DNA from: Bordetella genomosp. 8
GTDB lineage: Bacteria; Pseudomonadota; Gammaproteobacteria; Burkholderiales; Burkholderiaceae_B
Direction of reading: 5' to 3'
Length of the DNA: 64,000 nucleotides
NCBI RefSeq assembly: GCF_002119685.1
Contig: NZ_CP021108.1
Coordinates: forward strand, 4,712,001-4,776,000
Part shown: in pieces, positions 1 to 64,000 of the stretch
How positions within the stretch are numbered: position 1 is the stretch's first letter
Layout: every line of letters starts with the position of its first letter
Made by a program: the position numbers and the translations under genes
The notes under the pieces: model-generated
What the model was told of the DNA's origin: nothing
Databases searched by the model: none
Seen by the model: only the letters and a program-made list of their open reading frames with translations

Positions 1-908
1 TCCCCTATCGCCTGGCGCACATGGTGGTGGCCGCCTACCTGAGCACCGCGCTGCTGGTCGGCGCCAGCGCCGCCTGGCACCTGCTGCGCGGCCAGGGCAC
101 GCCGGCGGTGCGCAAGATGTTGTCCATGGCCTTGTGGATGGCATTGCTGGTGGCGCCCGTGCAGGCCCTGATCGGCGACATGCACGGCATCAACACGCTG
201 GCGCACCAGCCCGCCAAGATCGCCGCGATCGAAGGCCACTGGGAACAGCCCGCGCCCGGCGCGGGCGCGCCGCTGCTGCTGTTCGGCATACCCGACATGG
301 CCGAACAGGAAACCCGCTACAAGCTGGAAGTGCCGCGCCTCGGCAGCCTGATCCTGACGCACTCCTGGGACGGCAAGGTGCCCAGCCTGAACGAGTTCGC
401 GCCCGCCGACCGCCCCAATGCCACCGTGGTGTTCTGGACGTTCCGCGCGATGGTGGGACTGGGCGTGCTGATGATACTGCTGGGCGTGTGGGGGCTGTGG
501 CTGCGGCGCGGACAGCGGCTGTACACGCAGCGCGGCTTCCTGCGCTTCGCCTTGTGCATGGGGCCGGCGGGCCTGGCCGCCATCCTGGCCGGCTGGATGA
601 CCACGGAAATCGGGCGCCAGCCCTGGGTCGTCTACGGGGTGATGCGTACGGCCGACGCCGTATCGCCGCATGGCGCCGGCCAGTTGGGCTTCACGCTGGC
701 ACTGTTCGTCGTCGTGTACTTCGTGGTGTTCGGCGCGGGCGTGGCCTATATGCTGAAGCTGATCCGCAAGGGGCCGCAAGGCGACCACGGCGACGCGCCC
801 CCCGATGGCGGGCCGGGCGAGGAGCACCACGCCATGCGGCCGCTGTCCGCGGCGTCAGACGACACGCGCCCGCCGGCCGCCGCATTGGCATCGGCATCGG
901 GGAGCTGA
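1..908 (+). CDS. cydA: Cytochrome bd-type quinol oxidase subunit I, C-terminal part (5' end outside window)
   Basis: This is the C-terminal part of the large haem subunit of a bd-type terminal oxidase, which oxidises quinol and reduces oxygen to water in the inner membrane. The reading frame is open from base 3, so the gene begins upstream of the window. About 300 residues are visible, with several hydrophobic helices and the conserved GRQPWVVYGVMRT segment that is typical of CydA. The last 35 or so residues after the final helix are hydrophilic and rich in Gly, Pro, Asp and Ala, which is common in the cyanide-insensitive (CIO) branch. The stop lies two bases before the start of cydB, so the two are co-transcribed. 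The N-terminal haem ligands and the Q-loop cannot be checked here. Confidence 0.94.
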   Translation, partial: PYRLAHMVVAAYLSTALLVGASAAWHLLRGQGTPAVRKMLSMALWMALLVAPVQALIGDMHGINTLAHQPAKIAAIEGHWEQPAPGAGAPLLLFGIPDMAEQETRYKLEVPRLGSLILTHSWDGKVPSLNEFAPADRPNATVVFWTFRAMVGLGVLMILLGVWGLWLRRGQRLYTQRGFLRFALCMGPAGLAAILAGWMTTEIGRQPWVVYGVMRTADAVSPHGAGQLGFTLALFVVVYFVVFGAGVAYMLKLIRKGPQGDHGDAPPDGGPGEEHHAMRPLSAASDDTRPPAAALASASGS

Positions 909-910
909 AC

Positions 911-1918
911 ATGGGTATCGATCTTCCGCTGATCTGGGCCGTCATCATCCTGTTCGGCGTCATGATGTACGTGATCATGGACGGCTTCGACCTCGGCATA
1001 GGCATCCTGTTTCCCTTCTTCCCCGCCAAGGAAGACCGCGACACCATGATGAACACCGTGGCGCCGGTGTGGGACGGCAACGAAACCTGGCTGGTCCTGG
1101 GCGGCGCCGGGCTGCTCGCCGCCTTCCCGCTTGCCTACAGCGTGGTGTTGAGCGCGCTCTACCTGCCCATCATCCTGATGCTGATCGGCCTGGTGTTTCG
1201 CGGCGTCGCCTTTGAGTTCCGCTTCAAGGCCAGCGACGAGCACCGGCACTGGTGGGACAAGGCCTTCATCTGCGGTTCGGTGCTGGCGACGTTTTTCCAG
1301 GGCGTGACCCTGGGGGCGTACATCGGCGGCATCAAGGTGGCCAACGGCGCTTACGCCGGGGGTGCCTTCGATTGGCTGACGCCGTTCAGCGTATTCACCG
1401 GCATCGCGCTGCTGGCCGCCTACGCCCTGCTGGGCAGCACCTGGCTGGTGATGAAGACCGACGACACCCTGCTGGCGCGCGCCCGCGCCATGGCGACGGG
1501 CTCGGCCTGGGCCGTGCTGGCCGCCATCGTGGTGATCAGCGTCTGGACCCCGCTGCTGGATCCGGGCATCGCCCATCGCTGGTTCAGCCTGCCCAACCTG
1601 TTCTATTTCGCTCCGGTGCCGCTGCTGGTGCTGGCCTGCGTGTACCTGCTGGTCAGGACCGTGCGGCGCGACGCGCACGCGGCGCCTTTCGTCTGCGCGC
1701 TGGGATTGGTGTTCCTGGGCTATACAGGCCTGGGCATCAGCGTGTGGCCCAACGTCATCCCGCCGGGCGTGTCGATCTGGGATGCGGCGGCGCCGCCACA
1801 AAGCATGGGATTCGCACTGGTGGGCGCCCTGCTGATCGTGCCGGTCATCCTCATGTACACCGCCTGGGGGTACTACGTCTTCCGCGGCAAGGTGCGGCGC
1901 GGCGAAGGCTATCACTGA
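911..1918 (+). CDS. cydB: Cytochrome bd-type quinol oxidase subunit II
   Basis: This is the second integral membrane subunit of the bd oxidase (335 aa), the normal partner of CydA. It starts with the family signature region around residues 8-32, including MDGFDLGIGIL, followed by the conserved PVWDGNETWLVLGG segment near residue 50. About eight or nine hydrophobic helices run through the protein, and the length is usual for CydB. The ATG was chosen because it falls two bases after the cydA stop and matches the normal N-terminus. The pairing with a downstream DUF2474 gene is a feature of the cyanide-insensitive (CioAB) subgroup, so cioB would be an equally good name; that subgroup assignment is inferred. 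Confidence 0.95.
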   Translation: MGIDLPLIWAVIILFGVMMYVIMDGFDLGIGILFPFFPAKEDRDTMMNTVAPVWDGNETWLVLGGAGLLAAFPLAYSVVLSALYLPIILMLIGLVFRGVAFEFRFKASDEHRHWWDKAFICGSVLATFFQGVTLGAYIGGIKVANGAYAGGAFDWLTPFSVFTGIALLAAYALLGSTWLVMKTDDTLLARARAMATGSAWAVLAAIVVISVWTPLLDPGIAHRWFSLPNLFYFAPVPLLVLACVYLLVRTVRRDAHAAPFVCALGLVFLGYTGLGISVWPNVIPPGVSIWDAAAPPQSMGFALVGALLIVPVILMYTAWGYYVFRGKVRRGEGYH

Positions 1919-1937
1919 GGCGGCCCGACGGAATCCC

Positions 1938-2060
1938 ATGCGTATCTGGAAACGACTTGCCTGGCTGATCGTCATCTGGGCCGCCAGCGTGGCGGTCCTG
2001 GGCGGCGTCGCGCTGATCGTGCGCTGGATGATGAGCGCCGCCGGCCTCACCCTGCACTAG
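1938..2060 (+). CDS. DUF2474 small single-span membrane protein of the bd oxidase
   Basis: This is a 40-residue protein beginning MRIWKRLAWL with one predicted transmembrane helix (about residues 9-30). Its position directly after cydAB and its length match the DUF2474 family, which accompanies CIO-type bd oxidases much as CydX accompanies enterobacterial CydAB. A structural or stabilising role in the oxidase is inferred from that association. The start lies 19 bases after the cydB stop. Its TAG stop overlaps, on the opposite strand, the stop of the convergent deacetylase gene inside the four bases CTAG at 2057-2060, so the two genes leave no room for a terminator between them. Confidence 0.85.
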   Translation: MRIWKRLAWLIVIWAASVAVLGGVALIVRWMMSAAGLTLH

Positions 2061-2983
2061 GCCTTACCGGGCGGGGGCAGCGGCTCCATGGCCCTGGCGA
2101 AATCGCTCTGGACGTAGTGCTCCAGGATTTCACGGCCCGTGGCCAGCCATACGCCTTCATGGCCACAGATATATTCCAGTGCCGCGTCCAGCGCGCCTAT
2201 GCGGTGCGGCAGCCCCGTCACGAAAGGATGCACCGCGATCGCCATGACCCGTCCCGATGTCTCGCCTTCGCGGTACAACACGTCGAACTGGCGCTTGATC
2301 ATGGCTTCGAATTCCGGCACCGACACCTTCATGTCGTAGTAGGCCGGCACATCGTTGGTCTGGACGCTGTAGGGTATGGACACCATGCGCGGCGAGCCGA
2401 CTTCCATGGTGTAGGGCTGGTCGTCGTTCACCCAGTCGCAGACATAGCGGATACCCGCTTCGGACAGGTATTCCAGCGATCGCCAGGTTTCCGACAGCGC
2501 GGGTCCCAGCCAGCCGACCGGGCGGGTGCCGGAGGCCTTTTCGATGCGGTCGACCATGTCGAAGATCGCCTGCCGCTCCTGCTCGGCGGGCATCTCGTCC
2601 AGGCGCACGGTATTGGTGATGCCGTGCCCCAGGAATTCCCAGCCGCGGCGCACGGCCTCGGCGATGATTTCCGGATGCTGGTCGCACACCTCGCTGTTCA
2701 AGGCCGCGCTGGCGCGGATGCCGTAGCGGCTCAGGGTATCCATCAGCCGCCAGATGCCGACGCGGTTGCCGTAGTCGCGCAACGACCAGTTGCGCACATT
2801 GGGGACGTGGGCGGTGTCGCGCGGGACGCGTTCGTTCTGCCGGCCGGGCATGACGTCGTCCAGGCCGAAGAACTCGACATTGGGGTTCACCCACAAGGCC
2901 ACGCGGGCGCCATTGGGCAGCGCGAACCGGGGGCGGGATGGCATGGGGATATAGGGAAAAGGGCCGTAGCGGCGGGGCTGCAT
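2057..2983 (-). CDS. Polysaccharide deacetylase (NodB/PuuE-like) family protein
   Basis: This is a 308-residue cytosolic protein of the carbohydrate esterase 4 / NodB-homology type, closest in look to the PuuE/allantoinase-like branch that acts on small amide substrates. Recognisable elements are the opening RYGPFPYIPMPSRP region, GARVALWVNPNVEFF, a core NSEVCDQHPEIIAEA segment near residue 100, the metal-site-like EFLGHG motif near residue 120, and a late HPFVTGLPHR stretch near residue 255. No signal peptide is seen. An AAGGA ribosome binding site lies just before the ATG. It is followed 50 bases further upstream by a Bug receptor gene and a GntR regulator on the same strand, suggesting uptake and hydrolysis of one substrate, which cannot be named from sequence. 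Confidence 0.8.
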   Translation of the reverse strand: MQPRRYGPFPYIPMPSRPRFALPNGARVALWVNPNVEFFGLDDVMPGRQNERVPRDTAHVPNVRNWSLRDYGNRVGIWRLMDTLSRYGIRASAALNSEVCDQHPEIIAEAVRRGWEFLGHGITNTVRLDEMPAEQERQAIFDMVDRIEKASGTRPVGWLGPALSETWRSLEYLSEAGIRYVCDWVNDDQPYTMEVGSPRMVSIPYSVQTNDVPAYYDMKVSVPEFEAMIKRQFDVLYREGETSGRVMAIAVHPFVTGLPHRIGALDAALEYICGHEGVWLATGREILEHYVQSDFARAMEPLPPPGKA

Positions 2984-3000
2984 GAATATCCTTGACTTGT

Positions 3001-3034
3001 GCTGGGGTCGATCGGCTGGGGTCGATCGGCTGGG
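3001..3034. repeat. Short tandem duplication (14 bp, two exact copies plus a partial one)
   Basis: The unit gctggggtcgatcg occurs at 3001-3014 and again at 3015-3028, followed by a partial third copy, gctggg. It fills most of the space between the deacetylase start and the stop of the upstream receptor gene. It looks like replication slippage and no function is assigned. Confidence 0.8.
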
Positions 3035-3035
3035 A

Positions 3036-3992
3036 TCACTCGGCCTTGATGCCGGCCGACTCGATGACCTGGTGCCATTTGGCGGTCTCGGCCTTCAGCA
3101 TGGCGTCGAACTCTTCCGGCGTGTCCTTGACGACGTCCTGCCCCATGGCGGCGAACGTCTTCTGCACGTCCGGGCGGTCGAGCACCCTTTGCAGCGCGGC
3201 ATTCAACTGGTTGATGATGGGCGACGGGGTGCCGGCGGGCGCCACGATGCCGTTCCATGTGATGGCGGTATAGCCCTTGAGCCCCGCTTCCATCATCGTC
3301 GGCACGTCGGGCAAGGCCGGCGATCGCGTCGGGCCCGTCACCGCCAGTGCGCGCAGCTTGCCGGCCTTGACCTGCGGCACCGCCAGCGGCAGGACGTTGA
3401 ACATCATTTGGACCTGCCCACTGATCAGGTCGGTGGTGGCGGCAGGCCCCCCGCGATACGGCACGTGGGTGAGCTTCACCCCGGCGTCGCGCTCGAACAG
3501 CGCGCCGGCCAGGTGCAGGGACGTGCCGATGCCCGAAGACGCATAGTTCAATTCGCCCGGATGGCGCTTGGCGTAATCGATGAGGTCCGCGACGCTATAC
3601 ACCGGCAGGGCCGGATTCACCACCAGCACGTTGGCCACGCTGCTGACCATCCCGACGGCCTTGAAGTCCGTGGCGGGATCGAAGGGCAGGTTCTCGTACA
3701 GGCTGGCGTTGGTGGCCAGGCCCGGGGCGGCCATCAGCAGCGTATAGCCATCGGGCGCCGCCTTCGCCACGATATCCATGCCCAGGTTGCCGCCCGCGCC
3801 CGGCCGGTTGTCCACGATGACGGGCTGGCCCAGGTCTTCCGCCAGTCCTGGCGTCACGGTGCGCAGCACGACATCCGCGCCGCCACCGGCGGGAAAGCCC
3901 AGCACGATCCTGATCGGGCGGTCCGGGTAGGCGTGGGCAATACTGCTGCATACCGCCAGGCACAGCAAGGCGATCAGGCGACGCGCTTTCAT
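3036..3992 (-). CDS. Bug/TTT-family periplasmic substrate-binding protein
   Basis: This is a 318-residue receptor of the tripartite tricarboxylate transporter (TTT, or Bug) type, which binds a small, usually carboxylated, solute in the periplasm. A signal peptide of about 21 residues ends at SIAHA. The mature protein opens with the family hallmark YPDRPIRIVLGFPAGGGADVV and carries the VDNRPGAGGN motif near residue 60 and LNYASSGIGTSLHLAG near residue 145. The start at 3992 was preferred over an upstream in-frame ATG because it gives a proper signal peptide and has a GGGAG ribosome binding site. No TctA or TctB membrane gene lies nearby, as is usual for Bug genes in Bordetella. It probably forms an operon with the deacetylase. 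Confidence 0.92.
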   Translation of the reverse strand: MKARRLIALLCLAVCSSIAHAYPDRPIRIVLGFPAGGGADVVLRTVTPGLAEDLGQPVIVDNRPGAGGNLGMDIVAKAAPDGYTLLMAAPGLATNASLYENLPFDPATDFKAVGMVSSVANVLVVNPALPVYSVADLIDYAKRHPGELNYASSGIGTSLHLAGALFERDAGVKLTHVPYRGGPAATTDLISGQVQMMFNVLPLAVPQVKAGKLRALAVTGPTRSPALPDVPTMMEAGLKGYTAITWNGIVAPAGTPSPIINQLNAALQRVLDRPDVQKTFAAMGQDVVKDTPEEFDAMLKAETAKWHQVIESAGIKAE

Positions 3993-4005
3993 GACTTCTC
4001 CCTGT

Positions 4006-4761
4006 TCAGGTAGCGGAAGGTCCCGCGTCCGTACGCTGAGGCGGCTCCCAGAAAAACTCGGAGGTGTACTGGTACCGGTCTTCCCGGAAGAAATTGTCGG
4101 TCCAGCGGATGGGACGCCCATCCTGCAAGTACGTGGAAGCCTGGACGTGCATGACGGGATCGCCCAGGCCGATGTTCAGGAGGTCCGCCACATAGGTTTC
4201 GGCGCGCGACACGGAAATGGTGTGCACGCTTTTGGCGACCTTGAGGTCGAAGTCATTCCACATGATGTCGTGCAGGCTGCGCAGCGGGAACTGGTCCATC
4301 GCGCCTTGCATGATGGCCGGCAGATAGCTTTCCACCACGGACAGCGGCTCGCCGTCCAGGTAATGAACGCGGATCAGCCTGAGGATGGGCTCGCCTTCGT
4401 TCAAGCCCAGGAACGCGGCGATCGCCCCGCGCGCCGCCGCCATTTCCATGGAAACCACGCGCGGATCGCTGGCCAGGCTTGCATGCAATGGGTCCGACAG
4501 ATTGCTGACATATTTGCTGCGCGACGGCTCGCCGACGCGGCGTGTGCCCACGCCGCGCTGGCTGCTCAACAGCCCTTCGCGCTTGAGCTGGCTGAGCGCA
4601 TGGCGCACGGTGGTGCGGCTGACGCCGAATTCGCGACAGAGCGCCTGTTCCGTCGCCAGATGGTTGCCCTGACCCCATTCCCCAGCCTCGATCCTGCGGC
4701 GTAAAACCTGCGCGATCTGGTGATAGATCGGCACCCCGGCCGATAAAGTATGCGTCGACAT
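4006..4761 (-). CDS. GntR-family regulator with UTRA ligand-binding domain (HutC subfamily)
   Basis: This is a 251-residue transcription factor. Residues about 10-75 form the GntR winged helix-turn-helix (IYHQIAQVLRRRIEAGEW, then EFGVSRTTVRHALSQLKREGLL). Residues about 90-240 match a UTRA effector-binding domain, with the typical FLGLNEGEPILRLIRVHYLDG passage. The ATG at 4761 was chosen because it directly precedes the GntR domain; an in-frame ATG 14 codons upstream exists but adds unlike sequence. The gene lies 13 bases upstream of the Bug receptor and is transcribed in the same direction, so it probably controls that receptor and the deacetylase in response to the imported compound. Confidence 0.9.
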   Translation of the reverse strand: MSTHTLSAGVPIYHQIAQVLRRRIEAGEWGQGNHLATEQALCREFGVSRTTVRHALSQLKREGLLSSQRGVGTRRVGEPSRSKYVSNLSDPLHASLASDPRVVSMEMAAARGAIAAFLGLNEGEPILRLIRVHYLDGEPLSVVESYLPAIMQGAMDQFPLRSLHDIMWNDFDLKVAKSVHTISVSRAETYVADLLNIGLGDPVMHVQASTYLQDGRPIRWTDNFFREDRYQYTSEFFWEPPQRTDAGPSAT

Positions 4762-5192
4762 TTGTATTGGCTTTATAACGATCGGTCCCACACAATGCCG
4801 CAAAAATACCCGACACGCTACTCAAAAGCCAAGCTCGATAATGCGATCGAAGAGAAATCTCGCGTTACCGCAGCCACATGCCTGGCGCCCCCGAGATTGT
4901 CGACATTTCGGTGTGTTGCGAAACGATGATCCGTCTCGCAAAGTCTACCCGCGCATCCCTGCCGATGTGCGCGGATGACAGAATTCAAAAGCACAACGCC
5001 AATGCGCATCCGATGAGGGCGCCGGGCGGACACCATCAGCTAAGGAAATCGAGCTTGCGTCATCTTGTACTGCACGGTACAGTACGTACCAATCGGTACA
5101 GACGATGCGCTATCGTTTGATCCAGATCAATTGAGGCATGCGCCGACGCATCCTCTTACGCCGTTTCGGCATACTCCTCGTCCAGGTGCGCC
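4762..5192. other. Intergenic region between divergent GntR and DUF1348 genes
   Basis: These 431 bases hold no convincing gene; the small frames present have no ribosome binding site or recognisable sequence. The region must carry promoters for the divergent GntR gene and the DUF1348-TetR pair. The only clear structure is a pair of adjacent palindromes at 5068-5099, annotated separately. The DNA is visibly more AT-rich than the flanking genes, as expected of regulatory DNA. Confidence 0.7.
5068..5099. promoter_or_regulatory. Two adjacent palindromes, probable TetR-family operator
   Basis: The first dyad, tactgcacggtacagta at 5068-5084, has 5-bp arms TACTG/CAGTA. The second, gtaccaatcggtac at 5086-5099, has 5-bp arms GTACC/GGTAC around AATC. 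They are one base apart and lie about 95 bases upstream of the DUF1348 gene, which is followed by a TetR gene. Autoregulation through this pair is inferred from spacing and symmetry. Confidence 0.6.
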
Positions 5193-5660
5193 ATGACCAC
5201 TCGTCCTCCGCTTCCGCCCTTTTCCCATGAATCCGCCGTGCAGAAAGTCCGCCTCGCCGAAGACGGATGGAATAGCCGCGATCCGGCCAAGGTATCGCTG
5301 GCCTATACGGAAGACACCGTATGGCGCAACCGTGCCGAGTTCGTCAATGGGCGGGCGCAAGTCGTCGAGTTCCTGACCCGCAAATGGCGCAAGGAGCTCG
5401 ATTACCGGCTCATCAAGGAACTGTGGGCGCACGACGGCAATCGGATCGCGGTGCGCTATGCCTACGAATGGCACGACGACTCGGGCAACTGGTATCGCTC
5501 CTACGGCAATGAGAACTGGGAATTCGACGACGCGGGCCTGATGCGTTTCCGTCATGCCTGCATCAACGACCTGCCGATCCAGGAATCGGACAGGAAATTC
5601 CATTGGCCGCTGGGCGCGCGCCCCGCCGACCATCCGGGATTGAGCGACCTGGGACTTTGA
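5193..5660 (+). CDS. DUF1348 family protein (NTF2-like fold)
   Basis: This is a 155-residue soluble protein. The opening [20 protein letters not shown] and the central [23 protein letters not shown] are characteristic of DUF1348, a family of small NTF2-like proteins (also called nuclear transport factor 2-like) of unknown reaction. The length is complete for the family, and no signal peptide or membrane segment is present. The weakly spaced AGGTG before the ATG is the only candidate ribosome binding site. The gene sits 47 bases upstream of a TetR regulator on the same strand, behind a paired palindrome, so expression is probably switched by an external compound. The actual substrate cannot be deduced. 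Confidence 0.88.
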
Positions 5661-5707
5661 CCACGACACGGAGGCGCCAAGGCCCGGCGCCCCGATTGCG
5701 AGCACCC

Positions 5708-6301
5708 ATGCCAAGAACCTTTGCGGAACGCAAGGACGTCGTCTCCGTGCTGGCCGAAGTATTCCGCCATTATGGATACGAAGGGGCCAGCCTGGCCCGC
5801 ATCACCGAGGGCACCGGCCTGGGCAAAGGCAGCCTGTATCACTTCTTTCCCGGCGGCAAGGAGGAAATGGCGGCCGCCGTCCTGGCGCATATCGACGATT
5901 GGTTCCAGCGCAATATTTACGCGCCGCTGCGCCAGGCGCCGTCCGCCGCCGACGGCGTGGCGGCGATGTTCGACGAAGTGTCGCGCTACTTTTTGTCGGG
6001 CAGGAAGGTTTGCCTGGTCGGCGTGTTCGCACTGGGCAATGAACGCGATCGTTTCGCGCAGGCCGTGTCATCGTATTTTCGCGATTGGACGAATGCGCTG
6101 GCCGCGGCGCTCGACAAGGGCGGACTGCGCGGCGCGGCGGCGCGCGACCTGGCCGAAGAGATGGTCGGCGGCATACAGGGTGGGCTGGTGCTGGCGCGCG
6201 CGTTGGACGATCCGCAGGTCTATGTCCGCATGGTGCGGGGCTTGAAGGAGCGCGCGCTGGGCGCACTGCCGGCGGCCAGCGCCAGGTCGACGCGGCGCTG
6301 A
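5708..6301 (+). CDS. TetR/AcrR family transcriptional regulator
   Basis: This is a 197-residue one-component repressor. The N-terminal helix-turn-helix (about residues 8-55) reads VVSVLAEVFRHYGYEGASL, then ITEGTGLGKGSLYHFFPGGK, with the classic GxGKGSLYHxF recognition helix. The rest is an all-helical ligand-binding and dimerisation domain ending in an Arg/Ala-rich tail. ATG at 5708 was chosen; an in-frame TTG four codons upstream is better spaced from a GGAGG but is less likely. It is co-directional with the DUF1348 gene and likely represses that gene and itself via the palindromes at 5068-5099; this link is inferred. Confidence 0.9.
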   Translation: MPRTFAERKDVVSVLAEVFRHYGYEGASLARITEGTGLGKGSLYHFFPGGKEEMAAAVLAHIDDWFQRNIYAPLRQAPSAADGVAAMFDEVSRYFLSGRKVCLVGVFALGNERDRFAQAVSSYFRDWTNALAAALDKGGLRGAAARDLAEEMVGGIQGGLVLARALDDPQVYVRMVRGLKERALGALPAASARSTRR

Positions 6302-6388
6302 CCGGGCGGCGCTCCTCGCTTCCGGGCGCCGCCCCCCAGTAGACGCGCCGGTGTGGCGGATGTCGCCGGCACGGCCGCCCTCCGGTTG

Positions 6389-7117
6389 CTATTCCCCGAA
6401 CAGATTGCGCTGGATCTGGTCCAGGTGCTCGATCATCAAGGCAGTGGCCTGGCCCGCATCGCGGTCGCGCAAGGCGTCCACCATCGCGCGATGCTGCTGT
6501 TCGTATTGCGCGCGACGCGCCGGGGTCAGGGAATTGCGCTTGAGCCGCCCCCATTCGCCCTGCTCCCGCACCTTGTTCATCAACTCCAGGATCCGCATGA
6601 AAAAAGCATTGTGCGTGGCCACGGCGAAGGCCTTGTGCAAGGCTCCGTCCCAATATTCGAAGTCATCGATGCTCGACGCGGCTTCGGACTGCTCCAGGCA
6701 TTCGGCCATCATGGCGAAGTCGGCCGCGGTGGCGTTGCGCGCGATCATGCCTGGCAACAGGGGCTCGATCAGGCGGCGCGCCTCCATCAGTTCGGCGGGG
6801 CTGACGTTGCCATCGAGATGCGGCAAGGCATGCTCGCGCGCCATGGCTTCCGCCTGTTCCGACACGAAAGTGCCGCTGCCGACTGATTGCGTGATCAGGC
6901 CGCGTTCGCGCAGGTCCGACAGCACGCGCCGCACCGAGCCCCGGGAAGCGCCAAAGCGCGTGCTGAGCTCGCGTTCCGGCGGCAGCTTCACACCGGCCCT
7001 GAGCCGTCCGCCCAGGATCTCGTCGCGCAGGTAGCGCGACAGCGCCTTGGCGCCCGGCGAACGCAGGGCCGCTTCTGCTTCCCCGTCCCCGGCCTGCGCG
7101 GTAGTCTTGATATCCAT
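6389..7117 (-). CDS. GntR-family regulator with FCD domain (FadR subfamily)
   Basis: This is a 242-residue regulator. A GntR winged helix occupies about residues 20-90 (LSRYLRDEILGGRLRAGVKL, PPERELSTRFGASRGSVRRV) and an all-helical FCD effector domain fills about residues 105-235. FCD regulators usually bind carboxylic acids, often with a metal ion. The ATG at 7117 was chosen because an upstream in-frame start would run into the operator region. It is divergent from the FAH-family hydrolase gene and shares with it a control region carrying copies of GACCAATTGGTC, so it most likely represses both itself and the hydrolase-to-ModA run. Confidence 0.92.
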   Translation of the reverse strand: MDIKTTAQAGDGEAEAALRSPGAKALSRYLRDEILGGRLRAGVKLPPERELSTRFGASRGSVRRVLSDLRERGLITQSVGSGTFVSEQAEAMAREHALPHLDGNVSPAELMEARRLIEPLLPGMIARNATAADFAMMAECLEQSEAASSIDDFEYWDGALHKAFAVATHNAFFMRILELMNKVREQGEWGRLKRNSLTPARRAQYEQQHRAMVDALRDRDAGQATALMIEHLDQIQRNLFGE

Positions 7118-7138
7118 GCGCGGAGCATAAAGAAACAG

Positions 7139-7150
7139 GACCAATTGGTC
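7139..7150. promoter_or_regulatory. Perfect palindromic operator GACCAATTGGTC (copy 1)
   Basis: A perfect 12-bp palindrome 21 bases upstream of the GntR/FCD start. Its size and symmetry fit FadR-type GntR operators. A related near-copy lies at 7213-7224, and a degenerate half (ccaaattggttc) lies near 7182. Confidence 0.7.
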
Positions 7151-7212
7151 AATATTTTTTGCTAATCGGTCTTGCGCTGGGCCCAAATTGGTTCTACATT
7201 ACGGCCTGTTTT

Positions 7213-7224
7213 GACCAATTGGAC
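7213..7224. promoter_or_regulatory. Operator copy 2 (GACCAATTGGAC)
   Basis: This is a one-mismatch copy of the perfect palindrome at 7139, 74 bases away. It sits just upstream of the ribosome binding site of the hydrolase gene, where bound repressor would block transcription. Confidence 0.65.
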
Positions 7225-7236
7225 TATGGAGTCGCC

Positions 7237-8115
7237 ATGAAATTTGCCCAGCTTTCCCTTCAGGGGCAGCGTACTATCGCCGTTGTGGACACCGACAAGG
7301 GCCAGTTTTGGCCGGTTTCCGAACTCGTGCCCGGCTTTGCGGGCGACATGGTCCAATTGGTCCAACAGTACGAACAACTGAAGTCCAAGCTGGTGCCGAC
7401 CGGCGCCGGCAAATCGCTGGACCAGGCCAAGGTGCTGGCCCCCATCGACCAGCCCCGCCGCAACATCTTCTGCGTGGGCAAGAACTACCACGAACACGCG
7501 GCCGAGTTCAGCAAATCCGGCTTCGACAGCAGCGCCAAGGAAGGCGAACACGCGCCGGAAGCGCCGGTCGTGTTCACCAAGCCGGCAAGCACGGTCATCG
7601 GCCCCAACGACAAGATCCCCCCGCACAAGGAAGTCACGCAGCAGCTGGACTACGAGGTGGAACTGGCCATCGTGATCGGCAAGCCCGGCCGCGGCATCAA
7701 GAAGGCCGATGCCTTCAAGCACATCTTCGGCTACACCATCGTCAACGATTTCACCGCGCGCGACCTGCAGAAATTGCATCGCCAATGGTTCCTCGGCAAG
7801 GCGCTGGACGGTTTCTGCCCGATGGGGCCGTACGTGGTGACCAACGACGAACTGGACGCCACCAACCTGGACGTCAAGTGCTGGGTCAACGGCGAGCTGC
7901 GCCAGAATTCCAATACTTCCCTGCTGATTTTCGACATCCCCACCCTGATCGAAACGATCTCGGCCGGCATCGAGCTGCAGCCGGGCGACGTCATCGCGAC
8001 GGGCACCCCGGCGGGCGTGGGTATCGGCTTCAATCCGCCGAAGTTCGTCAAGTCGGGCGACGTGATGCGCATGGAGATCCAGGGTATCGGCGTGCTGGAA
8101 AACGCCGTCGCCTGA
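7237..8115 (+). CDS. Fumarylacetoacetate hydrolase (FAH) family protein
   Basis: This is a 292-residue FAH-superfamily enzyme. These enzymes cleave or hydrate beta-diketo acids and related intermediates in the cytosol, using a divalent metal. Residues 1-70 form an N-terminal cap. The catalytic domain starts at NIFCVGKNYHEHAAE (about 77-90) and contains the metal ligands E140 and E142 in LDYEVELAIVIGK and D171 in IVNDFTARD. The late TGTPAGVGIGF motif is also standard. GGAG five bases before the ATG supports the start. It heads a run with a Bug receptor and a two-subunit molybdenum hydroxylase, so it probably handles a ring-opened or diketo intermediate. The exact reaction (hydrolase, decarboxylase, isomerase or dehydratase) cannot be told apart. 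Confidence 0.93.
   Translation: MKFAQLSLQGQRTIAVVDTDKGQFWPVSELVPGFAGDMVQLVQQYEQLKSKLVPTGAGKSLDQAKVLAPIDQPRRNIFCVGKNYHEHAAEFSKSGFDSSAKEGEHAPEAPVVFTKPASTVIGPNDKIPPHKEVTQQLDYEVELAIVIGKPGRGIKKADAFKHIFGYTIVNDFTARDLQKLHRQWFLGKALDGFCPMGPYVVTNDELDATNLDVKCWVNGELRQNSNTSLLIFDIPTLIETISAGIELQPGDVIATGTPAGVGIGFNPPKFVKSGDVMRMEIQGIGVLENAVA
7351..7362. promoter_or_regulatory. Possible intragenic operator copy 3 (GTCCAATTGGTC)
   Basis: A third near-perfect match to the 12-bp operator lies about 115 bases inside the hydrolase coding sequence, 138 bases from copy 2. An internal site would allow looping or a roadblock, but the codons here are ordinary and chance is possible. Confidence 0.4.
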
Positions 8116-8154
8116 TACTCGCGCGCAAGAACAAGAAACGAGAAACGGCATATC

Positions 8155-8179
8155 GCGGCGCCTTGCGATGAGGCGCCGC
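8155..8179. other. Intercistronic hairpin
   Basis: Nine-base arms gcggcgcct and aggcgccgc enclose a 7-base loop between the FAH-family gene and the Bug receptor gene. No T-run follows, so it is more likely an mRNA-stability or attenuation element than an intrinsic terminator. Confidence 0.55.
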
Positions 8180-8229
8180 CCCTTGCCGGGCACACAAGCA
8201 AGCACGATGCATCCTTTCTGGAGACAAGA

Positions 8230-9210
8230 ATGAAAACCTTCCTGCGCGGCCTGACGGTCGCGGGCCTGTTCGCCTGCGCTGCGCTGGGCGCGAACACCGC
8301 CTCCGCCGCGGGGCCCTACCCCAATCATCCGGTCACCATCATCGTGCCCTTCGGCGCGGGGGGATCGGCCGACGTCTACGCCCGCGTGCTCGCGCAGCAC
8401 CTGGGCCAGGAAACCGGGCAATCGTTCGTCGTCGAGAATCGTCCTGGCGCGGGCGCGGTGATCGGCACGCAGTACGTGGCCAAATCCGCTCCGGACGGCT
8501 ACACGCTCTTGATGATGTCGAACACGCAGACCGTCAACGAAACGCTGCTGAACAACCGCCCCTACGACCTGATGCGGGACTTCACGGCGGTGGCGCCGGT
8601 GAACGAAGCGCCGCTGGTGCTGGTCGTGCGGGAAGGCTTGCCGATCCAGAGCGTGCAGGACCTGATCAAGGCCGCGAAGGCCAAGCCGGGCCAGCTGAAC
8701 TATGCATCCTCGGGCACGGGCACCCCGTACCATATGGCGGGCGAGCTGTTCAAGAGCCTGGCCGGCGTGAATATCGTGCACATCCCTTACAAGAGCAGCG
8801 GCGGTGCGCGTACCGACGTGCTCGGCGGGCAGGTCGACATGATGTTCGACGCCGTCAGCACGATGACCGACCTGATCCAGACCAAGAAGGTGCGCGCGCT
8901 GGCCACGACCGGCAACGAGCGTTCCAACGTGCTGCCCGACGTGCCGACCATGGCGGAAGCGGGCGTGCAGGGCTACACCGCCACCATCTGGCTGGGCCTG
9001 CTCGCGCCGAAGAACACGCCCAAGGACGTGGTGGACTTCCTGAACGCGAAGATCGCCAAGATCGTCAGCGATCCGCAGATCACATCGGTATGGGCGAAGA
9101 GCGGCGTCACGCCGATGAAGATGTCGCCCGAGCAATTCACCGACTTCCTGAAGGGCGATATCGACAAGTGGGGCAAGATCGTCAAGTCGGCGAACATCAA
9201 GGTGGATTGA
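8230..9210 (+). CDS. Bug/TTT-family periplasmic substrate-binding protein
   Basis: This is a 326-residue receptor of the Bug family. A signal peptide of about 26 residues ends in the TASAAG region. The mature protein shows the diagnostic VTIIVPFGAGGSADV and VENRPGAGAV motifs, then LNYASSGTGTPYHMAG near residue 160 and the usual VPTMAEAGVQGY near residue 240. GGAG lies six bases before the ATG. It is flanked by the FAH-family hydrolase upstream and the molybdenum hydroxylase downstream, all on one strand with short gaps, so it probably captures the compound that these enzymes degrade. No matching TctAB membrane genes are present in the window. Confidence 0.94.
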   Translation: MKTFLRGLTVAGLFACAALGANTASAAGPYPNHPVTIIVPFGAGGSADVYARVLAQHLGQETGQSFVVENRPGAGAVIGTQYVAKSAPDGYTLLMMSNTQTVNETLLNNRPYDLMRDFTAVAPVNEAPLVLVVREGLPIQSVQDLIKAAKAKPGQLNYASSGTGTPYHMAGELFKSLAGVNIVHIPYKSSGGARTDVLGGQVDMMFDAVSTMTDLIQTKKVRALATTGNERSNVLPDVPTMAEAGVQGYTATIWLGLLAPKNTPKDVVDFLNAKIAKIVSDPQITSVWAKSGVTPMKMSPEQFTDFLKGDIDKWGKIVKSANIKVD

Positions 9211-9215
9211 TCGCC

Positions 9216-9725
9216 ATGCCGGAAGCAAGCGCCGATCATGCCGCCATCGCCTTCACGCTGAACGGCCGGGCCACGACGCTGCGCGTGGACGGCGACCGGC
9301 GGCTGCTGGATGTACTGCGCAACGATCTTGACCTGAAAGGCAGCCACTACGGCTGCGGGGTCGGCGAATGCGGCGCCTGCTTCGTCCTGCTGGACGAGCA
9401 CGCTGTGCCGGCCTGCGACACCCCCATGTGGGCGGTCGCGGGCAAGCGCGTGGTGACCTCCGAAGGCCTGGGGACGCCACGGGACCCACACCCATTGCAG
9501 GCGGCCTTCATCGCGGAACAGGCGGCGCAATGCGGCTACTGTACGTCCGGGATGCTGGTCGCCGGCGCGGCCCTGCTGCATCGCTGTCCTCAGCCGTCCG
9601 ACACGCAGATCCGCGAGGGCATGGAACGCAACCTGTGCCGCTGCGGCACGCAATTGCGCGTCATCAAGGCGATACACCGCGCGGCCGACGGCATGCCGCG
9701 CGCCCGACAGGACGACGGACAATGA
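9216..9725 (+). CDS. (2Fe-2S)-binding small subunit of a molybdenum hydroxylase (xanthine dehydrogenase family)
   Basis: This is a 169-residue electron-transfer subunit. The plant-ferredoxin-type cluster uses C47, C52, C55 (CGVGECGAC) and C67. The second, all-helical cluster domain uses C106, C109 (CGYC) and C141, C143 (CRC). Both clusters are complete. It passes electrons from the molybdenum centre of the neighbouring large subunit to an acceptor. No FAD subunit gene is present, so the architecture resembles isoquinoline 1-oxidoreductase (IorAB) and related two-subunit enzymes, which often deliver electrons to cytochromes. It starts five bases after the receptor stop, and its TGA overlaps the large-subunit ATG. 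Confidence 0.94.
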   Translation: MPEASADHAAIAFTLNGRATTLRVDGDRRLLDVLRNDLDLKGSHYGCGVGECGACFVLLDEHAVPACDTPMWAVAGKRVVTSEGLGTPRDPHPLQAAFIAEQAAQCGYCTSGMLVAGAALLHRCPQPSDTQIREGMERNLCRCGTQLRVIKAIHRAADGMPRARQDDGQ

Positions 9726-11851
9726 CGGCCCTGCCCCCCAGCCTGCAGGCGAACAGCCGCCTTTCGACCTGGCTGCGCGTCGATGCCGAAGGCTATGTCG
9801 AAGTGCGATCCGGCAAGGTGGAGATCGGCCAGGGCATATTGAGCGCCCTGGCGCAGATCGCCGCGGAAGAACTCGACGTGGCGTTCGAGCGCATCCGCAT
9901 GGTAGCCGCCGACACGTCGCTCAGTCCCGACGAGGCCGTCACTTCCGGCAGCCTGTCCATACAACACTCGGGATCCGCCTTGCGGCATGCGTGCGCGCAG
10001 GCCCGGGCGCTGATGATCGACAAGGTCGCCCAACAGACGGGCCTGCCTGCCGCCGCGTTGACCGTGGCCGACGGCGTCATCCAGCACGACGGACGCAGCC
10101 TGGCCAGCTATTGGGACCTGGCCGGGGATGGCCTGCTGGATTGCGCGGCGCGGCCGGGCATCGCGCCCAAGAAGCGAGACAACTACCAGGTGGTGGGCAC
10201 GTCGCGGGCGCGCGCGGATATCGCGCAGAAGGTCTTCGGCGAATTTCGTTTCATCCATGATCTGGTGCTCCCGGACATGGCGCACGGCCGCATGATCCGG
10301 CCGCCTTCGCCGGACGCCGAGTTCCTGGAGTGGGACGCGGACACGGTATCGCAATGGCCCGGGGTGATCGCCGTGGCGCGCGACGGCTCGCTGATGGGCG
10401 TGGTGGCGCGGACCGAAGCGCTCGCGGAACGCGCCGCCGGCGCGCTGGCCAGATCCGCGCGCTGGCGCGAACGCGCCACGCTGCCGGACGTGGATGACCT
10501 GCCCGCCTGGCTGAAGTCGCTGCGTTGCGTCGACTTGCAGCTCGGTGACGCGGCGGCCGCCCCGCCGCACGCCGGCGCCCCCCTGCGGACCTTGCGCGCC
10601 GCCTATACCAAGCCTTTCATCAAGCACGGCTCGATCGGCCCATCCTGCGCGCTGGCGCTGGCCGGCGACGGCAGTCTGGAAGTCTGGAGCCACACGCAGG
10701 GCATCTTCAACCTGCGCAAGGACCTCAGCCTGGCCTTCGGCTTGCCGGAGGACGCCATCGTCGTACGGCACGTGCAAGGCGCCGGCTGCTATGGACACAA
10801 TGGCGCGGATGACGTCGCCTACGACGCCGCATGGCTGGCCCGGCGCTGCCCGGGGCGGCCCGTGCGCGTGCAATGGTCGCGCACGGACGAACTGAACTGG
10901 TCGCCGCATGGTCCCGCCATGGCGATCGAGTTGCGCGCGGACGTCGGCGAGGACGGCCGCATCTTCGCGTGGCGCCATGAACTGTGGAGCCCGGGCCATG
11001 GCCTGCGGCCGGGCCGTTCGGCGACGCCGACATTGCTGGGATCGTGGTATCTGGAACAGCCGTCCGAACGGCTGCATTCGGTCGATGCGCCGCGCGCCGC
11101 GGGCGGCGGCGCCGATCGCAACGCGGACCCGATCTATCGTTTCCCCAGCACCGACGTGCTGTGCCACCGCGTGCTGGATGTGCCGCTGCGCACCTCGTCG
11201 CTGCGCGCCCTGGGCGCCTACGGCAACGTTTTCGCCATCGAGTCATTCATGGACGAACTGGCGCGCGCCGCGCAGGCCGATCCGCTGGACTATCGGCTGG
11301 CCCACCTGGAAGATCCGCGTGGCGTGGCGGTGTTGCGCCGCGTGGCGCAGATGGCCGGATGGGAAAGCCGCGTGGACCCGCGCGGCGAAGGCAACGGCCG
11401 CGGCCTGGGCTTCGCCCGGTACAAGAACACCGGCGCGTATTGCGCCGTTATCGCCGACGTCGAGGTGCAGGAGCAGGTGCGCGTGCGGCGCCTGTGGATC
11501 GCCGTGGACGTCGGCCTGGTGATCAATCCCGACGGCGTACGGCAGCAGATCGAAGGCGGCGCCCTGCAGGCGGTCAGCTGGACCCTGATGGAAGCCGCGC
11601 GCTTCGACCGCACGCGCGTACTGGGCGAAAACTGGCAGGATTACCCCATGCTGCGTTTCTCGCAGGTGCCGGAGGTGGAAATCGCGATCGTCCAGCATCC
11701 GGGCGACGACTCCGTCGGCGCCGGCGAAGGCTCGCTGGGGCCCACCGCGGCGGCCATCGGCAATGCCGTGTTCGATGCGCTCGGCGTGCGGGTGCGCGAC
11801 CTGCCGCTGACTTTCGACCGCATCGTCGCCGCCATGGAAGACGCGGCCTGA
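9722..11851 (+). CDS. Molybdopterin-binding large subunit of a molybdenum hydroxylase (IorB/aldehyde oxidoreductase-like)
   Basis: This is a 709-residue catalytic subunit that hydroxylates a carbon centre with water as oxygen source, using a molybdenum cofactor. Its start overlaps the small-subunit stop in an ATGA, so translation is coupled. The protein begins directly in the molybdopterin-binding domain (VEVRSGKVEIGQGILSALAQ near residue 22). It then has the central GCYGHNGADDVAYDAAWLAR and late RTSSLRALGAYGNVFAIESF segments, and ends with the conserved active-site glutamate region GAGEGSLGPTAAAIGNAV. No Tat signal is evident, unlike many IorB proteins, so a cytosolic location is likely. The substrate is unknown; the neighbouring Bug receptor and FAH-family enzyme suggest an aromatic or N-heteroaromatic carboxylate. 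Confidence 0.92.
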   Translation: MTALPPSLQANSRLSTWLRVDAEGYVEVRSGKVEIGQGILSALAQIAAEELDVAFERIRMVAADTSLSPDEAVTSGSLSIQHSGSALRHACAQARALMIDKVAQQTGLPAAALTVADGVIQHDGRSLASYWDLAGDGLLDCAARPGIAPKKRDNYQVVGTSRARADIAQKVFGEFRFIHDLVLPDMAHGRMIRPPSPDAEFLEWDADTVSQWPGVIAVARDGSLMGVVARTEALAERAAGALARSARWRERATLPDVDDLPAWLKSLRCVDLQLGDAAAAPPHAGAPLRTLRAAYTKPFIKHGSIGPSCALALAGDGSLEVWSHTQGIFNLRKDLSLAFGLPEDAIVVRHVQGAGCYGHNGADDVAYDAAWLARRCPGRPVRVQWSRTDELNWSPHGPAMAIELRADVGEDGRIFAWRHELWSPGHGLRPGRSATPTLLGSWYLEQPSERLHSVDAPRAAGGGADRNADPIYRFPSTDVLCHRVLDVPLRTSSLRALGAYGNVFAIESFMDELARAAQADPLDYRLAHLEDPRGVAVLRRVAQMAGWESRVDPRGEGNGRGLGFARYKNTGAYCAVIADVEVQEQVRVRRLWIAVDVGLVINPDGVRQQIEGGALQAVSWTLMEAARFDRTRVLGENWQDYPMLRFSQVPEVEIAIVQHPGDDSVGAGEGSLGPTAAAIGNAVFDALGVRVRDLPLTFDRIVAAMEDAA

Positions 11852-11902
11852 CCCGATACGCCATCATCGCGTGAATACGCCCACTCGCTACAAAGGACAT
11901 CG

Positions 11903-12598
11903 ATGAAACTGAACCTCTTCAGCGGCGGCGCCGCGAAAGCCGTCGTCACCGGCCTGCAGGCCGAATTCGAACAACGCCATGGCGGCACCCTGGCCGCCAG
12001 CTTTGGCGCCGTCGGCACCATGCGCGACAAGCTGCTGGCGGGCGAGCCGTGCGACGTGATCATTCTTTCCGACGCGCTGATCAAGGAACTGGAAAAGCAG
12101 GGCCACGTCGTGGCCGGAAGCGCTCGCCCGCTGGGCCGCGTGGAAACGGGCGTGGCGGTGCGCACCGGCACGCCGCCGGTGGGCGTCGCCGACGGCGCGG
12201 CGCTGAAAGGCACGTTGGCCGCCGCGCGCGGCCTGTACGTTCCGCACCTGAAGCAATCCACCGCCGGCCAGCACATCGCCGACGTGCTGCGCAGGCTGGG
12301 CCTGGACCAGGTGCTGGCCGACCGCATCCACGAATATCCCAACGGCGCGGTCGCCATGGGCGAGCTCGCCAAGACCACGGGCGACAATATGGTGGGCTGC
12401 ACCCAGGTCACGGAAATCCTCTACACGCCGGGCGTCACGCTGGTGGGGGAACTGCCGAAGGAATACGGTCTCAGCACCGTCTATACCGCCGCCTGCTGCA
12501 GCAAGGCCGGCGATCCGGCCCGGGCCAGGGAGTTCGTCGAAGCGCTGGGCGGCGGCGATACGCTGGCGCTGCGCAAACAGGCCGGATTCGTGGTGTAG
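11903..12598 (+). CDS. ModA-like substrate-binding protein without signal peptide
   Basis: This is a 231-residue protein with the fold pattern of molybdate-type periplasmic binding proteins (KLNLFSGGAAKAVVTGLQ at the start, FGAVGTMRDKLLAGEPCDVI near residue 35, and late GAVAMGELAKTTG). A ModA would have an N-terminal export signal, yet here the binding-protein fold begins at residue 2. An AAGGA site directly precedes the ATG, and no in-frame upstream extension would supply a leader. There is no modB or modC next to it. It ends the molybdenum-hydroxylase operon, so a cytosolic role in metal or cofactor supply, or in sensing the organic substrate, is possible. Both are inferences. Confidence 0.82.
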   Translation: MKLNLFSGGAAKAVVTGLQAEFEQRHGGTLAASFGAVGTMRDKLLAGEPCDVIILSDALIKELEKQGHVVAGSARPLGRVETGVAVRTGTPPVGVADGAALKGTLAAARGLYVPHLKQSTAGQHIADVLRRLGLDQVLADRIHEYPNGAVAMGELAKTTGDNMVGCTQVTEILYTPGVTLVGELPKEYGLSTVYTAACCSKAGDPARAREFVEALGGGDTLALRKQAGFVV

Positions 12599-12672
12599 CA
12601 CCGCGGCGCCCGTCGCCTCGCAAGGAATCGGCGCGAGCCAGCCCCCTTGATGCGGCGGGCCTGCTGCTCGGC

Positions 12673-12942
12673 TTATTTGTGTAGCAGCCTGCGCATGGCC
12701 AGGGCGGCGGCCGCGCTGATCACCAGCGTGAACATGATGGTGGCGACGGCCAGCATGGGCGCCTGGTCGGCGAAATCGCTGGTGAGTGTGAAGAACAATA
12801 CGGCGGCGCCGTTCACGACGGCGATGACCGCGCATCCAGCCAGGGTGTTGCCGATCCGACCGGCGCGGGCGCAGAAAGCGCCGCCCAAAATGGCAATGGC
12901 CACCACGGTGGCCATTCCCCAGAACAGGTTTTCATAACCCAT
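12673..12942 (-). CDS. Small membrane protein, function unknown
   Basis: This is an 89-residue hydrophobic protein with three likely transmembrane helices (about residues 5-25, 33-53 and 61-84) and a short basic tail. I do not recognise the family. The start at 12942 (MGYENLFWGM) was chosen because upstream in-frame sequence is Arg-rich noise from an adjacent gene frame. It converges on the ModA-like gene with a 74-base gap and lies downstream of a small hypothetical gene on the same strand. Confidence 0.65.
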   Translation of the reverse strand: MGYENLFWGMATVVAIAILGGAFCARAGRIGNTLAGCAVIAVVNGAAVLFFTLTSDFADQAPMLAVATIMFTLVISAAAALAMRRLLHK

Positions 12943-12989
12943 CGCACCGCCGCCTTCGGTCGAAAAGCGGCAGTGTAGCGGGCAATTGC

Positions 12990-13232
12990 TCAGTTGCGCG
13001 AATACTCGGGCTCGCCGTTGTAGCGCACGCCGCGGATGCCTTGGAAAAGCTGGCGGCAGTTGCGCTCCGCTTCGTCCTGGGACGTGAAGATGGGGCCGCC
13101 GGCCATGGGCCAGCATTTCTCCGGTGCGTTCACGCCGACCTTGCGAGTCCACACCTGCACGCGGTATTTGCGATCTTCGTCCGCGGCCACCGCGCAACGC
13201 ACCCGAAAGCCATTGACCATACGAGTTTCCAT
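12990..13232 (-). CDS. Conserved-looking hypothetical protein, 80 aa
   Basis: This is an 80-residue soluble protein beginning METRMVNGFR, with a balanced amino-acid composition and a Trp/Cys pattern (VQVWTRKV, EKCWPMAGGP, FTSQDEAERNCRQLF). It appears to form a small alpha/beta domain. No signal peptide, membrane segment or known motif is seen. The AGGGAG just upstream of the ATG is well placed and supports translation. The function is unknown, and it may be co-transcribed with the small membrane protein downstream. Confidence 0.65.
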   Translation of the reverse strand: METRMVNGFRVRCAVAADEDRKYRVQVWTRKVGVNAPEKCWPMAGGPIFTSQDEAERNCRQLFQGIRGVRYNGEPEYSRN

Positions 13233-13662
13233 GTGAACTCCCTAGACTGTTTCGAGACGCCGGGATGGCATCCATTTGAGCGGCATTGTGCCGTGCGGAA
13301 TAGGACGCCTTTATTGCGCCAAAGAAACCAAAAGCGATAAACATTTTCCGAGTACGAATGGCATTTGGCCTTGGGGAGGCGCCGCCCGCCCCAGGCGCTC
13401 GCCCCGGCTTTGTAAACAGGTGTTAAGGCCTCGGCGCTGCATATGTAGAGCACAGGTGTTTCATCCAATTTCGCGCGAGGCGCTATGCCCTTGCAGGCAT
13501 TACACAAAATTCCCCAAGTACCTAAAAAAACATGAATCGGCGCCGGCGATGTAGCGGTTTGTCGCCTTTTCATAAGACTAAACGAAGGTGTCCAGCCGAG
13601 TTTTCCCTGAAAATAGAGTCGTCATTGATCCCGCTGCCACGGCAGCAAAGCGCAGGTACATC
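13233..13662. other. Intergenic region, no gene recognised
   Basis: These 430 bases between two divergent small genes are clearly more AT-rich than their surroundings. Short frames exist on both strands but lack a ribosome binding site and resemble nothing known. I see no strong hairpin or -35/-10 pair that can be called confidently. A promoter for the Pro/Tyr-rich envelope protein must lie near the right end. Confidence 0.6.
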
Positions 13663-14016
13663 ATGTTCAAACGTTGGATAGTTACCGGCCTCGGCGCCGC
13701 CGCACTGCTGGCCTCTGGCGTCGCGCTGGCTCGCGTGGACGTGGGTATTTCGATCGGCGTGCCGCCGGTGGTCATCGGTGCGCCGGTCTATGCGGCACCC
13801 GCGCCGGTCTACGCGCCCCCCGCGCCGGTGTACGTGGCGCCTCCCGCTCCGGTCTACGTCGCGCCGCCGCCGGTGGTGGTCGCGCCGCGTCCGGTGTACG
13901 TGGCGCCCCGTCCCTACTACTACCCCCGCCCGTACTATCACGGCGGCCCCCATTACTACCGTGAAGGCTGGCACGGCGGCCGCGGCCCCCACGGCGGCCC
14001 GGGACACCATCGCTGA
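13663..14016 (+). CDS. Exported Pro/Tyr/Val-rich repeat protein
   Basis: This is a 117-residue secreted or envelope protein with an N-terminal signal peptide of about 23 residues (MFKRWIVTGLGAAALLASGV, cleaved near ALA). The mature part is low complexity: the hydrophobic opening VDVGISIGVPPVVIGAP is followed by repeated APVYVAPP units (about residues 45-85), a Tyr/Pro run and a Gly/His tail ending GPGHHR. Such proteins are common and uncharacterised in Burkholderiales. The start was set by the signal peptide and an AGG before the ATG. A perfect 32-bp palindromic terminator follows ten bases downstream. Confidence 0.85.
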   Translation: MFKRWIVTGLGAAALLASGVALARVDVGISIGVPPVVIGAPVYAAPAPVYAPPAPVYVAPPAPVYVAPPPVVVAPRPVYVAPRPYYYPRPYYHGGPHYYREGWHGGRGPHGGPGHHR

Positions 14017-14025
14017 TCGGTCCTG

Positions 14026-14057
14026 AAAATAAAACCCGCCTAGGCGGGTTTTATTTT
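14026..14057. terminator. Bidirectional rho-independent terminator
   Basis: This is a perfect 32-bp palindrome with 15-base arms (aaaataaaacccgcc and its complement) around TA. It has a GC core flanked by A and T runs, so it can terminate both the plus-strand Pro/Tyr-rich gene and the converging minus-strand serS gene, whose stop is 21 bases away. Confidence 0.92.
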
Positions 14058-14077
14058 TGAGGGCGGCAACTACCGGG

Positions 14078-16812
<2,735 letters not shown>

Positions 16813-16881
16813 GGGATGGAAAGAGACCGAATCGAGAAGGTATTACACCAGATATGGAGGCGCCGACGCCTTTAGCCAAGT

Positions 16882-16908
16882 CGCGGACGGTCCTGCGACC
16901 GGTCCGCG
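16882..16908. other. Hairpin between the M50-protease gene and rarA
   Basis: Eleven-base arms (cgcggacggtc and its partner with one bulged G) enclose a CTGC loop in the gap between the M50 stop and the rarA start. No T-run follows on either strand, so termination would be rho-independent only in a weak sense. It marks the left edge of the block that separates rarA from lolA. Confidence 0.45.
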
Positions 16909-16983
16909 CCTGGATAAAGCGTTGCGGCGATGCCTCCGGCCAGGCGGCATTGCGCGAGTTCCGGCACCCGCCTCAAAGGATCC

Positions 16984-19089
16984 TCAGAACCCGATTTCCC
17001 GGTGCAGCACCGCCATTGCGCTGCGCAGATAGCGCCAGCTTGGCACGGCCCATTTGCCGAATACCACGACCGTGCCCCGCCAGGCATGCTGGGTCGCGGT
17101 CGCGTCCGTGGAGAGCACTTTCATGCTCACGCGATAGATGGGGCGTTCCGGATAGAACTGGCCGTTCTTTTCCCGCGCCACCACGCTGCCGCCGAACAGG
17201 TTGGACAGCTCCGGCTCGGGCAAGGTCCGGCTAGTATCGCGATCGATGCCAGTGATCTCGATGCGGGCGACGGGCCCCTCGGGCGTGTCGGAGTAGAACT
17301 TCCCGGTATCGCCGACGGCAATCAGGTTCAGCTCATCCTCGTCCAGGTAGGCGATCGCCATCTGCCCCTGATTGGAAACCAGGCGGGCCAGCGGTTCCTG
17401 CCTGGCCATCCACACCCCTGGCCGGGCCTCCGGATTCACATCGGTAAGGACGCCCGCGAAAGGCGCCACCGGCACGTAGCGCGCGGCGTCCGCGTCCACC
17501 GCCGCGACTTCGGCTTCGGCCGCCCCCAGCTGTTCCCGCGATACCTGCAGTTGGCTGCGTTGCTGCTTGTCGAAGGACGCGGCGGAGGTTTGCCAGCGCA
17601 GGCTTTCGATACGGGCCAGGGCGCTTTGCCTGCGCGCGTCGAGATCGGGAGAAGACAGCCGCAGCAGAACCTCGCCAGGCTCCACGCGCTGTCCATCCGC
17701 CACCGGCATGGCCTGGACCCGCGCATGGGTGGGCGCATAGAGCACCAGTTGATCCGAGGGGCGCAGCAACGCGCTGACGGCGACACGGCTGGGCCAGGGC
17801 ATGCACAGCAAGAGCGCGAGCCCCAGCGCGGCCATGGCGCTGTGGCGGGCCCGGCGGCGCGCCCGGATCGCCGGCCAGCGCCTGCGCCAGGCTTGCAGTT
17901 CGCGCAACAGCGGCAACAGCAGGAACCAGCCGATTTCCACGGCGAAAAGCAGGATGCCAACCGCCTTGATGAAGAAGGCATACACCAGGGCCGCGATACC
18001 CAGGAAAATCACCAGCCGATAGATCCAGGTCGCGTAGGCGAAGAGGATCAGGCCGGCCCGGCGGTGGCGGGGGAAATACTCCGGTGGCGGCTCGCCAAGG
18101 GCGAACAACCGTTCGCGCAGATCCCAGCGCGCCAGCGCGAACGCACGGGCATGCAGATTGGGCATTTCCAGCCAGTCCGATAGCAGGAAGTAGCCGTCGA
18201 AGCGCATGAACGGGCTTATGTTGATGGCGATGGTCGCAATCCAGGTGGTGGTGCAGAGCAGGAATGCCAGCGATTTGGCGGTGCCCTCAGGCAGCACTGC
18301 CCAGGCCCAGGTGGCCCAGGCGGCGACGATCAGTTCCGTCGCCACGCCGGCGCCCACCACGGCCAGCCGCTGGCGCCGTCGCGTCAGCCGCCAGACATCG
18401 TTGGTGTCGGTGTAAGCCACCGGCCACATGACGAGAAAAGCCACCCCCATGGCAGGGACCTTGCAGCCCAGTCGCTTGGCGGTCACCGCGTGGCCCAGTT
18501 CGTGCAGCGTTTTGACCGCTGCCAGCGTGACGGCGTAGCTGGCCAGCCCGGACCAGGAGATGGTATCTACGAGCGTGGCGGTGAAACGGTCCCACTGGCG
18601 ATACACCTCGACCCATCCCCAGCCCAAGGCCGCCAGCGTGAGGCAAAGAAATGCGCGCGAATAGAAAAAGGACAGGCGCGGCGCCCATCGGGCCAGCCAG
18701 GCATCCGGCTTGAAGAGCGGTATGCGAAAGAACAGATAGTTATGCAGTAGCCAGGTCCCAAATCCGCCTCGACGCCGGCGCAACTGCCGCGCGTAGTCCG
18801 CGGCGGCGCCGGGTTGGGGCCTGAGCAACTCATTGTCGCGCAGGAAGGCGACGACGTCGGCGACGTCGTCGTGCCCAGCCTGCAAGGTGGTTTCGCGGCT
18901 GACGGCCGCCGCGAGCGCGGAAGGCTCGCCCAAGTGCCAGCGGCTCAGGATCTCGAATGTGGGCCAATCGATCTGGAAGAACCTGTTCCGCACCGGATCG
19001 TGCAGCGTATGGCTGGGCTGGCCGTCGGCCAGCACCGGACCCGGCATCAACGCGAGTTCCTCGCGCAGCAGGGGCAGGAGGTTCTTCAT
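16984..19089 (-). CDS. Membrane M50 (site-2-protease type) metalloprotease fused to a HlyD-like adaptor domain
   Basis: This is a 701-residue polytopic inner-membrane protein. Residues about 15-95 form a small soluble domain whose pattern (LHDPVRNRFFQIDWPTFEIL, then late DVVAFLRDNELL) resembles PqqD/RRE leader-recognition domains; this is an inference. Several transmembrane helices follow. The zinc site HELGH is at residues 196-200, and N290 and D298 in NISPFMRFDGY correspond to the third M50 ligand motif. After the last helices (about residue 435) comes a barrel-sandwich/lipoyl-like domain (VLYAPTHARVQAMPVADGQR), an alpha-helical stretch and a beta-rich tail, as in HlyD adaptors. It is the last gene of the minus-strand locus with the repeat protein and probably processes or exports that protein. 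No ATPase motif is present. Confidence 0.85.
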   Translation of the reverse strand: MKNLLPLLREELALMPGPVLADGQPSHTLHDPVRNRFFQIDWPTFEILSRWHLGEPSALAAAVSRETTLQAGHDDVADVVAFLRDNELLRPQPGAAADYARQLRRRRGGFGTWLLHNYLFFRIPLFKPDAWLARWAPRLSFFYSRAFLCLTLAALGWGWVEVYRQWDRFTATLVDTISWSGLASYAVTLAAVKTLHELGHAVTAKRLGCKVPAMGVAFLVMWPVAYTDTNDVWRLTRRRQRLAVVGAGVATELIVAAWATWAWAVLPEGTAKSLAFLLCTTTWIATIAINISPFMRFDGYFLLSDWLEMPNLHARAFALARWDLRERLFALGEPPPEYFPRHRRAGLILFAYATWIYRLVIFLGIAALVYAFFIKAVGILLFAVEIGWFLLLPLLRELQAWRRRWPAIRARRRARHSAMAALGLALLLCMPWPSRVAVSALLRPSDQLVLYAPTHARVQAMPVADGQRVEPGEVLLRLSSPDLDARRQSALARIESLRWQTSAASFDKQQRSQLQVSREQLGAAEAEVAAVDADAARYVPVAPFAGVLTDVNPEARPGVWMARQEPLARLVSNQGQMAIAYLDEDELNLIAVGDTGKFYSDTPEGPVARIEITGIDRDTSRTLPEPELSNLFGGSVVAREKNGQFYPERPIYRVSMKVLSTDATATQHAWRGTVVVFGKWAVPSWRYLRSAMAVLHREIGF

Positions 19090-19099
19090 GGGGGCCGCC

Positions 19100-20476
19100 T
19101 CATAACCCGACGTGCTGCCGGATGGTGGCCAATGGGCGGCGCAACATCCAATAGACCAGCGGCACCCGGTCGCCGACCAGCTTGGCGGTGCCCTTCAGCC
19201 CCACTCGCTGGCCGGCGGCACCGTCGATGCGGGCCCGCACGCGGTAGGCGTAGCTACCGTCGGGACGAGGCACGGCGTCATGGGCGACGTAGCGCAAGCG
19301 CGCCGACACCGAGTCCAAGGGCGCGGAAGCAAGATAAAGCTCGACCATGGCCTCACTCTTCAGCGGGATCGCATCGCCGATGGGCAGCCACGCCTCGACT
19401 TCCACGTCGTCCGGCGCGGCGATGCGCATGATACGTTCGCCCGTCTGCACAGGCTTGCCTATCCATTCGCTGGGATCGTCGAAGAGCGCGATGCCGTCGC
19501 GCGGCGCGGTCACACGGGACCGCTCGAACTGACCGCGCGCGTAGTCGGCCTCGGCCTGCTTTTCTTCGATCTTGCCGCTCAGGATGGCCAACTGCGCCTT
19601 GGATTTGGAATCGGACAAGGCTTGCTGGGCGTATTGCCGGTATTCAGCCTGCGCCGCGGCCAGCGCCTGCCTGGCGACTTCCAGTCGTGTGGCGATGGGT
19701 GCTTCATCGAAGTTGAACAGCGCCTGGCCAGCCTTCACGAATTGATTGGGCTGGACCTGGAATTGTGCGACCACCCCGTCCACGGGAGCGCGGATAACCG
19801 CAGGATCCGCCGGCACCAGCTCACCCGGCGCGAGCACGGACAAGCGCACCGGACAGCACAGTATCGCCAGCAACAGCGCGGCAACCCAGGTACATCGCTG
19901 TCGCCACCAAGGTTTGCCGGGCTCGCGCTCGACCACGGCTTTGGCGGTAACCCTGGCGCGCTGCCAGGACCACCCCGCGGCGGCGCCCTGCCCGCGCCAG
20001 GCGTGATGCCAGGCGCTGACCCACTCCACCATCAAGGCAATGGCCTCGTCGGACCATGGAACGTCGGCCGCGAGAAACAAGCCGCCGCCCCCACCTTCGC
20101 GGGGGCGCCCACCGAAGGGCAGCCACAAGCCGTACGACGGCAGCCACTCCGTCCATTCGTCGGCCAGGGCGTCCGGCAAATCGGCGGCCGTGACCGGCAT
20201 CGCGGACGCGGACCGGTCATGCAGGACGCGGCAAACCTTCGCCAGCCATTGTGCGTACGGGGCATTGGCTTCGGGCTCCACGACGCCGGACAGCGATTCC
20301 AGGCCCTTATCGGCCAGCCACAGCGCGCCTTGCCGGTACGGCGCCAGGGCATGGGAATCATTGACGATCATGAAGGCGAGCTCGATCGCGCTGTCCGCCG
20401 CGCGAGCGCGGCGGCACAAATCGAGCAGCACCAGCAGGGGATGTGCGACCGAAGGCGCCTGCGCCGCGACGGTCAC
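19100..20476 (-). CDS. HlyD-family membrane adaptor with N-terminal cytosolic (GAF-like) domain
   Basis: This is a 458-residue protein with a large cytosolic head (about residues 1-190, alpha/beta, GAF-like in outline), one transmembrane helix (about residues 200-216) and a periplasmic HlyD-type adaptor. The adaptor shows the lipoyl half motifs VIRAPVDGVVAQFQVQPNQF near residue 235 and SRVTAPRDGIALFDDPSEW, an alpha-hairpin between them, and the beta-barrel ending in a hydrophobic tail. A GTG start was chosen because GGAGG precedes it at about ten bases and no ATG gives the head domain intact. It lies 40 bases after the repeat-protein stop and 10 bases before the M50 gene. HlyD proteins normally have only a short cytosolic tail, so the head domain is unusual and may sense or recruit substrate. 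Confidence 0.82.
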   Translation of the reverse strand: MTVAAQAPSVAHPLLVLLDLCRRARAADSAIELAFMIVNDSHALAPYRQGALWLADKGLESLSGVVEPEANAPYAQWLAKVCRVLHDRSASAMPVTAADLPDALADEWTEWLPSYGLWLPFGGRPREGGGGGLFLAADVPWSDEAIALMVEWVSAWHHAWRGQGAAAGWSWQRARVTAKAVVEREPGKPWWRQRCTWVAALLLAILCCPVRLSVLAPGELVPADPAVIRAPVDGVVAQFQVQPNQFVKAGQALFNFDEAPIATRLEVARQALAAAQAEYRQYAQQALSDSKSKAQLAILSGKIEEKQAEADYARGQFERSRVTAPRDGIALFDDPSEWIGKPVQTGERIMRIAAPDDVEVEAWLPIGDAIPLKSEAMVELYLASAPLDSVSARLRYVAHDAVPRPDGSYAYRVRARIDGAAGQRVGLKGTAKLVGDRVPLVYWMLRRPLATIRQHVGL

Positions 20477-20516
20477 GGCCCTTGCCTCCGAGAGGACGCG
20501 ATCGACGTGGCTAGGG

Positions 20517-23500
20517 TCATGCGCCAGGCCCCTGCAGGGATCTGGCCAGCGCCGCCAGGCGATCGACGACGCCCGTGCCGCCGCGCTGCTGCGCCGCCTG
20601 ATGCAGTTGATCGCTCAAGCCCGCGCGGCCCTCGTGGCCGGACAGCATGGACGCCTGCCGCGCGCCAACCCGGATATGGAACACCGTCTGCGCTTCGTTT
20701 CCCGCCGCATCGCGCGCGATCACGCGGACGGCGATTTCACCCGACATACCACTCGGTGCGTCGACGACGAACTTGCCAGCGCGGCTATCGAAACGCACCC
20801 AGGCCGGCAAGGGCTTGCCGTCCCGCAGTTGGGCGACGAGCTGGATCGCCGCATTGGGATCGGTATGGGCAAAGGCATCGGGCGGAATGCTGACTTCGAC
20901 GCGGCTGGCTGGCGCCACGATCAGGTCGCCCATGCCGCGGTTCAACATCAGGCCCTGGTTTTCCGCCGAGGACGGCATTACGACCACCTGGAAACTGCTG
21001 CCGTGGGTAAGGGCTGACCTGTCCGGACGGCCCAGGTCTCTCAGGCCGTCGCTCGGGTAGGCGATACCCGTGCCCGCAAGCGACGGCATGACCGCGCTCA
21101 AATCGCCGGCCAGCCCCTCGGCCAGCAGGGACGATTGCAGGCGCGGCGGCAGGAACTCGATTGCGGGCTCCTGCAGCGTGATGACACCCGACAACGGCCG
21201 ATCCGCCGCGCGATCGCGGTCGAATGGCAAGGGCGCCGTGACGGAAAATATAGGCGGTAGCGGCCGCGGCAGCGGCGGCGGGAGCGCCTGTTCCGGTGTG
21301 GCGGGCGGTGTGGCGGGCGGTGGGGAGTCCGGTGGCTGAGGCGGCTGGGGTGGCTGAGGCGACGCTGCCAGGCTCAGTACGCCGCTCGCGCTGCTGGCAT
21401 TGCCCGCGACGTCGGTCACCGTGGCCGTCACGCCGTAGCTGGCGCCAGCCTCCAGCGTAATGCTGCCACTGGCCGGCGTGGCCGACGCCAGATCCAGGCT
21501 CCAGCGTCCGCCGACCGGCACGACGCGATATACGGCGTCGCCTACGCGCACCGTCAGCGATTCCCCGGCACCCAAGGCGGCATCGCCGACCAGGACCGGC
21601 GCCCCGCCGGCGCCCTGCACCGAAACCACAGTGGGCGTGGCAGGCGGCGTAGCGTCGACCTCGTACGCCTGTCCGTGGACCGGCCCGGTATTGCCGGCGG
21701 CATCGACGACCCGTAATTGCAGCGTTCCGCTGGCCGCCAACGTGACGCCATCCCAGGCCAGCGTCGTACCGGTTATCTTGCCGGTGATGTCGATCCAGGT
21801 CGCGCCGCCATCCAGGGACCCGTAGGCACGATCGCCGCTGTCCAGCGGGTGGCTCAGCGTGGCCCTGATGGTCTGGCCGGCCACGGCGGTGATGAAATCG
21901 CCTTGGGATGCGCCGGTATCGGCGGACAGCGCCAGGTCGGCGAACGCAGCCGACGGCGCCGTCGTATCGATCACGATGGCCTTGTTCGCGCCCAGGGAGC
22001 CTGCGCCGCCTGGCGCAGCCAGGTCCAGGCTCGCGTCCTGCATTCCGGCCGACTGCCGTATCGCGCCGCCGTTCAACAACAGCGCTCCGATGGCGGCATA
22101 GTCCAGATCGGCGGTATCCTGCCCCGCGCCGATGATGTAGGTAAAGACGAGCGTGGTGCTGCCCGAACCGCTGGTGTAGCGGGCGGTTCCGCCGTTGTTC
22201 AACGACAGCGTGGGCGTGCCGCCTGCCGTATCCACCGTGACTGCCCTACTGAAGGTTACCGTGACGGCCACCGTATCGCCCGCCTTGTACAGGCCATCGG
22301 GCGTCGTGGCCGCGACATCGGTAACGACTGTCCGCGTGCCATCCACATTGATCGCCGCCGTGCTGCCGACGTTGTTCAGCGTGAGCGTGGCATCGTTGCC
22401 GGCGAGGTCCGCGAGCGCACCGCCGTTGGCGTTCAGTCCGCCTATCGTGACGCCGTCGGCATCGTGGTCGGCATTCGTCACCGTATAGCGGAAGACCAGG
22501 TCGCTGGTGCCCGATCCAGATTGGTAAGTCGCATACACGGTGGTAGTGCCGATGGCCAGCGCGATACGCGGCGTGCCGCCCGTCGTATCCACCGTCACCG
22601 CTTCGGAGAAGTGAACCGTGAAATCGAGATTCTGGCCAGCGTAGTAGGTGCCGTTCGCCGGCACGGTGACCGTGCCGACCTCGGGCGCCGAGGTATCGAG
22701 CACGTAGGCGTGTGCAAAGACCGCGCCGCTATTGCCCGCGGCGTCCACGACGCGAACCTGCAGCGTACCGCTCGCGGCCAATGCGCCCAAGCAAGACCAG
22801 GTGTTAGCGCCTGCGGTGGCCGCGGCGACGATCCAGCTGTTGCCGCCGTCCAGCGACACCTCCACGCTTTCGCCGCTGCCCAGATTGGCGCTCAGCGTGC
22901 CGGAGATGGCTTGCACGGCGGTATTGGTGATGAAGTCGCCGGCGATACCGGAGTCCACCGAGAAGGCGGCCGTCGCGACCGTCGTGGTGGGCGCAGTGGT
23001 ATCGATGGTCACGAGCAAGCCGGAGGAGGCGCCGCTGACGTTGCCGGCGGCGTCGGTGGCCTTGGCGGTGATCGTGTGCGAGCCGTCGGTCAAGGGCACG
23101 GAGGTGATCGACCACACGCCGCCGGCCACCGCCACCGAACCCAGCACGCTGCCGTCTCCGTCGTACAGCGTCACCGTCGACCCGTTCTCTCCCGTACCTG
23201 TGAAAACAGGCGTGTCGTTGCTGGTGATGTTGTCCGAATGGGACGTACCGCTATCGCTGCCACTCGTCATGACGGGCTGCGAAGGGACATCCGGGGCCAG
23301 CGTATCGAAGCTGAGCGCGGGCAAAAGCGCTCCCGCGCCGCTGTTACCGGCGACGTCGATATAGCTGGACGCGGTCACGCTGATGCTGGCGCTGCCCGCG
23401 TCCACGTTAGGCGTAGGGGTGAAGGTCGCCGTGCGCGTCGTTCCGGACCCGGAGAGCGGTCCCAGCGTGCCGCCGCTGACCACGATATCAGCCGACGTAA

Positions 23501-26500
23501 AGGTGGTGCCCGGGTCTTCGCTGAAGGTGAAGGTGATGGTCGCGGTCTCGCCCATCTTCAACGTCGCCACGTCGCTCGAAATGGTCAGCGCGGGCGCGGT
23601 GGTGTCGATGGTAACGTCCAGGCCTGCCGAGGCGGCGCTGACGTTGCCGGCGGGATCCGTGGCCTTGGCCGTCAGGGTGTGCGCGCCCGCGCTCAGCGCC
23701 AAGCTGGTAATCGACCAGTTGCCGGCCGTCGCGACGACCGATCCGAGCACGGTCGTGCCGTCGGTGTCGTAGAGCGTCACGGTGGAACCGGTCTCCGCCG
23801 TGCCGGTGAACGTAGGCGTCGTGTCCGAAGTGATGTTGTCCGAGTTTGACGTGCCGGCATCCGTGGCGCTGGTCATGTTCGGCGCCGAAGGGGCGGCCGG
23901 CGCGGTGTGATCCAGCGCATAGGTTTCGCCGGCGTTGTACCCCCCTTGGATAGCGATCCCGCCAGCATTCTCGATGCCGGTGCTCGCGCCGTTCAGATCC
24001 AGGCGCAGCATGCCGTCGCCGCCGAGCATATCCACTACGACGGTATAGGTGGAACCGCCACCGGAGACGGACGCGATCCGGCCCGAGGCGGTGCCGGTCG
24101 GGGTAAGCGTGAAGTCGCTCGCATCGACGCCCGTCACGGCTTCGCTGAATGTCACCGTATAGCTGACCGACGTGGCGGACGCGCCGACCTGCACGGACGC
24201 GCCGCCCGCACGCCCAATGGCGCTGACCGTTGGGATATCCGACACCGTGAACGTAAAGGCGCGGTAGCTGACATTGCCGGCGGTATCGGAGGCGGCGACG
24301 TAGATGTGGTACGAACCCATGCTGAGCGAAGCGCCACCGACCCGCAGCGCGTTGCCGACGATGGCGAAACTGCCGTTGTTCGCATCGTTGGTACCGTTAC
24401 CCGCCGCCAGGCTGTAGCTGACCGCCAGCCCATCGGTGGACGACAATGTCGCGATCGACGATCCGGCGCTCGCGCTCACGCTCGTCACGGTCGTTGTGCT
24501 CAGGTCCAATCCGGTCGGCGCGGTGGTGTCGACGGTGAACGTCAGTCCCGGTGAGGCGCTCGCGGCATTGCCGGCGAGATCCGTCACCACGGCGGTGACG
24601 ACATGGCTGCCCTCGGCCAGCGCGGGGGCCGTGAAGGACCATGTGCCACCGGCCGCCGTCGTGCTGCCGAGCAGCGTCGCGCCGTCATACAGCTCGACGG
24701 TGGTGCCGCTTTCCGCTGTCCCGGTGAATGTAGGCGTCGTATCCGACGTGATGTTGTCGGTGGCGGACGCTCCTGAATCGGTGCCGGCCGTCATATCGGG
24801 CGTCGAAGACGGCGCGGGGGCTGTCGTATCCAGCACGTAGGCTTGGGCGTAGACCGTACCGTCGTTGCCCGCCGCATCCGTGACCTTGAGCAGCAGCGTG
24901 TTGCTGCCGCTCAGTACCGCGCCGGTCCAGGTCAGCGAAGTGCCGGACACATGGGAGGTGAGATTGACCCAGCTCTGCCCGTTATCGAGCGATCCGTAAA
25001 CGACATCGCCCGGATTCGGGGCGCTACTCAATGTCGCCGTGATGGTCTGGGAAGCGACGTTGGTGACGAAGTCGGTGGCGCTGTCGCCCGTATCGGCGGA
25101 CAGGGAAGCATTGGACACCGCGCTGGTCGGCTTGACGTTGTCCACCGTGGCATTGCTGGTGTCCGACGTCGTGGTGGTATTGCCCGCGTTGTCGGTGACC
25201 TTGACGGAGACATTGCGATTGGCGACGCCGTCCAGCGCGCCGGCAACGATGGTATACGTGGCAGTCCAGACGCCGCCGGAGTTGGTGGCCGCCACCGCGG
25301 CGCCGCCGCCGAACTGGCTGAAATCGAACGTGACGCCGCTGAGGGTATCGACGTTGTTATCGCCTGCCGCCGTGTTGTTCCAGGTCGCCGTGACCGTGTC
25401 GCCGATGCGATAGGCGCCGCCGATCCCGGTGCCGCCGGTGATGCCGACGTTGCCGTCGGTCACGGTGGGTGCAACGTTGTCGATGGTGAGATTGCTCGTA
25501 TCGGCCGCGGTTGTGATGTTGCCCGCGTTGTCCGTGACGGTGACCGTAACGTTGCGCGCGACGGCGTCAACCGCGCCGCTGGCGATGGTGTAGCTGGCGC
25601 TCCATATACCGCCTGTGTTGACGCCGACCACCGATGCGCCGCCGCCGAACTGGCTGAAATCGAATCTGACGCTGCCAAGGCTGTCGGAGTTGCTGTCGCC
25701 ACCGGCGGTGTTGTCCCAAATGGCCGTGATGGTGTCGCCGATGCGATAAGTCCCACCGGGGCCGCTGCCGGCGCTGGTGATGCCGATCCGCGCATCGGTC
25801 ACTATCGGGGCGACGATGTCCACGGACAAGTTGGTGGTATCGCCGGTGAAAGCAGTACCGGCATCGTTGAACGCGCTGACCCGGACATTGCGGTTGGTGG
25901 CGTCCACGGAGCCGGCCACGAGCGTATAGCTGGCCGTCCAGATCCCGCCGGAATTGGTGGCCGCGACAGTGGAGGGTCCGCCGAATTGCGAGAAGTCCAT
26001 CGTCACGCCGTTCAACTCGGCATTGTTGTCGCCGGTCGCGGTGTTATCCCAGACCGCGGTGACGGTGTCGCCGATCCGATAGGCGCCGCCCACTCCGGAA
26101 CCGGTCGAAGTGATGGAGATATTCGCGTCGGTGGCCACCGGAAAAGCCGGTATGGCCTTGACGTTCAAGATATCGAAATTCTGGAACAGGCCGAAATCGC
26201 TCGAGCTCAATACCACTTGGGTAACGTGGTTCAGCGGCGAGCTGAAGCTCGACAGCGTCTGCCAGGCGTTGACCAGCGAATTGATCGTAAAGTTGGCCGT
26301 GGAGCCGTTGGCGTACCGGACTTGCATCGCCAGGCTGCCCGACGCGACGCCGACCTGGAAAGACCCGACATCGAACTCATAACCGGCCTGGATCGAGATG
26401 GTCAGCTTGATATCGTTACCGCCGCCCGTACCTTCGTAGGCATACAAGCCGTCGCTGCCGTAGGAGAGATCATCTATTCCCATGCCACCAAAGCCGGTGC

Positions 26501-27344
26501 CGCCCGTGAAGCTGACCGTTGCGCCGCCCAGCTGTTTCTGTATCAACATGGAACTATAGTCGGCGTCGGAATCGGTGAAGGTAACGACCGTCAGCAGGCC
26601 ATGGTAGTCGGCGATTTGCAGGGCGCGCGCGTCGATCTGCCCGGTATGCGCCTCCAGCGACCAGTCGCCGCCCCTGTCCGCCGCTCCCGTCGCGTCCGTC
26701 GACGCCGCCACATCGGCGCCGGTAAGCCGCGCCATATCGTCGATCAGGCGCTGCCCATCGCTGCCGGACGCGATATCGCAGCCGTAGAGCAGCAGGTCGC
26801 CGCCGGCATTGAGCGCGCGGCCGATCTCGGCGAGTTCGGCCTGCACCGTGGACGAGGACAGCGAGGCATCGGTCAGCACATCGGTACCCAGGTTCAGCTT
26901 GCCTTCCGACCCGTGCGACAGGATATGGATGGCGTCGTAGCCGCCATGACTCCGCGCCCAGCCGGCGATCTGTGCCAACCCCTCCTTGTTGCCGTCGAAT
27001 TCGACGATGGCCACGCCCGCGCGTACGCCGGCCTCCAGCGTCCGGTAATCGGCGACCGATGTGTCGACGAAGACGACCTCCTTCCTGCCATTGTTGCGGC
27101 TGGCGTCGGCCTCGCGCACCTGGTGCGCGGCGGCCGCGGCCTCGGCCGCCTGCGCCGCGGCATGGGCATCCGGTTTCGCCTGCGTGTCATGCGCGGCCGT
27201 CGCCGCCGCCGCCCCATCGAACATGAAGCGGGGCTCCAGCGACAGCACCCGGGAGGCCCGACGCAGGTTCTGCCGCGGGGCGGCGCCAGCCTGCGACGCA
27301 CGCGACTGGTGGATCAGGCGAAAGGGCAGGAAAAGGTCATTCAT
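20517..27344 (-). CDS. Giant LEPR-motif/DUF4347 surface or secreted protein with Ig-like repeats
   Basis: This is a 2275-residue protein. A basic N-terminal stretch leads to LEPRFMFDGAAAAT (residues 37-50), a motif found at the N-terminus of many giant exported proteins. DUF4347 follows (about 88-250) with H144 in LSHGSEG and C189 in LLYGCDIASG, spaced like a clan CD cysteine-protease dyad. A beta-rich domain (about 255-400) precedes tandem Ig-like modules to about residue 1985, including three modules of about 111 residues sharing YRIGDTVTA, DFSQFGG and NSGG motifs. A Pro-rich linker (about 1990-2030) and a C-terminal part with a putative-Ig segment near 2160-2235 complete it. No RTX nonapeptides or C-terminal T1SS-type Asp-box are visible. 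The gene lies between the two adaptor genes, so it is the likely cargo, probably an adhesin. Confidence 0.9.
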   Translation of the reverse strand: MNDLFLPFRLIHQSRASQAGAAPRQNLRRASRVLSLEPRFMFDGAAAATAAHDTQAKPDAHAAAQAAEAAAAAHQVREADASRNNGRKEVVFVDTSVADYRTLEAGVRAGVAIVEFDGNKEGLAQIAGWARSHGGYDAIHILSHGSEGKLNLGTDVLTDASLSSSTVQAELAEIGRALNAGGDLLLYGCDIASGSDGQRLIDDMARLTGADVAASTDATGAADRGGDWSLEAHTGQIDARALQIADYHGLLTVVTFTDSDADYSSMLIQKQLGGATVSFTGGTGFGGMGIDDLSYGSDGLYAYEGTGGGNDIKLTISIQAGYEFDVGSFQVGVASGSLAMQVRYANGSTANFTINSLVNAWQTLSSFSSPLNHVTQVVLSSSDFGLFQNFDILNVKAIPAFPVATDANISITSTGSGVGGAYRIGDTVTAVWDNTATGDNNAELNGVTMDFSQFGGPSTVAATNSGGIWTASYTLVAGSVDATNRNVRVSAFNDAGTAFTGDTTNLSVDIVAPIVTDARIGITSAGSGPGGTYRIGDTITAIWDNTAGGDSNSDSLGSVRFDFSQFGGGASVVGVNTGGIWSASYTIASGAVDAVARNVTVTVTDNAGNITTAADTSNLTIDNVAPTVTDGNVGITGGTGIGGAYRIGDTVTATWNNTAAGDNNVDTLSGVTFDFSQFGGGAAVAATNSGGVWTATYTIVAGALDGVANRNVSVKVTDNAGNTTTTSDTSNATVDNVKPTSAVSNASLSADTGDSATDFVTNVASQTITATLSSAPNPGDVVYGSLDNGQSWVNLTSHVSGTSLTWTGAVLSGSNTLLLKVTDAAGNDGTVYAQAYVLDTTAPAPSSTPDMTAGTDSGASATDNITSDTTPTFTGTAESGTTVELYDGATLLGSTTAAGGTWSFTAPALAEGSHVVTAVVTDLAGNAASASPGLTFTVDTTAPTGLDLSTTTVTSVSASAGSSIATLSSTDGLAVSYSLAAGNGTNDANNGSFAIVGNALRVGGASLSMGSYHIYVAASDTAGNVSYRAFTFTVSDIPTVSAIGRAGGASVQVGASATSVSYTVTFSEAVTGVDASDFTLTPTGTASGRIASVSGGGSTYTVVVDMLGGDGMLRLDLNGASTGIENAGGIAIQGGYNAGETYALDHTAPAAPSAPNMTSATDAGTSNSDNITSDTTPTFTGTAETGSTVTLYDTDGTTVLGSVVATAGNWSITSLALSAGAHTLTAKATDPAGNVSAASAGLDVTIDTTAPALTISSDVATLKMGETATITFTFSEDPGTTFTSADIVVSGGTLGPLSGSGTTRTATFTPTPNVDAGSASISVTASSYIDVAGNSGAGALLPALSFDTLAPDVPSQPVMTSGSDSGTSHSDNITSNDTPVFTGTGENGSTVTLYDGDGSVLGSVAVAGGVWSITSVPLTDGSHTITAKATDAAGNVSGASSGLLVTIDTTAPTTTVATAAFSVDSGIAGDFITNTAVQAISGTLSANLGSGESVEVSLDGGNSWIVAAATAGANTWSCLGALAASGTLQVRVVDAAGNSGAVFAHAYVLDTSAPEVGTVTVPANGTYYAGQNLDFTVHFSEAVTVDTTGGTPRIALAIGTTTVYATYQSGSGTSDLVFRYTVTNADHDADGVTIGGLNANGGALADLAGNDATLTLNNVGSTAAINVDGTRTVVTDVAATTPDGLYKAGDTVAVTVTFSRAVTVDTAGGTPTLSLNNGGTARYTSGSGSTTLVFTYIIGAGQDTADLDYAAIGALLLNGGAIRQSAGMQDASLDLAAPGGAGSLGANKAIVIDTTAPSAAFADLALSADTGASQGDFITAVAGQTIRATLSHPLDSGDRAYGSLDGGATWIDITGKITGTTLAWDGVTLAASGTLQLRVVDAAGNTGPVHGQAYEVDATPPATPTVVSVQGAGGAPVLVGDAALGAGESLTVRVGDAVYRVVPVGGRWSLDLASATPASGSITLEAGASYGVTATVTDVAGNASSASGVLSLAASPQPPQPPQPPDSPPPATPPATPEQALPPPLPRPLPPIFSVTAPLPFDRDRAADRPLSGVITLQEPAIEFLPPRLQSSLLAEGLAGDLSAVMPSLAGTGIAYPSDGLRDLGRPDRSALTHGSSFQVVVMPSSAENQGLMLNRGMGDLIVAPASRVEVSIPPDAFAHTDPNAAIQLVAQLRDGKPLPAWVRFDSRAGKFVVDAPSGMSGEIAVRVIARDAAGNEAQTVFHIRVGARQASMLSGHEGRAGLSDQLHQAAQQRGGTGVVDRLAALARSLQGPGA
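25281..26150. repeat. Three tandem Ig-like module repeats inside the giant gene
   Basis: The segment encoding YRIGDTVTA recurs at about 25405, 25741 and 26074, that is every 336 and 333 bases (112 and 111 codons). Flanking DFSQFGG and NAGNxTT-type segments repeat in register. Similarity at DNA level is high enough to be seen by eye, implying recent duplication or gene conversion. Later modules in the gene are much more diverged. Confidence 0.85.
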
Positions 27345-27350
27345 GATGGG

Positions 27351-28148
27351 TCAGGATCCGCTGGGAGGTGCCATCAGCACCTTGCCGCTCATGCCGGCCA
27401 TGAGCTCGCTGAAACCGCCGTCGATGACCGCGGTCAGTTTGATGGATTGGCTTACCGGGTCCACCCGGGCGCCGATGCGCTGCACCTTGGCCGGATAGGT
27501 CTTGCCTGTTTCGTCGATCGCCACCTCAAAGCGCTGGTCGGGCTTGAGCCAGACCAACCATTTGCTCGGCACGATGAAGTCCAGTTCGAGCGCGGAATCG
27601 TCGAGTATTTCCAGCATGGGCTGGCCGGGCTGCACGTACTGCTGGGGCCGCACCCGCTGTTCCGCGACACGGCCGTCGAAGGGCGCGACGATGCGGCACT
27701 TGTCCAGCACGATGTCCGCCAACGAGACCTCGGCGCGCGCCTTGCCGGCTTCCGCCTCCGAAATCTCCAGCTCGACCTTGCCCACCGAATTGAGTTGCGC
27801 AAGGCGCTTGTTCGCGGCGTACGTATGTTCGGCGGCCGCCAGCGCCGCCCGGGCCTTGCGGGACTGCGCCTGCTGCAAGGCGCAGTCCAGCGACACCAGC
27901 GTCTGGCCCGCCTTGAAACGGCCGCCTTCCGGCACGTCGATACGGTTGATCTTGGCGCCTATTTCGGCGGAGACAGTGGTGTAGCGGCGTGGCACCAGCT
28001 CCGCGCGGATGTCTTGCCTTTCTATTGCCGTGGACGGCGCCGCGGGCGGCATTGTCTGGGCCGCCGCGCTGCCCGCCCCCAGCAGAAAGGCGGTCAGCAG
28101 CACCGCCCGCGAGTGGCGCGCGCGGCGGCGGAAATTCGTTCGGCGCAT
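27351..28148 (-). CDS. Periplasmic adaptor protein (membrane fusion protein, RND/HlyD type)
   Basis: This is a 265-residue exported adaptor. A signal peptide of about 30 residues (RAVLLTAFLLGAGSAAAQ) precedes a short MFP core: a lipoyl half (INRIDVPEGGRFKAGQTLVS), a coiled-coil hairpin (QAQSRKARAALAAAEHTYAA) and the second half (CRIVAPFDGRVAEQRVRPQQ), then a beta-barrel. It is shorter than typical adaptors, lacking the membrane-proximal domain. It sits six bases from the giant gene and 12 bases from the TolC-like gene, so it probably links that outer-membrane channel to the inner-membrane parts encoded downstream. Confidence 0.85.
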   Translation of the reverse strand: MRRTNFRRRARHSRAVLLTAFLLGAGSAAAQTMPPAAPSTAIERQDIRAELVPRRYTTVSAEIGAKINRIDVPEGGRFKAGQTLVSLDCALQQAQSRKARAALAAAEHTYAANKRLAQLNSVGKVELEISEAEAGKARAEVSLADIVLDKCRIVAPFDGRVAEQRVRPQQYVQPGQPMLEILDDSALELDFIVPSKWLVWLKPDQRFEVAIDETGKTYPAKVQRIGARVDPVSQSIKLTAVIDGGFSELMAGMSGKVLMAPPSGS

Positions 28149-28160
28149 GCCATGTCTCCG

Positions 28161-29696
28161 TCAGTGCGCGGCGGCGGAAGCCGTCCAGGTGCCCGCCGCG
28201 GACACCTGTTTCGTCAGCGCCTCCAGCGACAGATCACCGACGCTGCCGATCGTGGGCTCCATGCCCAGTGTCGATTGCAGCCTGCCGCTGGCGCTCTGCA
28301 ACTGCGACAAGGACTGATAGCGGCGCAACAGGCTGACGATGGCGACGGTGTCGTTGGAAACCTGTTCCAGCTTGCTTTGCGCCTGTGCGGCGGCGCGGTT
28401 CTTCACATACTCCGCGATCTGTGCATCCGCCCGCCAGATCTCATCGGCGCGCGTGTACTGCTGCAGCGCCGACTCGTACTGCAGGCGCGACAGGTAAACC
28501 TTGGCCAGCACCGCCATCTGCGTGGCGATGCGCCGTTGGTCGGCCAGCTTCACGCCCGCATCCGCCAGCTTCTTTTGCGAGGGCGCGGATAGCAGATTGA
28601 AAACATTCCAGGACAATTGCAGACCGGTCTCGTTCCAGGTCTTGTTGATCAGATAGCTGTCGGTATCGTGCCGCACGCCGTAGTTGAAGGAAAGGTTCGG
28701 GAACAGCTTCAACAGGGTGCGCCAGGTTTCCTCGGCTGCGATGCGGCTGGCGTAGTGCTGCTCGCGAATGTCGGCATTCTGGCTCAGGGCCAGTTCCTCC
28801 ATGCGCTTGACCGGCATGTCGCGCAGAGCGCTATCGATAGGCTCGCGCGGCTCCAGCACGCGGAAGTCCTGATCGAATGGTGCGTTGATAAGCTGCGCAA
28901 GCTCGATATGGCCGGCGTCCAGCTCCATCTGGATGCTTTCCAGCAGATTGAGGTTTTCCAGCAACTGGCGTTGATAGCGCAATGCATCGATCGGCGATCT
29001 CAGGCGTTCGGCCTCGGCTTTTTGCGCATCCTGCAGCGCCTGTTCGGCGACGGCGATGGCCTGCCCCACCCGGTCGTGCAGCATCTGCGCGCTGACCGTG
29101 CGCCAAAAGGCGACCTGGACGTCCTGCACCAGTACGTGCATGGCCTTGCGGCGGCGCTCCGCGGCGATCAGCACGCGGTCCGCCTGCTGTTTGGCCTCGA
29201 TGTAGCCAAGACCAAAGTCGAGCAGGTTCCACGTCAGGCCCAGATCGTAGGTCTTGTGCGTGCGGGCACTGGAGATGTAGGGATGGCTCAGCGACGGTTC
29301 GCCCGTGACCGAATCGACGCTGCGGGTGATCAGGTCATTATTGCGGTGGCTGTAGCCGGCCTGGGCCATCAGCTTGGGCAACATGTCCCAGCTCGCGGCG
29401 TCCAACTGGTCCAGCGCGAGCGCCTCTTCCATCATCTTGACGCGACGGTCCAGGTTGTACTTCAAGGCGCGCGCGATGGCCTCGTCCAGGGATAGCGGCC
29501 CCTTGATGGACTCCACGTCCTGGCTCGCGGCAGCCTTGTCGGCGGCCGTGCCGCGCGCCAACTCATCCGCCGTCAATGGGTGCAAGGCCACCGTGCCGCA
29601 ACCGGCCAGTGCCAGCGCAGCGGCAAGGAAGACAAGGTGCCGAAGCGACGAAAACGGACGGCGCGGGTGAGGGGTCGTTATCTGGGTGGGGTCCAT
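28161..29696 (-). CDS. TolC-family outer-membrane channel lipoprotein
   Basis: This is a 511-residue outer-membrane efflux protein. A lipobox LALAGC near residue 34 ends the signal peptide, so the mature N-terminus is a lipidated cysteine, as in OprM-type channels. Two OEP repeats follow, each starting with the usual LSLDEAIARALKYNLDRR-like segment, with long alpha-hairpins. The first repeat carries LGLTWNLLDFGLGYIEAKQQ and the second LQLSWNVFNLLSAPSQKKLA. The ATG at 29696 was chosen; an in-frame GTG five codons upstream is possible, and neither has a good ribosome binding site. It is the first gene of the locus and would form the exit channel for the giant protein. Confidence 0.92.
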   Translation of the reverse strand: MDPTQITTPHPRRPFSSLRHLVFLAAALALAGCGTVALHPLTADELARGTAADKAAASQDVESIKGPLSLDEAIARALKYNLDRRVKMMEEALALDQLDAASWDMLPKLMAQAGYSHRNNDLITRSVDSVTGEPSLSHPYISSARTHKTYDLGLTWNLLDFGLGYIEAKQQADRVLIAAERRRKAMHVLVQDVQVAFWRTVSAQMLHDRVGQAIAVAEQALQDAQKAEAERLRSPIDALRYQRQLLENLNLLESIQMELDAGHIELAQLINAPFDQDFRVLEPREPIDSALRDMPVKRMEELALSQNADIREQHYASRIAAEETWRTLLKLFPNLSFNYGVRHDTDSYLINKTWNETGLQLSWNVFNLLSAPSQKKLADAGVKLADQRRIATQMAVLAKVYLSRLQYESALQQYTRADEIWRADAQIAEYVKNRAAAQAQSKLEQVSNDTVAIVSLLRRYQSLSQLQSASGRLQSTLGMEPTIGSVGDLSLEALTKQVSAAGTWTASAAAH

Positions 29697-29859
29697 GGCG
29701 CTGCGTGGCACACAAAGCGCGGGCCCATGCCCCGGAATGGGACATCTTCAGCACCGCGACTGTTACAAAACGTGTAGGCCCATTTTAGGTTCGCCTATGG
29801 GATCGAAATGGAGAAGTAAGGTCGGTAATGCCCGCCAATCCTCGTAAGGGGACGCTTCT

Positions 29860-29873
29860 CCGGGAAAACCCGG
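29860..29873. promoter_or_regulatory. Dyad ccgggaaaacccgg upstream of the D-amino-acid operon
   Basis: Five-base arms CCGGG/CCCGG surround AAAA. A related, inverted TTTCCCGG lies at 29918-29925. With the 21-base inverted repeat between them they form a symmetrical cluster in front of the PLP-lyase gene and are plausible binding sites for the RpiR-family regulator encoded downstream. Confidence 0.4.
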
Positions 29874-29891
29874 CTGGCGCGCTGTAAATAA

Positions 29892-29912
29892 TTTTCAGGA
29901 TAATCCTGAAAA
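29892..29912. promoter_or_regulatory. Perfect inverted repeat, probable operator
   Basis: Nine-base arms TTTTCAGGA and TCCTGAAAA flank TAA. It lies 42 bases upstream of the PLP-lyase ATG in the 257-base divergent region shared with the TolC-like gene, which is otherwise free of recognisable genes. A further half copy, ATTTTCAGA, is at 29931. It may control the operon, the secretion locus or both. Confidence 0.6.
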
Positions 29913-29953
29913 CCGGATTTCCCGGTAAAAATTTTCAGATTGCGACAGCCGCC

Positions 29954-31225
29954 ATGCCGGACTCCACGACTGCCTACCCTCCCCTCGACCCCGCCGGCAA
30001 AGGCCTGGGCGCCTTCCCCGCCGGCTGTACGCCGGCCCAGGCGGCGGGCCTGGGCTGGAACCTGCTGGCCGAGGATGTCAGCCTGCCCGCCGCCGTCCTG
30101 TACGAATCGCGCGTCCGCCACAACCTGGCGTGGATGCAGGAGTTCATGCGCGCCTATCAGGTCCAGCTGGCGCCCCACGGCAAGACGACGATGAGCCCCG
30201 CCCTGTTCCATCGGCAGCTGGAAGGCGGCGCCTGGGGGATCACGCTGGCGACGGCGCCGCAGGTGAATGCCGCCTACCGCTATGGCGTGCGCCGCATCCT
30301 GATGGCCAACCAGCTGGTGGGCCGCGCCAATATGGCATTGATCGCGGAACTGCTGCGCGACCCGGGTTTCGAATTCTGCTGCCTGGTCGATGACCCGGCC
30401 AATATCGCGCAACTGGGCAAGTACTTCGCCGAGCAGGGGCGCGTACTGCGGGTGCTGGTCGAATTGGGCGTGCCGGGCGGGCGTACCGGCGTGCGCGACG
30501 ACGCGGCGTTGCAGCGCGTGACCGACGAAATCGCGCGCTGGCCCCAGTCGCTGGCGCTGGCGGGCATCGAGATCTACGAAGGCGTGCTGTCCGACGAAGG
30601 CAAGATACGCGACTTCCTGCGCCGCGCGGCCGATACGCTGCGCGCCCTGCAGGCCGCGGGCAAGCTGGCGCCCCAGGGCGCGGCCATCCTGACCGGCGCG
30701 GGTTCGGCCTGGTTCGACGTGGTGGCGCAGGAATTCTCCGGCCTGGATATCGGCCGCGCGCTGGACATCGTGCTGCGGCCTGGCTGCTATCTGAGCCACG
30801 ACGTCGGGATCTATCGCGGCGCGGCCGAACGGATCGGCCGGGAAAACGACGTGGCACGCGGCATGGCGCCGGGCTTGATGCCCGCCTTGCAAGTCTGGGC
30901 CTATGTGCAATCGCTGCCCGAACCGGGCCGCGCGATCATCGGCATGGGCAAGCGCGACGCGGCCTTCGATGCCGGCCTGCCGGTACCGGCGCGCCATTAC
31001 CGGCCCGGCGCCCAGGCGCCGGCCGCCGCCACGGCGGGATGGGAAGTCACCGCGATGATGGACCAGCACGCCTTCATGCGCATCGCCGACGGCGACGACA
31101 TCCAGGTGGGCGACATGATCGGCTTTGATATTTCGCACCCCTGCCTGACTTTCGACAAATGGAAGCAGGTGCTGCTGGTGGACGACGACTACCGGGTCGT
31201 CGATATCGCGCAGACATTCTTCTGA
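29954..31225 (+). CDS. PLP-dependent D-serine dehydratase/D-threonine aldolase-type enzyme
   Basis: This is a 423-residue fold-type III PLP enzyme (alanine-racemase-like N-terminal barrel plus DSD/DTA C-terminal domain). The PLP lysine is K77 in APHGKTT. The C-terminal metal site reads DISHPCLTFDKW, giving H395 and C397, a His-x-Cys pair. Eukaryotic-type D-serine dehydratase uses His and Cys for zinc, whereas D-threonine aldolase uses His and Asp, so a dehydratase or deaminase activity on D-serine-like substrates is favoured; this is an inference. The ATG lies 41 bases after a perfect inverted repeat. It heads an operon with an Opp-type importer, a D-aminoacylase and RidA, and would convert released D-amino acids into keto acids. 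Confidence 0.87.
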   Translation: MPDSTTAYPPLDPAGKGLGAFPAGCTPAQAAGLGWNLLAEDVSLPAAVLYESRVRHNLAWMQEFMRAYQVQLAPHGKTTMSPALFHRQLEGGAWGITLATAPQVNAAYRYGVRRILMANQLVGRANMALIAELLRDPGFEFCCLVDDPANIAQLGKYFAEQGRVLRVLVELGVPGGRTGVRDDAALQRVTDEIARWPQSLALAGIEIYEGVLSDEGKIRDFLRRAADTLRALQAAGKLAPQGAAILTGAGSAWFDVVAQEFSGLDIGRALDIVLRPGCYLSHDVGIYRGAAERIGRENDVARGMAPGLMPALQVWAYVQSLPEPGRAIIGMGKRDAAFDAGLPVPARHYRPGAQAPAAATAGWEVTAMMDQHAFMRIADGDDIQVGDMIGFDISHPCLTFDKWKQVLLVDDDYRVVDIAQTFF

Positions 31226-31317
31226 TCGAACGCGCGTCCACACCGAACGCATTTCCCTGTCGCACACGCAGTTTCCGTCCGGCGGCGACTCCGCCTAGAA
31301 CTTCTGGAGCACACTCG

Positions 31318-32874
31318 ATGAACGCAATGGTCTCCCGTCGCCGCGACGGGTTGAAAACGCTGCTGCTGGCCGCCGCGCTGGGCGTAGCGGCCCTGGGCGC
31401 GCCCGCCCATGCGGCGCCCGTCAAGGGCGGCACGATTTCCGTCGCCACCATCGGCGAACCGCCCACCCTGGACCCCATGGCCAGCACGGCGGACCTGGTC
31501 GGCATCATCAGCCAGCACATCTACGAAACGCTGTACACCTTCGACGCCAAGTGGAACGTGACGCCGCTGCTGGCGCAGGCGCTGCCCACCGTCAGCGCCG
31601 ACGGCCTGACCGTGACCATCCCCATCCGCACCGACGTCAGCTTCCATGACGGCAGCAAGATGACGGTCGACGACGTGATCGCCTCGCTGCAGCGCTGGAC
31701 CACGACGGCGTCGCGCGGCAAGGCGACCGCGCCGCTGCTCAAGGCCATCGAAGCGGCCGACGATCACACGGTGCGCATCACGCTGACCCAGCCTTACGCC
31801 CCGTTGACCGCCCTGCTGGCCATGAACAATGCCGCCGCGGCCATCATGCCCAAGAGCAAGATCGCGCCCACCATCACCGAATACATCGGCACCGGTCCCT
31901 ATATGGTGAAGGCGCGCGTGCCCGATCAATACCTGCAACTGGTGCGCTTCCCCGGCTACAAGTCGCGCGGCGGCCAGCCGGACGGCTATGGCGGCGCGCG
32001 CGAGCAGAACCTGGACGAAATCCGCTTCGTGCCGGTGCCCAATGCCAATACGCGCCTGGAAAGCGCCGTGGCCGGCCAGTACGACTACGTCGACTCCATC
32101 GCCGTGGAATCGGCCGGCAAGCTGAAATCCGGGCAATCGCAGGCCGTGCTGCTCAAGCCTTTCGGCTGGCCGCGCCTGGTGATGAACACCAAGCAGGGCA
32201 TCATGTCCAACCTCAAGATGCGCCAGGCCGTGCAGATGGCGCTGAACGAGGAAGACATGCTGGCCGCCGCCTTCGGCAGCACCGACTACTACACGGTGGA
32301 CGGCGCCATGTATCCCAAGGGCTATCCCTGGTACACCGATCGCGGCACCCAGGCCTACAACAAGGGCGATGCCGAAGGCGCCAAGAAGCTGATCGCGGCC
32401 GCCGGCATCCCCGACCGCGCCATCCGCATCCTGACCAGCCAGCAGTACGAATTCCACTACAAGATGGCACTGGTCGCCGCCGAGTACCTGAAGCAGGCCG
32501 GCTTCAAGGTGGATATGCAGGTGGTCGACTGGGCCACGCTGACGCAGCGCCGCCAGGACCCCGCCCTGTGGGACATCTTCATCACGCACAGCCCCTTCCT
32601 GCCGGAGCCCGCGCTGATCGACTTCCCGTCGAAGAACTCCCCGGGATGGTGGGACACGCCGCGCCGCAACCAGGTGCTGGACGCCTTCAACCGCGCGACC
32701 TCGCAGGACGAACGCGTAAAGCTATGGGGCGACGTGCAGCAGGCGATTTTCGATGAAGTGCCCTTCATCAAGGTCGGCGACTTCAATGCGGTCGCCGCGA
32801 AGTCTCCTGCCCTGCAAGGCGTGACGCCGGCCCCCTGGCCCTACTTCTGGAATGCCTGGAAGGCACCGAAGTAA
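31318..32874 (+). CDS. Peptide/nickel-type ABC transporter substrate-binding protein (SBP family 5)
   Basis: This is a 518-residue periplasmic binding protein (OppA/DppA/DdpA type) for an ABC importer. A signal peptide of about 34 residues ends at APAHA. The mature protein begins VKGGTISVATIGEPPTLDPM, the family hallmark, followed by EALYTF-like and ITFPIRTDVSFHDG elements and the usual Trp/Tyr-rich C-terminal lobe. GGAG nine bases before the ATG supports the start. It is followed within 25 bases by two permease and two ATPase genes, so the importer is complete. Its cargo is probably a D-amino-acid-containing peptide or an N-acyl-D-amino acid, judging from the downstream deacylase. Confidence 0.95.
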   Translation: MNAMVSRRRDGLKTLLLAAALGVAALGAPAHAAPVKGGTISVATIGEPPTLDPMASTADLVGIISQHIYETLYTFDAKWNVTPLLAQALPTVSADGLTVTIPIRTDVSFHDGSKMTVDDVIASLQRWTTTASRGKATAPLLKAIEAADDHTVRITLTQPYAPLTALLAMNNAAAAIMPKSKIAPTITEYIGTGPYMVKARVPDQYLQLVRFPGYKSRGGQPDGYGGAREQNLDEIRFVPVPNANTRLESAVAGQYDYVDSIAVESAGKLKSGQSQAVLLKPFGWPRLVMNTKQGIMSNLKMRQAVQMALNEEDMLAAAFGSTDYYTVDGAMYPKGYPWYTDRGTQAYNKGDAEGAKKLIAAAGIPDRAIRILTSQQYEFHYKMALVAAEYLKQAGFKVDMQVVDWATLTQRRQDPALWDIFITHSPFLPEPALIDFPSKNSPGWWDTPRRNQVLDAFNRATSQDERVKLWGDVQQAIFDEVPFIKVGDFNAVAAKSPALQGVTPAPWPYFWNAWKAPK

Positions 32875-32895
32875 GCCACGCATCGAGGATTGCCT

Positions 32896-33837
32896 GTGTT
32901 GTCCTATCTTTTCAATCGCCTGCTCGGCCTCATCGCCGTGATGTTCCTGGTGGCCACGATCGTCTTCGTGATCATCCGGGTCACGCCCGGCGATCCGGCC
33001 GCGGTGATGCTCGGGCCGGAGGCCAGCCAGCAGGATATCGCCGCCCTGCGCACCCGCCTGGGCCTGGACCAGCCGCTGCCGGTGCAGTATGTGACGTGGC
33101 TGGGACAACTGGCGCGCGGCGATCTGGGCCAGTCCATATTCCTGAACAAGCCGGTGCTGTCGGCCCTGGCCGACCGCGCCGAGCCGACGTTCTGGCTGAC
33201 GCTGATGTCGCTGATCATCGCCACCGTGATCGCGCTGCCGGTGGGGATACTGTCCGCCGTCAAGCGCGGAACCACGCTGGACCAGTCGGTGCTGAGTTTT
33301 TCCATGTTCACATCCAGCGTGCCCAGTTTCTGGCTGGGATTGCTGCTGATGCAGGTGTTCGCGGTGAAGCTGGGCTGGCTGCCGGTATCGGGCTATGGCG
33401 GACCGGACGCGTCCTTCGGCACGCGGCTGAGCCACCTGATCCTGCCAGCCGTGGTGCTGGGCCTGGTCAATTCGGCGCTGATCACGCGCTTCATCCGCGC
33501 CAGCATGCTGGACGTGCTGCGTGACGATTATGTGCGCACCGCGCGCGCCAAGGGCCTGCCCGAACGCAAGGTCATCATCAAGCATGCGGTGCGCAATGCC
33601 CTGATCCCGATCCTGACCGTGCTGGGCCTGACCACCGCGCTGCTGGTCAGCGGCGCCGTGGTGACGGAAACCGTGTTCGGCCTGCCCGGCGTCGGCAGCC
33701 TGGTGGTGTCGGCGGTCCTGCGCCGCGATTATCCGGTGATACAGGGCGCCCTGCTGGTGGTGGCCGCGATCTACGTGCTGATCAATCTTCTCATCGACCT
33801 GCTCTATCTGGCGGTCGACCCGCGGGTACGCTACTGA
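32896..33837 (+). CDS. ABC transporter permease (OppB/DppB type)
   Basis: This is a 313-residue inner-membrane permease with six predicted helices, the N-terminal MLSYLFNRLLGLIAVMFLVA, and the EAA-type cytoplasmic loop DYVRTARAKGLPERKVIIKH near residue 215. The GTG at 32896 was chosen because GAGGA sits about eight bases upstream; a TTG two codons earlier would be too close to it. It pairs with the next permease, whose ATG overlaps this stop by one base, so the two are made in equal amounts and form the translocation pathway of the importer. Confidence 0.95.
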   Translation: MLSYLFNRLLGLIAVMFLVATIVFVIIRVTPGDPAAVMLGPEASQQDIAALRTRLGLDQPLPVQYVTWLGQLARGDLGQSIFLNKPVLSALADRAEPTFWLTLMSLIIATVIALPVGILSAVKRGTTLDQSVLSFSMFTSSVPSFWLGLLLMQVFAVKLGWLPVSGYGGPDASFGTRLSHLILPAVVLGLVNSALITRFIRASMLDVLRDDYVRTARAKGLPERKVIIKHAVRNALIPILTVLGLTTALLVSGAVVTETVFGLPGVGSLVVSAVLRRDYPVIQGALLVVAAIYVLINLLIDLLYLAVDPRVRY

Positions 33838-34706
33838 TGTCCATGGTCCTTTCCTCGCATGCCGCCGGCGAACGCTGGCAGGTCCTGCGCCTGCTTGTCT
33901 CGCGCAAGACCGTGCTGCTGAGCCTGATCGTGCTGGTCGTGCTGGTTGGCGCGGCGCTGCTGGCGCCGCTGATCAGCCCCTACGACCCCTACAAACTGTC
34001 CATCGTCAACCGGCTCAAGCCGCCCAGCGGCGCGCACTGGTTCGGCACCGACGACTTCGGCCGCGACGTCTTCAGCCGTGTGGTCTATGGCGGCCGGCTG
34101 TCGCTGACGGTGGGATTCGCGGTGGTGATACTGTCCAGCGTGCTGGGCATCGCGCTGGGGTTGATCGCCGGCTTCTTCCGCCGCGCCGACAAGTTCGTGT
34201 CGCGGCTGATCGACGCGATGATGGCGTTTCCCGACATCCTGCTGGCCATTTCGCTGGTGGCGGCGCTGGGGCCGTCGGTGATCAACGTGGTCATCGCGCT
34301 GGGCATCGTCTACACCCCGCGCCTGGCGCGCATCGTGCGGGCATCCACCCTGGTGATCCGCGAACTGCCCTTCGTGGAAGCCGCGCGCGCCCTGGGCGTG
34401 CCGACGCGCCGCATCGTCGCCGTGCACGTGCTGCGGAACCTGGTGTCGCCCATCCTGGTGCAGGGCACCTTCATCTTCGCCTACGCCATCCTGGCCGAGG
34501 CGGGCCTGTCTTTCCTGGGGGTGGGCGTGTCGCCCGACATCCCGACCTGGGGCACGATGATCAACGCCGGCCAGCAGTACATGGGTTCGGCCGACTGGAT
34601 CATGATTTTTCCGGGCATCGCCATCGTGCTGTCGGTGCTGTCCCTGCAATTGGTGGGCGATGGTCTGCGCGATGTGCTGGACCCGCGCCTGCGCAAGGAG
34701 TTGTGA
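33837..34706 (+). CDS. ABC transporter permease (OppC/DppC type)
   Basis: This is a 289-residue inner-membrane permease, the partner of the preceding one. It has the N-terminal OppC-type extension (HWFGTDDFGRDVFSRVVYGG near residue 62), about six helices, and the EAA loop PFVEAARALGVPTRRIVAVH near residue 178, ending LDPRLRKEL. Its ATG overlaps the previous TGA by one base, and the first ATPase gene starts three bases after its stop, so the five transporter genes form one unit. Confidence 0.95.
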   Translation: MSMVLSSHAAGERWQVLRLLVSRKTVLLSLIVLVVLVGAALLAPLISPYDPYKLSIVNRLKPPSGAHWFGTDDFGRDVFSRVVYGGRLSLTVGFAVVILSSVLGIALGLIAGFFRRADKFVSRLIDAMMAFPDILLAISLVAALGPSVINVVIALGIVYTPRLARIVRASTLVIRELPFVEAARALGVPTRRIVAVHVLRNLVSPILVQGTFIFAYAILAEAGLSFLGVGVSPDIPTWGTMINAGQQYMGSADWIMIFPGIAIVLSVLSLQLVGDGLRDVLDPRLRKEL

Positions 34707-34709
34707 GCG

Positions 34710-35717
34710 ATGACGGCAAGCACACGCGACGTCGTTCTTTCGGTGGAAGGACTCAAAACCTGGTTTCACAGCCGCGACGGTATCGCCAAATCGGTGGACG
34801 GCGTGACCTTCGACCTGGCGCGCGGCGAGACGTTGGCCATCGTCGGCGAATCCGGATCGGGCAAATCGGTGACCAGCCTGTCCATCATGGGCCTGCTGCC
34901 CAAGCCGGCCGGGCGCATCGAAGCGGGCCACATCCGCTTCCGCGACCGCGCCGGCACGGAGCACGACCTGGCGACGGCATCGGCGGCGCGCATGCAGGAT
35001 ATCCGCGGCAAGGAGATCGCCATGATCTTCCAGGAGCCGATGACCAGCCTGAACCCGCTGTACACGGTGGGCGACCAGATCGCCGAAGCGGTGCTGCAGC
35101 ATGAAGGCGGCTCGCGCGCCGCGGCCCTGCGGCGCGCCCGCGAAATGCTGGAACGCGTGGAAATCCCCGCCGCCGAGCGGCGTATCGGCGAATATCCGCA
35201 CCAGATGTCGGGCGGCATGCGGCAGCGCGTGATGATCGCGCTGGCGCTGGCCTGCAACCCATCGGTGCTGATCGCCGACGAGCCCACCACGGCGCTGGAC
35301 GTGACGGTGCAGGCGCAGATACTGGACCTGCTGCGGCGCCTGCAGGAAGAACTGGGCATGAGCATCCTGTTCATCACGCACAACCTTGGCGTGGTCGCCG
35401 AGATCGCCCATCGCGTCGCGGTGATGTACGCCGGCCGGGTGGTGGAAGACGCCGACGTCTACGACCTGTTCGAGCGGCCCAGCCATCCCTATACGCGCGG
35501 GCTGCTGTCCTGCATACCCACCGACGCGCTGCTGGCCAGCGGCGAACGCCTGCGCGCGATTCCCGGCAACGTGCCCAGCGTGCTCGCCCTGCCCCCCGGC
35601 TGTACCTATGCGCCGCGCTGCGAGCTGGCCAGCGAGGCCTGCACGCGCGCGGTGCCCGACCTGACCGATGTGCGCGGCGGCCACCGCGCGCGCTGCATCA
35701 AAGTGACTCCCGCATGA
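34710..35717 (+). CDS. ABC transporter ATP-binding protein (OppD/DppD type)
   Basis: This is a 335-residue ATPase subunit that energises the importer on the cytosolic face. It has Walker A GESGSGKS near residue 49, the Q-loop [10 protein letters not shown] near residue 110, the signature MSGGMRQRV near residue 168, and Walker [12 protein letters not shown] near residue 187. The C-terminal oligopeptide-transporter domain carries [14 protein letters not shown], the cysteine-rich segment of OppD/OppF proteins. Start and stop are tightly packed with neighbours: the stop overlaps the next ATG in ATGA. Confidence 0.96.
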
Positions 35718-36742
35718 TGGACGCCATGACCGACGCCCCGCCCCTGGCCGCCGCCGGCAATGCCGCGCCGGCGCTCGATGCCGGCCCCCTGCTCAGCGTG
35801 CAGGACCTGCGCGTGCATTTCCCGACCTCGTCGCGCCGCGGCGCGCCTGTCGTCAAGGCGGTCGACGGCGTCAGCTTCGACGTGCGGCGCAATTCCATCG
35901 TCGGCCTGGTCGGCGAATCCGGCTCCGGCAAGACGACGACCGGCCGCGCGCTGCTGCGCCTGGTGCCCGCCACCGGCGGCAAGGTGCTGTTCGACGGCGC
36001 CGACCTGAGCCGCCTGGACGAAGCCGCCATGCTGCCCTGGCGTCGCCGCATGCAGATAGTCTTCCAGGATCCGTACGCCAGCCTGAACCCGCGCATGACC
36101 GTGGCGGAGATCCTGGGCGAAGCCCTGGACACCCACAGGCTGGCGCGCGACCGCCGCCATGAACGCATCGCCGAACTGCTCACGCGCGTCGGCCTGAACG
36201 CCGACCACGCCCGCCGCTATCCGCATGAGTTTTCCGGCGGCCAGCGCCAACGCATAGGCATCGCCCGCGCCCTGGCGGTCGAACCCGACTTCATCGTCGC
36301 CGACGAACCGGTGTCGGCCCTGGACGTTTCCGTCCAGGCCCAGGTGCTGAACCTGCTGCAGGACCTGCAGCGCGATCTGGGCCTGGCCATGCTGTTCGTC
36401 GCCCACGACCTGGCGGTGGTGAACTACCTGTGCGACGAAGTGGTGGTAATGTACCTGGGCCGGGTCATGGAAAGCGGTCCCACGCGGCGCGTCTATGCCG
36501 CCCCGCGGCACCCGTATACTCGCGCCCTGCTGTCCGCCGCCCCGGTGCCCGACCCACGCGCGCCCCGCAATCGCATCCTGCTGAAGGGAGACATCCCCAG
36601 CCCCATGGATCCGCCTTCGGGCTGCGTCTTCCGCACGCGCTGCCCGCACGCCATCGATGCCTGTGCGCAGACCGTGCCGGCGCCGCAATCCGTCGGCGAA
36701 GGCCAGCTGGTGGCATGCCTGCGGGCGGCCGAACTGGCTTGA
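35714..36742 (+). CDS. ABC transporter ATP-binding protein (OppF/DppF type)
   Basis: This is a 342-residue ATPase, the second nucleotide-binding subunit of the importer. It contains Walker [14 protein letters not shown] near residue 74, Q-loop [12 protein letters not shown] near residue 117, signature [15 protein letters not shown] near residue 175, and Walker [12 protein letters not shown]. The C-terminal Cys motif [14 protein letters not shown] completes the OppF-type tail. The ATG overlaps the preceding stop in ATGATG; the second ATG is also possible, as is a later one at residue 5. Confidence 0.96.
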
Positions 36743-36798
36743 AAACGACGCAGCCCGGCCGCGCGGCCCGACCCGTTTCCCTGTTTGCAGAACCCGCC

Positions 36799-37671
36799 AT
36801 GACCCAGATCCGCGACATCGTCTACCAGATACGCAGCTGCCGCGACACGCTGAGCGCGACCGAGCGCAAGGTTGCCGATGCCATCCTGGACGACATCGCG
36901 ATGGCGGCTGGCGCCACGGTGGACCAGCTGGCGGGCAAGGCCGGCGTCAGCATCGCCACGATCTCGCGCTTCGCGCGCTCGGTGGGCTGCGACGACACGC
37001 GCGACCTGAAGATGAAGCTGGCCCAGGCCAGCGCCGTCGGCACGCGCTTCCTGGATCGCAACACCCCCGCCGAGGAAAGCACTTTCTATGCGCGCATCTA
37101 CGCGGACATCGAAAGCACGCTGCGCGCGCACCTGCCCCTGTACACCGAGCCCTTGTTCGAACAGGCCATGGAAATCGTGCGCGGCGCGCGCATGACCTAT
37201 GTCTTCGGCATGGGCGGCGCGTCGGCCGTGTTGGCGCAGGAAATGCAGTCGCGGATGGTGCGCCTGGGCTATCCCGTGGCGGCCTACAGCGACGCGGTGC
37301 TGCTGCGCATGGTCGCCGCCACCCTGGACGAGCGCGATGCGGTGATCATGCTGTCCGCGTCCGGGTTGACGCCTGAAATGCTGTCCGGCGCGCGCATCGT
37401 CAAGCAGTACCGTGCCCGCATCGTCGCGCTGACGGATGCCACCGCGCCGCTGGCCGAGCTGGCCGACGTGGTGATTCCGGTGCGCACCGACGAGACCGAC
37501 TTCATCTACAAGCCATCGGCGTCGCGCTACGCGATGATGCTGGCCATCGACCTGCTGGCCACGGAGCTCGCCATGGCGCGGCAGGACGAAACCCGCGACC
37601 GCCTGCGCCGCATCAAGCTGGCGCTGGACGAATATCGCGGCGGGCCCAATCGCCTGCCGCTTGGAGATTGA
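36799..37671 (+). CDS. MurR/RpiR family transcriptional regulator
   Basis: This is a 290-residue regulator with an N-terminal RpiR-type helix-turn-helix (about residues 1-80, including LSATERKVADAILDDIAM and the recognition stretch GVSIATISRFARSVG) and a C-terminal SIS domain (about 120-270), which normally binds phosphosugars or amino-sugar derivatives. The SIS domain carries MTYVFGMGGASAVLAQEMQS and VIMLSASGLTPEML. It lies between the importer and the deacylase on the same strand, so it is probably a local regulator of the D-amino-acid operon; candidate operators lie at 29860-29925. Confidence 0.93.
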   Translation: MTQIRDIVYQIRSCRDTLSATERKVADAILDDIAMAAGATVDQLAGKAGVSIATISRFARSVGCDDTRDLKMKLAQASAVGTRFLDRNTPAEESTFYARIYADIESTLRAHLPLYTEPLFEQAMEIVRGARMTYVFGMGGASAVLAQEMQSRMVRLGYPVAAYSDAVLLRMVAATLDERDAVIMLSASGLTPEMLSGARIVKQYRARIVALTDATAPLAELADVVIPVRTDETDFIYKPSASRYAMMLAIDLLATELAMARQDETRDRLRRIKLALDEYRGGPNRLPLGD

Positions 37672-37675
37672 CACG

Positions 37676-39157
37676 ATGTACGACACCCTGATCGGCCCTG
37701 TCCGCGTGCTGGATGGCAGCGGCGCCGCCGAATTCCAGGCCAACGTCGCCCTGCGCGAAGGCCGTATCGCCGCCATCGGCGTGGCCGACGACGCGCCGGC
37801 ACGCACGCGCATCGATGGTCGCGGCCCCAACGGACGTCCGCGCGTGCTGTCGCCCGGCTTCATCGACGTGCACACGCACGACGACACCAACGTCATCCGC
37901 CAGCCCGACATGCTGCCCAAGCTGTCGCAGGGCGTGACCACCGTGGTCGTCGGCAATTGCGGCATCAGCGCGTCGCCGGTACGGCTGCGCGGCGACGTGC
38001 CCGATCCCATGAACCTGCTGGGCCAGGAAGCCGACTTCCAGTATCCGAGCTTCGCCGACTACACCGCCGCGGTCGATCGCGCGCGGCCCTCGGTGAACGT
38101 GGCGGCGCTGATCGGCCACACGGCGCTGCGCAACAACCACATGGATCGCCTGGACCGCGTGGCCACGGCGGCGGAAATCGAAGCCATGCGCGCGCAGCTG
38201 CGCGACGCCCTGGCGCACGGCGCCGTCGGCCTGAGCACCGGCCTGGCCTATGCGTCGGCCTACAACGCCAGCACGGAGGAAGTGCAGGCGCTGGCGCAGG
38301 TGCTGGATGAATACGGCGGCCTGTACACCACGCATCTGCGCTCCGAGTTCGCCGAAATCCTGGACGCCATGCAGGAAGCCTACGCGGTGGCGCACCATGC
38401 ACGCGTGCCGGTGGTGATCTCGCACTTGAAGTGCGCCGGCGCCGGCAACTGGGGCCGCACCACCGAAGTGCTCGCCAGCCTGGAAAAGGCCGGACGCATG
38501 CAGCACGTGGGCTGCGACTGCTACCCGTATTCCGCCAGCTCGTCGACCCTGGACCTGAAGCAGGTCACCGCGGACTTCGATATCGACATCACCTGGTCCA
38601 CGCCGCATCCCGAGCAGGCGGGACGCAAACTGGCCGACATCGCGCGCGACTGGAACCTGCCGCTGATGGATGCCGCGCGGCGCCTGCAGCCCGCCGGCGC
38701 CGTGTACCACGGCATGCACGAAGACGACGTGCGGCGCGTGCTGGCGCACAAGCTGACGATGATCGGCTCCGACGGCCTGCCCAACGACCCGCATCCGCAT
38801 CCACGCCTGTGGGGCGCGTTCCCGCGCGTCCTGGGGCACTATAGCCGCGACGTCGGCCTGTTCCCGCTGGCCGAAGCGGTGCGCAAGATGACCGGGCTGT
38901 CGGCCGCGCGCTTCGGCCTGCGCGATCGCGGCCTGATACGCGAAGGCAATTGGGCGGACCTGGTGCTGTTCGACCCGGACACGGTCATGGACCGCGCGAC
39001 CTTCGACACGCCGTTGCAGGCATCGGCAGGCATCGATGGCGTCTGGGTCAATGGCGAGCTTTCCTACTGGCATGGCGCGGCCACCGGCGACCGCGCCGGA
39101 CGCTGGCTGCCGCGCCAGGGCGACCTGCGCGGCGGATTCGCGCTGTTGAATGGCTGA
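37676..39157 (+). CDS. N-acyl-D-amino-acid deacylase (D-aminoacylase)
   Basis: This is a 493-residue zinc amidohydrolase that removes the acyl group from N-acyl-D-amino acids. The metal-site residues are all present at positions nearly identical to those of the Alcaligenes D-aminoacylase: H66 and H68 in GFIDVHTHDD, C95 in VVGNCGIS, H220 in YTTHLRSE, H250 in VVISHLK and D366 in IGSDGLPND. The total length also matches. A small beta-sandwich domain formed by the two termini flanks the barrel. GGAGA precedes the ATG by about eight bases, overlapping the end of the RpiR gene. With the Opp importer, the PLP lyase and RidA it defines a D-amino-acid pathway. Confidence 0.95.
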   Translation: MYDTLIGPVRVLDGSGAAEFQANVALREGRIAAIGVADDAPARTRIDGRGPNGRPRVLSPGFIDVHTHDDTNVIRQPDMLPKLSQGVTTVVVGNCGISASPVRLRGDVPDPMNLLGQEADFQYPSFADYTAAVDRARPSVNVAALIGHTALRNNHMDRLDRVATAAEIEAMRAQLRDALAHGAVGLSTGLAYASAYNASTEEVQALAQVLDEYGGLYTTHLRSEFAEILDAMQEAYAVAHHARVPVVISHLKCAGAGNWGRTTEVLASLEKAGRMQHVGCDCYPYSASSSTLDLKQVTADFDIDITWSTPHPEQAGRKLADIARDWNLPLMDAARRLQPAGAVYHGMHEDDVRRVLAHKLTMIGSDGLPNDPHPHPRLWGAFPRVLGHYSRDVGLFPLAEAVRKMTGLSAARFGLRDRGLIREGNWADLVLFDPDTVMDRATFDTPLQASAGIDGVWVNGELSYWHGAATGDRAGRWLPRQGDLRGGFALLNG

Positions 39158-39255
39158 ATCCCCGGCGGCGGGCGGCCGTAGAACCCGCGCCGCGCCTTCC
39201 GATCGTATCGTGGGGCGCCGGCACGGCGCCCTACCCTGAAACCAAGGAGTACACC

Positions 39256-39669
39256 ATGAGCGACACCCCCAAACCCGATGCCAACGGCATCACCCGCTAC
39301 GGCGCCGGCGGCAGCACCGGTGGCGGCGGCAGCCACATGCCTTTCGCGCGCGCGGTGGCCGCCGATGGCTGGCTGTACGTGTCCGGCCAGGTGCCCATGG
39401 ATGACGGCGAAGTGACCGAAGGCGGCATCGTGCCGCAGTCGCACAAGGCCATCCAGCAGCTGCTGGCAATCCTGGCCGAAGCCGGCTATGGACCCGAGCA
39501 CGTCGTGCGTTGCGGCGTCTGGCTGGACGACGCGCGGGATTTCGCGTCGTTCAACAAGGTGTTCAAGTCATACTTCGGCGAGCATCCGCCCGCGCGCGCC
39601 TGCGTCGAAACCCGCCTGGTGGTGGACGCGAAAGTCGAGATCGACTGCGTCGCGTACAAGAAGCCCTGA
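39256..39669 (+). CDS. RidA (YjgF/UK114) family protein
   Basis: This is a 137-residue member of the RidA family, whose enamine/imine deaminase members speed the release of ammonia from reactive intermediates made by PLP-dependent dehydratases. The family core is visible: PFARAVAADGWLYVSGQVPM, the helix QSHKAIQQLLAILAEAGYG, and the late PPARACVETRLV, which contains the substrate-binding arginine. AAGGAG before the ATG supports the start. Ending an operon that begins with a PLP dehydratase-type enzyme makes a clearing role for 2-aminoacrylate-like intermediates plausible. Confidence 0.93.
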   Translation: MSDTPKPDANGITRYGAGGSTGGGGSHMPFARAVAADGWLYVSGQVPMDDGEVTEGGIVPQSHKAIQQLLAILAEAGYGPEHVVRCGVWLDDARDFASFNKVFKSYFGEHPPARACVETRLVVDAKVEIDCVAYKKP

Positions 39670-39688
39670 CGACCGGGCCTGAGCGTCC

Positions 39689-39710
39689 GGCGGCGGTTCA
39701 GCCCGCCGCC
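39689..39710. other. Hairpin between convergent RidA and LysR genes
   Basis: Eight-base GC arms ggcggcgg/ccgccgcc enclose a 6-base loop that contains the LysR stop codon. No T-run follows on either strand. It may act as a weak bidirectional barrier between the converging genes. Confidence 0.45.
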
Positions 39711-40579
39711 GCGCCGAACTCATCCAGCAGGCGTTCGATCAGCGGATTGCGCGCATCGCGCCGCCACACGCCGTAGGCATCCGATCGGGCGCCCGCGCCC
39801 GCCAGCGGCTTGAACGCGGCGCCGCGCAAGGCGGAATGCCGCAGCGCCTGCGGCACCAGGGCCACGCCCAGCCCCTGCGACACCATCGACACGACCGCCA
39901 GCCAATGGCGGGCCTCATGCCGCACCTGCGGACGGAACCCGGCCTGCGCGCAGATGGAAAGGATGCGGTCGTGGTAATCCGGCGAAACGCCCTGGCCGAA
40001 CAGCACGAAGGGCTGGTCGCGCAGGTCCGCCGGCCGCACGGCGGCCTTGCGCGCCAACGGATGCCGGGCCGGCAGGCAGCACACGAAGGGTTCGGTCACC
40101 AGCAGCCGGCTTTCCAGCGTATCCGGCATTCGGCTGGTATGGATGAAGCCCAGGTCCATGCCGTTGTGCATCAACTCCGTGATCTGCTCGCCTGAGTTCA
40201 TTTCGGTGAGCTTGATACGCACCCCGGGATAGCGTTCCTGGAAGCCGCGCAGCGCCTCCGGCAGCCCGCGATACAGCATCGCGCCCACGAAGCCGATACG
40301 CAGATTGCCGATCAGGCCGGCGGCGGCATCACGTGCTTCCAGCGCCGCTTCTTCGGCCTGCGCCAGGATCTTGCGCGACGACAGCCGCATGGCGACGCCG
40401 GCGGCCGTCAGCCGGACCTCCTTGTTGTTGCGCTCGAACAGGCGCGCGCCGATGCTGTCCTCCAGCTGGCGTATCGCGACCGACAGCGGCGGCTGCGAAA
40501 TCGCCAGCCGCGCGGCGGCCCGGCCGAAATGCAGCTCTTCGGCGAGCACGGAAAAATAGCGCAGGTGGCGTAGCTCCAT
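39698..40579 (-). CDS. LysR-family transcriptional regulator
   Basis: This is a 293-residue LTTR with an N-terminal winged helix (MELRHLRYFSVLAEELHFGR, then AARLAISQPPLSVAIRQLED) and a two-lobed effector domain from about residue 90. Start MELRHL at 40579 is standard; an in-frame ATG 16 codons upstream was rejected. It is divergent from the acyl-CoA dehydrogenase gene with 113 bases between the starts, which contain an imperfect AT-rich dyad (atcaatattggat near 40623) of the T-N11-A type. It most likely activates the dehydrogenase, Bug receptor and CoA-transferase genes. Confidence 0.94.
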   Translation of the reverse strand: MELRHLRYFSVLAEELHFGRAAARLAISQPPLSVAIRQLEDSIGARLFERNNKEVRLTAAGVAMRLSSRKILAQAEEAALEARDAAAGLIGNLRIGFVGAMLYRGLPEALRGFQERYPGVRIKLTEMNSGEQITELMHNGMDLGFIHTSRMPDTLESRLLVTEPFVCCLPARHPLARKAAVRPADLRDQPFVLFGQGVSPDYHDRILSICAQAGFRPQVRHEARHWLAVVSMVSQGLGVALVPQALRHSALRGAAFKPLAGAGARSDAYGVWRRDARNPLIERLLDEFGAAAG

Positions 40580-40692
40580 TGGACGGTCCTGACGATACTT
40601 ATTTCGAATCGTACAAGACATAATCAATATTGGATACCTATCGACCGCCTACCTAGAATCCTGTTCCAAGACCTATAAAAGGAGACATCGGC

Positions 40693-42366
40693 ATGCAGCC
40701 AGCCGCCCAACACCCCGTGCCGGATCGCCGCGGCGACAACTTCTACGCCAGCGACGAAGCATTGCGCGCGCTGCTGCCGCTGTATCTGCCGGCGGATCTG
40801 CTGCGCCATATGACGCCGCATTTCCATCGCCTGGGCGAACTGGCCGGCGGACACCTGGACGAACTGGCCGCCATCGCCGACCACAACCCGCCCACCCTGC
40901 AGGTCCGCAGCCGCAGCGGCCTGGACGATCAGCGGATCGTCAAGCACCCCGCCTACGTGGAAATGGAAAGGCTGGCGCTCAGCGAATTCGGCCTGGGAGC
41001 GATGTCGCATCGCGCCGAGACCCTGGGATGGCAAGGCCCCATGCCACCCATCGTCAAGTACGTGCTGACCTTCCTGTTCGTGCAATCCGAATTCGGCCTG
41101 TGCTGCCCGGTGTCCATGACGGATTCCCTGACGCGCACGCTGCGTAAATTCGGCGATCCCGCCCTGGTGGAACGCTATCTGCCGCGGCTGACCTCGCTGG
41201 ACTTCGACGAACTGGCGCAGGGCGCCATGTTCATGACCGAGCAGGGCGCGGGTTCGGATATCGCGGCCACCGCCACCGAGGCGCGCCGCGACCCCCAGGG
41301 GCAGTGGCGCCTGCATGGCGACAAGTGGTTCTGCTCCAATCCCGACGCCGACCTGGCGATGGTACTGGCCCGCGCGGAAGGGGCGCAGGATGGCTTGAAG
41401 GGCGTGTCGCTATTCCTGTTGCCGCGCCGCCTGGACGACGGCAGCGCCAATCACTACCGCATCATCCGCCTCAAGGACAAGCTGGGCACGCGGTCCATGG
41501 CCAGCGGTGAAATACGCCTGGAAGGCGCGGTCGCCTACCTGGTCGGCGAACCCGGGCGCGGCTTCGTGCAGATGGCCGACATGGTGAACAACTCGCGCTT
41601 GTCCAATGGGGTGCGCGCGGCCGGCCTGATGCGGCGCGCCGTCGCCGAAGCGGAATTCGTCGCCCGCGAGCGGCGCGCCTTCGGCCGTGCGCTGGACGAG
41701 ATGCCGCTGATGCGGCGCCAGTTGGACAAGCTGCGCGTGCCGTCCGAGCAGGCACGCACCATGGTGTTCCAGACCGCCCAGGCCCTGGCGCGGTCGGATG
41801 CCGGCGAAACGGATGCATATGCCCTGCTGCGCATCCTGACGCCCTTGATCAAGTTCCGCGCCTGCCGCGACGCCCGCAAGGTCACGGGTGACGCCATGGA
41901 AGTGCGCGGCGGCTGCGGCTATATCGAGGAATGGAGCGACCCCCGCTTGCTGCGCGACGCGCACCTGGGATCGATATGGGAAGGCACCAGCAACATCGTC
42001 GCGCTGGACGTGATACGCGCCGTCAAGCGGGAAAACTCCCTGCCGGTGCTGAAGGCCCACAACCTGGCGCTGCTGGCGCGCGCGGACCTGGCGCCGGCCT
42101 ATGCGGAAGCCCTGCGCCAGGCAATGGAAGGCGCCTGCGCGCTGGCGGAGACCGCGGCGCGCGAAGGCGGCGATGTCCTGGCGCGGCAAGCGGCGTCGGC
42201 GCTCTATCACTGCACCAGCGCGATCGCGATGAGCTGGGAGGCATCCGCCATCGGCTCGGCCGACCGCCTGCGCTGGGCCCAGCTGGCGCTGCGGCATCGC
42301 GTGCTGCCGCGCGATCCCCTGGCGCCCGATGAGATTCCGCCGGCTTGGCGACGCGCCGGCGCATGA
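40693..42366 (+). CDS. Acyl-CoA dehydrogenase family protein (AidB-like, long form)
   Basis: This is a 557-residue flavoprotein. The FAD-binding core carries GAMFMTEQGAGSDIAATATE (about residues 178-197), the beta domain has GDKWFCSNPDADLAMVLARA, and the C-terminal helical domain has RAAGLMRRAVAEAEFVARER and the late YIEEWSDPRLLRDAHLGSIW. The length and the N-terminal extension (about residues 1-130) match the AidB-like subgroup rather than the shorter beta-oxidation enzymes of about 380 residues. AAAGGAG before the ATG supports the start. It is followed by a Bug receptor and a class III CoA-transferase, suggesting activation of a carboxylate as CoA thioester followed by desaturation. Confidence 0.9.
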   Translation: MQPAAQHPVPDRRGDNFYASDEALRALLPLYLPADLLRHMTPHFHRLGELAGGHLDELAAIADHNPPTLQVRSRSGLDDQRIVKHPAYVEMERLALSEFGLGAMSHRAETLGWQGPMPPIVKYVLTFLFVQSEFGLCCPVSMTDSLTRTLRKFGDPALVERYLPRLTSLDFDELAQGAMFMTEQGAGSDIAATATEARRDPQGQWRLHGDKWFCSNPDADLAMVLARAEGAQDGLKGVSLFLLPRRLDDGSANHYRIIRLKDKLGTRSMASGEIRLEGAVAYLVGEPGRGFVQMADMVNNSRLSNGVRAAGLMRRAVAEAEFVARERRAFGRALDEMPLMRRQLDKLRVPSEQARTMVFQTAQALARSDAGETDAYALLRILTPLIKFRACRDARKVTGDAMEVRGGCGYIEEWSDPRLLRDAHLGSIWEGTSNIVALDVIRAVKRENSLPVLKAHNLALLARADLAPAYAEALRQAMEGACALAETAAREGGDVLARQAASALYHCTSAIAMSWEASAIGSADRLRWAQLALRHRVLPRDPLAPDEIPPAWRRAGA

Positions 42367-42409
42367 ACGGACGATCGTACGATCGTACGAACGGACGAAC
42401 GGACGCTTG
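42366..42409. repeat. Short ACGATCGT/ACGAACGG repeat cluster with 16-bp palindrome
   Basis: Immediately after the acyl-CoA dehydrogenase stop the sequence is built of 8-base units acgatcgt and acgaacgg and related acggacga. It includes a perfect 16-bp palindrome acgatcgtacgatcgt at 42371-42386. It lies about 90 bases upstream of the Bug receptor start. Its role is unknown; it could be an operator or slippage product. Confidence 0.7.
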
Positions 42410-42475
42410 GACGGGCGTATCGCTCGCCCCAACACTAAAACACCCAGAACATCCAGAACGTTACGGAGACAAGAC

Positions 42476-43465
42476 GTGCAAAAACCTTCCTGCCTGACCG
42501 TGCTTGCCGCGAGCTGCGCCGCCGTGGCCATCCTGGGCGCCGCGCCCGCCCGGGCCGCCGACACCTTCCCCGCCAAGCCGCTGACGCTGGTCATCCCCTA
42601 CCCGCCCGGCGGCCCCACCGACGCCATGGGGCGTACCTTGGCCACCGAAATCTCGCACTACCTGCCGCAGCCCATGATCGTGGAGAACCGCGCCGGCGCC
42701 AATGGCAATATCGGCGCGGAATTCGTCGCGCGCGCGCAGCCGGACGGCTACACCCTGATGTTCGGCACGTCCGGCCCGTTGGCGATAAATTCCAGCCTGT
42801 ACAGCCAGATCAACTACGACCCGGTCAAAAGCTACGCCCCCGTCATCCATGTCGGCTACCTGCCGAACATCCTGGTGGTGAATCCCAGCATCCCGGCCAA
42901 GACCGTGCCGGAACTGGTGGCGTATTCCAAGACGCGCCCCGGCAAGCTGGCCTTCGCATCGTCGGGCACCGGCGCGTCGTCGCACCTGGCCGGCGTGATG
43001 TTCAACTCCCTGGCCGGCACGGACTTCCTGCACATTCCGTACAAGGGCACCGGCCCGGCCTTGAACGACCTGCTGGGCGACCACGTCGCGATGAGCTTCA
43101 CCGACGTGCTGACCGCCAAGCCTTTCGTGGAATCGGGCAAGCTGCGCGCGCTCGGGGTGACGACAGCCAAGCGTTCGCGCGCCTTGCCCGACGTGCCGAC
43201 GGTGGCCGAACAGGGTTATCCGGGCTATGACGTCAGCGTGTTCTTCGGCATCGTCGCACCCGCCAACACGCCGGCGGACCGCATCGCGATCCTGAACAAG
43301 GCCTTCGTGCAGGCGTTGAACTCCGACAAGGTCAAAGCCCTGTTCGCCTCGCAGGGGCTGGAGGCCGCGCCCGACCACTCGCCGCAGGCGCTGGGCGCCT
43401 TCATCGCGGAAGAGAAAGCCAAATGGGCCAAGGTCATCCAGTCGTCGGGCATCCCCTTGAACTGA
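42476..43465 (+). CDS. Bug/TTT-family periplasmic substrate-binding protein
   Basis: This is a 329-residue Bug receptor. A signal peptide of about 27 residues ends at APARA. Family motifs are LTLVIPYPPGGPTDAMG, IVENRAGANGN, the central KLAFASSGTGASSHLAG and the late VPTVAEQGYPGYDV. A GTG start was chosen because GGAG is six bases upstream and no ATG keeps the signal peptide. It sits between the acyl-CoA dehydrogenase and the CoA-transferase, so its ligand is probably the free acid that the transferase converts to a CoA thioester. Confidence 0.92.
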   Translation: MQKPSCLTVLAASCAAVAILGAAPARAADTFPAKPLTLVIPYPPGGPTDAMGRTLATEISHYLPQPMIVENRAGANGNIGAEFVARAQPDGYTLMFGTSGPLAINSSLYSQINYDPVKSYAPVIHVGYLPNILVVNPSIPAKTVPELVAYSKTRPGKLAFASSGTGASSHLAGVMFNSLAGTDFLHIPYKGTGPALNDLLGDHVAMSFTDVLTAKPFVESGKLRALGVTTAKRSRALPDVPTVAEQGYPGYDVSVFFGIVAPANTPADRIAILNKAFVQALNSDKVKALFASQGLEAAPDHSPQALGAFIAEEKAKWAKVIQSSGIPLN

Positions 43466-43508
43466 CAACGGGCGCCTTGTTGCACAGCCCACTCCCGGAG
43501 CAGTCCGC

Positions 43509-44639
43509 ATGACTTCCGTCCCCACCACCGGCGCGCTGGCCGGTATCCGCGTCCTGGATATTTCCCGCATCCTGGGCGGCCCCTACTGCGGCCAGATACT
43601 GGGCGACCACGGCGCCGACGTGCTGAAGATAGAGCCGCCGCAAGGCGACGACACCCGCACCTGGGGACCGCCGTTCAAGGATGGCGTGGCTTCGTACTAC
43701 ATGGGCCTGAACCGCAACAAGCGCGTCCAGCACCTGGACCTGTCCCAGCCCGCCGGACGCGAGCGCCTGCTGGAACTGCTCGAGCATGCCGACGTTCTGG
43801 TGGAGAACTTCAAGACCGGCACGATGGAACGCTGGGGCATGGGCTTCGACGCCTTGTCGCAACGATTTCCGCGCCTGGTCTGGTGCCGCGTGTCAGGCTT
43901 CGGCGCCGATGGTCCGCTGGGCGGACTGGCGGGCTACGATGCCGCGGTGCAGGCCATGAGCGGCATCATGAGCGTGAACGGCGAAGCGGGCGGCGAGCCC
44001 TTGCGCGTGGGCCTGCCGGTGGTGGACATGGTCACCGGCCTGAACGCCGTGATCGGCATACTGCTGGCCCTGCAGGAACGCCATCGCAGCGGCAAGGGCC
44101 AGTTCGTCGAAGCCACGCTGTACGACAGCGGACTTTCGCTGCTGCATCCGCATGCCGCCAACTGGTTCATGGACGAACGCAAGCCACGCCGCACCGGCAA
44201 CGCGCATCCGAACATCTACCCTTACGACACCTTCCGCACCGGCACGGATCCGGTGTTCCTCGCCATCGGCAACGACCGTCAGTTCGCCACGCTCTGCGAC
44301 ATAGTGGGCCGCGGGGAGCTCGCCGCGGACGCGCGCTTCGCCACGCCGGGCGCGCGCTCCACACACCGGGTGGAATTGAAGGAATTGCTGGAGCAGGCGC
44401 TGGCCGGCTTCCAGGCGGCAAGCCTGGTCGACCGCCTGATGGCGGCCAACGTGCCGGCCGCGCCGGTACTGGACATGGATGCCGCGCTGAACCATCCCCA
44501 CACCGCCCATCGCGAAATGGTGGTGGGCATCGGCCCGGACTATCGCGGCCTGGGTGCGCCGGTCAAACTGAGCCGGACGCCGGCAAGCTATCGTCATGCG
44601 CCGCTGACGCCGGGTACCGACTTCGAGAATATGGAGTAA
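43509..44639 (+). CDS. Class III CoA-transferase (CaiB/BaiF/formyl-CoA transferase family)
   Basis: This is a 376-residue family III CoA-transferase, which moves CoA between organic acids through a covalent aspartyl-CoA intermediate. It begins with the usual LAGIRVLDISRILGGPYCGQ and GADVLKIEPPQGDDTRTWGP, then VQHLDLS and ENFKTGTMERWGMGF. The catalytic-region segment GYDAAVQAMSGIMSVNGE and the GKGQFVEATLYDS stretch are also present. A GGAG lies ten bases before the ATG. It ends the LysR-controlled cluster, and its stop codon overlaps the T-run of a terminator belonging to the opposite strand. Confidence 0.94.
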   Translation: MTSVPTTGALAGIRVLDISRILGGPYCGQILGDHGADVLKIEPPQGDDTRTWGPPFKDGVASYYMGLNRNKRVQHLDLSQPAGRERLLELLEHADVLVENFKTGTMERWGMGFDALSQRFPRLVWCRVSGFGADGPLGGLAGYDAAVQAMSGIMSVNGEAGGEPLRVGLPVVDMVTGLNAVIGILLALQERHRSGKGQFVEATLYDSGLSLLHPHAANWFMDERKPRRTGNAHPNIYPYDTFRTGTDPVFLAIGNDRQFATLCDIVGRGELAADARFATPGARSTHRVELKELLEQALAGFQAASLVDRLMAANVPAAPVLDMDAALNHPHTAHREMVVGIGPDYRGLGAPVKLSRTPASYRHAPLTPGTDFENME

Positions 44640-44661
44640 AAAGGGCCGCCCGTGGCGGCCC
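44638..44661 (-). terminator. Rho-independent terminator of the ftsK-lolA-lipoprotein transcript
   Basis: Read on the minus strand, eight-base arms gggccgcc/ggcggccc with a 3-base loop are followed by five T residues. It lies just after the lipoprotein stop at 44670 and overlaps the end of the plus-strand CoA-transferase gene. Confidence 0.8.
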
Positions 44662-44669
44662 TGCTGCGT

Positions 44670-44852
44670 TCAAGGCCCCGTGGCCGGATAGTTCGGTCCG
44701 GGACCCCAGCCTCGGTCGCTGGCCCACGGGTTGGCCGCGCCCGGATGCGGCGGGCCGGGATGGTCGAAGCGCCCGTCATTGGCGCAACCGCCCAGCAGCA
44801 CGCCCAGCATGCAGGCGGCGGCCAGGTGGAAAAGCTTGCTGCGTATCTTCAT
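44670..44852 (-). CDS. Small predicted lipoprotein, 60 aa
   Basis: This is a 60-residue exported protein with a lipobox LLGGC at residues 19-23 after a basic and hydrophobic signal sequence, so it should be lipidated. The remaining 37 residues are rich in Pro, Gly and Trp (HPGPPHPGAANPW). I do not recognise the family. The stretch before the ATG includes AGGT. It follows lolA by 77 bases on the same strand and ends at a terminator, so it closes the ftsK-lolA unit; its sorting to the outer membrane would itself depend on the Lol pathway. Confidence 0.75.
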   Translation of the reverse strand: MKIRSKLFHLAAACMLGVLLGGCANDGRFDHPGPPHPGAANPWASDRGWGPGPNYPATGP

Positions 44853-44929
44853 GGTGACCTCGCAATCAGGCCGACCGGGCGGGATCGCCCCTGGAATGGC
44901 GTCGGCGCATTGCCAAGCAAGAATACTGC

Positions 44930-45576
44930 CTACATGTTCACCACATCCACACCCTTGGGCGGCGTGAAGGTGAAATCCTGCGCGTTGATCGCCGGGTTGG
45001 GCACGATGTTGGACAGGTCGACGCGGGTGGTCTGGCCAAACGCATCCAGCAGTTCGATGCGCACGGGGCGGTTGTCCTTGAAGCCGATATCCACGCGCGA
45101 GAACCCCGCGTCGGTGGTGCGCGGCTTGGCGCGCAGCCACTCCAGGCCATCCTTGGCCGGCAGCGCCGACACGTCGAAAGACTGCTCCAGCGAGCCGGAG
45201 CCGAACAGGATGGCGGCGGGCGAGGTACCGATGGCCTGGTCCACCTTGCGCACCGTGACCTGCGCCAGGTCCGGATCGTACTGATAGACCTGCTTGCCGT
45301 CGGCGACGATGAGCTGCTCGTAGGGCTTCTGCACCGCCCATTTGAATTTGCCGGGCCGCTGGAAGGAGAACGTGCCGCTTTGCGCCGGACGCGGTTGCGA
45401 CTGCTGTCCGCCGGAAGTGGATTGGGTGAATGATCCGGTAGCCGCCGTCACCGACGACACAAAGGCGTGCAGTTGCTCCTGCGCCGTGGCGGCGAACGCC
45501 TGTACGGGCAGCAGCGCCGCCAGCGTGATCGCCGCGGTCGAAGCCAGCGCGGCCAGGCTGCGTGGTAATTGCATCA

Positions 45577-45580
<4 letters not shown>
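44930..45580 (-). CDS. lolA: Outer-membrane lipoprotein carrier protein LolA
   Basis: LolA is the periplasmic chaperone that takes lipoproteins from LolCDE and delivers them to LolB. The 216-residue product has a signal peptide of about 30 residues ending at AFAA, then the LolA core: [50 protein letters not shown], and a late [12 protein letters not shown] at the C-terminus, which is typical of the family. Its start overlaps the ftsK stop in an ATGA, so translation is coupled. In E. coli and many others rarA follows immediately; here rarA lies about 28 kb away. Confidence 0.95.
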
Positions 45581-49664
<4,084 letters not shown>

Positions 49665-49937
49665 ATCGCGCCGGCGATCCATCCGTCTAGCGGCAATCCG
49701 CCCGCGTTAAATCCTTCTTTACCGCCCCTCTTTACTGACCCCTGTTTCCGCGCCCGCGCGCTCCCGCACCCATGCGGTAGCCGCGCGTACGCCAGCACGC
49801 TCATTGATGCGTGACACGCAATGGTCATCCGGATATTTGCGCTTTACGGCACCGCCGCATGCCCCGCATCATGCGCGGGCCGCTCGCGACGGCGGCACCG
49901 ACCGTATCCGGAAACGTCCCAAAGAGGAGACAGACAT

Positions 49938-50942
49938 ATGTTGCATACCGCCCTTTTCGGCGGCAGGCATGGCGCCCGCCTGCTCGTCCTGGCCGCCATC
50001 ATGTTCACGGCACTGGGCCTGCGCCCCGCGGCCGCCGAGGACTGGAATCCCACCCGCCCCATCCGCCTGCTGGTGCCCTACGGCCCCGGCGGCAGTTCCG
50101 ACGTCATCGCGCGCGCCGTGGCCATCGAAATGTCGCGCGACCTGGGCCAGCAGGTGGTCGTGGAAAACAAGGGCGGCGGCCAAGGCAGCATCGCCACGAT
50201 GGAAGCCGCGCGCGCCCGTCCCGACGGCTACACCCTGATCCTGGGCCACGTCGGTACGCTGGCGGTCAATCCGGCGATGATGCGCAACCTGCCCTATGAC
50301 CCGGTCAAGGATTTCTCGCCCATCATCCTGCTGGCCAAGCTGCCCATGGTCTTCGCCCTGAATGCTCGCGTGCCGGCCAACGACCTGCAATCCTTCGTGG
50401 CGCTGGCCAAGGCCAAGCCCGGCACGTTGAACTATGGCTCGGCCGGCAATGGCAGCGCGGGACACCTGGCCTTCGAGATGCTGAAGACCGCCACCGGCAT
50501 CGACGTCGTGCACGTTCCCTACAAGGGCACGGGCGCGCAATTGCAGGATCTGCTCGCCGGCAATATCGATGCGGCATCGGCGGGCCTGCCGGGCTTGCTG
50601 CCGCAGGCCCAGAGCGGTCGGGTCAAGCTGATCGCGGTGGGTTCGGCGCGCCGCCTGGATGCCATCCCGGACGTACCCACGGTCGCGGAATCGGGCTATC
50701 CCGGCTTCGAAAGCTCGCAATGGTTCGGCCTGCTGGCGCCCGCCGGCACGCCCGCGCCAGTCATCGCCCGGCTGAACAAGGCCGGCCACGCCGCGCTGGC
50801 GGCGGAGTCGGTGCGCCAACGGCTGGAGCAGGATTCCAGCGAAATCTCCGGCGCCGGTCCCGAGGCCTTCGCGGCATTCATCGTGTCGGAGGAAAAGCGC
50901 TGGGGCGAGGTCGTGCGCAAGGCGAACGTACACGCCGAATAA
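49938..50942 (+). CDS. Bug/TTT-family periplasmic substrate-binding protein
   Basis: This is a 334-residue Bug receptor with a signal peptide of about 33 residues ending at PAAAE. Motifs include IRLLVPYGPGGSSDVIARAV, VVENKGGGQGS, the central LNYGSAGNGSAGHLAFEML and the late VPTVAESGYPGFESSQWFG. GAGGAG lies about ten bases before the ATG. No catabolic partner gene is adjacent on its own strand; a convergent sodium:solute symporter gene follows after a degenerate 15-bp repeat array. It is probably a single-gene transcription unit. Confidence 0.93.
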   Translation: MLHTALFGGRHGARLLVLAAIMFTALGLRPAAAEDWNPTRPIRLLVPYGPGGSSDVIARAVAIEMSRDLGQQVVVENKGGGQGSIATMEAARARPDGYTLILGHVGTLAVNPAMMRNLPYDPVKDFSPIILLAKLPMVFALNARVPANDLQSFVALAKAKPGTLNYGSAGNGSAGHLAFEMLKTATGIDVVHVPYKGTGAQLQDLLAGNIDAASAGLPGLLPQAQSGRVKLIAVGSARRLDAIPDVPTVAESGYPGFESSQWFGLLAPAGTPAPVIARLNKAGHAALAAESVRQRLEQDSSEISGAGPEAFAAFIVSEEKRWGEVVRKANVHAE

Positions 50943-51001
50943 GGCGCGCACGGCGCCGCGCGGGCGGCGGCCGCCCGCAAGGAACGGTTCAGGCACCATC
51001 G

Positions 51002-51104
51002 GGCGCGGCCGGCACAGGCATGGCCGGCACAGGCGCGGCCGGCACAGGCACGGCCGCGCCCAGGCGAGGCCCGGCCCAGGCATGGCCAGCTCAGGCGCGG
51101 CCGA
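51002..51104. repeat. Degenerate 15-bp tandem repeat array
   Basis: About seven units of the type ggcgcggccggcaca / ggcatggccggcaca run from 51002 to 51104, with three nearly perfect units at 51002-51046 and more diverged ones after. The array fills the gap between the converging Bug-receptor and symporter genes and reaches into the last codons of the symporter. It is a minisatellite, not a CRISPR: units abut with no spacers. Confidence 0.85.
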
Positions 51105-53292
51105 CCTCCCGCGTCTCGCCGGGCGGCGCCCGGCGTGGATCGCGCACATAGTCCACCAGGGCCTCCGTGGCGGGATCCGGGCGCGGCGTCAACAGGGACA
51201 CCACGATGATCGCCAGGAACGCCGCGGGGGCACCGAAGATGCCGGCCGCCACGGGCTGTATGCCCCACCACAATTCGAGCGGCTGGGTCGGCGATATGCC
51301 GAACACCAGCTCGCGCAGCCACGGATGGCTGTGCGCCATGTAGCTGAAGGTCACCGCCAGCCCGACGGCCACGCCGGCCGTCGCCCCCCACTTGTTGGCC
51401 CGCTTCCAGAAAATGCCCATCACCAGCACGGGAAAAAAAGAGGACGCCGCCACCGAAAACGCCGCCGACACCATGATCAGGATGTCGGCCGGCCGCCTTG
51501 CCGCCACCCAGGCCGCGGCGAATGCCACCACCAGCAACAGGACCTTGGACACCATGACCCGGCGCGCCGCCGGCATGCGGGGCGAGACGACCCGGTAAAG
51601 CATGTCGTGCGACAGCGCATTGGACAGCGTCAGGAGCAGTCCGTCCGCTGTCGAGAGCGCCGCCGCCAGGCCGCCGGCCGCCACCAGCCCCGACACCACA
51701 TAGGGCAGGCCGCCGATCTCCGGCAAGGCCAGCACCACCACGTCCGCACCCATGTGTATTTCACCCAGCTGCACCACGCCGTCGCCGTTCACGTCCACCA
51801 CGCTCACCAGCGTGGGGCTGATGGCGCTCCATGCCGCCACCCAGTCCGGCAGCGCGCTGAACCGGGCGCCGACCAGGTGCGTGTAGATCACGTACTTCAC
51901 CAGGATGGCCAGCGCGGGCGCGAGCAGGTACAGCAGCAGGATGAACAGCAAGGTCCAGCAGACGGACCGGCGCGCGGCGCCGACGGATGGCGTGGTGTAG
52001 GAGCGCATCAGGATGTGCGGCAGCCCCGCGGTCCCCAGCATCAGGCATAGCGCAAGGGCGATGAAGTTGGCGCGCTGCGGCTCCCAGCCTGCTGGTGCGC
52101 CGTCATCCTGCGCCTGGCCGGCAGTCATGTCCTGGGCGGCGCCGGGGTTGGCCTCCCGGATCACCGGGTCGCGCCCGGCCCCCGCGCCGGTAGCGGCAGG
52201 GCCGCCGCCCTCGGGCGGATGAGACTGCGCTGCCGTCGGATAAGGCTGCGCCGAGGGCACCGGCGGTCGCGCCCGCGCACGGAACTCCTGCCGATCGCGA
52301 TACCAGCGCGTGCGGGCTTCTTCCACCGTGACCGGATACGCGTCCAGCTCGCGCTGCACCGAGCGTATTTCCAGCATCGGCGCGTCCGCCGCGTTCAGTT
52401 GCGCCAGGCGGTCGCGCAGGCGGGCTTTTTCGCTCACCCACGAACCCGGCAGGGTGCGCAGCAACTCATCCACCCGCTCCGCGCGGGCCTGCCACTCGCG
52501 GCGCACGGCGCGCTCGGCGTCGTCGTCCAGCAGCCGGCCTTCCTGTTGCACCACCTGTTCCAGCGCCACCCCTGCGGCCATGGGCGGCAGCGCCATGCCG
52601 GTGAACTTGATCGACAGCCACACGACCGGGATCACGTAGGCCATGATCAGGATGATGAACTGCCCGACCTGCGTCCACGTCACCGCGCGCATGCCGCCCA
52701 GGAAGGAACACACCAGCATGCCACCGAGTGCCAGGAAGATCCCCAGCTCGAACGAAATCCCCGTCATGCGCGTCGTGATGATGCCGACGCCATAGATCTG
52801 CGCGACCAGGTAGGTGAACGAGCACAGCACCGCGCAGGCCACGCCCACCAGGCGCGGCAGGTTGCCGCCATAGCGCGCGCCCATGAAATCCGGCAGGGTG
52901 TACTGGCCGAACTTGCGCAGATAGGGCGCAAGCAGCAGCGCGACCAGCACGTAGCCGCCGGTCCACCCCATCACATACGCCAGCCCCGCGTAGCCGCCGA
53001 CGTAGAGCGTGCCGGCAACGCCGATGAAGGACGCCACCGACATCCAGTCGGCGGCCGTGGCCATGCCGTTGTAGAAGGCCGGCACCCGGCGGCCCGCGAC
53101 GTAGTACTCGACGGGATCGGAGGTCCGGCAGACGATGCCGATGCCGGCGTACAGGCTGAACGTCACCAGCAGGAAGACATAGCCTATCCAGTTGCGCGGC
53201 ATGCCCAGGACTTCGAGCAGGCCCAGCACCAGGATGAGCAGCGCGAAGCCGGCGGCGTAGAGCACATAGACCCGCGCCGCGGTCTCAGTCAT
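51091..53292 (-). CDS. Sodium:solute symporter (SSS family, VC_2705-like large subunit)
   Basis: This is a 733-residue polytopic inner-membrane symporter that couples Na+ entry to uptake of a small organic solute, often a monocarboxylate such as acetate in this subgroup. Family motifs are visible: ADWMSVASFIGVAGTLYVGG (about residues 82-101), the SSS core GAVTWTQVGQFIILIMAYVI-like stretch, and the late NALSHDMLYRVVSPRMPAAR. A hydrophilic, Pro/Glu/Arg-rich insertion of about 160 residues sits between the helices in the middle of the protein (about 245-405), as in other members paired with DUF4212. It overlaps the DUF4212 gene by eight bases; an ATG at 53307 is an alternative start. Confidence 0.9.
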   Translation of the reverse strand: MTETAARVYVLYAAGFALLILVLGLLEVLGMPRNWIGYVFLLVTFSLYAGIGIVCRTSDPVEYYVAGRRVPAFYNGMATAADWMSVASFIGVAGTLYVGGYAGLAYVMGWTGGYVLVALLLAPYLRKFGQYTLPDFMGARYGGNLPRLVGVACAVLCSFTYLVAQIYGVGIITTRMTGISFELGIFLALGGMLVCSFLGGMRAVTWTQVGQFIILIMAYVIPVVWLSIKFTGMALPPMAAGVALEQVVQQEGRLLDDDAERAVRREWQARAERVDELLRTLPGSWVSEKARLRDRLAQLNAADAPMLEIRSVQRELDAYPVTVEEARTRWYRDRQEFRARARPPVPSAQPYPTAAQSHPPEGGGPAATGAGAGRDPVIREANPGAAQDMTAGQAQDDGAPAGWEPQRANFIALALCLMLGTAGLPHILMRSYTTPSVGAARRSVCWTLLFILLLYLLAPALAILVKYVIYTHLVGARFSALPDWVAAWSAISPTLVSVVDVNGDGVVQLGEIHMGADVVVLALPEIGGLPYVVSGLVAAGGLAAALSTADGLLLTLSNALSHDMLYRVVSPRMPAARRVMVSKVLLLVVAFAAAWVAARRPADILIMVSAAFSVAASSFFPVLVMGIFWKRANKWGATAGVAVGLAVTFSYMAHSHPWLRELVFGISPTQPLELWWGIQPVAAGIFGAPAAFLAIIVVSLLTPRPDPATEALVDYVRDPRRAPPGETREVGRA

Positions 53293-53569
53293 CCCCGTCC
53301 GCGCCATTCATGATCCGTGCATACGCGACGATGATGGCCAGGTAAGCCAGGGGCGCGCCAAAGGCGGCCATCCAGTAGGCGAAAGGCCAGCCGGCGACAG
53401 GGAAGAGCAGCGAGCGCGCGAACCAGGCGGGAACGACGGTCAAGCCGGCCCACAGCACCAGCAGCAGCGCGATGAGCCGGACGTTGCGCCCCCACAATGG
53501 GGCACGCGCCCGGGAGGCGAGCAGATCGTCGACGGATTCAGCGTTTTGCGGAGTCGGCGTATGCGCCAT
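53285..53569 (-). CDS. DUF4212 symporter small subunit
   Basis: This is a 94-residue membrane protein with two predicted helices and the family region MAHTPTPQNAESVDDLLASR followed by LIALLLVLWAGLTVVPAWFA. DUF4212 proteins are the small partners of VC_2705-type sodium:solute symporters, and this gene overlaps the start of one. The ATG at 53569 was chosen because the upstream in-frame residues are not family-like. Together the two genes form a two-component carboxylate symporter. Confidence 0.9.
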   Translation of the reverse strand: MAHTPTPQNAESVDDLLASRARAPLWGRNVRLIALLLVLWAGLTVVPAWFARSLLFPVAGWPFAYWMAAFGAPLAYLAIIVAYARIMNGADGDD

Positions 53570-53628
53570 GGCAGGGCCTACTGGAACGCCGGCCGCGCCT
53601 GGGGCGCAAAAACCGGACCCTGAATGCG

Positions 53629-53662
53629 ACAACGGCTGGCACTGCCTGGTGCCAGCCGTTGT
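53629..53662. other. Strong 14-bp hairpin upstream of DUF4212 and kdp
   Basis: Perfect 14-base arms acaacggctggcac/gtgccagccgttgt enclose a 6-base loop. On the plus strand a short T-rich stretch (ttttc) follows about ten bases later. It lies 60 bases upstream of the DUF4212 start on the minus strand and 330 bases upstream of the kdp genes. Its role is unclear. Confidence 0.6.
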
Positions 53663-53830
53663 GCGTTTGCTTTTCTAGGTACAGCTTCTTTTATGTACCG
53701 GTGCCGCCCGGTTTTGAGCCCTCAGAGGGGCTTTTGTCTCCTCACCTGCATGGAACGGAATTCTGCACCATCTCCGGGAATGAAACACTAGGGGTATGCC
53801 CTAGGACGGCGCATTTACCAGGGGAAGGTT

Positions 53831-53847
53831 CGCACCAACTTGGTGCG
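53831..53847. promoter_or_regulatory. Palindrome with 8-bp arms in the kdp leader
   Basis: The arms cgcaccaa and ttggtgcg flank a single C. The site lies about 147 bases upstream of the first kdp microprotein gene, in an AT-rich stretch, and is a candidate operator, for example for KdpE. Confidence 0.5.
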
Positions 53848-53993
53848 TTGACCGATTTTTATATTCCATTTACTCCCGGCCGATCAAGCTTTATCCCGTT
53901 TTTACGGCGGCCTCCCTAACCTGCCGGTGTCCGCTGGCCCCGCTCCGTCGCGTGTGCCCGCCCCGGGATCCGGGACCTTACCCAGGAGTAAAC

Positions 53994-54092
53994 ATGGACA
54001 CCATTTTCCTCGCCTCTTTCGTCGTGATGGCCGCGCTCACGCTGGCCCTGGTCGAGTTCTGCGACGCCCTGCAGAAGGGAGACCAATCATGA
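53994..54092 (+). CDS. 32-aa membrane microprotein at the head of the kdp operon
   Basis: This is a 32-residue protein beginning [20 protein letters not shown] with one predicted helix and a polar tail ending [15 protein letters not shown] seven bases before the ATG and an ATGA overlap with kdpF show that it is translated. Similar tiny proteins occur before kdpF in related bacteria, often mislabelled as transporter ATPases; they have no known function. A stabilising role for the KdpFABC complex is a guess from position. Confidence 0.75.
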
Positions 54093-54178
54093 GCTGGCTG
54101 TACCTGATCAGCGGCGCCCTCGCCCTGTTCCTGTTCGTCTATCTGCTCATCGCCCTGTTCAAGCCGGAGAAATTCTGA
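54089..54178 (+). CDS. kdpF: KdpF, small subunit of the potassium-transporting ATPase
   Basis: KdpF is a single-span peptide that stabilises the KdpFABC potassium pump in the inner membrane. This 29-residue product ([20 protein letters not shown], ending FKPEKF) has the size, helix and C-terminal KPEKF that mark KdpF. GGGAG lies eight bases before its ATG, and its TGA overlaps the kdpA ATG by one base. Confidence 0.93.
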
Positions 54179-55974
54179 TGAACGCGCACTACCTGGGGCT
54201 GCTGGTCTTCTTCCTGGCGGTCCTTCTGCTGCTCGCCCCCTGGGTCGGGCGCTATATCCATGAAGTCATGGAAAACGGCCAGTCGCGCTGGTCGGCCTGG
54301 GGACGGCCGTTCGAGCGGCTGGTCTACAAGGCCGCCGGCGTGGATCCCACGGCCGAAATGGGATGGAAACGCTACGCCGTGGCCGTCCTCGTGTTCAGCA
54401 TCCTTGGCTTCGTGGCGTCCTACGCGATCCAGCGCGCGCAGGGGCTGTTGCCGCTGAACCCCGCCAACATGGGCGCGGTGTCGGCCGACTCTTCGCTCAA
54501 CACCGCCGTCAGCTTCGTCACCAACACGAACTGGCAAGGCTATGTCGGCGAAGGCACGATGAGCTACCTGACGCAGATGCTCGCGCTGACGGTGCAGAAC
54601 TTCCTGTCGGCCGCCACCGGCATCGCCGTGCTCCTGGCACTGATACGCGGCTTCGCGCGGCACAGCGCGCAGACCGTGGGCAATTTCTGGGTGGACACGG
54701 TCCGCTGCTGCCTGTACGTGCTGCTGCCGATGTCGCTGATCCTGGCCGTCGTGCTGGTCGGCCAGGGCGTGATCCAGACTTTCAGCCCCTACCAGGACGC
54801 GCATCTGCTGGAACCGGTCGCGTACTCCGCGGCCAAGATGGACGACCATGGCCAGCCGGTGCTGGACGCCAAGGGGCAGCCGGTCACGGAATCGCTGACC
54901 GCCACCACGCAGTCCATCGCGCTGGGGCCGGTGGCGTCGCAGGAAGCCATCAAGATGCTCGGCACCAACGGCGGCGGCTTCTTCAACGCGAACTCGGCGC
55001 ATCCCTACGAGAACCCCACGCCGCTGTCCAACTTCCTGCAGACACTGGCGATGCTGATGATTCCGGCGGCGCTCTGCTTTACCTTCGGCCGCATGGTGGG
55101 GGACCGACGCCAGGGCATCGCGGTGCTGGCCTCCATGGTAGTGCTGTTCGTCGCCTTCGCGCTGACCACCGGGTATTTCGAGTTCCAGGCCAATCCCATG
55201 CTGGCGCAGGCCGGCGTCGACAGCAGCACCACCGCGCTGTCGGCGGGCGGCAATATGGAAGGCAAGGAAGCGCGCTTCGGCATCGGGCCCACGGCCCTGT
55301 TCGCCACGGCGACCACCGCGGCCTCCTGCGGCGCGGTCGACGGCATGCATGACTCATTCACGCCCATGGGCGGCTTTTCGCCGATGCTGCTGATGCAGTT
55401 GAGCGAAGTGGTCTTCGGCGGCGTCGGTTCGGGCCTGTACAGCATGCTGGCCTTCGCCATCCTGGGCGTCTTCATCGCCGGGCTGATGATAGGCCGCACA
55501 CCGGAATACCTGGGCAAGAAGATCGAGGCCTACGAGATGAAGATGACGTCCATCGTCATCCTGGCCGCGCCCCTGCTGGTGCTGGTGGGTACCGCGCTGG
55601 CGGTATCGATGACGGCCGGCAAGGCCGGCGTGCTCAATCCCGGCACGCACGGCTATTCCGAAATCCTCTATGCGCTGACCTCGGCCGCGAACAACAACGG
55701 CAGCGCCTTCGCCGGGCTGTCGGCCAACACGCCTTACTACAACAGCCTGCTGGCCATCGCGATGTGGTTCGGCCGCTTCGCCGTGATCATTCCGATCCTG
55801 GCGATGGCCGGCTCGCTGGCGAAGAAGCACCGCGTTCCCGCCGGTCCGGGCACCATGCCCACCACCGGCGCCTTATTCGTGATCCTGCTTATCGGTTCCG
55901 TCCTGCTGGTCGGCGCGCTTACCTATGTCCCCGCGCTGGCCCTGGGCCCCGTGGCGGAACATCTGCAACCTTGA
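54178..55974 (+). CDS. kdpA: Potassium-transporting ATPase subunit A
   Basis: KdpA is the channel-like potassium-selective subunit of the KdpFABC pump. The 598-residue protein has about ten helices, the [20 protein letters not shown] segment near residue 262 and further Gly-rich loops ([20 protein letters not shown]) that belong to the four pore repeats with selectivity filter. It is slightly longer than the E. coli protein (557), with extra residues in periplasmic loops. It starts with a one-base overlap with kdpF, and kdpB follows 17 bases later. Confidence 0.97.
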
Positions 55975-55991
55975 ACGGGCTGATACTCAAC

Positions 55992-58160
55992 ATGGCCAAG
56001 CAATCGAACAGCGACGCCTTGGCGGCCGTCGCTCCGCAACCCCTGCCGCAAGACGCGACGGGCTTGCCGCCGCCACGCAACTTCCAGTTCTTCTCGCGGG
56101 CGCTGATGGGGCCGGCCCTGGTCGACAGCCTGCGCAAGCTGGCGCCGTCGGCGCAGGTGAAGAACCCCGTGATGTTCGTCGTCTACGTGGGCAGCATCCT
56201 GACCACCTTCCTCTGGATCATGGCGCTGCGCGGCCAGGCCGAGGCCCCCGCCGGCTTCATCTTCGGCATCGCGGTATGGCTGTGGTTCACCGTACTGTTC
56301 GCCAATTTCGCCGAGGCGCTGGCCGAAGGTCGGGGCAAGCAGCAGGCCGCCGCGCTGCGCGGGCTGCGCACCACCGTCACCGCGCGCGTGCTGCGCGATT
56401 TCAAGGATGCCGATGTGGCGGGCGCGCATCCGGACGCCTATCGCGACCGTGGCGTGTCGCGCAATTCCGGCGACCTGCGCAAGGGCGACGTGGTGCTGGT
56501 CGAAGCCGGCGACATCATTCCCGGCGACGGCCTGATCATCGCCGGCGTGGCGTCGGTGGACGAAAGCGCCATTACCGGCGAATCGGCGCCGGTGATCCGC
56601 GAGTCGGGCGGCGACTTCTCGTCGGTGACCGGCGGCACGCGGGTGCTGTCGGACTGGCTGTTCGTGCGCATCGCCGCCAACCCCGGCGAAAGCTTCCTGG
56701 ATCGCATGATTTCCATGGTGGAAGGCGCCAAGCGGCAGAAGACGCCCAACGAACTGGCGCTGACGATCCTGCTGGTGGGGCTGACCGTCGTGTTCCTGCT
56801 GGTCACCGTCACCCTGCTGCCGTTCTCACTGTTCTCCGTCGAGGTCGCCAAGGTGGGCCAGGTGGTCACGGTCACCGCGCTCGTGGCCCTGCTGGTCTGC
56901 CTGATCCCGACCACCATCGGCGGGCTGCTATCGGCCATCGGCGTGGCCGGCATGAGCCGCATGATGCAGGCCAACGTGCTGGCGATGTCGGGCCGCGCGG
57001 TCGAAGCGGCCGGCGACGTCGACGTGCTGCTGCTGGACAAGACCGGCACCATCACCTTCGGCAACCGCCAGGCTTCGGCCCTGCTGCCCGCCCCCGGCGT
57101 CACCCCGCGCGAACTGGCGGAAGCCGCGCGGCTGGCCTCGCTGGCCGATGAAACGCCGGAAGGCCGCAGCATCGTGCTGCTGGCCGACAAGGCCCTGCAC
57201 GCGCCGGCCCGGCCCGCGGCCGACCTGGAGTTCGTGCCCTTCAGCGCGCATACCCGCATGAGCGGCGTCAACCAGGGCGCGCGCCAGGTGCGCAAGGGCG
57301 CCGTGGACGCCATCCGCCAGTGGCTGGCGGACCAGGGCGTCACCATGGATGCCGCCGTCACCCGCGCCGCCGACGACATCGCGCGCCGCGGCAGCACGCC
57401 GCTGGCGGTGGCCGACAGCGGCCGCGTCCTGGGCGTGGTGGAGCTGAAGGACATCGTCAAGCCCGCCATCAAGGAACGCTTCGCCGAGCTGCGCCGCATG
57501 GGCATCAAGACCGTCATGATCACGGGCGACAACAAGCTGACCGCCGCGTCGATCGCGGCGGAAGCCGGGGTCGACGACTATCTGGCGGAAGCCACGCCCG
57601 AGGCCAAGCTCAAGCTGATCCGCGCCTACCAGGGCGAAGGCCGGCTGGTGGCCATGACGGGCGACGGCACCAACGATGCGCCGGCGCTGGCGCAGGCCGA
57701 CGTCGCGGTGGCGATGAATTCCGGCACGCAGGCGGCCAAGGAAGCCGGCAACATGGTGGACCTGGATTCCAATCCCACCAAGCTGATCGAGATCGTCGAG
57801 ATCGGCAAGCAAATGCTGATGACGCGCGGCGCGCTGACCACCTTCAGCGTGGCCAATGACGTGGCCAAGTACTTCGCCATCATTCCGGCCGCCTTCGCCA
57901 CGGTCTATCCGCAGCTGGGCGTGCTGAACGTGATGCGCCTGACCACGCCGGCGTCCTCCATCCTGTCGGCCGTCATCTTCAACGCGCTGATCATCGTCGT
58001 GCTGATCCCGCTGGCGCTCAAGGGCGTCCGGTACCGTCCGCTGGGCGCTGGCGTGCTGTTGCGGCGGAACCTGATCATCTATGGCCTGGGCGGCCTGCTG
58101 GTGCCCTTCGTCGGCATCAAGCTCGTCGACATGGTACTGGCGGCGCTGGGCTGGGCCTGA
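55992..58160 (+). CDS. kdpB: Potassium-transporting ATPase subunit B (P-type ATPase)
   Basis: KdpB is the catalytic P-type ATPase that hydrolyses ATP to drive potassium uptake through KdpA. The 722-residue protein has the phosphorylation site D349 in [12 protein letters not shown], the TGES dephosphorylation motif in [20 protein letters not shown], whose serine is the site of inhibitory phosphorylation in E. coli KdpB, and the [20 protein letters not shown] hinge. A polar N-terminal extension of about 40 residues precedes the usual start. ATG at 55992 was chosen; a TTG overlapping the kdpA stop is also possible. Confidence 0.97.
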
Positions 58161-58184
58161 GCCGCCGCAATCGAGGAAATCGTC

Positions 58185-58808
58185 ATGAACACTACGAATA
58201 TGCAAAAGCAAACGCCCACGCGGGCCGGCGCCGGCGTCCTGCGCCCCGCGCTGGTCGTCTTCGCCATCCTGACCGTCGTCACCGGCCTGGCCTACCCCTA
58301 CGCCACCACGGGAATTTCCCAGTTGGTGTTCCCCCACGAAGCCAACGGCTCGATGATCGAACGGAACGGCCAGGTGGTGGGGTCGACGCTGATCGGCCAG
58401 CAATTTTCCGCGCCCAAGTACTTCTGGGGCCGCCTGTCCGCCACCGCGCCCATGCCCTACAACGCGTCGGCGTCCGGCGGGTCCAACCTGGGGCCTCGCA
58501 ACCAGGCCCTGGCCGACGCCGCCAAGGCGCGCGTCGACGCCCTGCGGGCGGCCGATCCGGGCAATACCAAGCCTATCCCGGTGGATCTGGTAAGCGCCTC
58601 GGGCAGCGGCCTGGATCCGGACATCAGCGTGGCCGCGGCCGATTACCAGATCGAACGCGTGGCCAGGGCGCGCGACATGAGCACCCTGGAAGTGGCCAAG
58701 CGGGTCGAAGCGCATACCCGGCGGCCGTTCTTCGGATTGCTGGGCGAGCCGGTGGTCAATGTGCTGGCGTTGAACCTGGACCTGGACGGCATGAAGGCGA
58801 CGCGCTGA
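58185..58808 (+). CDS. kdpC: Potassium-transporting ATPase subunit C
   Basis: KdpC is the single-span periplasm-facing subunit that assembles the Kdp pump. The 207-residue product has one N-terminal helix ([20 protein letters not shown]) and the family segments [49 protein letters not shown] and the late [25 protein letters not shown] precedes the ATG. It lies 24 bases after kdpB. Confidence 0.97.
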
Positions 58809-58886
58809 TGCGACGGCGTATAGTGGCGCTGACCGATACGCTGACCATCAACAAGCGCCCCATTACGACCGAACGACGGCCGCACC

Positions 58887-61745
58887 ATGCCTAGCCCGCA
58901 TCCCGAACGCCCCGATCCCGACGCCCTGCTGCGGGACATCGATGGGGCGGCGCAGCGCGCCGCGCGAGGCCGGCTGCGCCTGTATTTCGGCGCATCGGCC
59001 GGCGTCGGCAAGACCTACGCCATGCTGGCCGCGGCGGCCGCCCAGCGGACCGCCGGCGTCGACGTGCTGGCCGGCGTCGTGGAAACCCACGACCGGCGGG
59101 AAACCGCCGCGCTGCTGGACGGCATCCCGTCGCTGCCGCGCGTCGACCACGCGTATCGCGGGCACGCGCTGCCGGAATTCGACCTGGACGGCGCGCTGGC
59201 GCGGCGGCCGGCCCTGATACTGGTCGACGAACTGGCGCATTCGAACGCGCCGGGCGCCCGCCATGCCAAGCGCTGGCAGGACGTGGAAGAACTGCTGGCC
59301 GCCGGCATCGACGTCTGGAGCACCCTGAACGCGCAACACCTGGACAGCCTGAACCAGGCGGTGCGCAGCATCACCGGCATCCCGGTCTGGGAAACCGTGC
59401 CCGACCGGCTGTTCGACGCCGCCGATGAAGTCGTGCTGGTCGACCTGCCGCCGGACGAGCTGCTGCGGCGGCTGCGGGATGGCAAGGTCTACATGCCGGA
59501 ACAGGCCCGCCACGCCGCGCGCAATTTCTTCCGCAAGGGCAATCTGATCGCCCTGCGCGAACTGGCGCTGCGCCGCATGGCCGAACGGGTCGACGACGAC
59601 GTCCAGGCCTACCGGCGCGATCGCGCGGTGGAAACCGTGTGGCGCACGCGCGAAGCCGTCGTGGCCTGCCTGGCGGCGGACGAGGAAGCCGAACACGTGG
59701 TGCGGGCCGCGCACCGCCTGGCGCAGCAGCTGGACGGCGAGCTCCATGTGGTCACGGTGGAAACGCCCGCCCTGGTCGAGCCATCCGCGGCGCAGCGGCT
59801 GGCGCTGCAAGGCGCCCTGGCGACGGCGCGCGACCTGGACGCGCGCGTCGAAACGCTGGGCGGGGCGGACATGGTGCGGGCCCTGGTGGGCTACGTGCGC
59901 CGGCACAACATCACCAAGGCCGTGATCGGCCGCACGCGGGCGGGACGCGGCCTGGGCACGCGCTGGCGTGCCTGGCTGGCCACGCTGCTATCGCCGGCGG
60001 GCCTGTTGCGGCGCCGCAGCTTCGCCGATCTGCTGGCCGCGGGCTGCCCCGAACTGGACGTCATGCGGCTGGCCGCGCCATCGCAGCCGGCCACCGCGCG
60101 CACCGGGTCGATGCGGCTGGGCGCACCGCCCGCCGTCGATGCGGGGCCCGCGGCCGCCGCGCCGGGCGGGCCGAGGCCGCCCGCGCGATACGGCGGCTAC
60201 GCCTGGGCCTGCGTCTATTGCGCGATCGCCACCTTGATCGGACTGGCGGCCTTCCCCGCGCTGCACCAGACCAACATCGCCATGTGCTACCTGCTGGCGG
60301 TCATGGCCGTCGCGCTGCGGCATGGCCGCGGACCGGCGGCGCTGGCATCGGTCATCAGCGTGGCGGCCTTCGATTTCTTCTTCGTGTTGCCCCTGCGCTC
60401 TTTCGCCGTTTCGGACGTACAGTACCTGGTGACTTTCCTGGTGCTGCTGGCCGTGGGCCTGCTGGTCGGCCAGCTGACGGCCGGCCTGCGCCTGCTGGCA
60501 TTGTCCTCGGCACGGCGCGAAAGCGTCGCGCGCGGCCTGTACGAATTCGCGCGCGAGCTGTCGTCGGCCCTGCTGCCGGAACAGATCGTCACGGCGGCAT
60601 CGTCCTATGTGAATGCCGCCTTCGGCACGCCCTGCGCGCTGCTGCTGCTGGGCGGCGACGACCGCCTCTCGCTGAGCAACGCCGACACACCGCTCCAGGC
60701 GGCGCGCCCGGTCGAAACGGCCCTGGCGCAGTGGGTATTCGACCACGGGCAACCCGCCGGTTGCGGCACCAACACGTTGTCCAGCAGCCCGCTGCTGTAC
60801 CTGCCGCTGAAGGCCCCCATGCGCACCCGTGGCGTGCTGGTGCTGGAACCGCCGGGCGGCGCGGCCTTCATGACCTCGCCGGACCGGCCGCAACTGGACG
60901 CCTACGCCACCCTGATCGCCATCGCCATCGAGCGCGTGCACTACGTGGACGTCGCGCAGCAGGCGCTGGTCAGCATGGCCTCGGAACAATTGCGCAGCTC
61001 GCTGCTGTCGGCGATTTCGCACGACCTGCGCACGCCGCTGACCAGCCTGGTGGGCATGACGGACACGCTGATGCGCGATCCGGATGCGCTGAGCCCGGCG
61101 CAACGCGAGATCGCGTTGGCCATGCGCGAACAGGCGCGCCGCATGCACGCCATGGTGGTCAATCTGCTGGACATGGCCCGGCTGCAGAACCGCGAGGTCA
61201 CGCTGCGCAAGGAATGGCAGTCGGTGGAAGAGCTGGTCGGCGCCGCCATCGCCGAGATGCGCGAGCCGCTGCGCCAGCATACCGTCTCCGTGGCGCCCCT
61301 GTCCGACCTGCCGCTGGTGGAATGCGACGGCGTGCTGATGCAACGCGTGCTGTGCAATCTGCTGGAGAACGCCGCCAAATACACGCCGCCCGGCAGCCAC
61401 GTGTACATCGACGCCATCGTGCGCGAAAGCGAGATCCTGGTGCGCGTCGCCGACGACGGACCGGGTGTGCCGGCGGGCCAGGAAACCGCCATCTTCGACA
61501 AATTCGTGCGCGGCGAGCGCGAATCGGCCACGCCGGGCGCCGGCCTGGGCCTGGCGGTCTGCCAGGCCATCGTGCAGGCGCACCAGGGCCGCATCCGCGT
61601 GGAGCCTGGCGAGCCTCCCTATGCCGGCGCGCGCTTCGTGGTCGAGCTGCCGCTGACGCGCGCGCCCGCCGTCGCGCCCGAACCGCCGGCAACATCCCTG
61701 CCCGGCGAAGCAACGGGCCGCGCCGCCCCCATCCACACGGAATGA
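58887..61745 (+). CDS. kdpD: Sensor histidine kinase KdpD
   Basis: KdpD is the membrane sensor of potassium limitation that phosphorylates KdpE. The 952-residue protein has the cytosolic KdpD domain with a Walker-A-like GASAGVGKTYAMLAAAA (about residues 35-50), LVDELAHSNAPGARHAKRWQ, a USP-type domain (about 250-375), four transmembrane helices (about 440-540), a GAF-like domain and the kinase core with H712 in SAISHDLRTPLTSLVG. Later motifs are the N-box LLENAAKYTPPGSH and G-boxes ADDGPGVP and GAGLGLAV. Upstream in-frame stops set the ATG. It follows kdpC by 78 bases. Confidence 0.97.
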   Translation: MPSPHPERPDPDALLRDIDGAAQRAARGRLRLYFGASAGVGKTYAMLAAAAAQRTAGVDVLAGVVETHDRRETAALLDGIPSLPRVDHAYRGHALPEFDLDGALARRPALILVDELAHSNAPGARHAKRWQDVEELLAAGIDVWSTLNAQHLDSLNQAVRSITGIPVWETVPDRLFDAADEVVLVDLPPDELLRRLRDGKVYMPEQARHAARNFFRKGNLIALRELALRRMAERVDDDVQAYRRDRAVETVWRTREAVVACLAADEEAEHVVRAAHRLAQQLDGELHVVTVETPALVEPSAAQRLALQGALATARDLDARVETLGGADMVRALVGYVRRHNITKAVIGRTRAGRGLGTRWRAWLATLLSPAGLLRRRSFADLLAAGCPELDVMRLAAPSQPATARTGSMRLGAPPAVDAGPAAAAPGGPRPPARYGGYAWACVYCAIATLIGLAAFPALHQTNIAMCYLLAVMAVALRHGRGPAALASVISVAAFDFFFVLPLRSFAVSDVQYLVTFLVLLAVGLLVGQLTAGLRLLALSSARRESVARGLYEFARELSSALLPEQIVTAASSYVNAAFGTPCALLLLGGDDRLSLSNADTPLQAARPVETALAQWVFDHGQPAGCGTNTLSSSPLLYLPLKAPMRTRGVLVLEPPGGAAFMTSPDRPQLDAYATLIAIAIERVHYVDVAQQALVSMASEQLRSSLLSAISHDLRTPLTSLVGMTDTLMRDPDALSPAQREIALAMREQARRMHAMVVNLLDMARLQNREVTLRKEWQSVEELVGAAIAEMREPLRQHTVSVAPLSDLPLVECDGVLMQRVLCNLLENAAKYTPPGSHVYIDAIVRESEILVRVADDGPGVPAGQETAIFDKFVRGERESATPGAGLGLAVCQAIVQAHQGRIRVEPGEPPYAGARFVVELPLTRAPAVAPEPPATSLPGEATGRAAPIHTE

Positions 61746-61755
61746 CAGACGGACG

Positions 61756-62448
61756 ATGTTCGACTTCCAACCCACCGTATTGCTTATCGAAGACGATGCC
61801 AACATCCGGCGCTTCGTCCGCACCGCCCTGCAGGACGAAGGCTGCGCCGTATTCGAAGCCGAGACCGTGCAGCGCGGCCTGATCGAGGCCGGCACCCGGC
61901 AACCGGACGTGGTCATCCTGGACCTTGGCCTGCCCGACGGCGACGGCATGACGCTGATGGGCGAACTGCGCACCTGGACGGAAGTGCCGGTACTGGTGCT
62001 GTCCGCGCGGACCGCCGAAACCGACAAGATCGCGGCCCTGGATGCGGGCGCCGACGACTATCTGGTCAAGCCCTTCGGCGTGGGAGAACTGCTGGCGCGG
62101 CTGCGCGTGCTGCTGCGCCGCCATGGCCGCGGCGGCGCCGGCAATGCCGCCGAGATCGCCTTCGGCGACGTGCACGTCGACTTTTCCAAGCGCGTCGTGC
62201 AACGCAACGGCCAGCACGTCCATCTGACCGGCATGGAGTATCGCCTGCTCGCGGCGCTGATCGCGCATCGCGGCAAGGTGATGACGCATCGCGAGCTGCT
62301 GCGCGAGGTGTGGGGACCTTCGCATGTCGAAAGCAATCACTATCTGCGCATCTACATGGGCCACCTGCGGCAAAAGCTGGAGGCCGACCCGGCACAGCCG
62401 GCCTTCCTGCTGACCGAGATCGGCGTCGGCTACCGCTTCGCGGGCTAG
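61756..62448 (+). CDS. kdpE: Response regulator KdpE
   Basis: KdpE is the OmpR/PhoB-type response regulator that activates kdpFABC when phosphorylated by KdpD. The 230-residue protein has the receiver domain with acidic pair E12/D13 in LLIEDDANI, phospho-acceptor D56 in VVILDLGLPDGDG, the conserved LSARTAETDKIAALDAGADD stretch with K in YLVKPFG, and a C-terminal winged helix (LTGMEYRLLAALIAHRGKVM ... SNHYLRIYMGHLRQKLE). It starts ten bases after the kdpD stop. Confidence 0.97.
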   Translation: MFDFQPTVLLIEDDANIRRFVRTALQDEGCAVFEAETVQRGLIEAGTRQPDVVILDLGLPDGDGMTLMGELRTWTEVPVLVLSARTAETDKIAALDAGADDYLVKPFGVGELLARLRVLLRRHGRGGAGNAAEIAFGDVHVDFSKRVVQRNGQHVHLTGMEYRLLAALIAHRGKVMTHRELLREVWGPSHVESNHYLRIYMGHLRQKLEADPAQPAFLLTEIGVGYRFAG

Positions 62449-62511
62449 CTTTATATCGCGCTTACGCCGCCACCCCGTCTTTTGAGCCGGCGTTTACGCG
62501 TTTCTCCCTAT

Positions 62512-62532
62512 CGTTGCGCTTCTTTCGCAACG
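62512..62532. other. Leader hairpin of the TorF-type protein gene
   Basis: Seven-base arms cgttgcg/cgcaacg enclose a 7-base loop, ending 19 bases before the ATG and just before the AGGAGA site. It may form in the mRNA leader and influence translation, or act as a weak terminator for kdpDE. No clear T-run follows. Confidence 0.45.
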
Positions 62533-62551
62533 CGCAATACAGGAGAACCGC

Positions 62552-63361
62552 ATGCGCTACGCCAGTCCCCGATCCGCCAGGCATATGCTATTCGCCACCA
62601 CGGCGCTTGCCGTCGCCGCCGCATGGACGGGCCCCGCCGCGCGCGCGCAAAGCGCGGCCGGCGATCAGTCCGGTGGTGACCAGTCCGCCGCGCCATACAG
62701 CCTGACCGCCAACGTCACCCTGGCATCGCAGTACCGCTATCGCGGGCTCATGCAGACCGACAACAAGCCCGCCATCCAGGGCGGCTTCGACTTCAGCCAC
62801 CAGAGCGGCTTCTACATCGGCAACTGGAACTCGAACATCAGCTGGCTTTCGGACAGCAACTCCGACGTCTCCGCGCCCGTCGAGATGGACTTCTACGGCG
62901 GCTATCGCGGCACCTTCACGCAGGACGTGCCGTTCGACTTCGGCGTGCTGAAGTACTATTACCCCGGCGACTATCCCAGCGGCTTCACCAACCCGGACAC
63001 GACCGAACTGTACGGCAGCGTCGGCTACCGGACGACCACGCTCAAGTATTCGTACGCGGTATCCAACCTGTTCGGCTTCGCCAAGAGCAAGGGCAGCCAG
63101 TATTTCGACCTGAGCGGCAATTACGATGTGGGCGTGTGGGGCCTGACGCTGAACACGCACGTCGGCTACCAGTACGTGCGCAACGTCGACAACGCGTCCT
63201 ACTACGACTGGAAGCTGGGACTGACCAAGGACCTGGGCCAGGGCCTGGGCGTATCGGTGGCTTACATCGACACCAACGCGCATCGCGACGTATATACCAA
63301 CTCCCAGGACCGGTTCATGGGCCGCGGCACGGTGGTGGCTTCCATCACGAAGACGTTCTGA
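62552..63361 (+). CDS. TorF family putative porin
   Basis: This is a 269-residue predicted outer-membrane beta-barrel. A signal peptide of about 32 residues ends near ARAQS, then aromatic-rich beta strands alternate with turns: SLTANVTLASQYRYRGLMQT, a family hallmark, GGFDFSHQSGFYIGNWNSNI, and the C-terminal strand GTVVASITKTF ending in Phe, as in most outer-membrane proteins. AGGAGA precedes the ATG. The family is widespread and its role is unknown. It lies downstream of kdpE, with a gap of about 100 bases holding a hairpin. Confidence 0.88.
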   Translation: MRYASPRSARHMLFATTALAVAAAWTGPAARAQSAAGDQSGGDQSAAPYSLTANVTLASQYRYRGLMQTDNKPAIQGGFDFSHQSGFYIGNWNSNISWLSDSNSDVSAPVEMDFYGGYRGTFTQDVPFDFGVLKYYYPGDYPSGFTNPDTTELYGSVGYRTTTLKYSYAVSNLFGFAKSKGSQYFDLSGNYDVGVWGLTLNTHVGYQYVRNVDNASYYDWKLGLTKDLGQGLGVSVAYIDTNAHRDVYTNSQDRFMGRGTVVASITKTF

Positions 63362-63371
63362 CGGCGCAGGG

Positions 63372-64000
63372 TCACGGTCGGCTGAGCCGGTTGAGGAATG
63401 CCGCCGTGACCGCGCCCACCAGGCAGACCGCTACCAGGAAATAAAGCGGCGCCATGATGTCAACCGCCATCCACAGCGAGATCACGATCGGTGTCAGGCC
63501 ACCAAAGATCGCATAGGCGAGGTTGTACGAAAAGGAAATTCCGGTGAACCGGATCTCAGGCGGAAAAACCCCGACCATGGCGGAAGGCACGACGCCGATA
63601 ACGCCCAATGCGGTCCCCGTGATCGCATAAAGCGTCAACCAGGAAGTGGTGCTGGCATTCGGATCCGAGATGCCGCGATAGAAGGCATAGAACGTCATGG
63701 CGAGCAGGACGCATCCGACCTGCAGGACCCGGCGCTGGCCGAATCGGTCGGCCAGCATCCCCGCCACCGCGCAGGCGAGCGTCAGGCAAAAGGTCGCGAT
63801 ACTGCTGCCGACGAGGGCCGTTGTCGCGTCGACGTGAAAGCTCTTCTGCATCAGGATCGGCATCATCAGCACGATCACGATGATCGCGCCCGCCAGCAGG
63901 GACGTCAGCAACATCGAAACCGCTACCTGCGCACGGTACTGCCGCAGGACGGTCTTGACCGGCATCTCCTTTGCCAGCTGCTTATTGCGCTTGATCTCGT
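63372..64000 (-). CDS. MFS transporter, C-terminal part (5' end outside window)
   Basis: This is a partial major-facilitator-superfamily transporter. The frame stays open to the window edge (upstream residues read EIKRNKQLAKE). About 209 residues are visible, with about six helices and the loop LADRFGQRRVLQVG, the usual MFS motif A in the second half, and GVFPPEIRFTGISFSYNLAY, typical of the metabolite:H+ symporter (MHS) branch. It converges on the TorF-type gene with ten bases between stops. The substrate cannot be told from the fragment. Confidence 0.85.
   Translation of the reverse strand, partial: EIKRNKQLAKEMPVKTVLRQYRAQVAVSMLLTSLLAGAIIVIVLMMPILMQKSFHVDATTALVGSSIATFCLTLACAVAGMLADRFGQRRVLQVGCVLLAMTFYAFYRGISDPNASTTSWLTLYAITGTALGVIGVVPSAMVGVFPPEIRFTGISFSYNLAYAIFGGLTPIVISLWMAVDIMAPLYFLVAVCLVGAVTAAFLNRLSRP

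What the first reader, a model, noticed from the sequence alone, without database searches (positions are those of the whole stretch)
16984..29696. Five-gene export locus for a giant protein that lacks an ABC ATPase and has a membrane M50 protease instead
Seen: five tightly packed minus-strand genes encode a TolC-like lipoprotein, a small periplasmic adaptor, a 2275-residue repeat protein, a HlyD-type adaptor with a cytosolic head, and an M50 metalloprotease fused to an adaptor-like domain. No gene in the locus has Walker motifs. Known: type I secretion of such proteins needs an ABC transporter with TolC and one HlyD adaptor. Inference: this is either a distinct export machine in which the M50 protein is the inner-membrane component, or it borrows an ATPase or the Sec pathway. 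The energy source and the order of cleavage and export are open questions.
Basis: partly seen in the sequence, partly recalled or inferred. Interest (0 to 1): 0.85.

Follow-up and report, generated by a model that had tools for sequence, protein, structure and literature searches.

The report
Giant-protein exporter without ABC pump
Five neighbouring bacterial genes look like an undescribed export machine for giant surface proteins that lacks the usual ABC pump, seems to read a short tag at the protein's start, and has a sister version carrying its own SecA-type motor.

Summary
The five genes are real and form a tight operon. The set is conserved: of 80 relatives, 78 have the GAF-type adaptor beside M50 (two are cut by contig ends), 70 a recognised giant, and one a same-strand ABC gene directly behind M50. 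The M50 protein fuses three parts: a leader-binding RRE/PqqD-like domain (fold of lasso-peptide protein B1), an RseP-like site-2 protease core, and a MacA-like adaptor. The giants share an N-terminal motif LE-x-R-x-[ML]-F-D-[GA]-A, related to the unexplained LEPR-XLL domain. In 323 genomes the motif's DNA pattern occurs in 8, all 8 with an M50 match; 52 genomes have one (Fisher 3e-7). A sister M50 clade neighbours LEPR giants, and 13 of 20 sister loci carry a shortened SecA-like ATPase beside M50. Reading: ABC-independent export in which the RRE binds the LEPR leader, the protease trims it, adaptors and OMF form the conduit, and SecA (dedicated in the sister, probably housekeeping here) gives energy. 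Conservation, domains, motif linkage and the sister's SecA are shown; leader binding, cleavage, transport and SecA use in the window type are inferred. Ten searches of one open-access library found no description.

The parts
16984..19089 (-). M50 fusion protein, 701 aa: RRE/PqqD-like domain + site-2 protease + MacA-like periplasmic adaptor
   Evidence: PF02163 37.5 bits (cut-off 27.2) and PF13437 36.4 (22.2); AlphaFold model pLDDT 86.7; VIA-align matches
18817..19080 (-). RRE/PqqD-like leader-binding domain, residues 4-91
18166..18561 (-). site-2 protease core, residues 177-308, with HELGH (196-200) and PFMRFDGY
17041..17793 (-). periplasmic adaptor (MacA-like), residues 433-683
19100..20476 (-). 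GAF-type adaptor, 458 aa: cytosolic GAF domain (residues 9-168), one hydrophobic segment near 194-221, MacA/MexA-like periplasmic part
20517..27344 (-). giant substrate protein, 2275 aa: leader, DUF4347, Ig-like repeats, conserved C-terminal region
   Evidence: PF14252 174 bits; Big_13, Big_12, Big_6 repeats
27210..27239 (-). LEPR-type leader motif LEPRFMFDGA, residues 36-45 of the giant
   Evidence: NF012209 14.5 bits, below its cut-off 17; motif in 24 of 26 family giants with own start
26598..27077 (-). DUF4347 domain, residues 90-249
   Evidence: PF14252
20595..20630 (-). C-terminal motif GRAGLSDQLHQA, residues 2239-2250
   Evidence: strict pattern in 55 of 78 family C-termini, near-matches visible in most of the rest
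27351..28148 (-). small periplasmic adaptor, 265 aa, signal-peptide-like start
   Evidence: PF13437 81.1 bits; TIGR01730 127.1 bits over cut-off 94.9; hydropathy
28161..29696 (-). TolC-like outer-membrane factor, 511 aa, probable lipoprotein
   Evidence: PF02321 108.2 bits; LAGC after a hydrophobic stretch

Best explanation
The locus encodes an ABC-independent export system for giant surface proteins, directed by an N-terminal LEPR-type leader. Proposed steps: (1) the unfolded giant is presented by its N-terminal LE-x-R-x-[ML]-F-D-[GA]-A leader to the RRE/PqqD-like domain on the cytosolic face of the M50 protein; (2) the leader is cut by the site-2 protease core of the same protein; (3) the M50 adaptor domain, the GAF-type adaptor and the small adaptor form a ring that joins the inner membrane to the TolC-like factor; (4) the chain is driven across by a SecA-type ATPase, a dedicated shortened SecA in the sister clade and probably the housekeeping SecA in the window's clade; (5) the conserved C-terminal motif may stop or hold the chain. 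Shown: the operon, its conservation, the domains, the motif linkage and the SecA-like genes of the sister clade. Inferred: leader binding, cleavage, transport itself, and SecA use by the window type.
For: Conserved set without ABC gene. RRE, RseP-like and MacA-like parts in one protein, with PqqD confirmed by Pfam in one sister and profile similarity of window and sister N-termini. N-terminal motif in 24 of 26 giants with own start, also in the E. coli plasmid giant as LESRQLFDGA. Motif DNA pattern in 8 of 323 genomes, 0 for the reversed control pattern in the listed rows, all 8 in the 52 genomes with an M50 match (Fisher 2.8e-7; 1.7e-6 without the centre genome); 6 of 8 sites lie on the M50 contig, 0.2-37 kb away. 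Sister loci: SecA-like gene beside M50 in 13 of 20 that I chose and fetched, Pfam SecA_DEAD, PP_bind and P-loop domains in 6 of 6 tested, Walker A GEGKT in 6 of 6; LE-x-R-x-L-type motif in 7 of 8 DUF4347 ORFs by regex and MEPRVLFSD in the eighth, NF012209 over cut-off in L127. In 50 window-type genomes all 12 extra SecA sites lie within about 2 kb of the 12 sister-type M50 genes.
Against: No experiment. 41 of 50 window-type genomes have a single SecA match, so SecA use there rests on analogy. 7 of 20 sister loci have no SecA-like gene beside M50. 12 of 34 genomes with two or more SecA_DEAD matches have no M50 match. The SecA-like proteins lack the region beyond about residue 602 of B. subtilis SecA, so their way of engaging SecY is unclear. 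The window's leader scores below the NF012209 cut-off. A published Vibrio giant combines LEPR-XLL with RTX domains (PMC10868602, passage), so the motif may not be exclusive to this machine. The RRE fold match is one row among 50 listed. The motif was seen in only 7 of 13 sample genomes with a full-length close M50.
Confidence: 0.55

Rival explanations
1. Type I secretion with the ABC transporter in trans: the locus supplies adaptors and OMF, and an ABC exporter encoded elsewhere drives the giant; M50 only trims it.
For: A type I ABC family is over cut-off in 42 of 50 genomes (LssB 29 of 50; of the other 21, 13 have HlyB or PrtD). In L011/G005 an LssB/HlyB-like ABC gene directly follows M50. 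The giants carry adhesin-type repeats usual for type I substrates.
Against: 8 of 50 genomes have none over cut-off; 5 of them (Variovorax sp. N23, an Acidovorax MAG, two Polynucleobacter, Alteromonas lipolytica) have only hits that lack the N-terminal 130 or so positions, as generic ABC exporters do. These are drafts or MAGs, and only the best-ranked candidates per genome were scored. Same-strand ABC adjacency in 1 of 80 loci (L006 has an opposite-strand ABC-like ORF 183 bases away).
Confidence: 0.2
2. Not an exporter but a processing or release device: the giant leaves by another route, and the M50 complex cleaves or retains it.
For: The M50 active site is intact, and S2P-RRE relatives named in NCBIfam are peptide-maturation proteases (daptide 143.7 bits, epipeptide 28.8, both below cut-off).
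Against: The operon also holds three adaptor modules and a TolC-like factor, which make a conduit; the giant has no hydrophobic signal peptide (best 12-residue window 1.1 against 2.2 and 2.6 for the small adaptor and OMF).
Confidence: 0.13
3. The M50 membrane protein is itself the inner-membrane channel and works without any ATPase, on the proton gradient or on folding outside.
For: 41 of 50 genomes lack an extra SecA, and some lack a type I ABC.
Against: Its membrane core matches a protease, not a pump; the sister clade has an ATPase in the operon.
Confidence: 0.12

Closest known systems
Type I secretion system (HlyB-HlyD-TolC; LapB-LapC-LapE for giant adhesins)
   Same: inner-membrane adaptor, TolC-like factor, repeat-rich giant substrate without signal peptide, genes side by side
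   Different: no ABC transporter in the locus; three adaptor modules instead of one; an N-terminal leader motif; no RTX repeat family among the window giant's Pfam hits
MacAB-TolC and RND tripartite pumps
   Different: no MacB or RND pump in the locus; adaptors fused to GAF or RRE-S2P
RiPP leader-processing M50 proteases with PqqD/RRE domains (daptide MpaP, YydH/LiaK)
   Same: RRE-like domain followed by an M50 membrane protease; daptide model aligns to residues 60-384
   Different: below the family cut-offs; fused to a periplasmic adaptor; the partner is a giant protein, not a small peptide
LEPR-XLL domain NF012209
   Same: the N-terminal motif is its top hit in 8 of 8 N-termini tested and over cut-off in L088 and L127
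   Different: the window type reads MFDGA where the canonical form reads LLSA; the domain had no function or machine assigned in the records seen
SecA and accessory SecA2
   Same: sister-clade ATPase has both motor domains and the preprotein cross-linking domain
   Different: about 650-680 aa, ends near residue 602 of B. subtilis SecA, below every NCBIfam SecA and SecA2 cut-off, sits in an M50-adaptor operon

Membership tests
Type I secretion system | ABC transporter with the adaptor and OMF | tested here: not met
   none of the five genes; same-strand ABC next to M50 in 1 of 80 loci; 8 of 50 genomes have no LssB, HlyB or PrtD over cut-off
Type I secretion system | HlyD-type adaptor | tested here: met
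   PF13437 in three of the five proteins
Type I secretion system | TolC-like outer-membrane factor | tested here: met
   PF02321 108.2 bits
Type I secretion system | C-terminal secretion signal sufficient for export | not testable with these tools
   a conserved C-terminal motif exists (55 of 78 by strict pattern); its role is unknown
Site-2 protease (M50) | HExxH plus DG motif in a conserved membrane core | tested here: met
RRE/PqqD-like domain | winged-helix fold of leader-binding RREs | tested here: met
RRE/PqqD-like domain | Pfam PF05402 over cut-off | tested here: not met
   no hit in the window protein; over cut-off in 1 of 6 sister proteins, L138
RRE/PqqD-like domain | binds the partner's leader peptide | not testable with these tools
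   needs binding assay or complex model
LEPR-XLL domain NF012209 | score over 17 bits | tested here: not met
   window 14.5 bits; family members L088 22.2 and L127 24.4 pass
SecA (sister-clade ATPase) | DEAD motor, preprotein cross-linking and second motor domains, Walker A | tested here: met
   6 of 6 proteins
SecA (sister-clade ATPase) | helical wing, two-helix finger and C-terminal linker | tested here: not met
Accessory Sec SecA2 | NCBIfam SecA2 cut-offs | tested here: not met
   best TIGR04397 554 of 1085, TIGR03714 509 of 930
Daptide metalloprotease NF041824 | score over 300 bits | tested here: not met
   143.7 bits; sister 163.7

The most novel reading that the evidence does not exclude
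A protein secretion type of its own: RiPP-like leader recognition (RRE) plus intramembrane trimming (site-2 protease) coupled to a SecA-type motor and a three-adaptor TolC conduit, which exports LEPR-leader giants across both membranes without an ABC transporter. LEPR-XLL would be its export leader. In the sister clade the shortened SecA, without a two-helix finger, would work on the M50 complex rather than on SecY.
Probability: 0.35. Interest if true: 0.95.

Novelty: categorically new. Interest (0 to 1): 0.86.

Why it matters
It would give the LEPR-XLL motif a cognate machine, explain how many of the largest bacterial proteins reach the cell surface, and show an export route that joins the leader logic of small modified peptides to SecA-type energy and a TolC conduit. 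It offers clear targets for test: one glutamate, one ten-residue leader and one small ATPase. Close copies of the M50 gene occur in 24 of 5,426 complete E. coli genomes, mostly on plasmids, so the system also lies near well-studied hosts.

Tried and rejected
Downstream rarA/mgsA as the motor: an AAA+ gene, but M50 neighbours differ in most of the other loci, so I rejected it as part of the set. The oligopeptide importer at 34710-36739: an importer, outside the set. Walker A match in the small adaptor: chance, exported protein. Natural fusion of the GAF adaptor and M50: long ORFs in L011, L046, L094, L095 looked like fusions, but separate GAF-adaptor ORFs overlap them; rejected. DUF4347 as the constant part of the substrate: 12 of 50 genomes have no match; the N-terminal motif and C-terminal region are more constant. 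A SecA paralogue of the window type elsewhere in the genome: 41 of 50 genomes have one SecA match only; G045's single match is partial. Foldseek of both models listed adaptors only in the top 50; the RRE, RseP and GAF matches came from VIA-align. Literature: 10 searches found no description; the library is open-access PMC only, so absence is weak.

Rows left out of counts: fragments G033:C113, G046:C90:1-1455, G046:C24, G046:C72, G010:C8, G033:C16 and G040:C111:61492, giants with identical last 200 residues were counted once. The split into close (E below 1e-170, 13 genomes) and other matches is mine and crude; fragments at contig ends (for example G156, G186, G340, G217) may belong to either. 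The Fisher value 1.1e-12 used such a split and is not relied on. The two N-termini without the motif are L049 (a distant opposite-strand ORF next to masked letters) and L087 (start probably misread). The OMF and small adaptor were both within reach in 19 of 80 first loci because flanks were 10 kb (its adaptor count is inflated by cross-matches).
Full report
What is there. Five minus-strand genes, 16984-29696, are intact and lie 6 to 40 bases apart. They encode a TolC-like factor (PF02321), a small periplasmic adaptor, a 2275-residue protein with DUF4347 and Ig-like repeats, an adaptor with a cytosolic head, and an M50 protein with an adaptor domain. No ABC signature occurs in any of them. The M50 protein is identical to one in a 6.17 Mb contig, and its nearest named relatives are Herbaspirillum and other betaproteobacteria; no whole genome is held for the window.

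Conservation. The GAF-type adaptor sits directly upstream of M50 in 78 of 80; L036 and L056 are cut by contig ends. A giant recognised by its N- or C-terminal profile is in 70 of 80; most of the ten others are cut short by the contig, L071 is not. Two orders recur: OMF-adaptor-giant-GAF adaptor-M50 (betaproteobacteria and many gammaproteobacteria) and giant-OMF-adaptor-GAF adaptor-M50 (alphaproteobacteria, enterobacterial plasmids). An ABC-type ORF on the same strand right behind M50 occurs in L011 only; L006 has an opposite-strand one 183 bases away; three more lie 4 to 6 kb off (the pattern is a simple regex).

Is an ABC transporter supplied in trans? Of 50 genomes with the locus, 29 have the LssB family over cut-off. 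Of the other 21, three have HlyB and eleven PrtD over cut-off, 13 together. Eight have none. Three of these have strong hits just below a cut-off (G006, G045, G046). Five (G013, G027, G043, G044, G048) have only hits that begin near position 130, as generic exporters do. So the locus is found without a recognisable type I ABC gene, but drafts and MAGs limit the claim, and most genomes do have one.

The substrate's tags. Family giants with their own start carry LE-x-R-x-[ML]-[FYL]-D-[GAS] near the N-terminus in 24 of 26 cases, about 15 to 75 residues in, after a basic stretch. NCBIfam LEPR-XLL is the top hit in 8 of 8 N-termini, over its cut-off in one; the window's scores 14.5 against 17. The E. 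coli plasmid giant reads LESRQLFDGA. A DNA pattern for the motif was found in 8 of 323 genomes of the class; the reversed control pattern gave none in the rows shown. In the same 323 genomes 52 have an M50 match, and all 8 motif genomes are among them (Fisher 2.8e-7; 1.7e-6 without G002, the centre, which was found through M50). Seven of the eight have a full-length close M50, of 13 such genomes; the eighth, G156, has a 92-residue fragment at a contig end. Six of the eight motif sites lie on the M50 contig, 0.2 to 37 kb away. At the C-terminus a motif like GRAGLSEQLR is met by a strict pattern in 55 of 78.

The sister clade and the motor. Weaker M50 matches form a separate clade (window clade 100/100). 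I fetched 20 of these loci. Thirteen have, directly next to M50 and often overlapping it, a gene of 646 to 726 codons with SecA homology; six of six tested carry the SecA DEAD, preprotein cross-linking and P-loop domains and Walker A GEGKT. One of them aligned to B. subtilis SecA over residues 33 to 602, that is without the wing, two-helix finger and C-terminal linker (boundaries recalled), and the two scanned score below every NCBIfam SecA cut-off. Seven sister loci lack it; two of these genomes (G323, G120) have a second SecA match elsewhere. The sister giants carry LE-x-R-x-L-[LFY]-S-A: seven of eight DUF4347 ORFs by regex, MEPRVLFSD in the eighth, with LEPR-XLL over cut-off in L127 but not listed for L141. 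In the 50 window-type genomes, nine have extra SecA matches, and all 12 such sites lie beside the 12 sister-type M50 genes. In the 323-genome sample, 22 of 34 genomes with two or more SecA matches have an M50 match (Fisher 6e-12), 12 do not; some of these doubles may be split hits.

Mechanism. The most economical reading is that the RRE domain binds the LEPR leader, the fused protease trims it, the three adaptor modules connect to the OMF, and a SecA-type ATPase pushes the chain. In the window's clade no dedicated SecA is seen, so I infer use of the housekeeping SecA, at lower confidence than the rest. The GAF domain suggests control by a small ligand (inference). Nothing here shows transport or cleavage directly.

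Known or new. The parts are known kinds; the combination matches no described system that I could find in 10 searches. LEPR-XLL appears in two papers of the library; in one I read the passage, a Vibrio giant of about 8000 residues with LEPR-XLL and C-terminal RTX domains (PMC10868602), which warns that the motif may also occur with type I substrates. DUF4347 appears in four papers; in one I read the passage, a DUF4347 protein that rises in stationary-phase Burkholderia thailandensis (PMC12322963). The system fails the defining feature of type I secretion while resembling it in layout.

Noticed in passing
L011/L106 (G005:C9:327600-329618): The only locus of 80 with an LssB/HlyB-like ABC gene on the same strand right behind M50; it could be a hybrid or a chance neighbour.
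   Followed up: partly
L081, L144 (NZ_CP104683.1): E. coli and Citrobacter plasmids carry a complete version with a 4457-residue giant; 24 of 5,426 complete E. coli genomes hold a close copy of the M50 gene, 21 places on plasmids and 4 on chromosomes.
   Followed up: partly
window 26598-27077: DUF4347 has a conserved SHG and a GC pair (pattern in 31 and 34 of 36 family domains) that recalls a caspase-like His-Cys dyad; the first pattern can also hit chance places, and the likeness is recalled, not tested.
   Followed up: no
G031:C2 and G047:C2 (Limnohabitans): DUF4347 open frames of 17,576 and 16,083 residues about 50 kb from the M50 gene, among the largest bacterial reading frames I saw here.
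   Followed up: no
L119: Two consecutive smaller giants, 1462 and 1042 residues, each with the leader motif and the C-terminal region, before one exporter.
   Followed up: no
G064, G087, G132, G147, G185, G198, G214, G219, G226, G305, G327, G364: Two or more SecA_DEAD matches without an M50 match; split hits or other extra SecA proteins.
   Followed up: no
G090:C1:2262362: Housekeeping SecA reported inside an open frame of 24,580 residues, probably an effect of masked letters.
   Followed up: no
window 29954-31222: Divergent neighbour: D-serine dehydratase/alanine-racemase-like protein; downstream of the locus lie rarA/mgsA and a seryl-tRNA synthetase gene.
   Followed up: no
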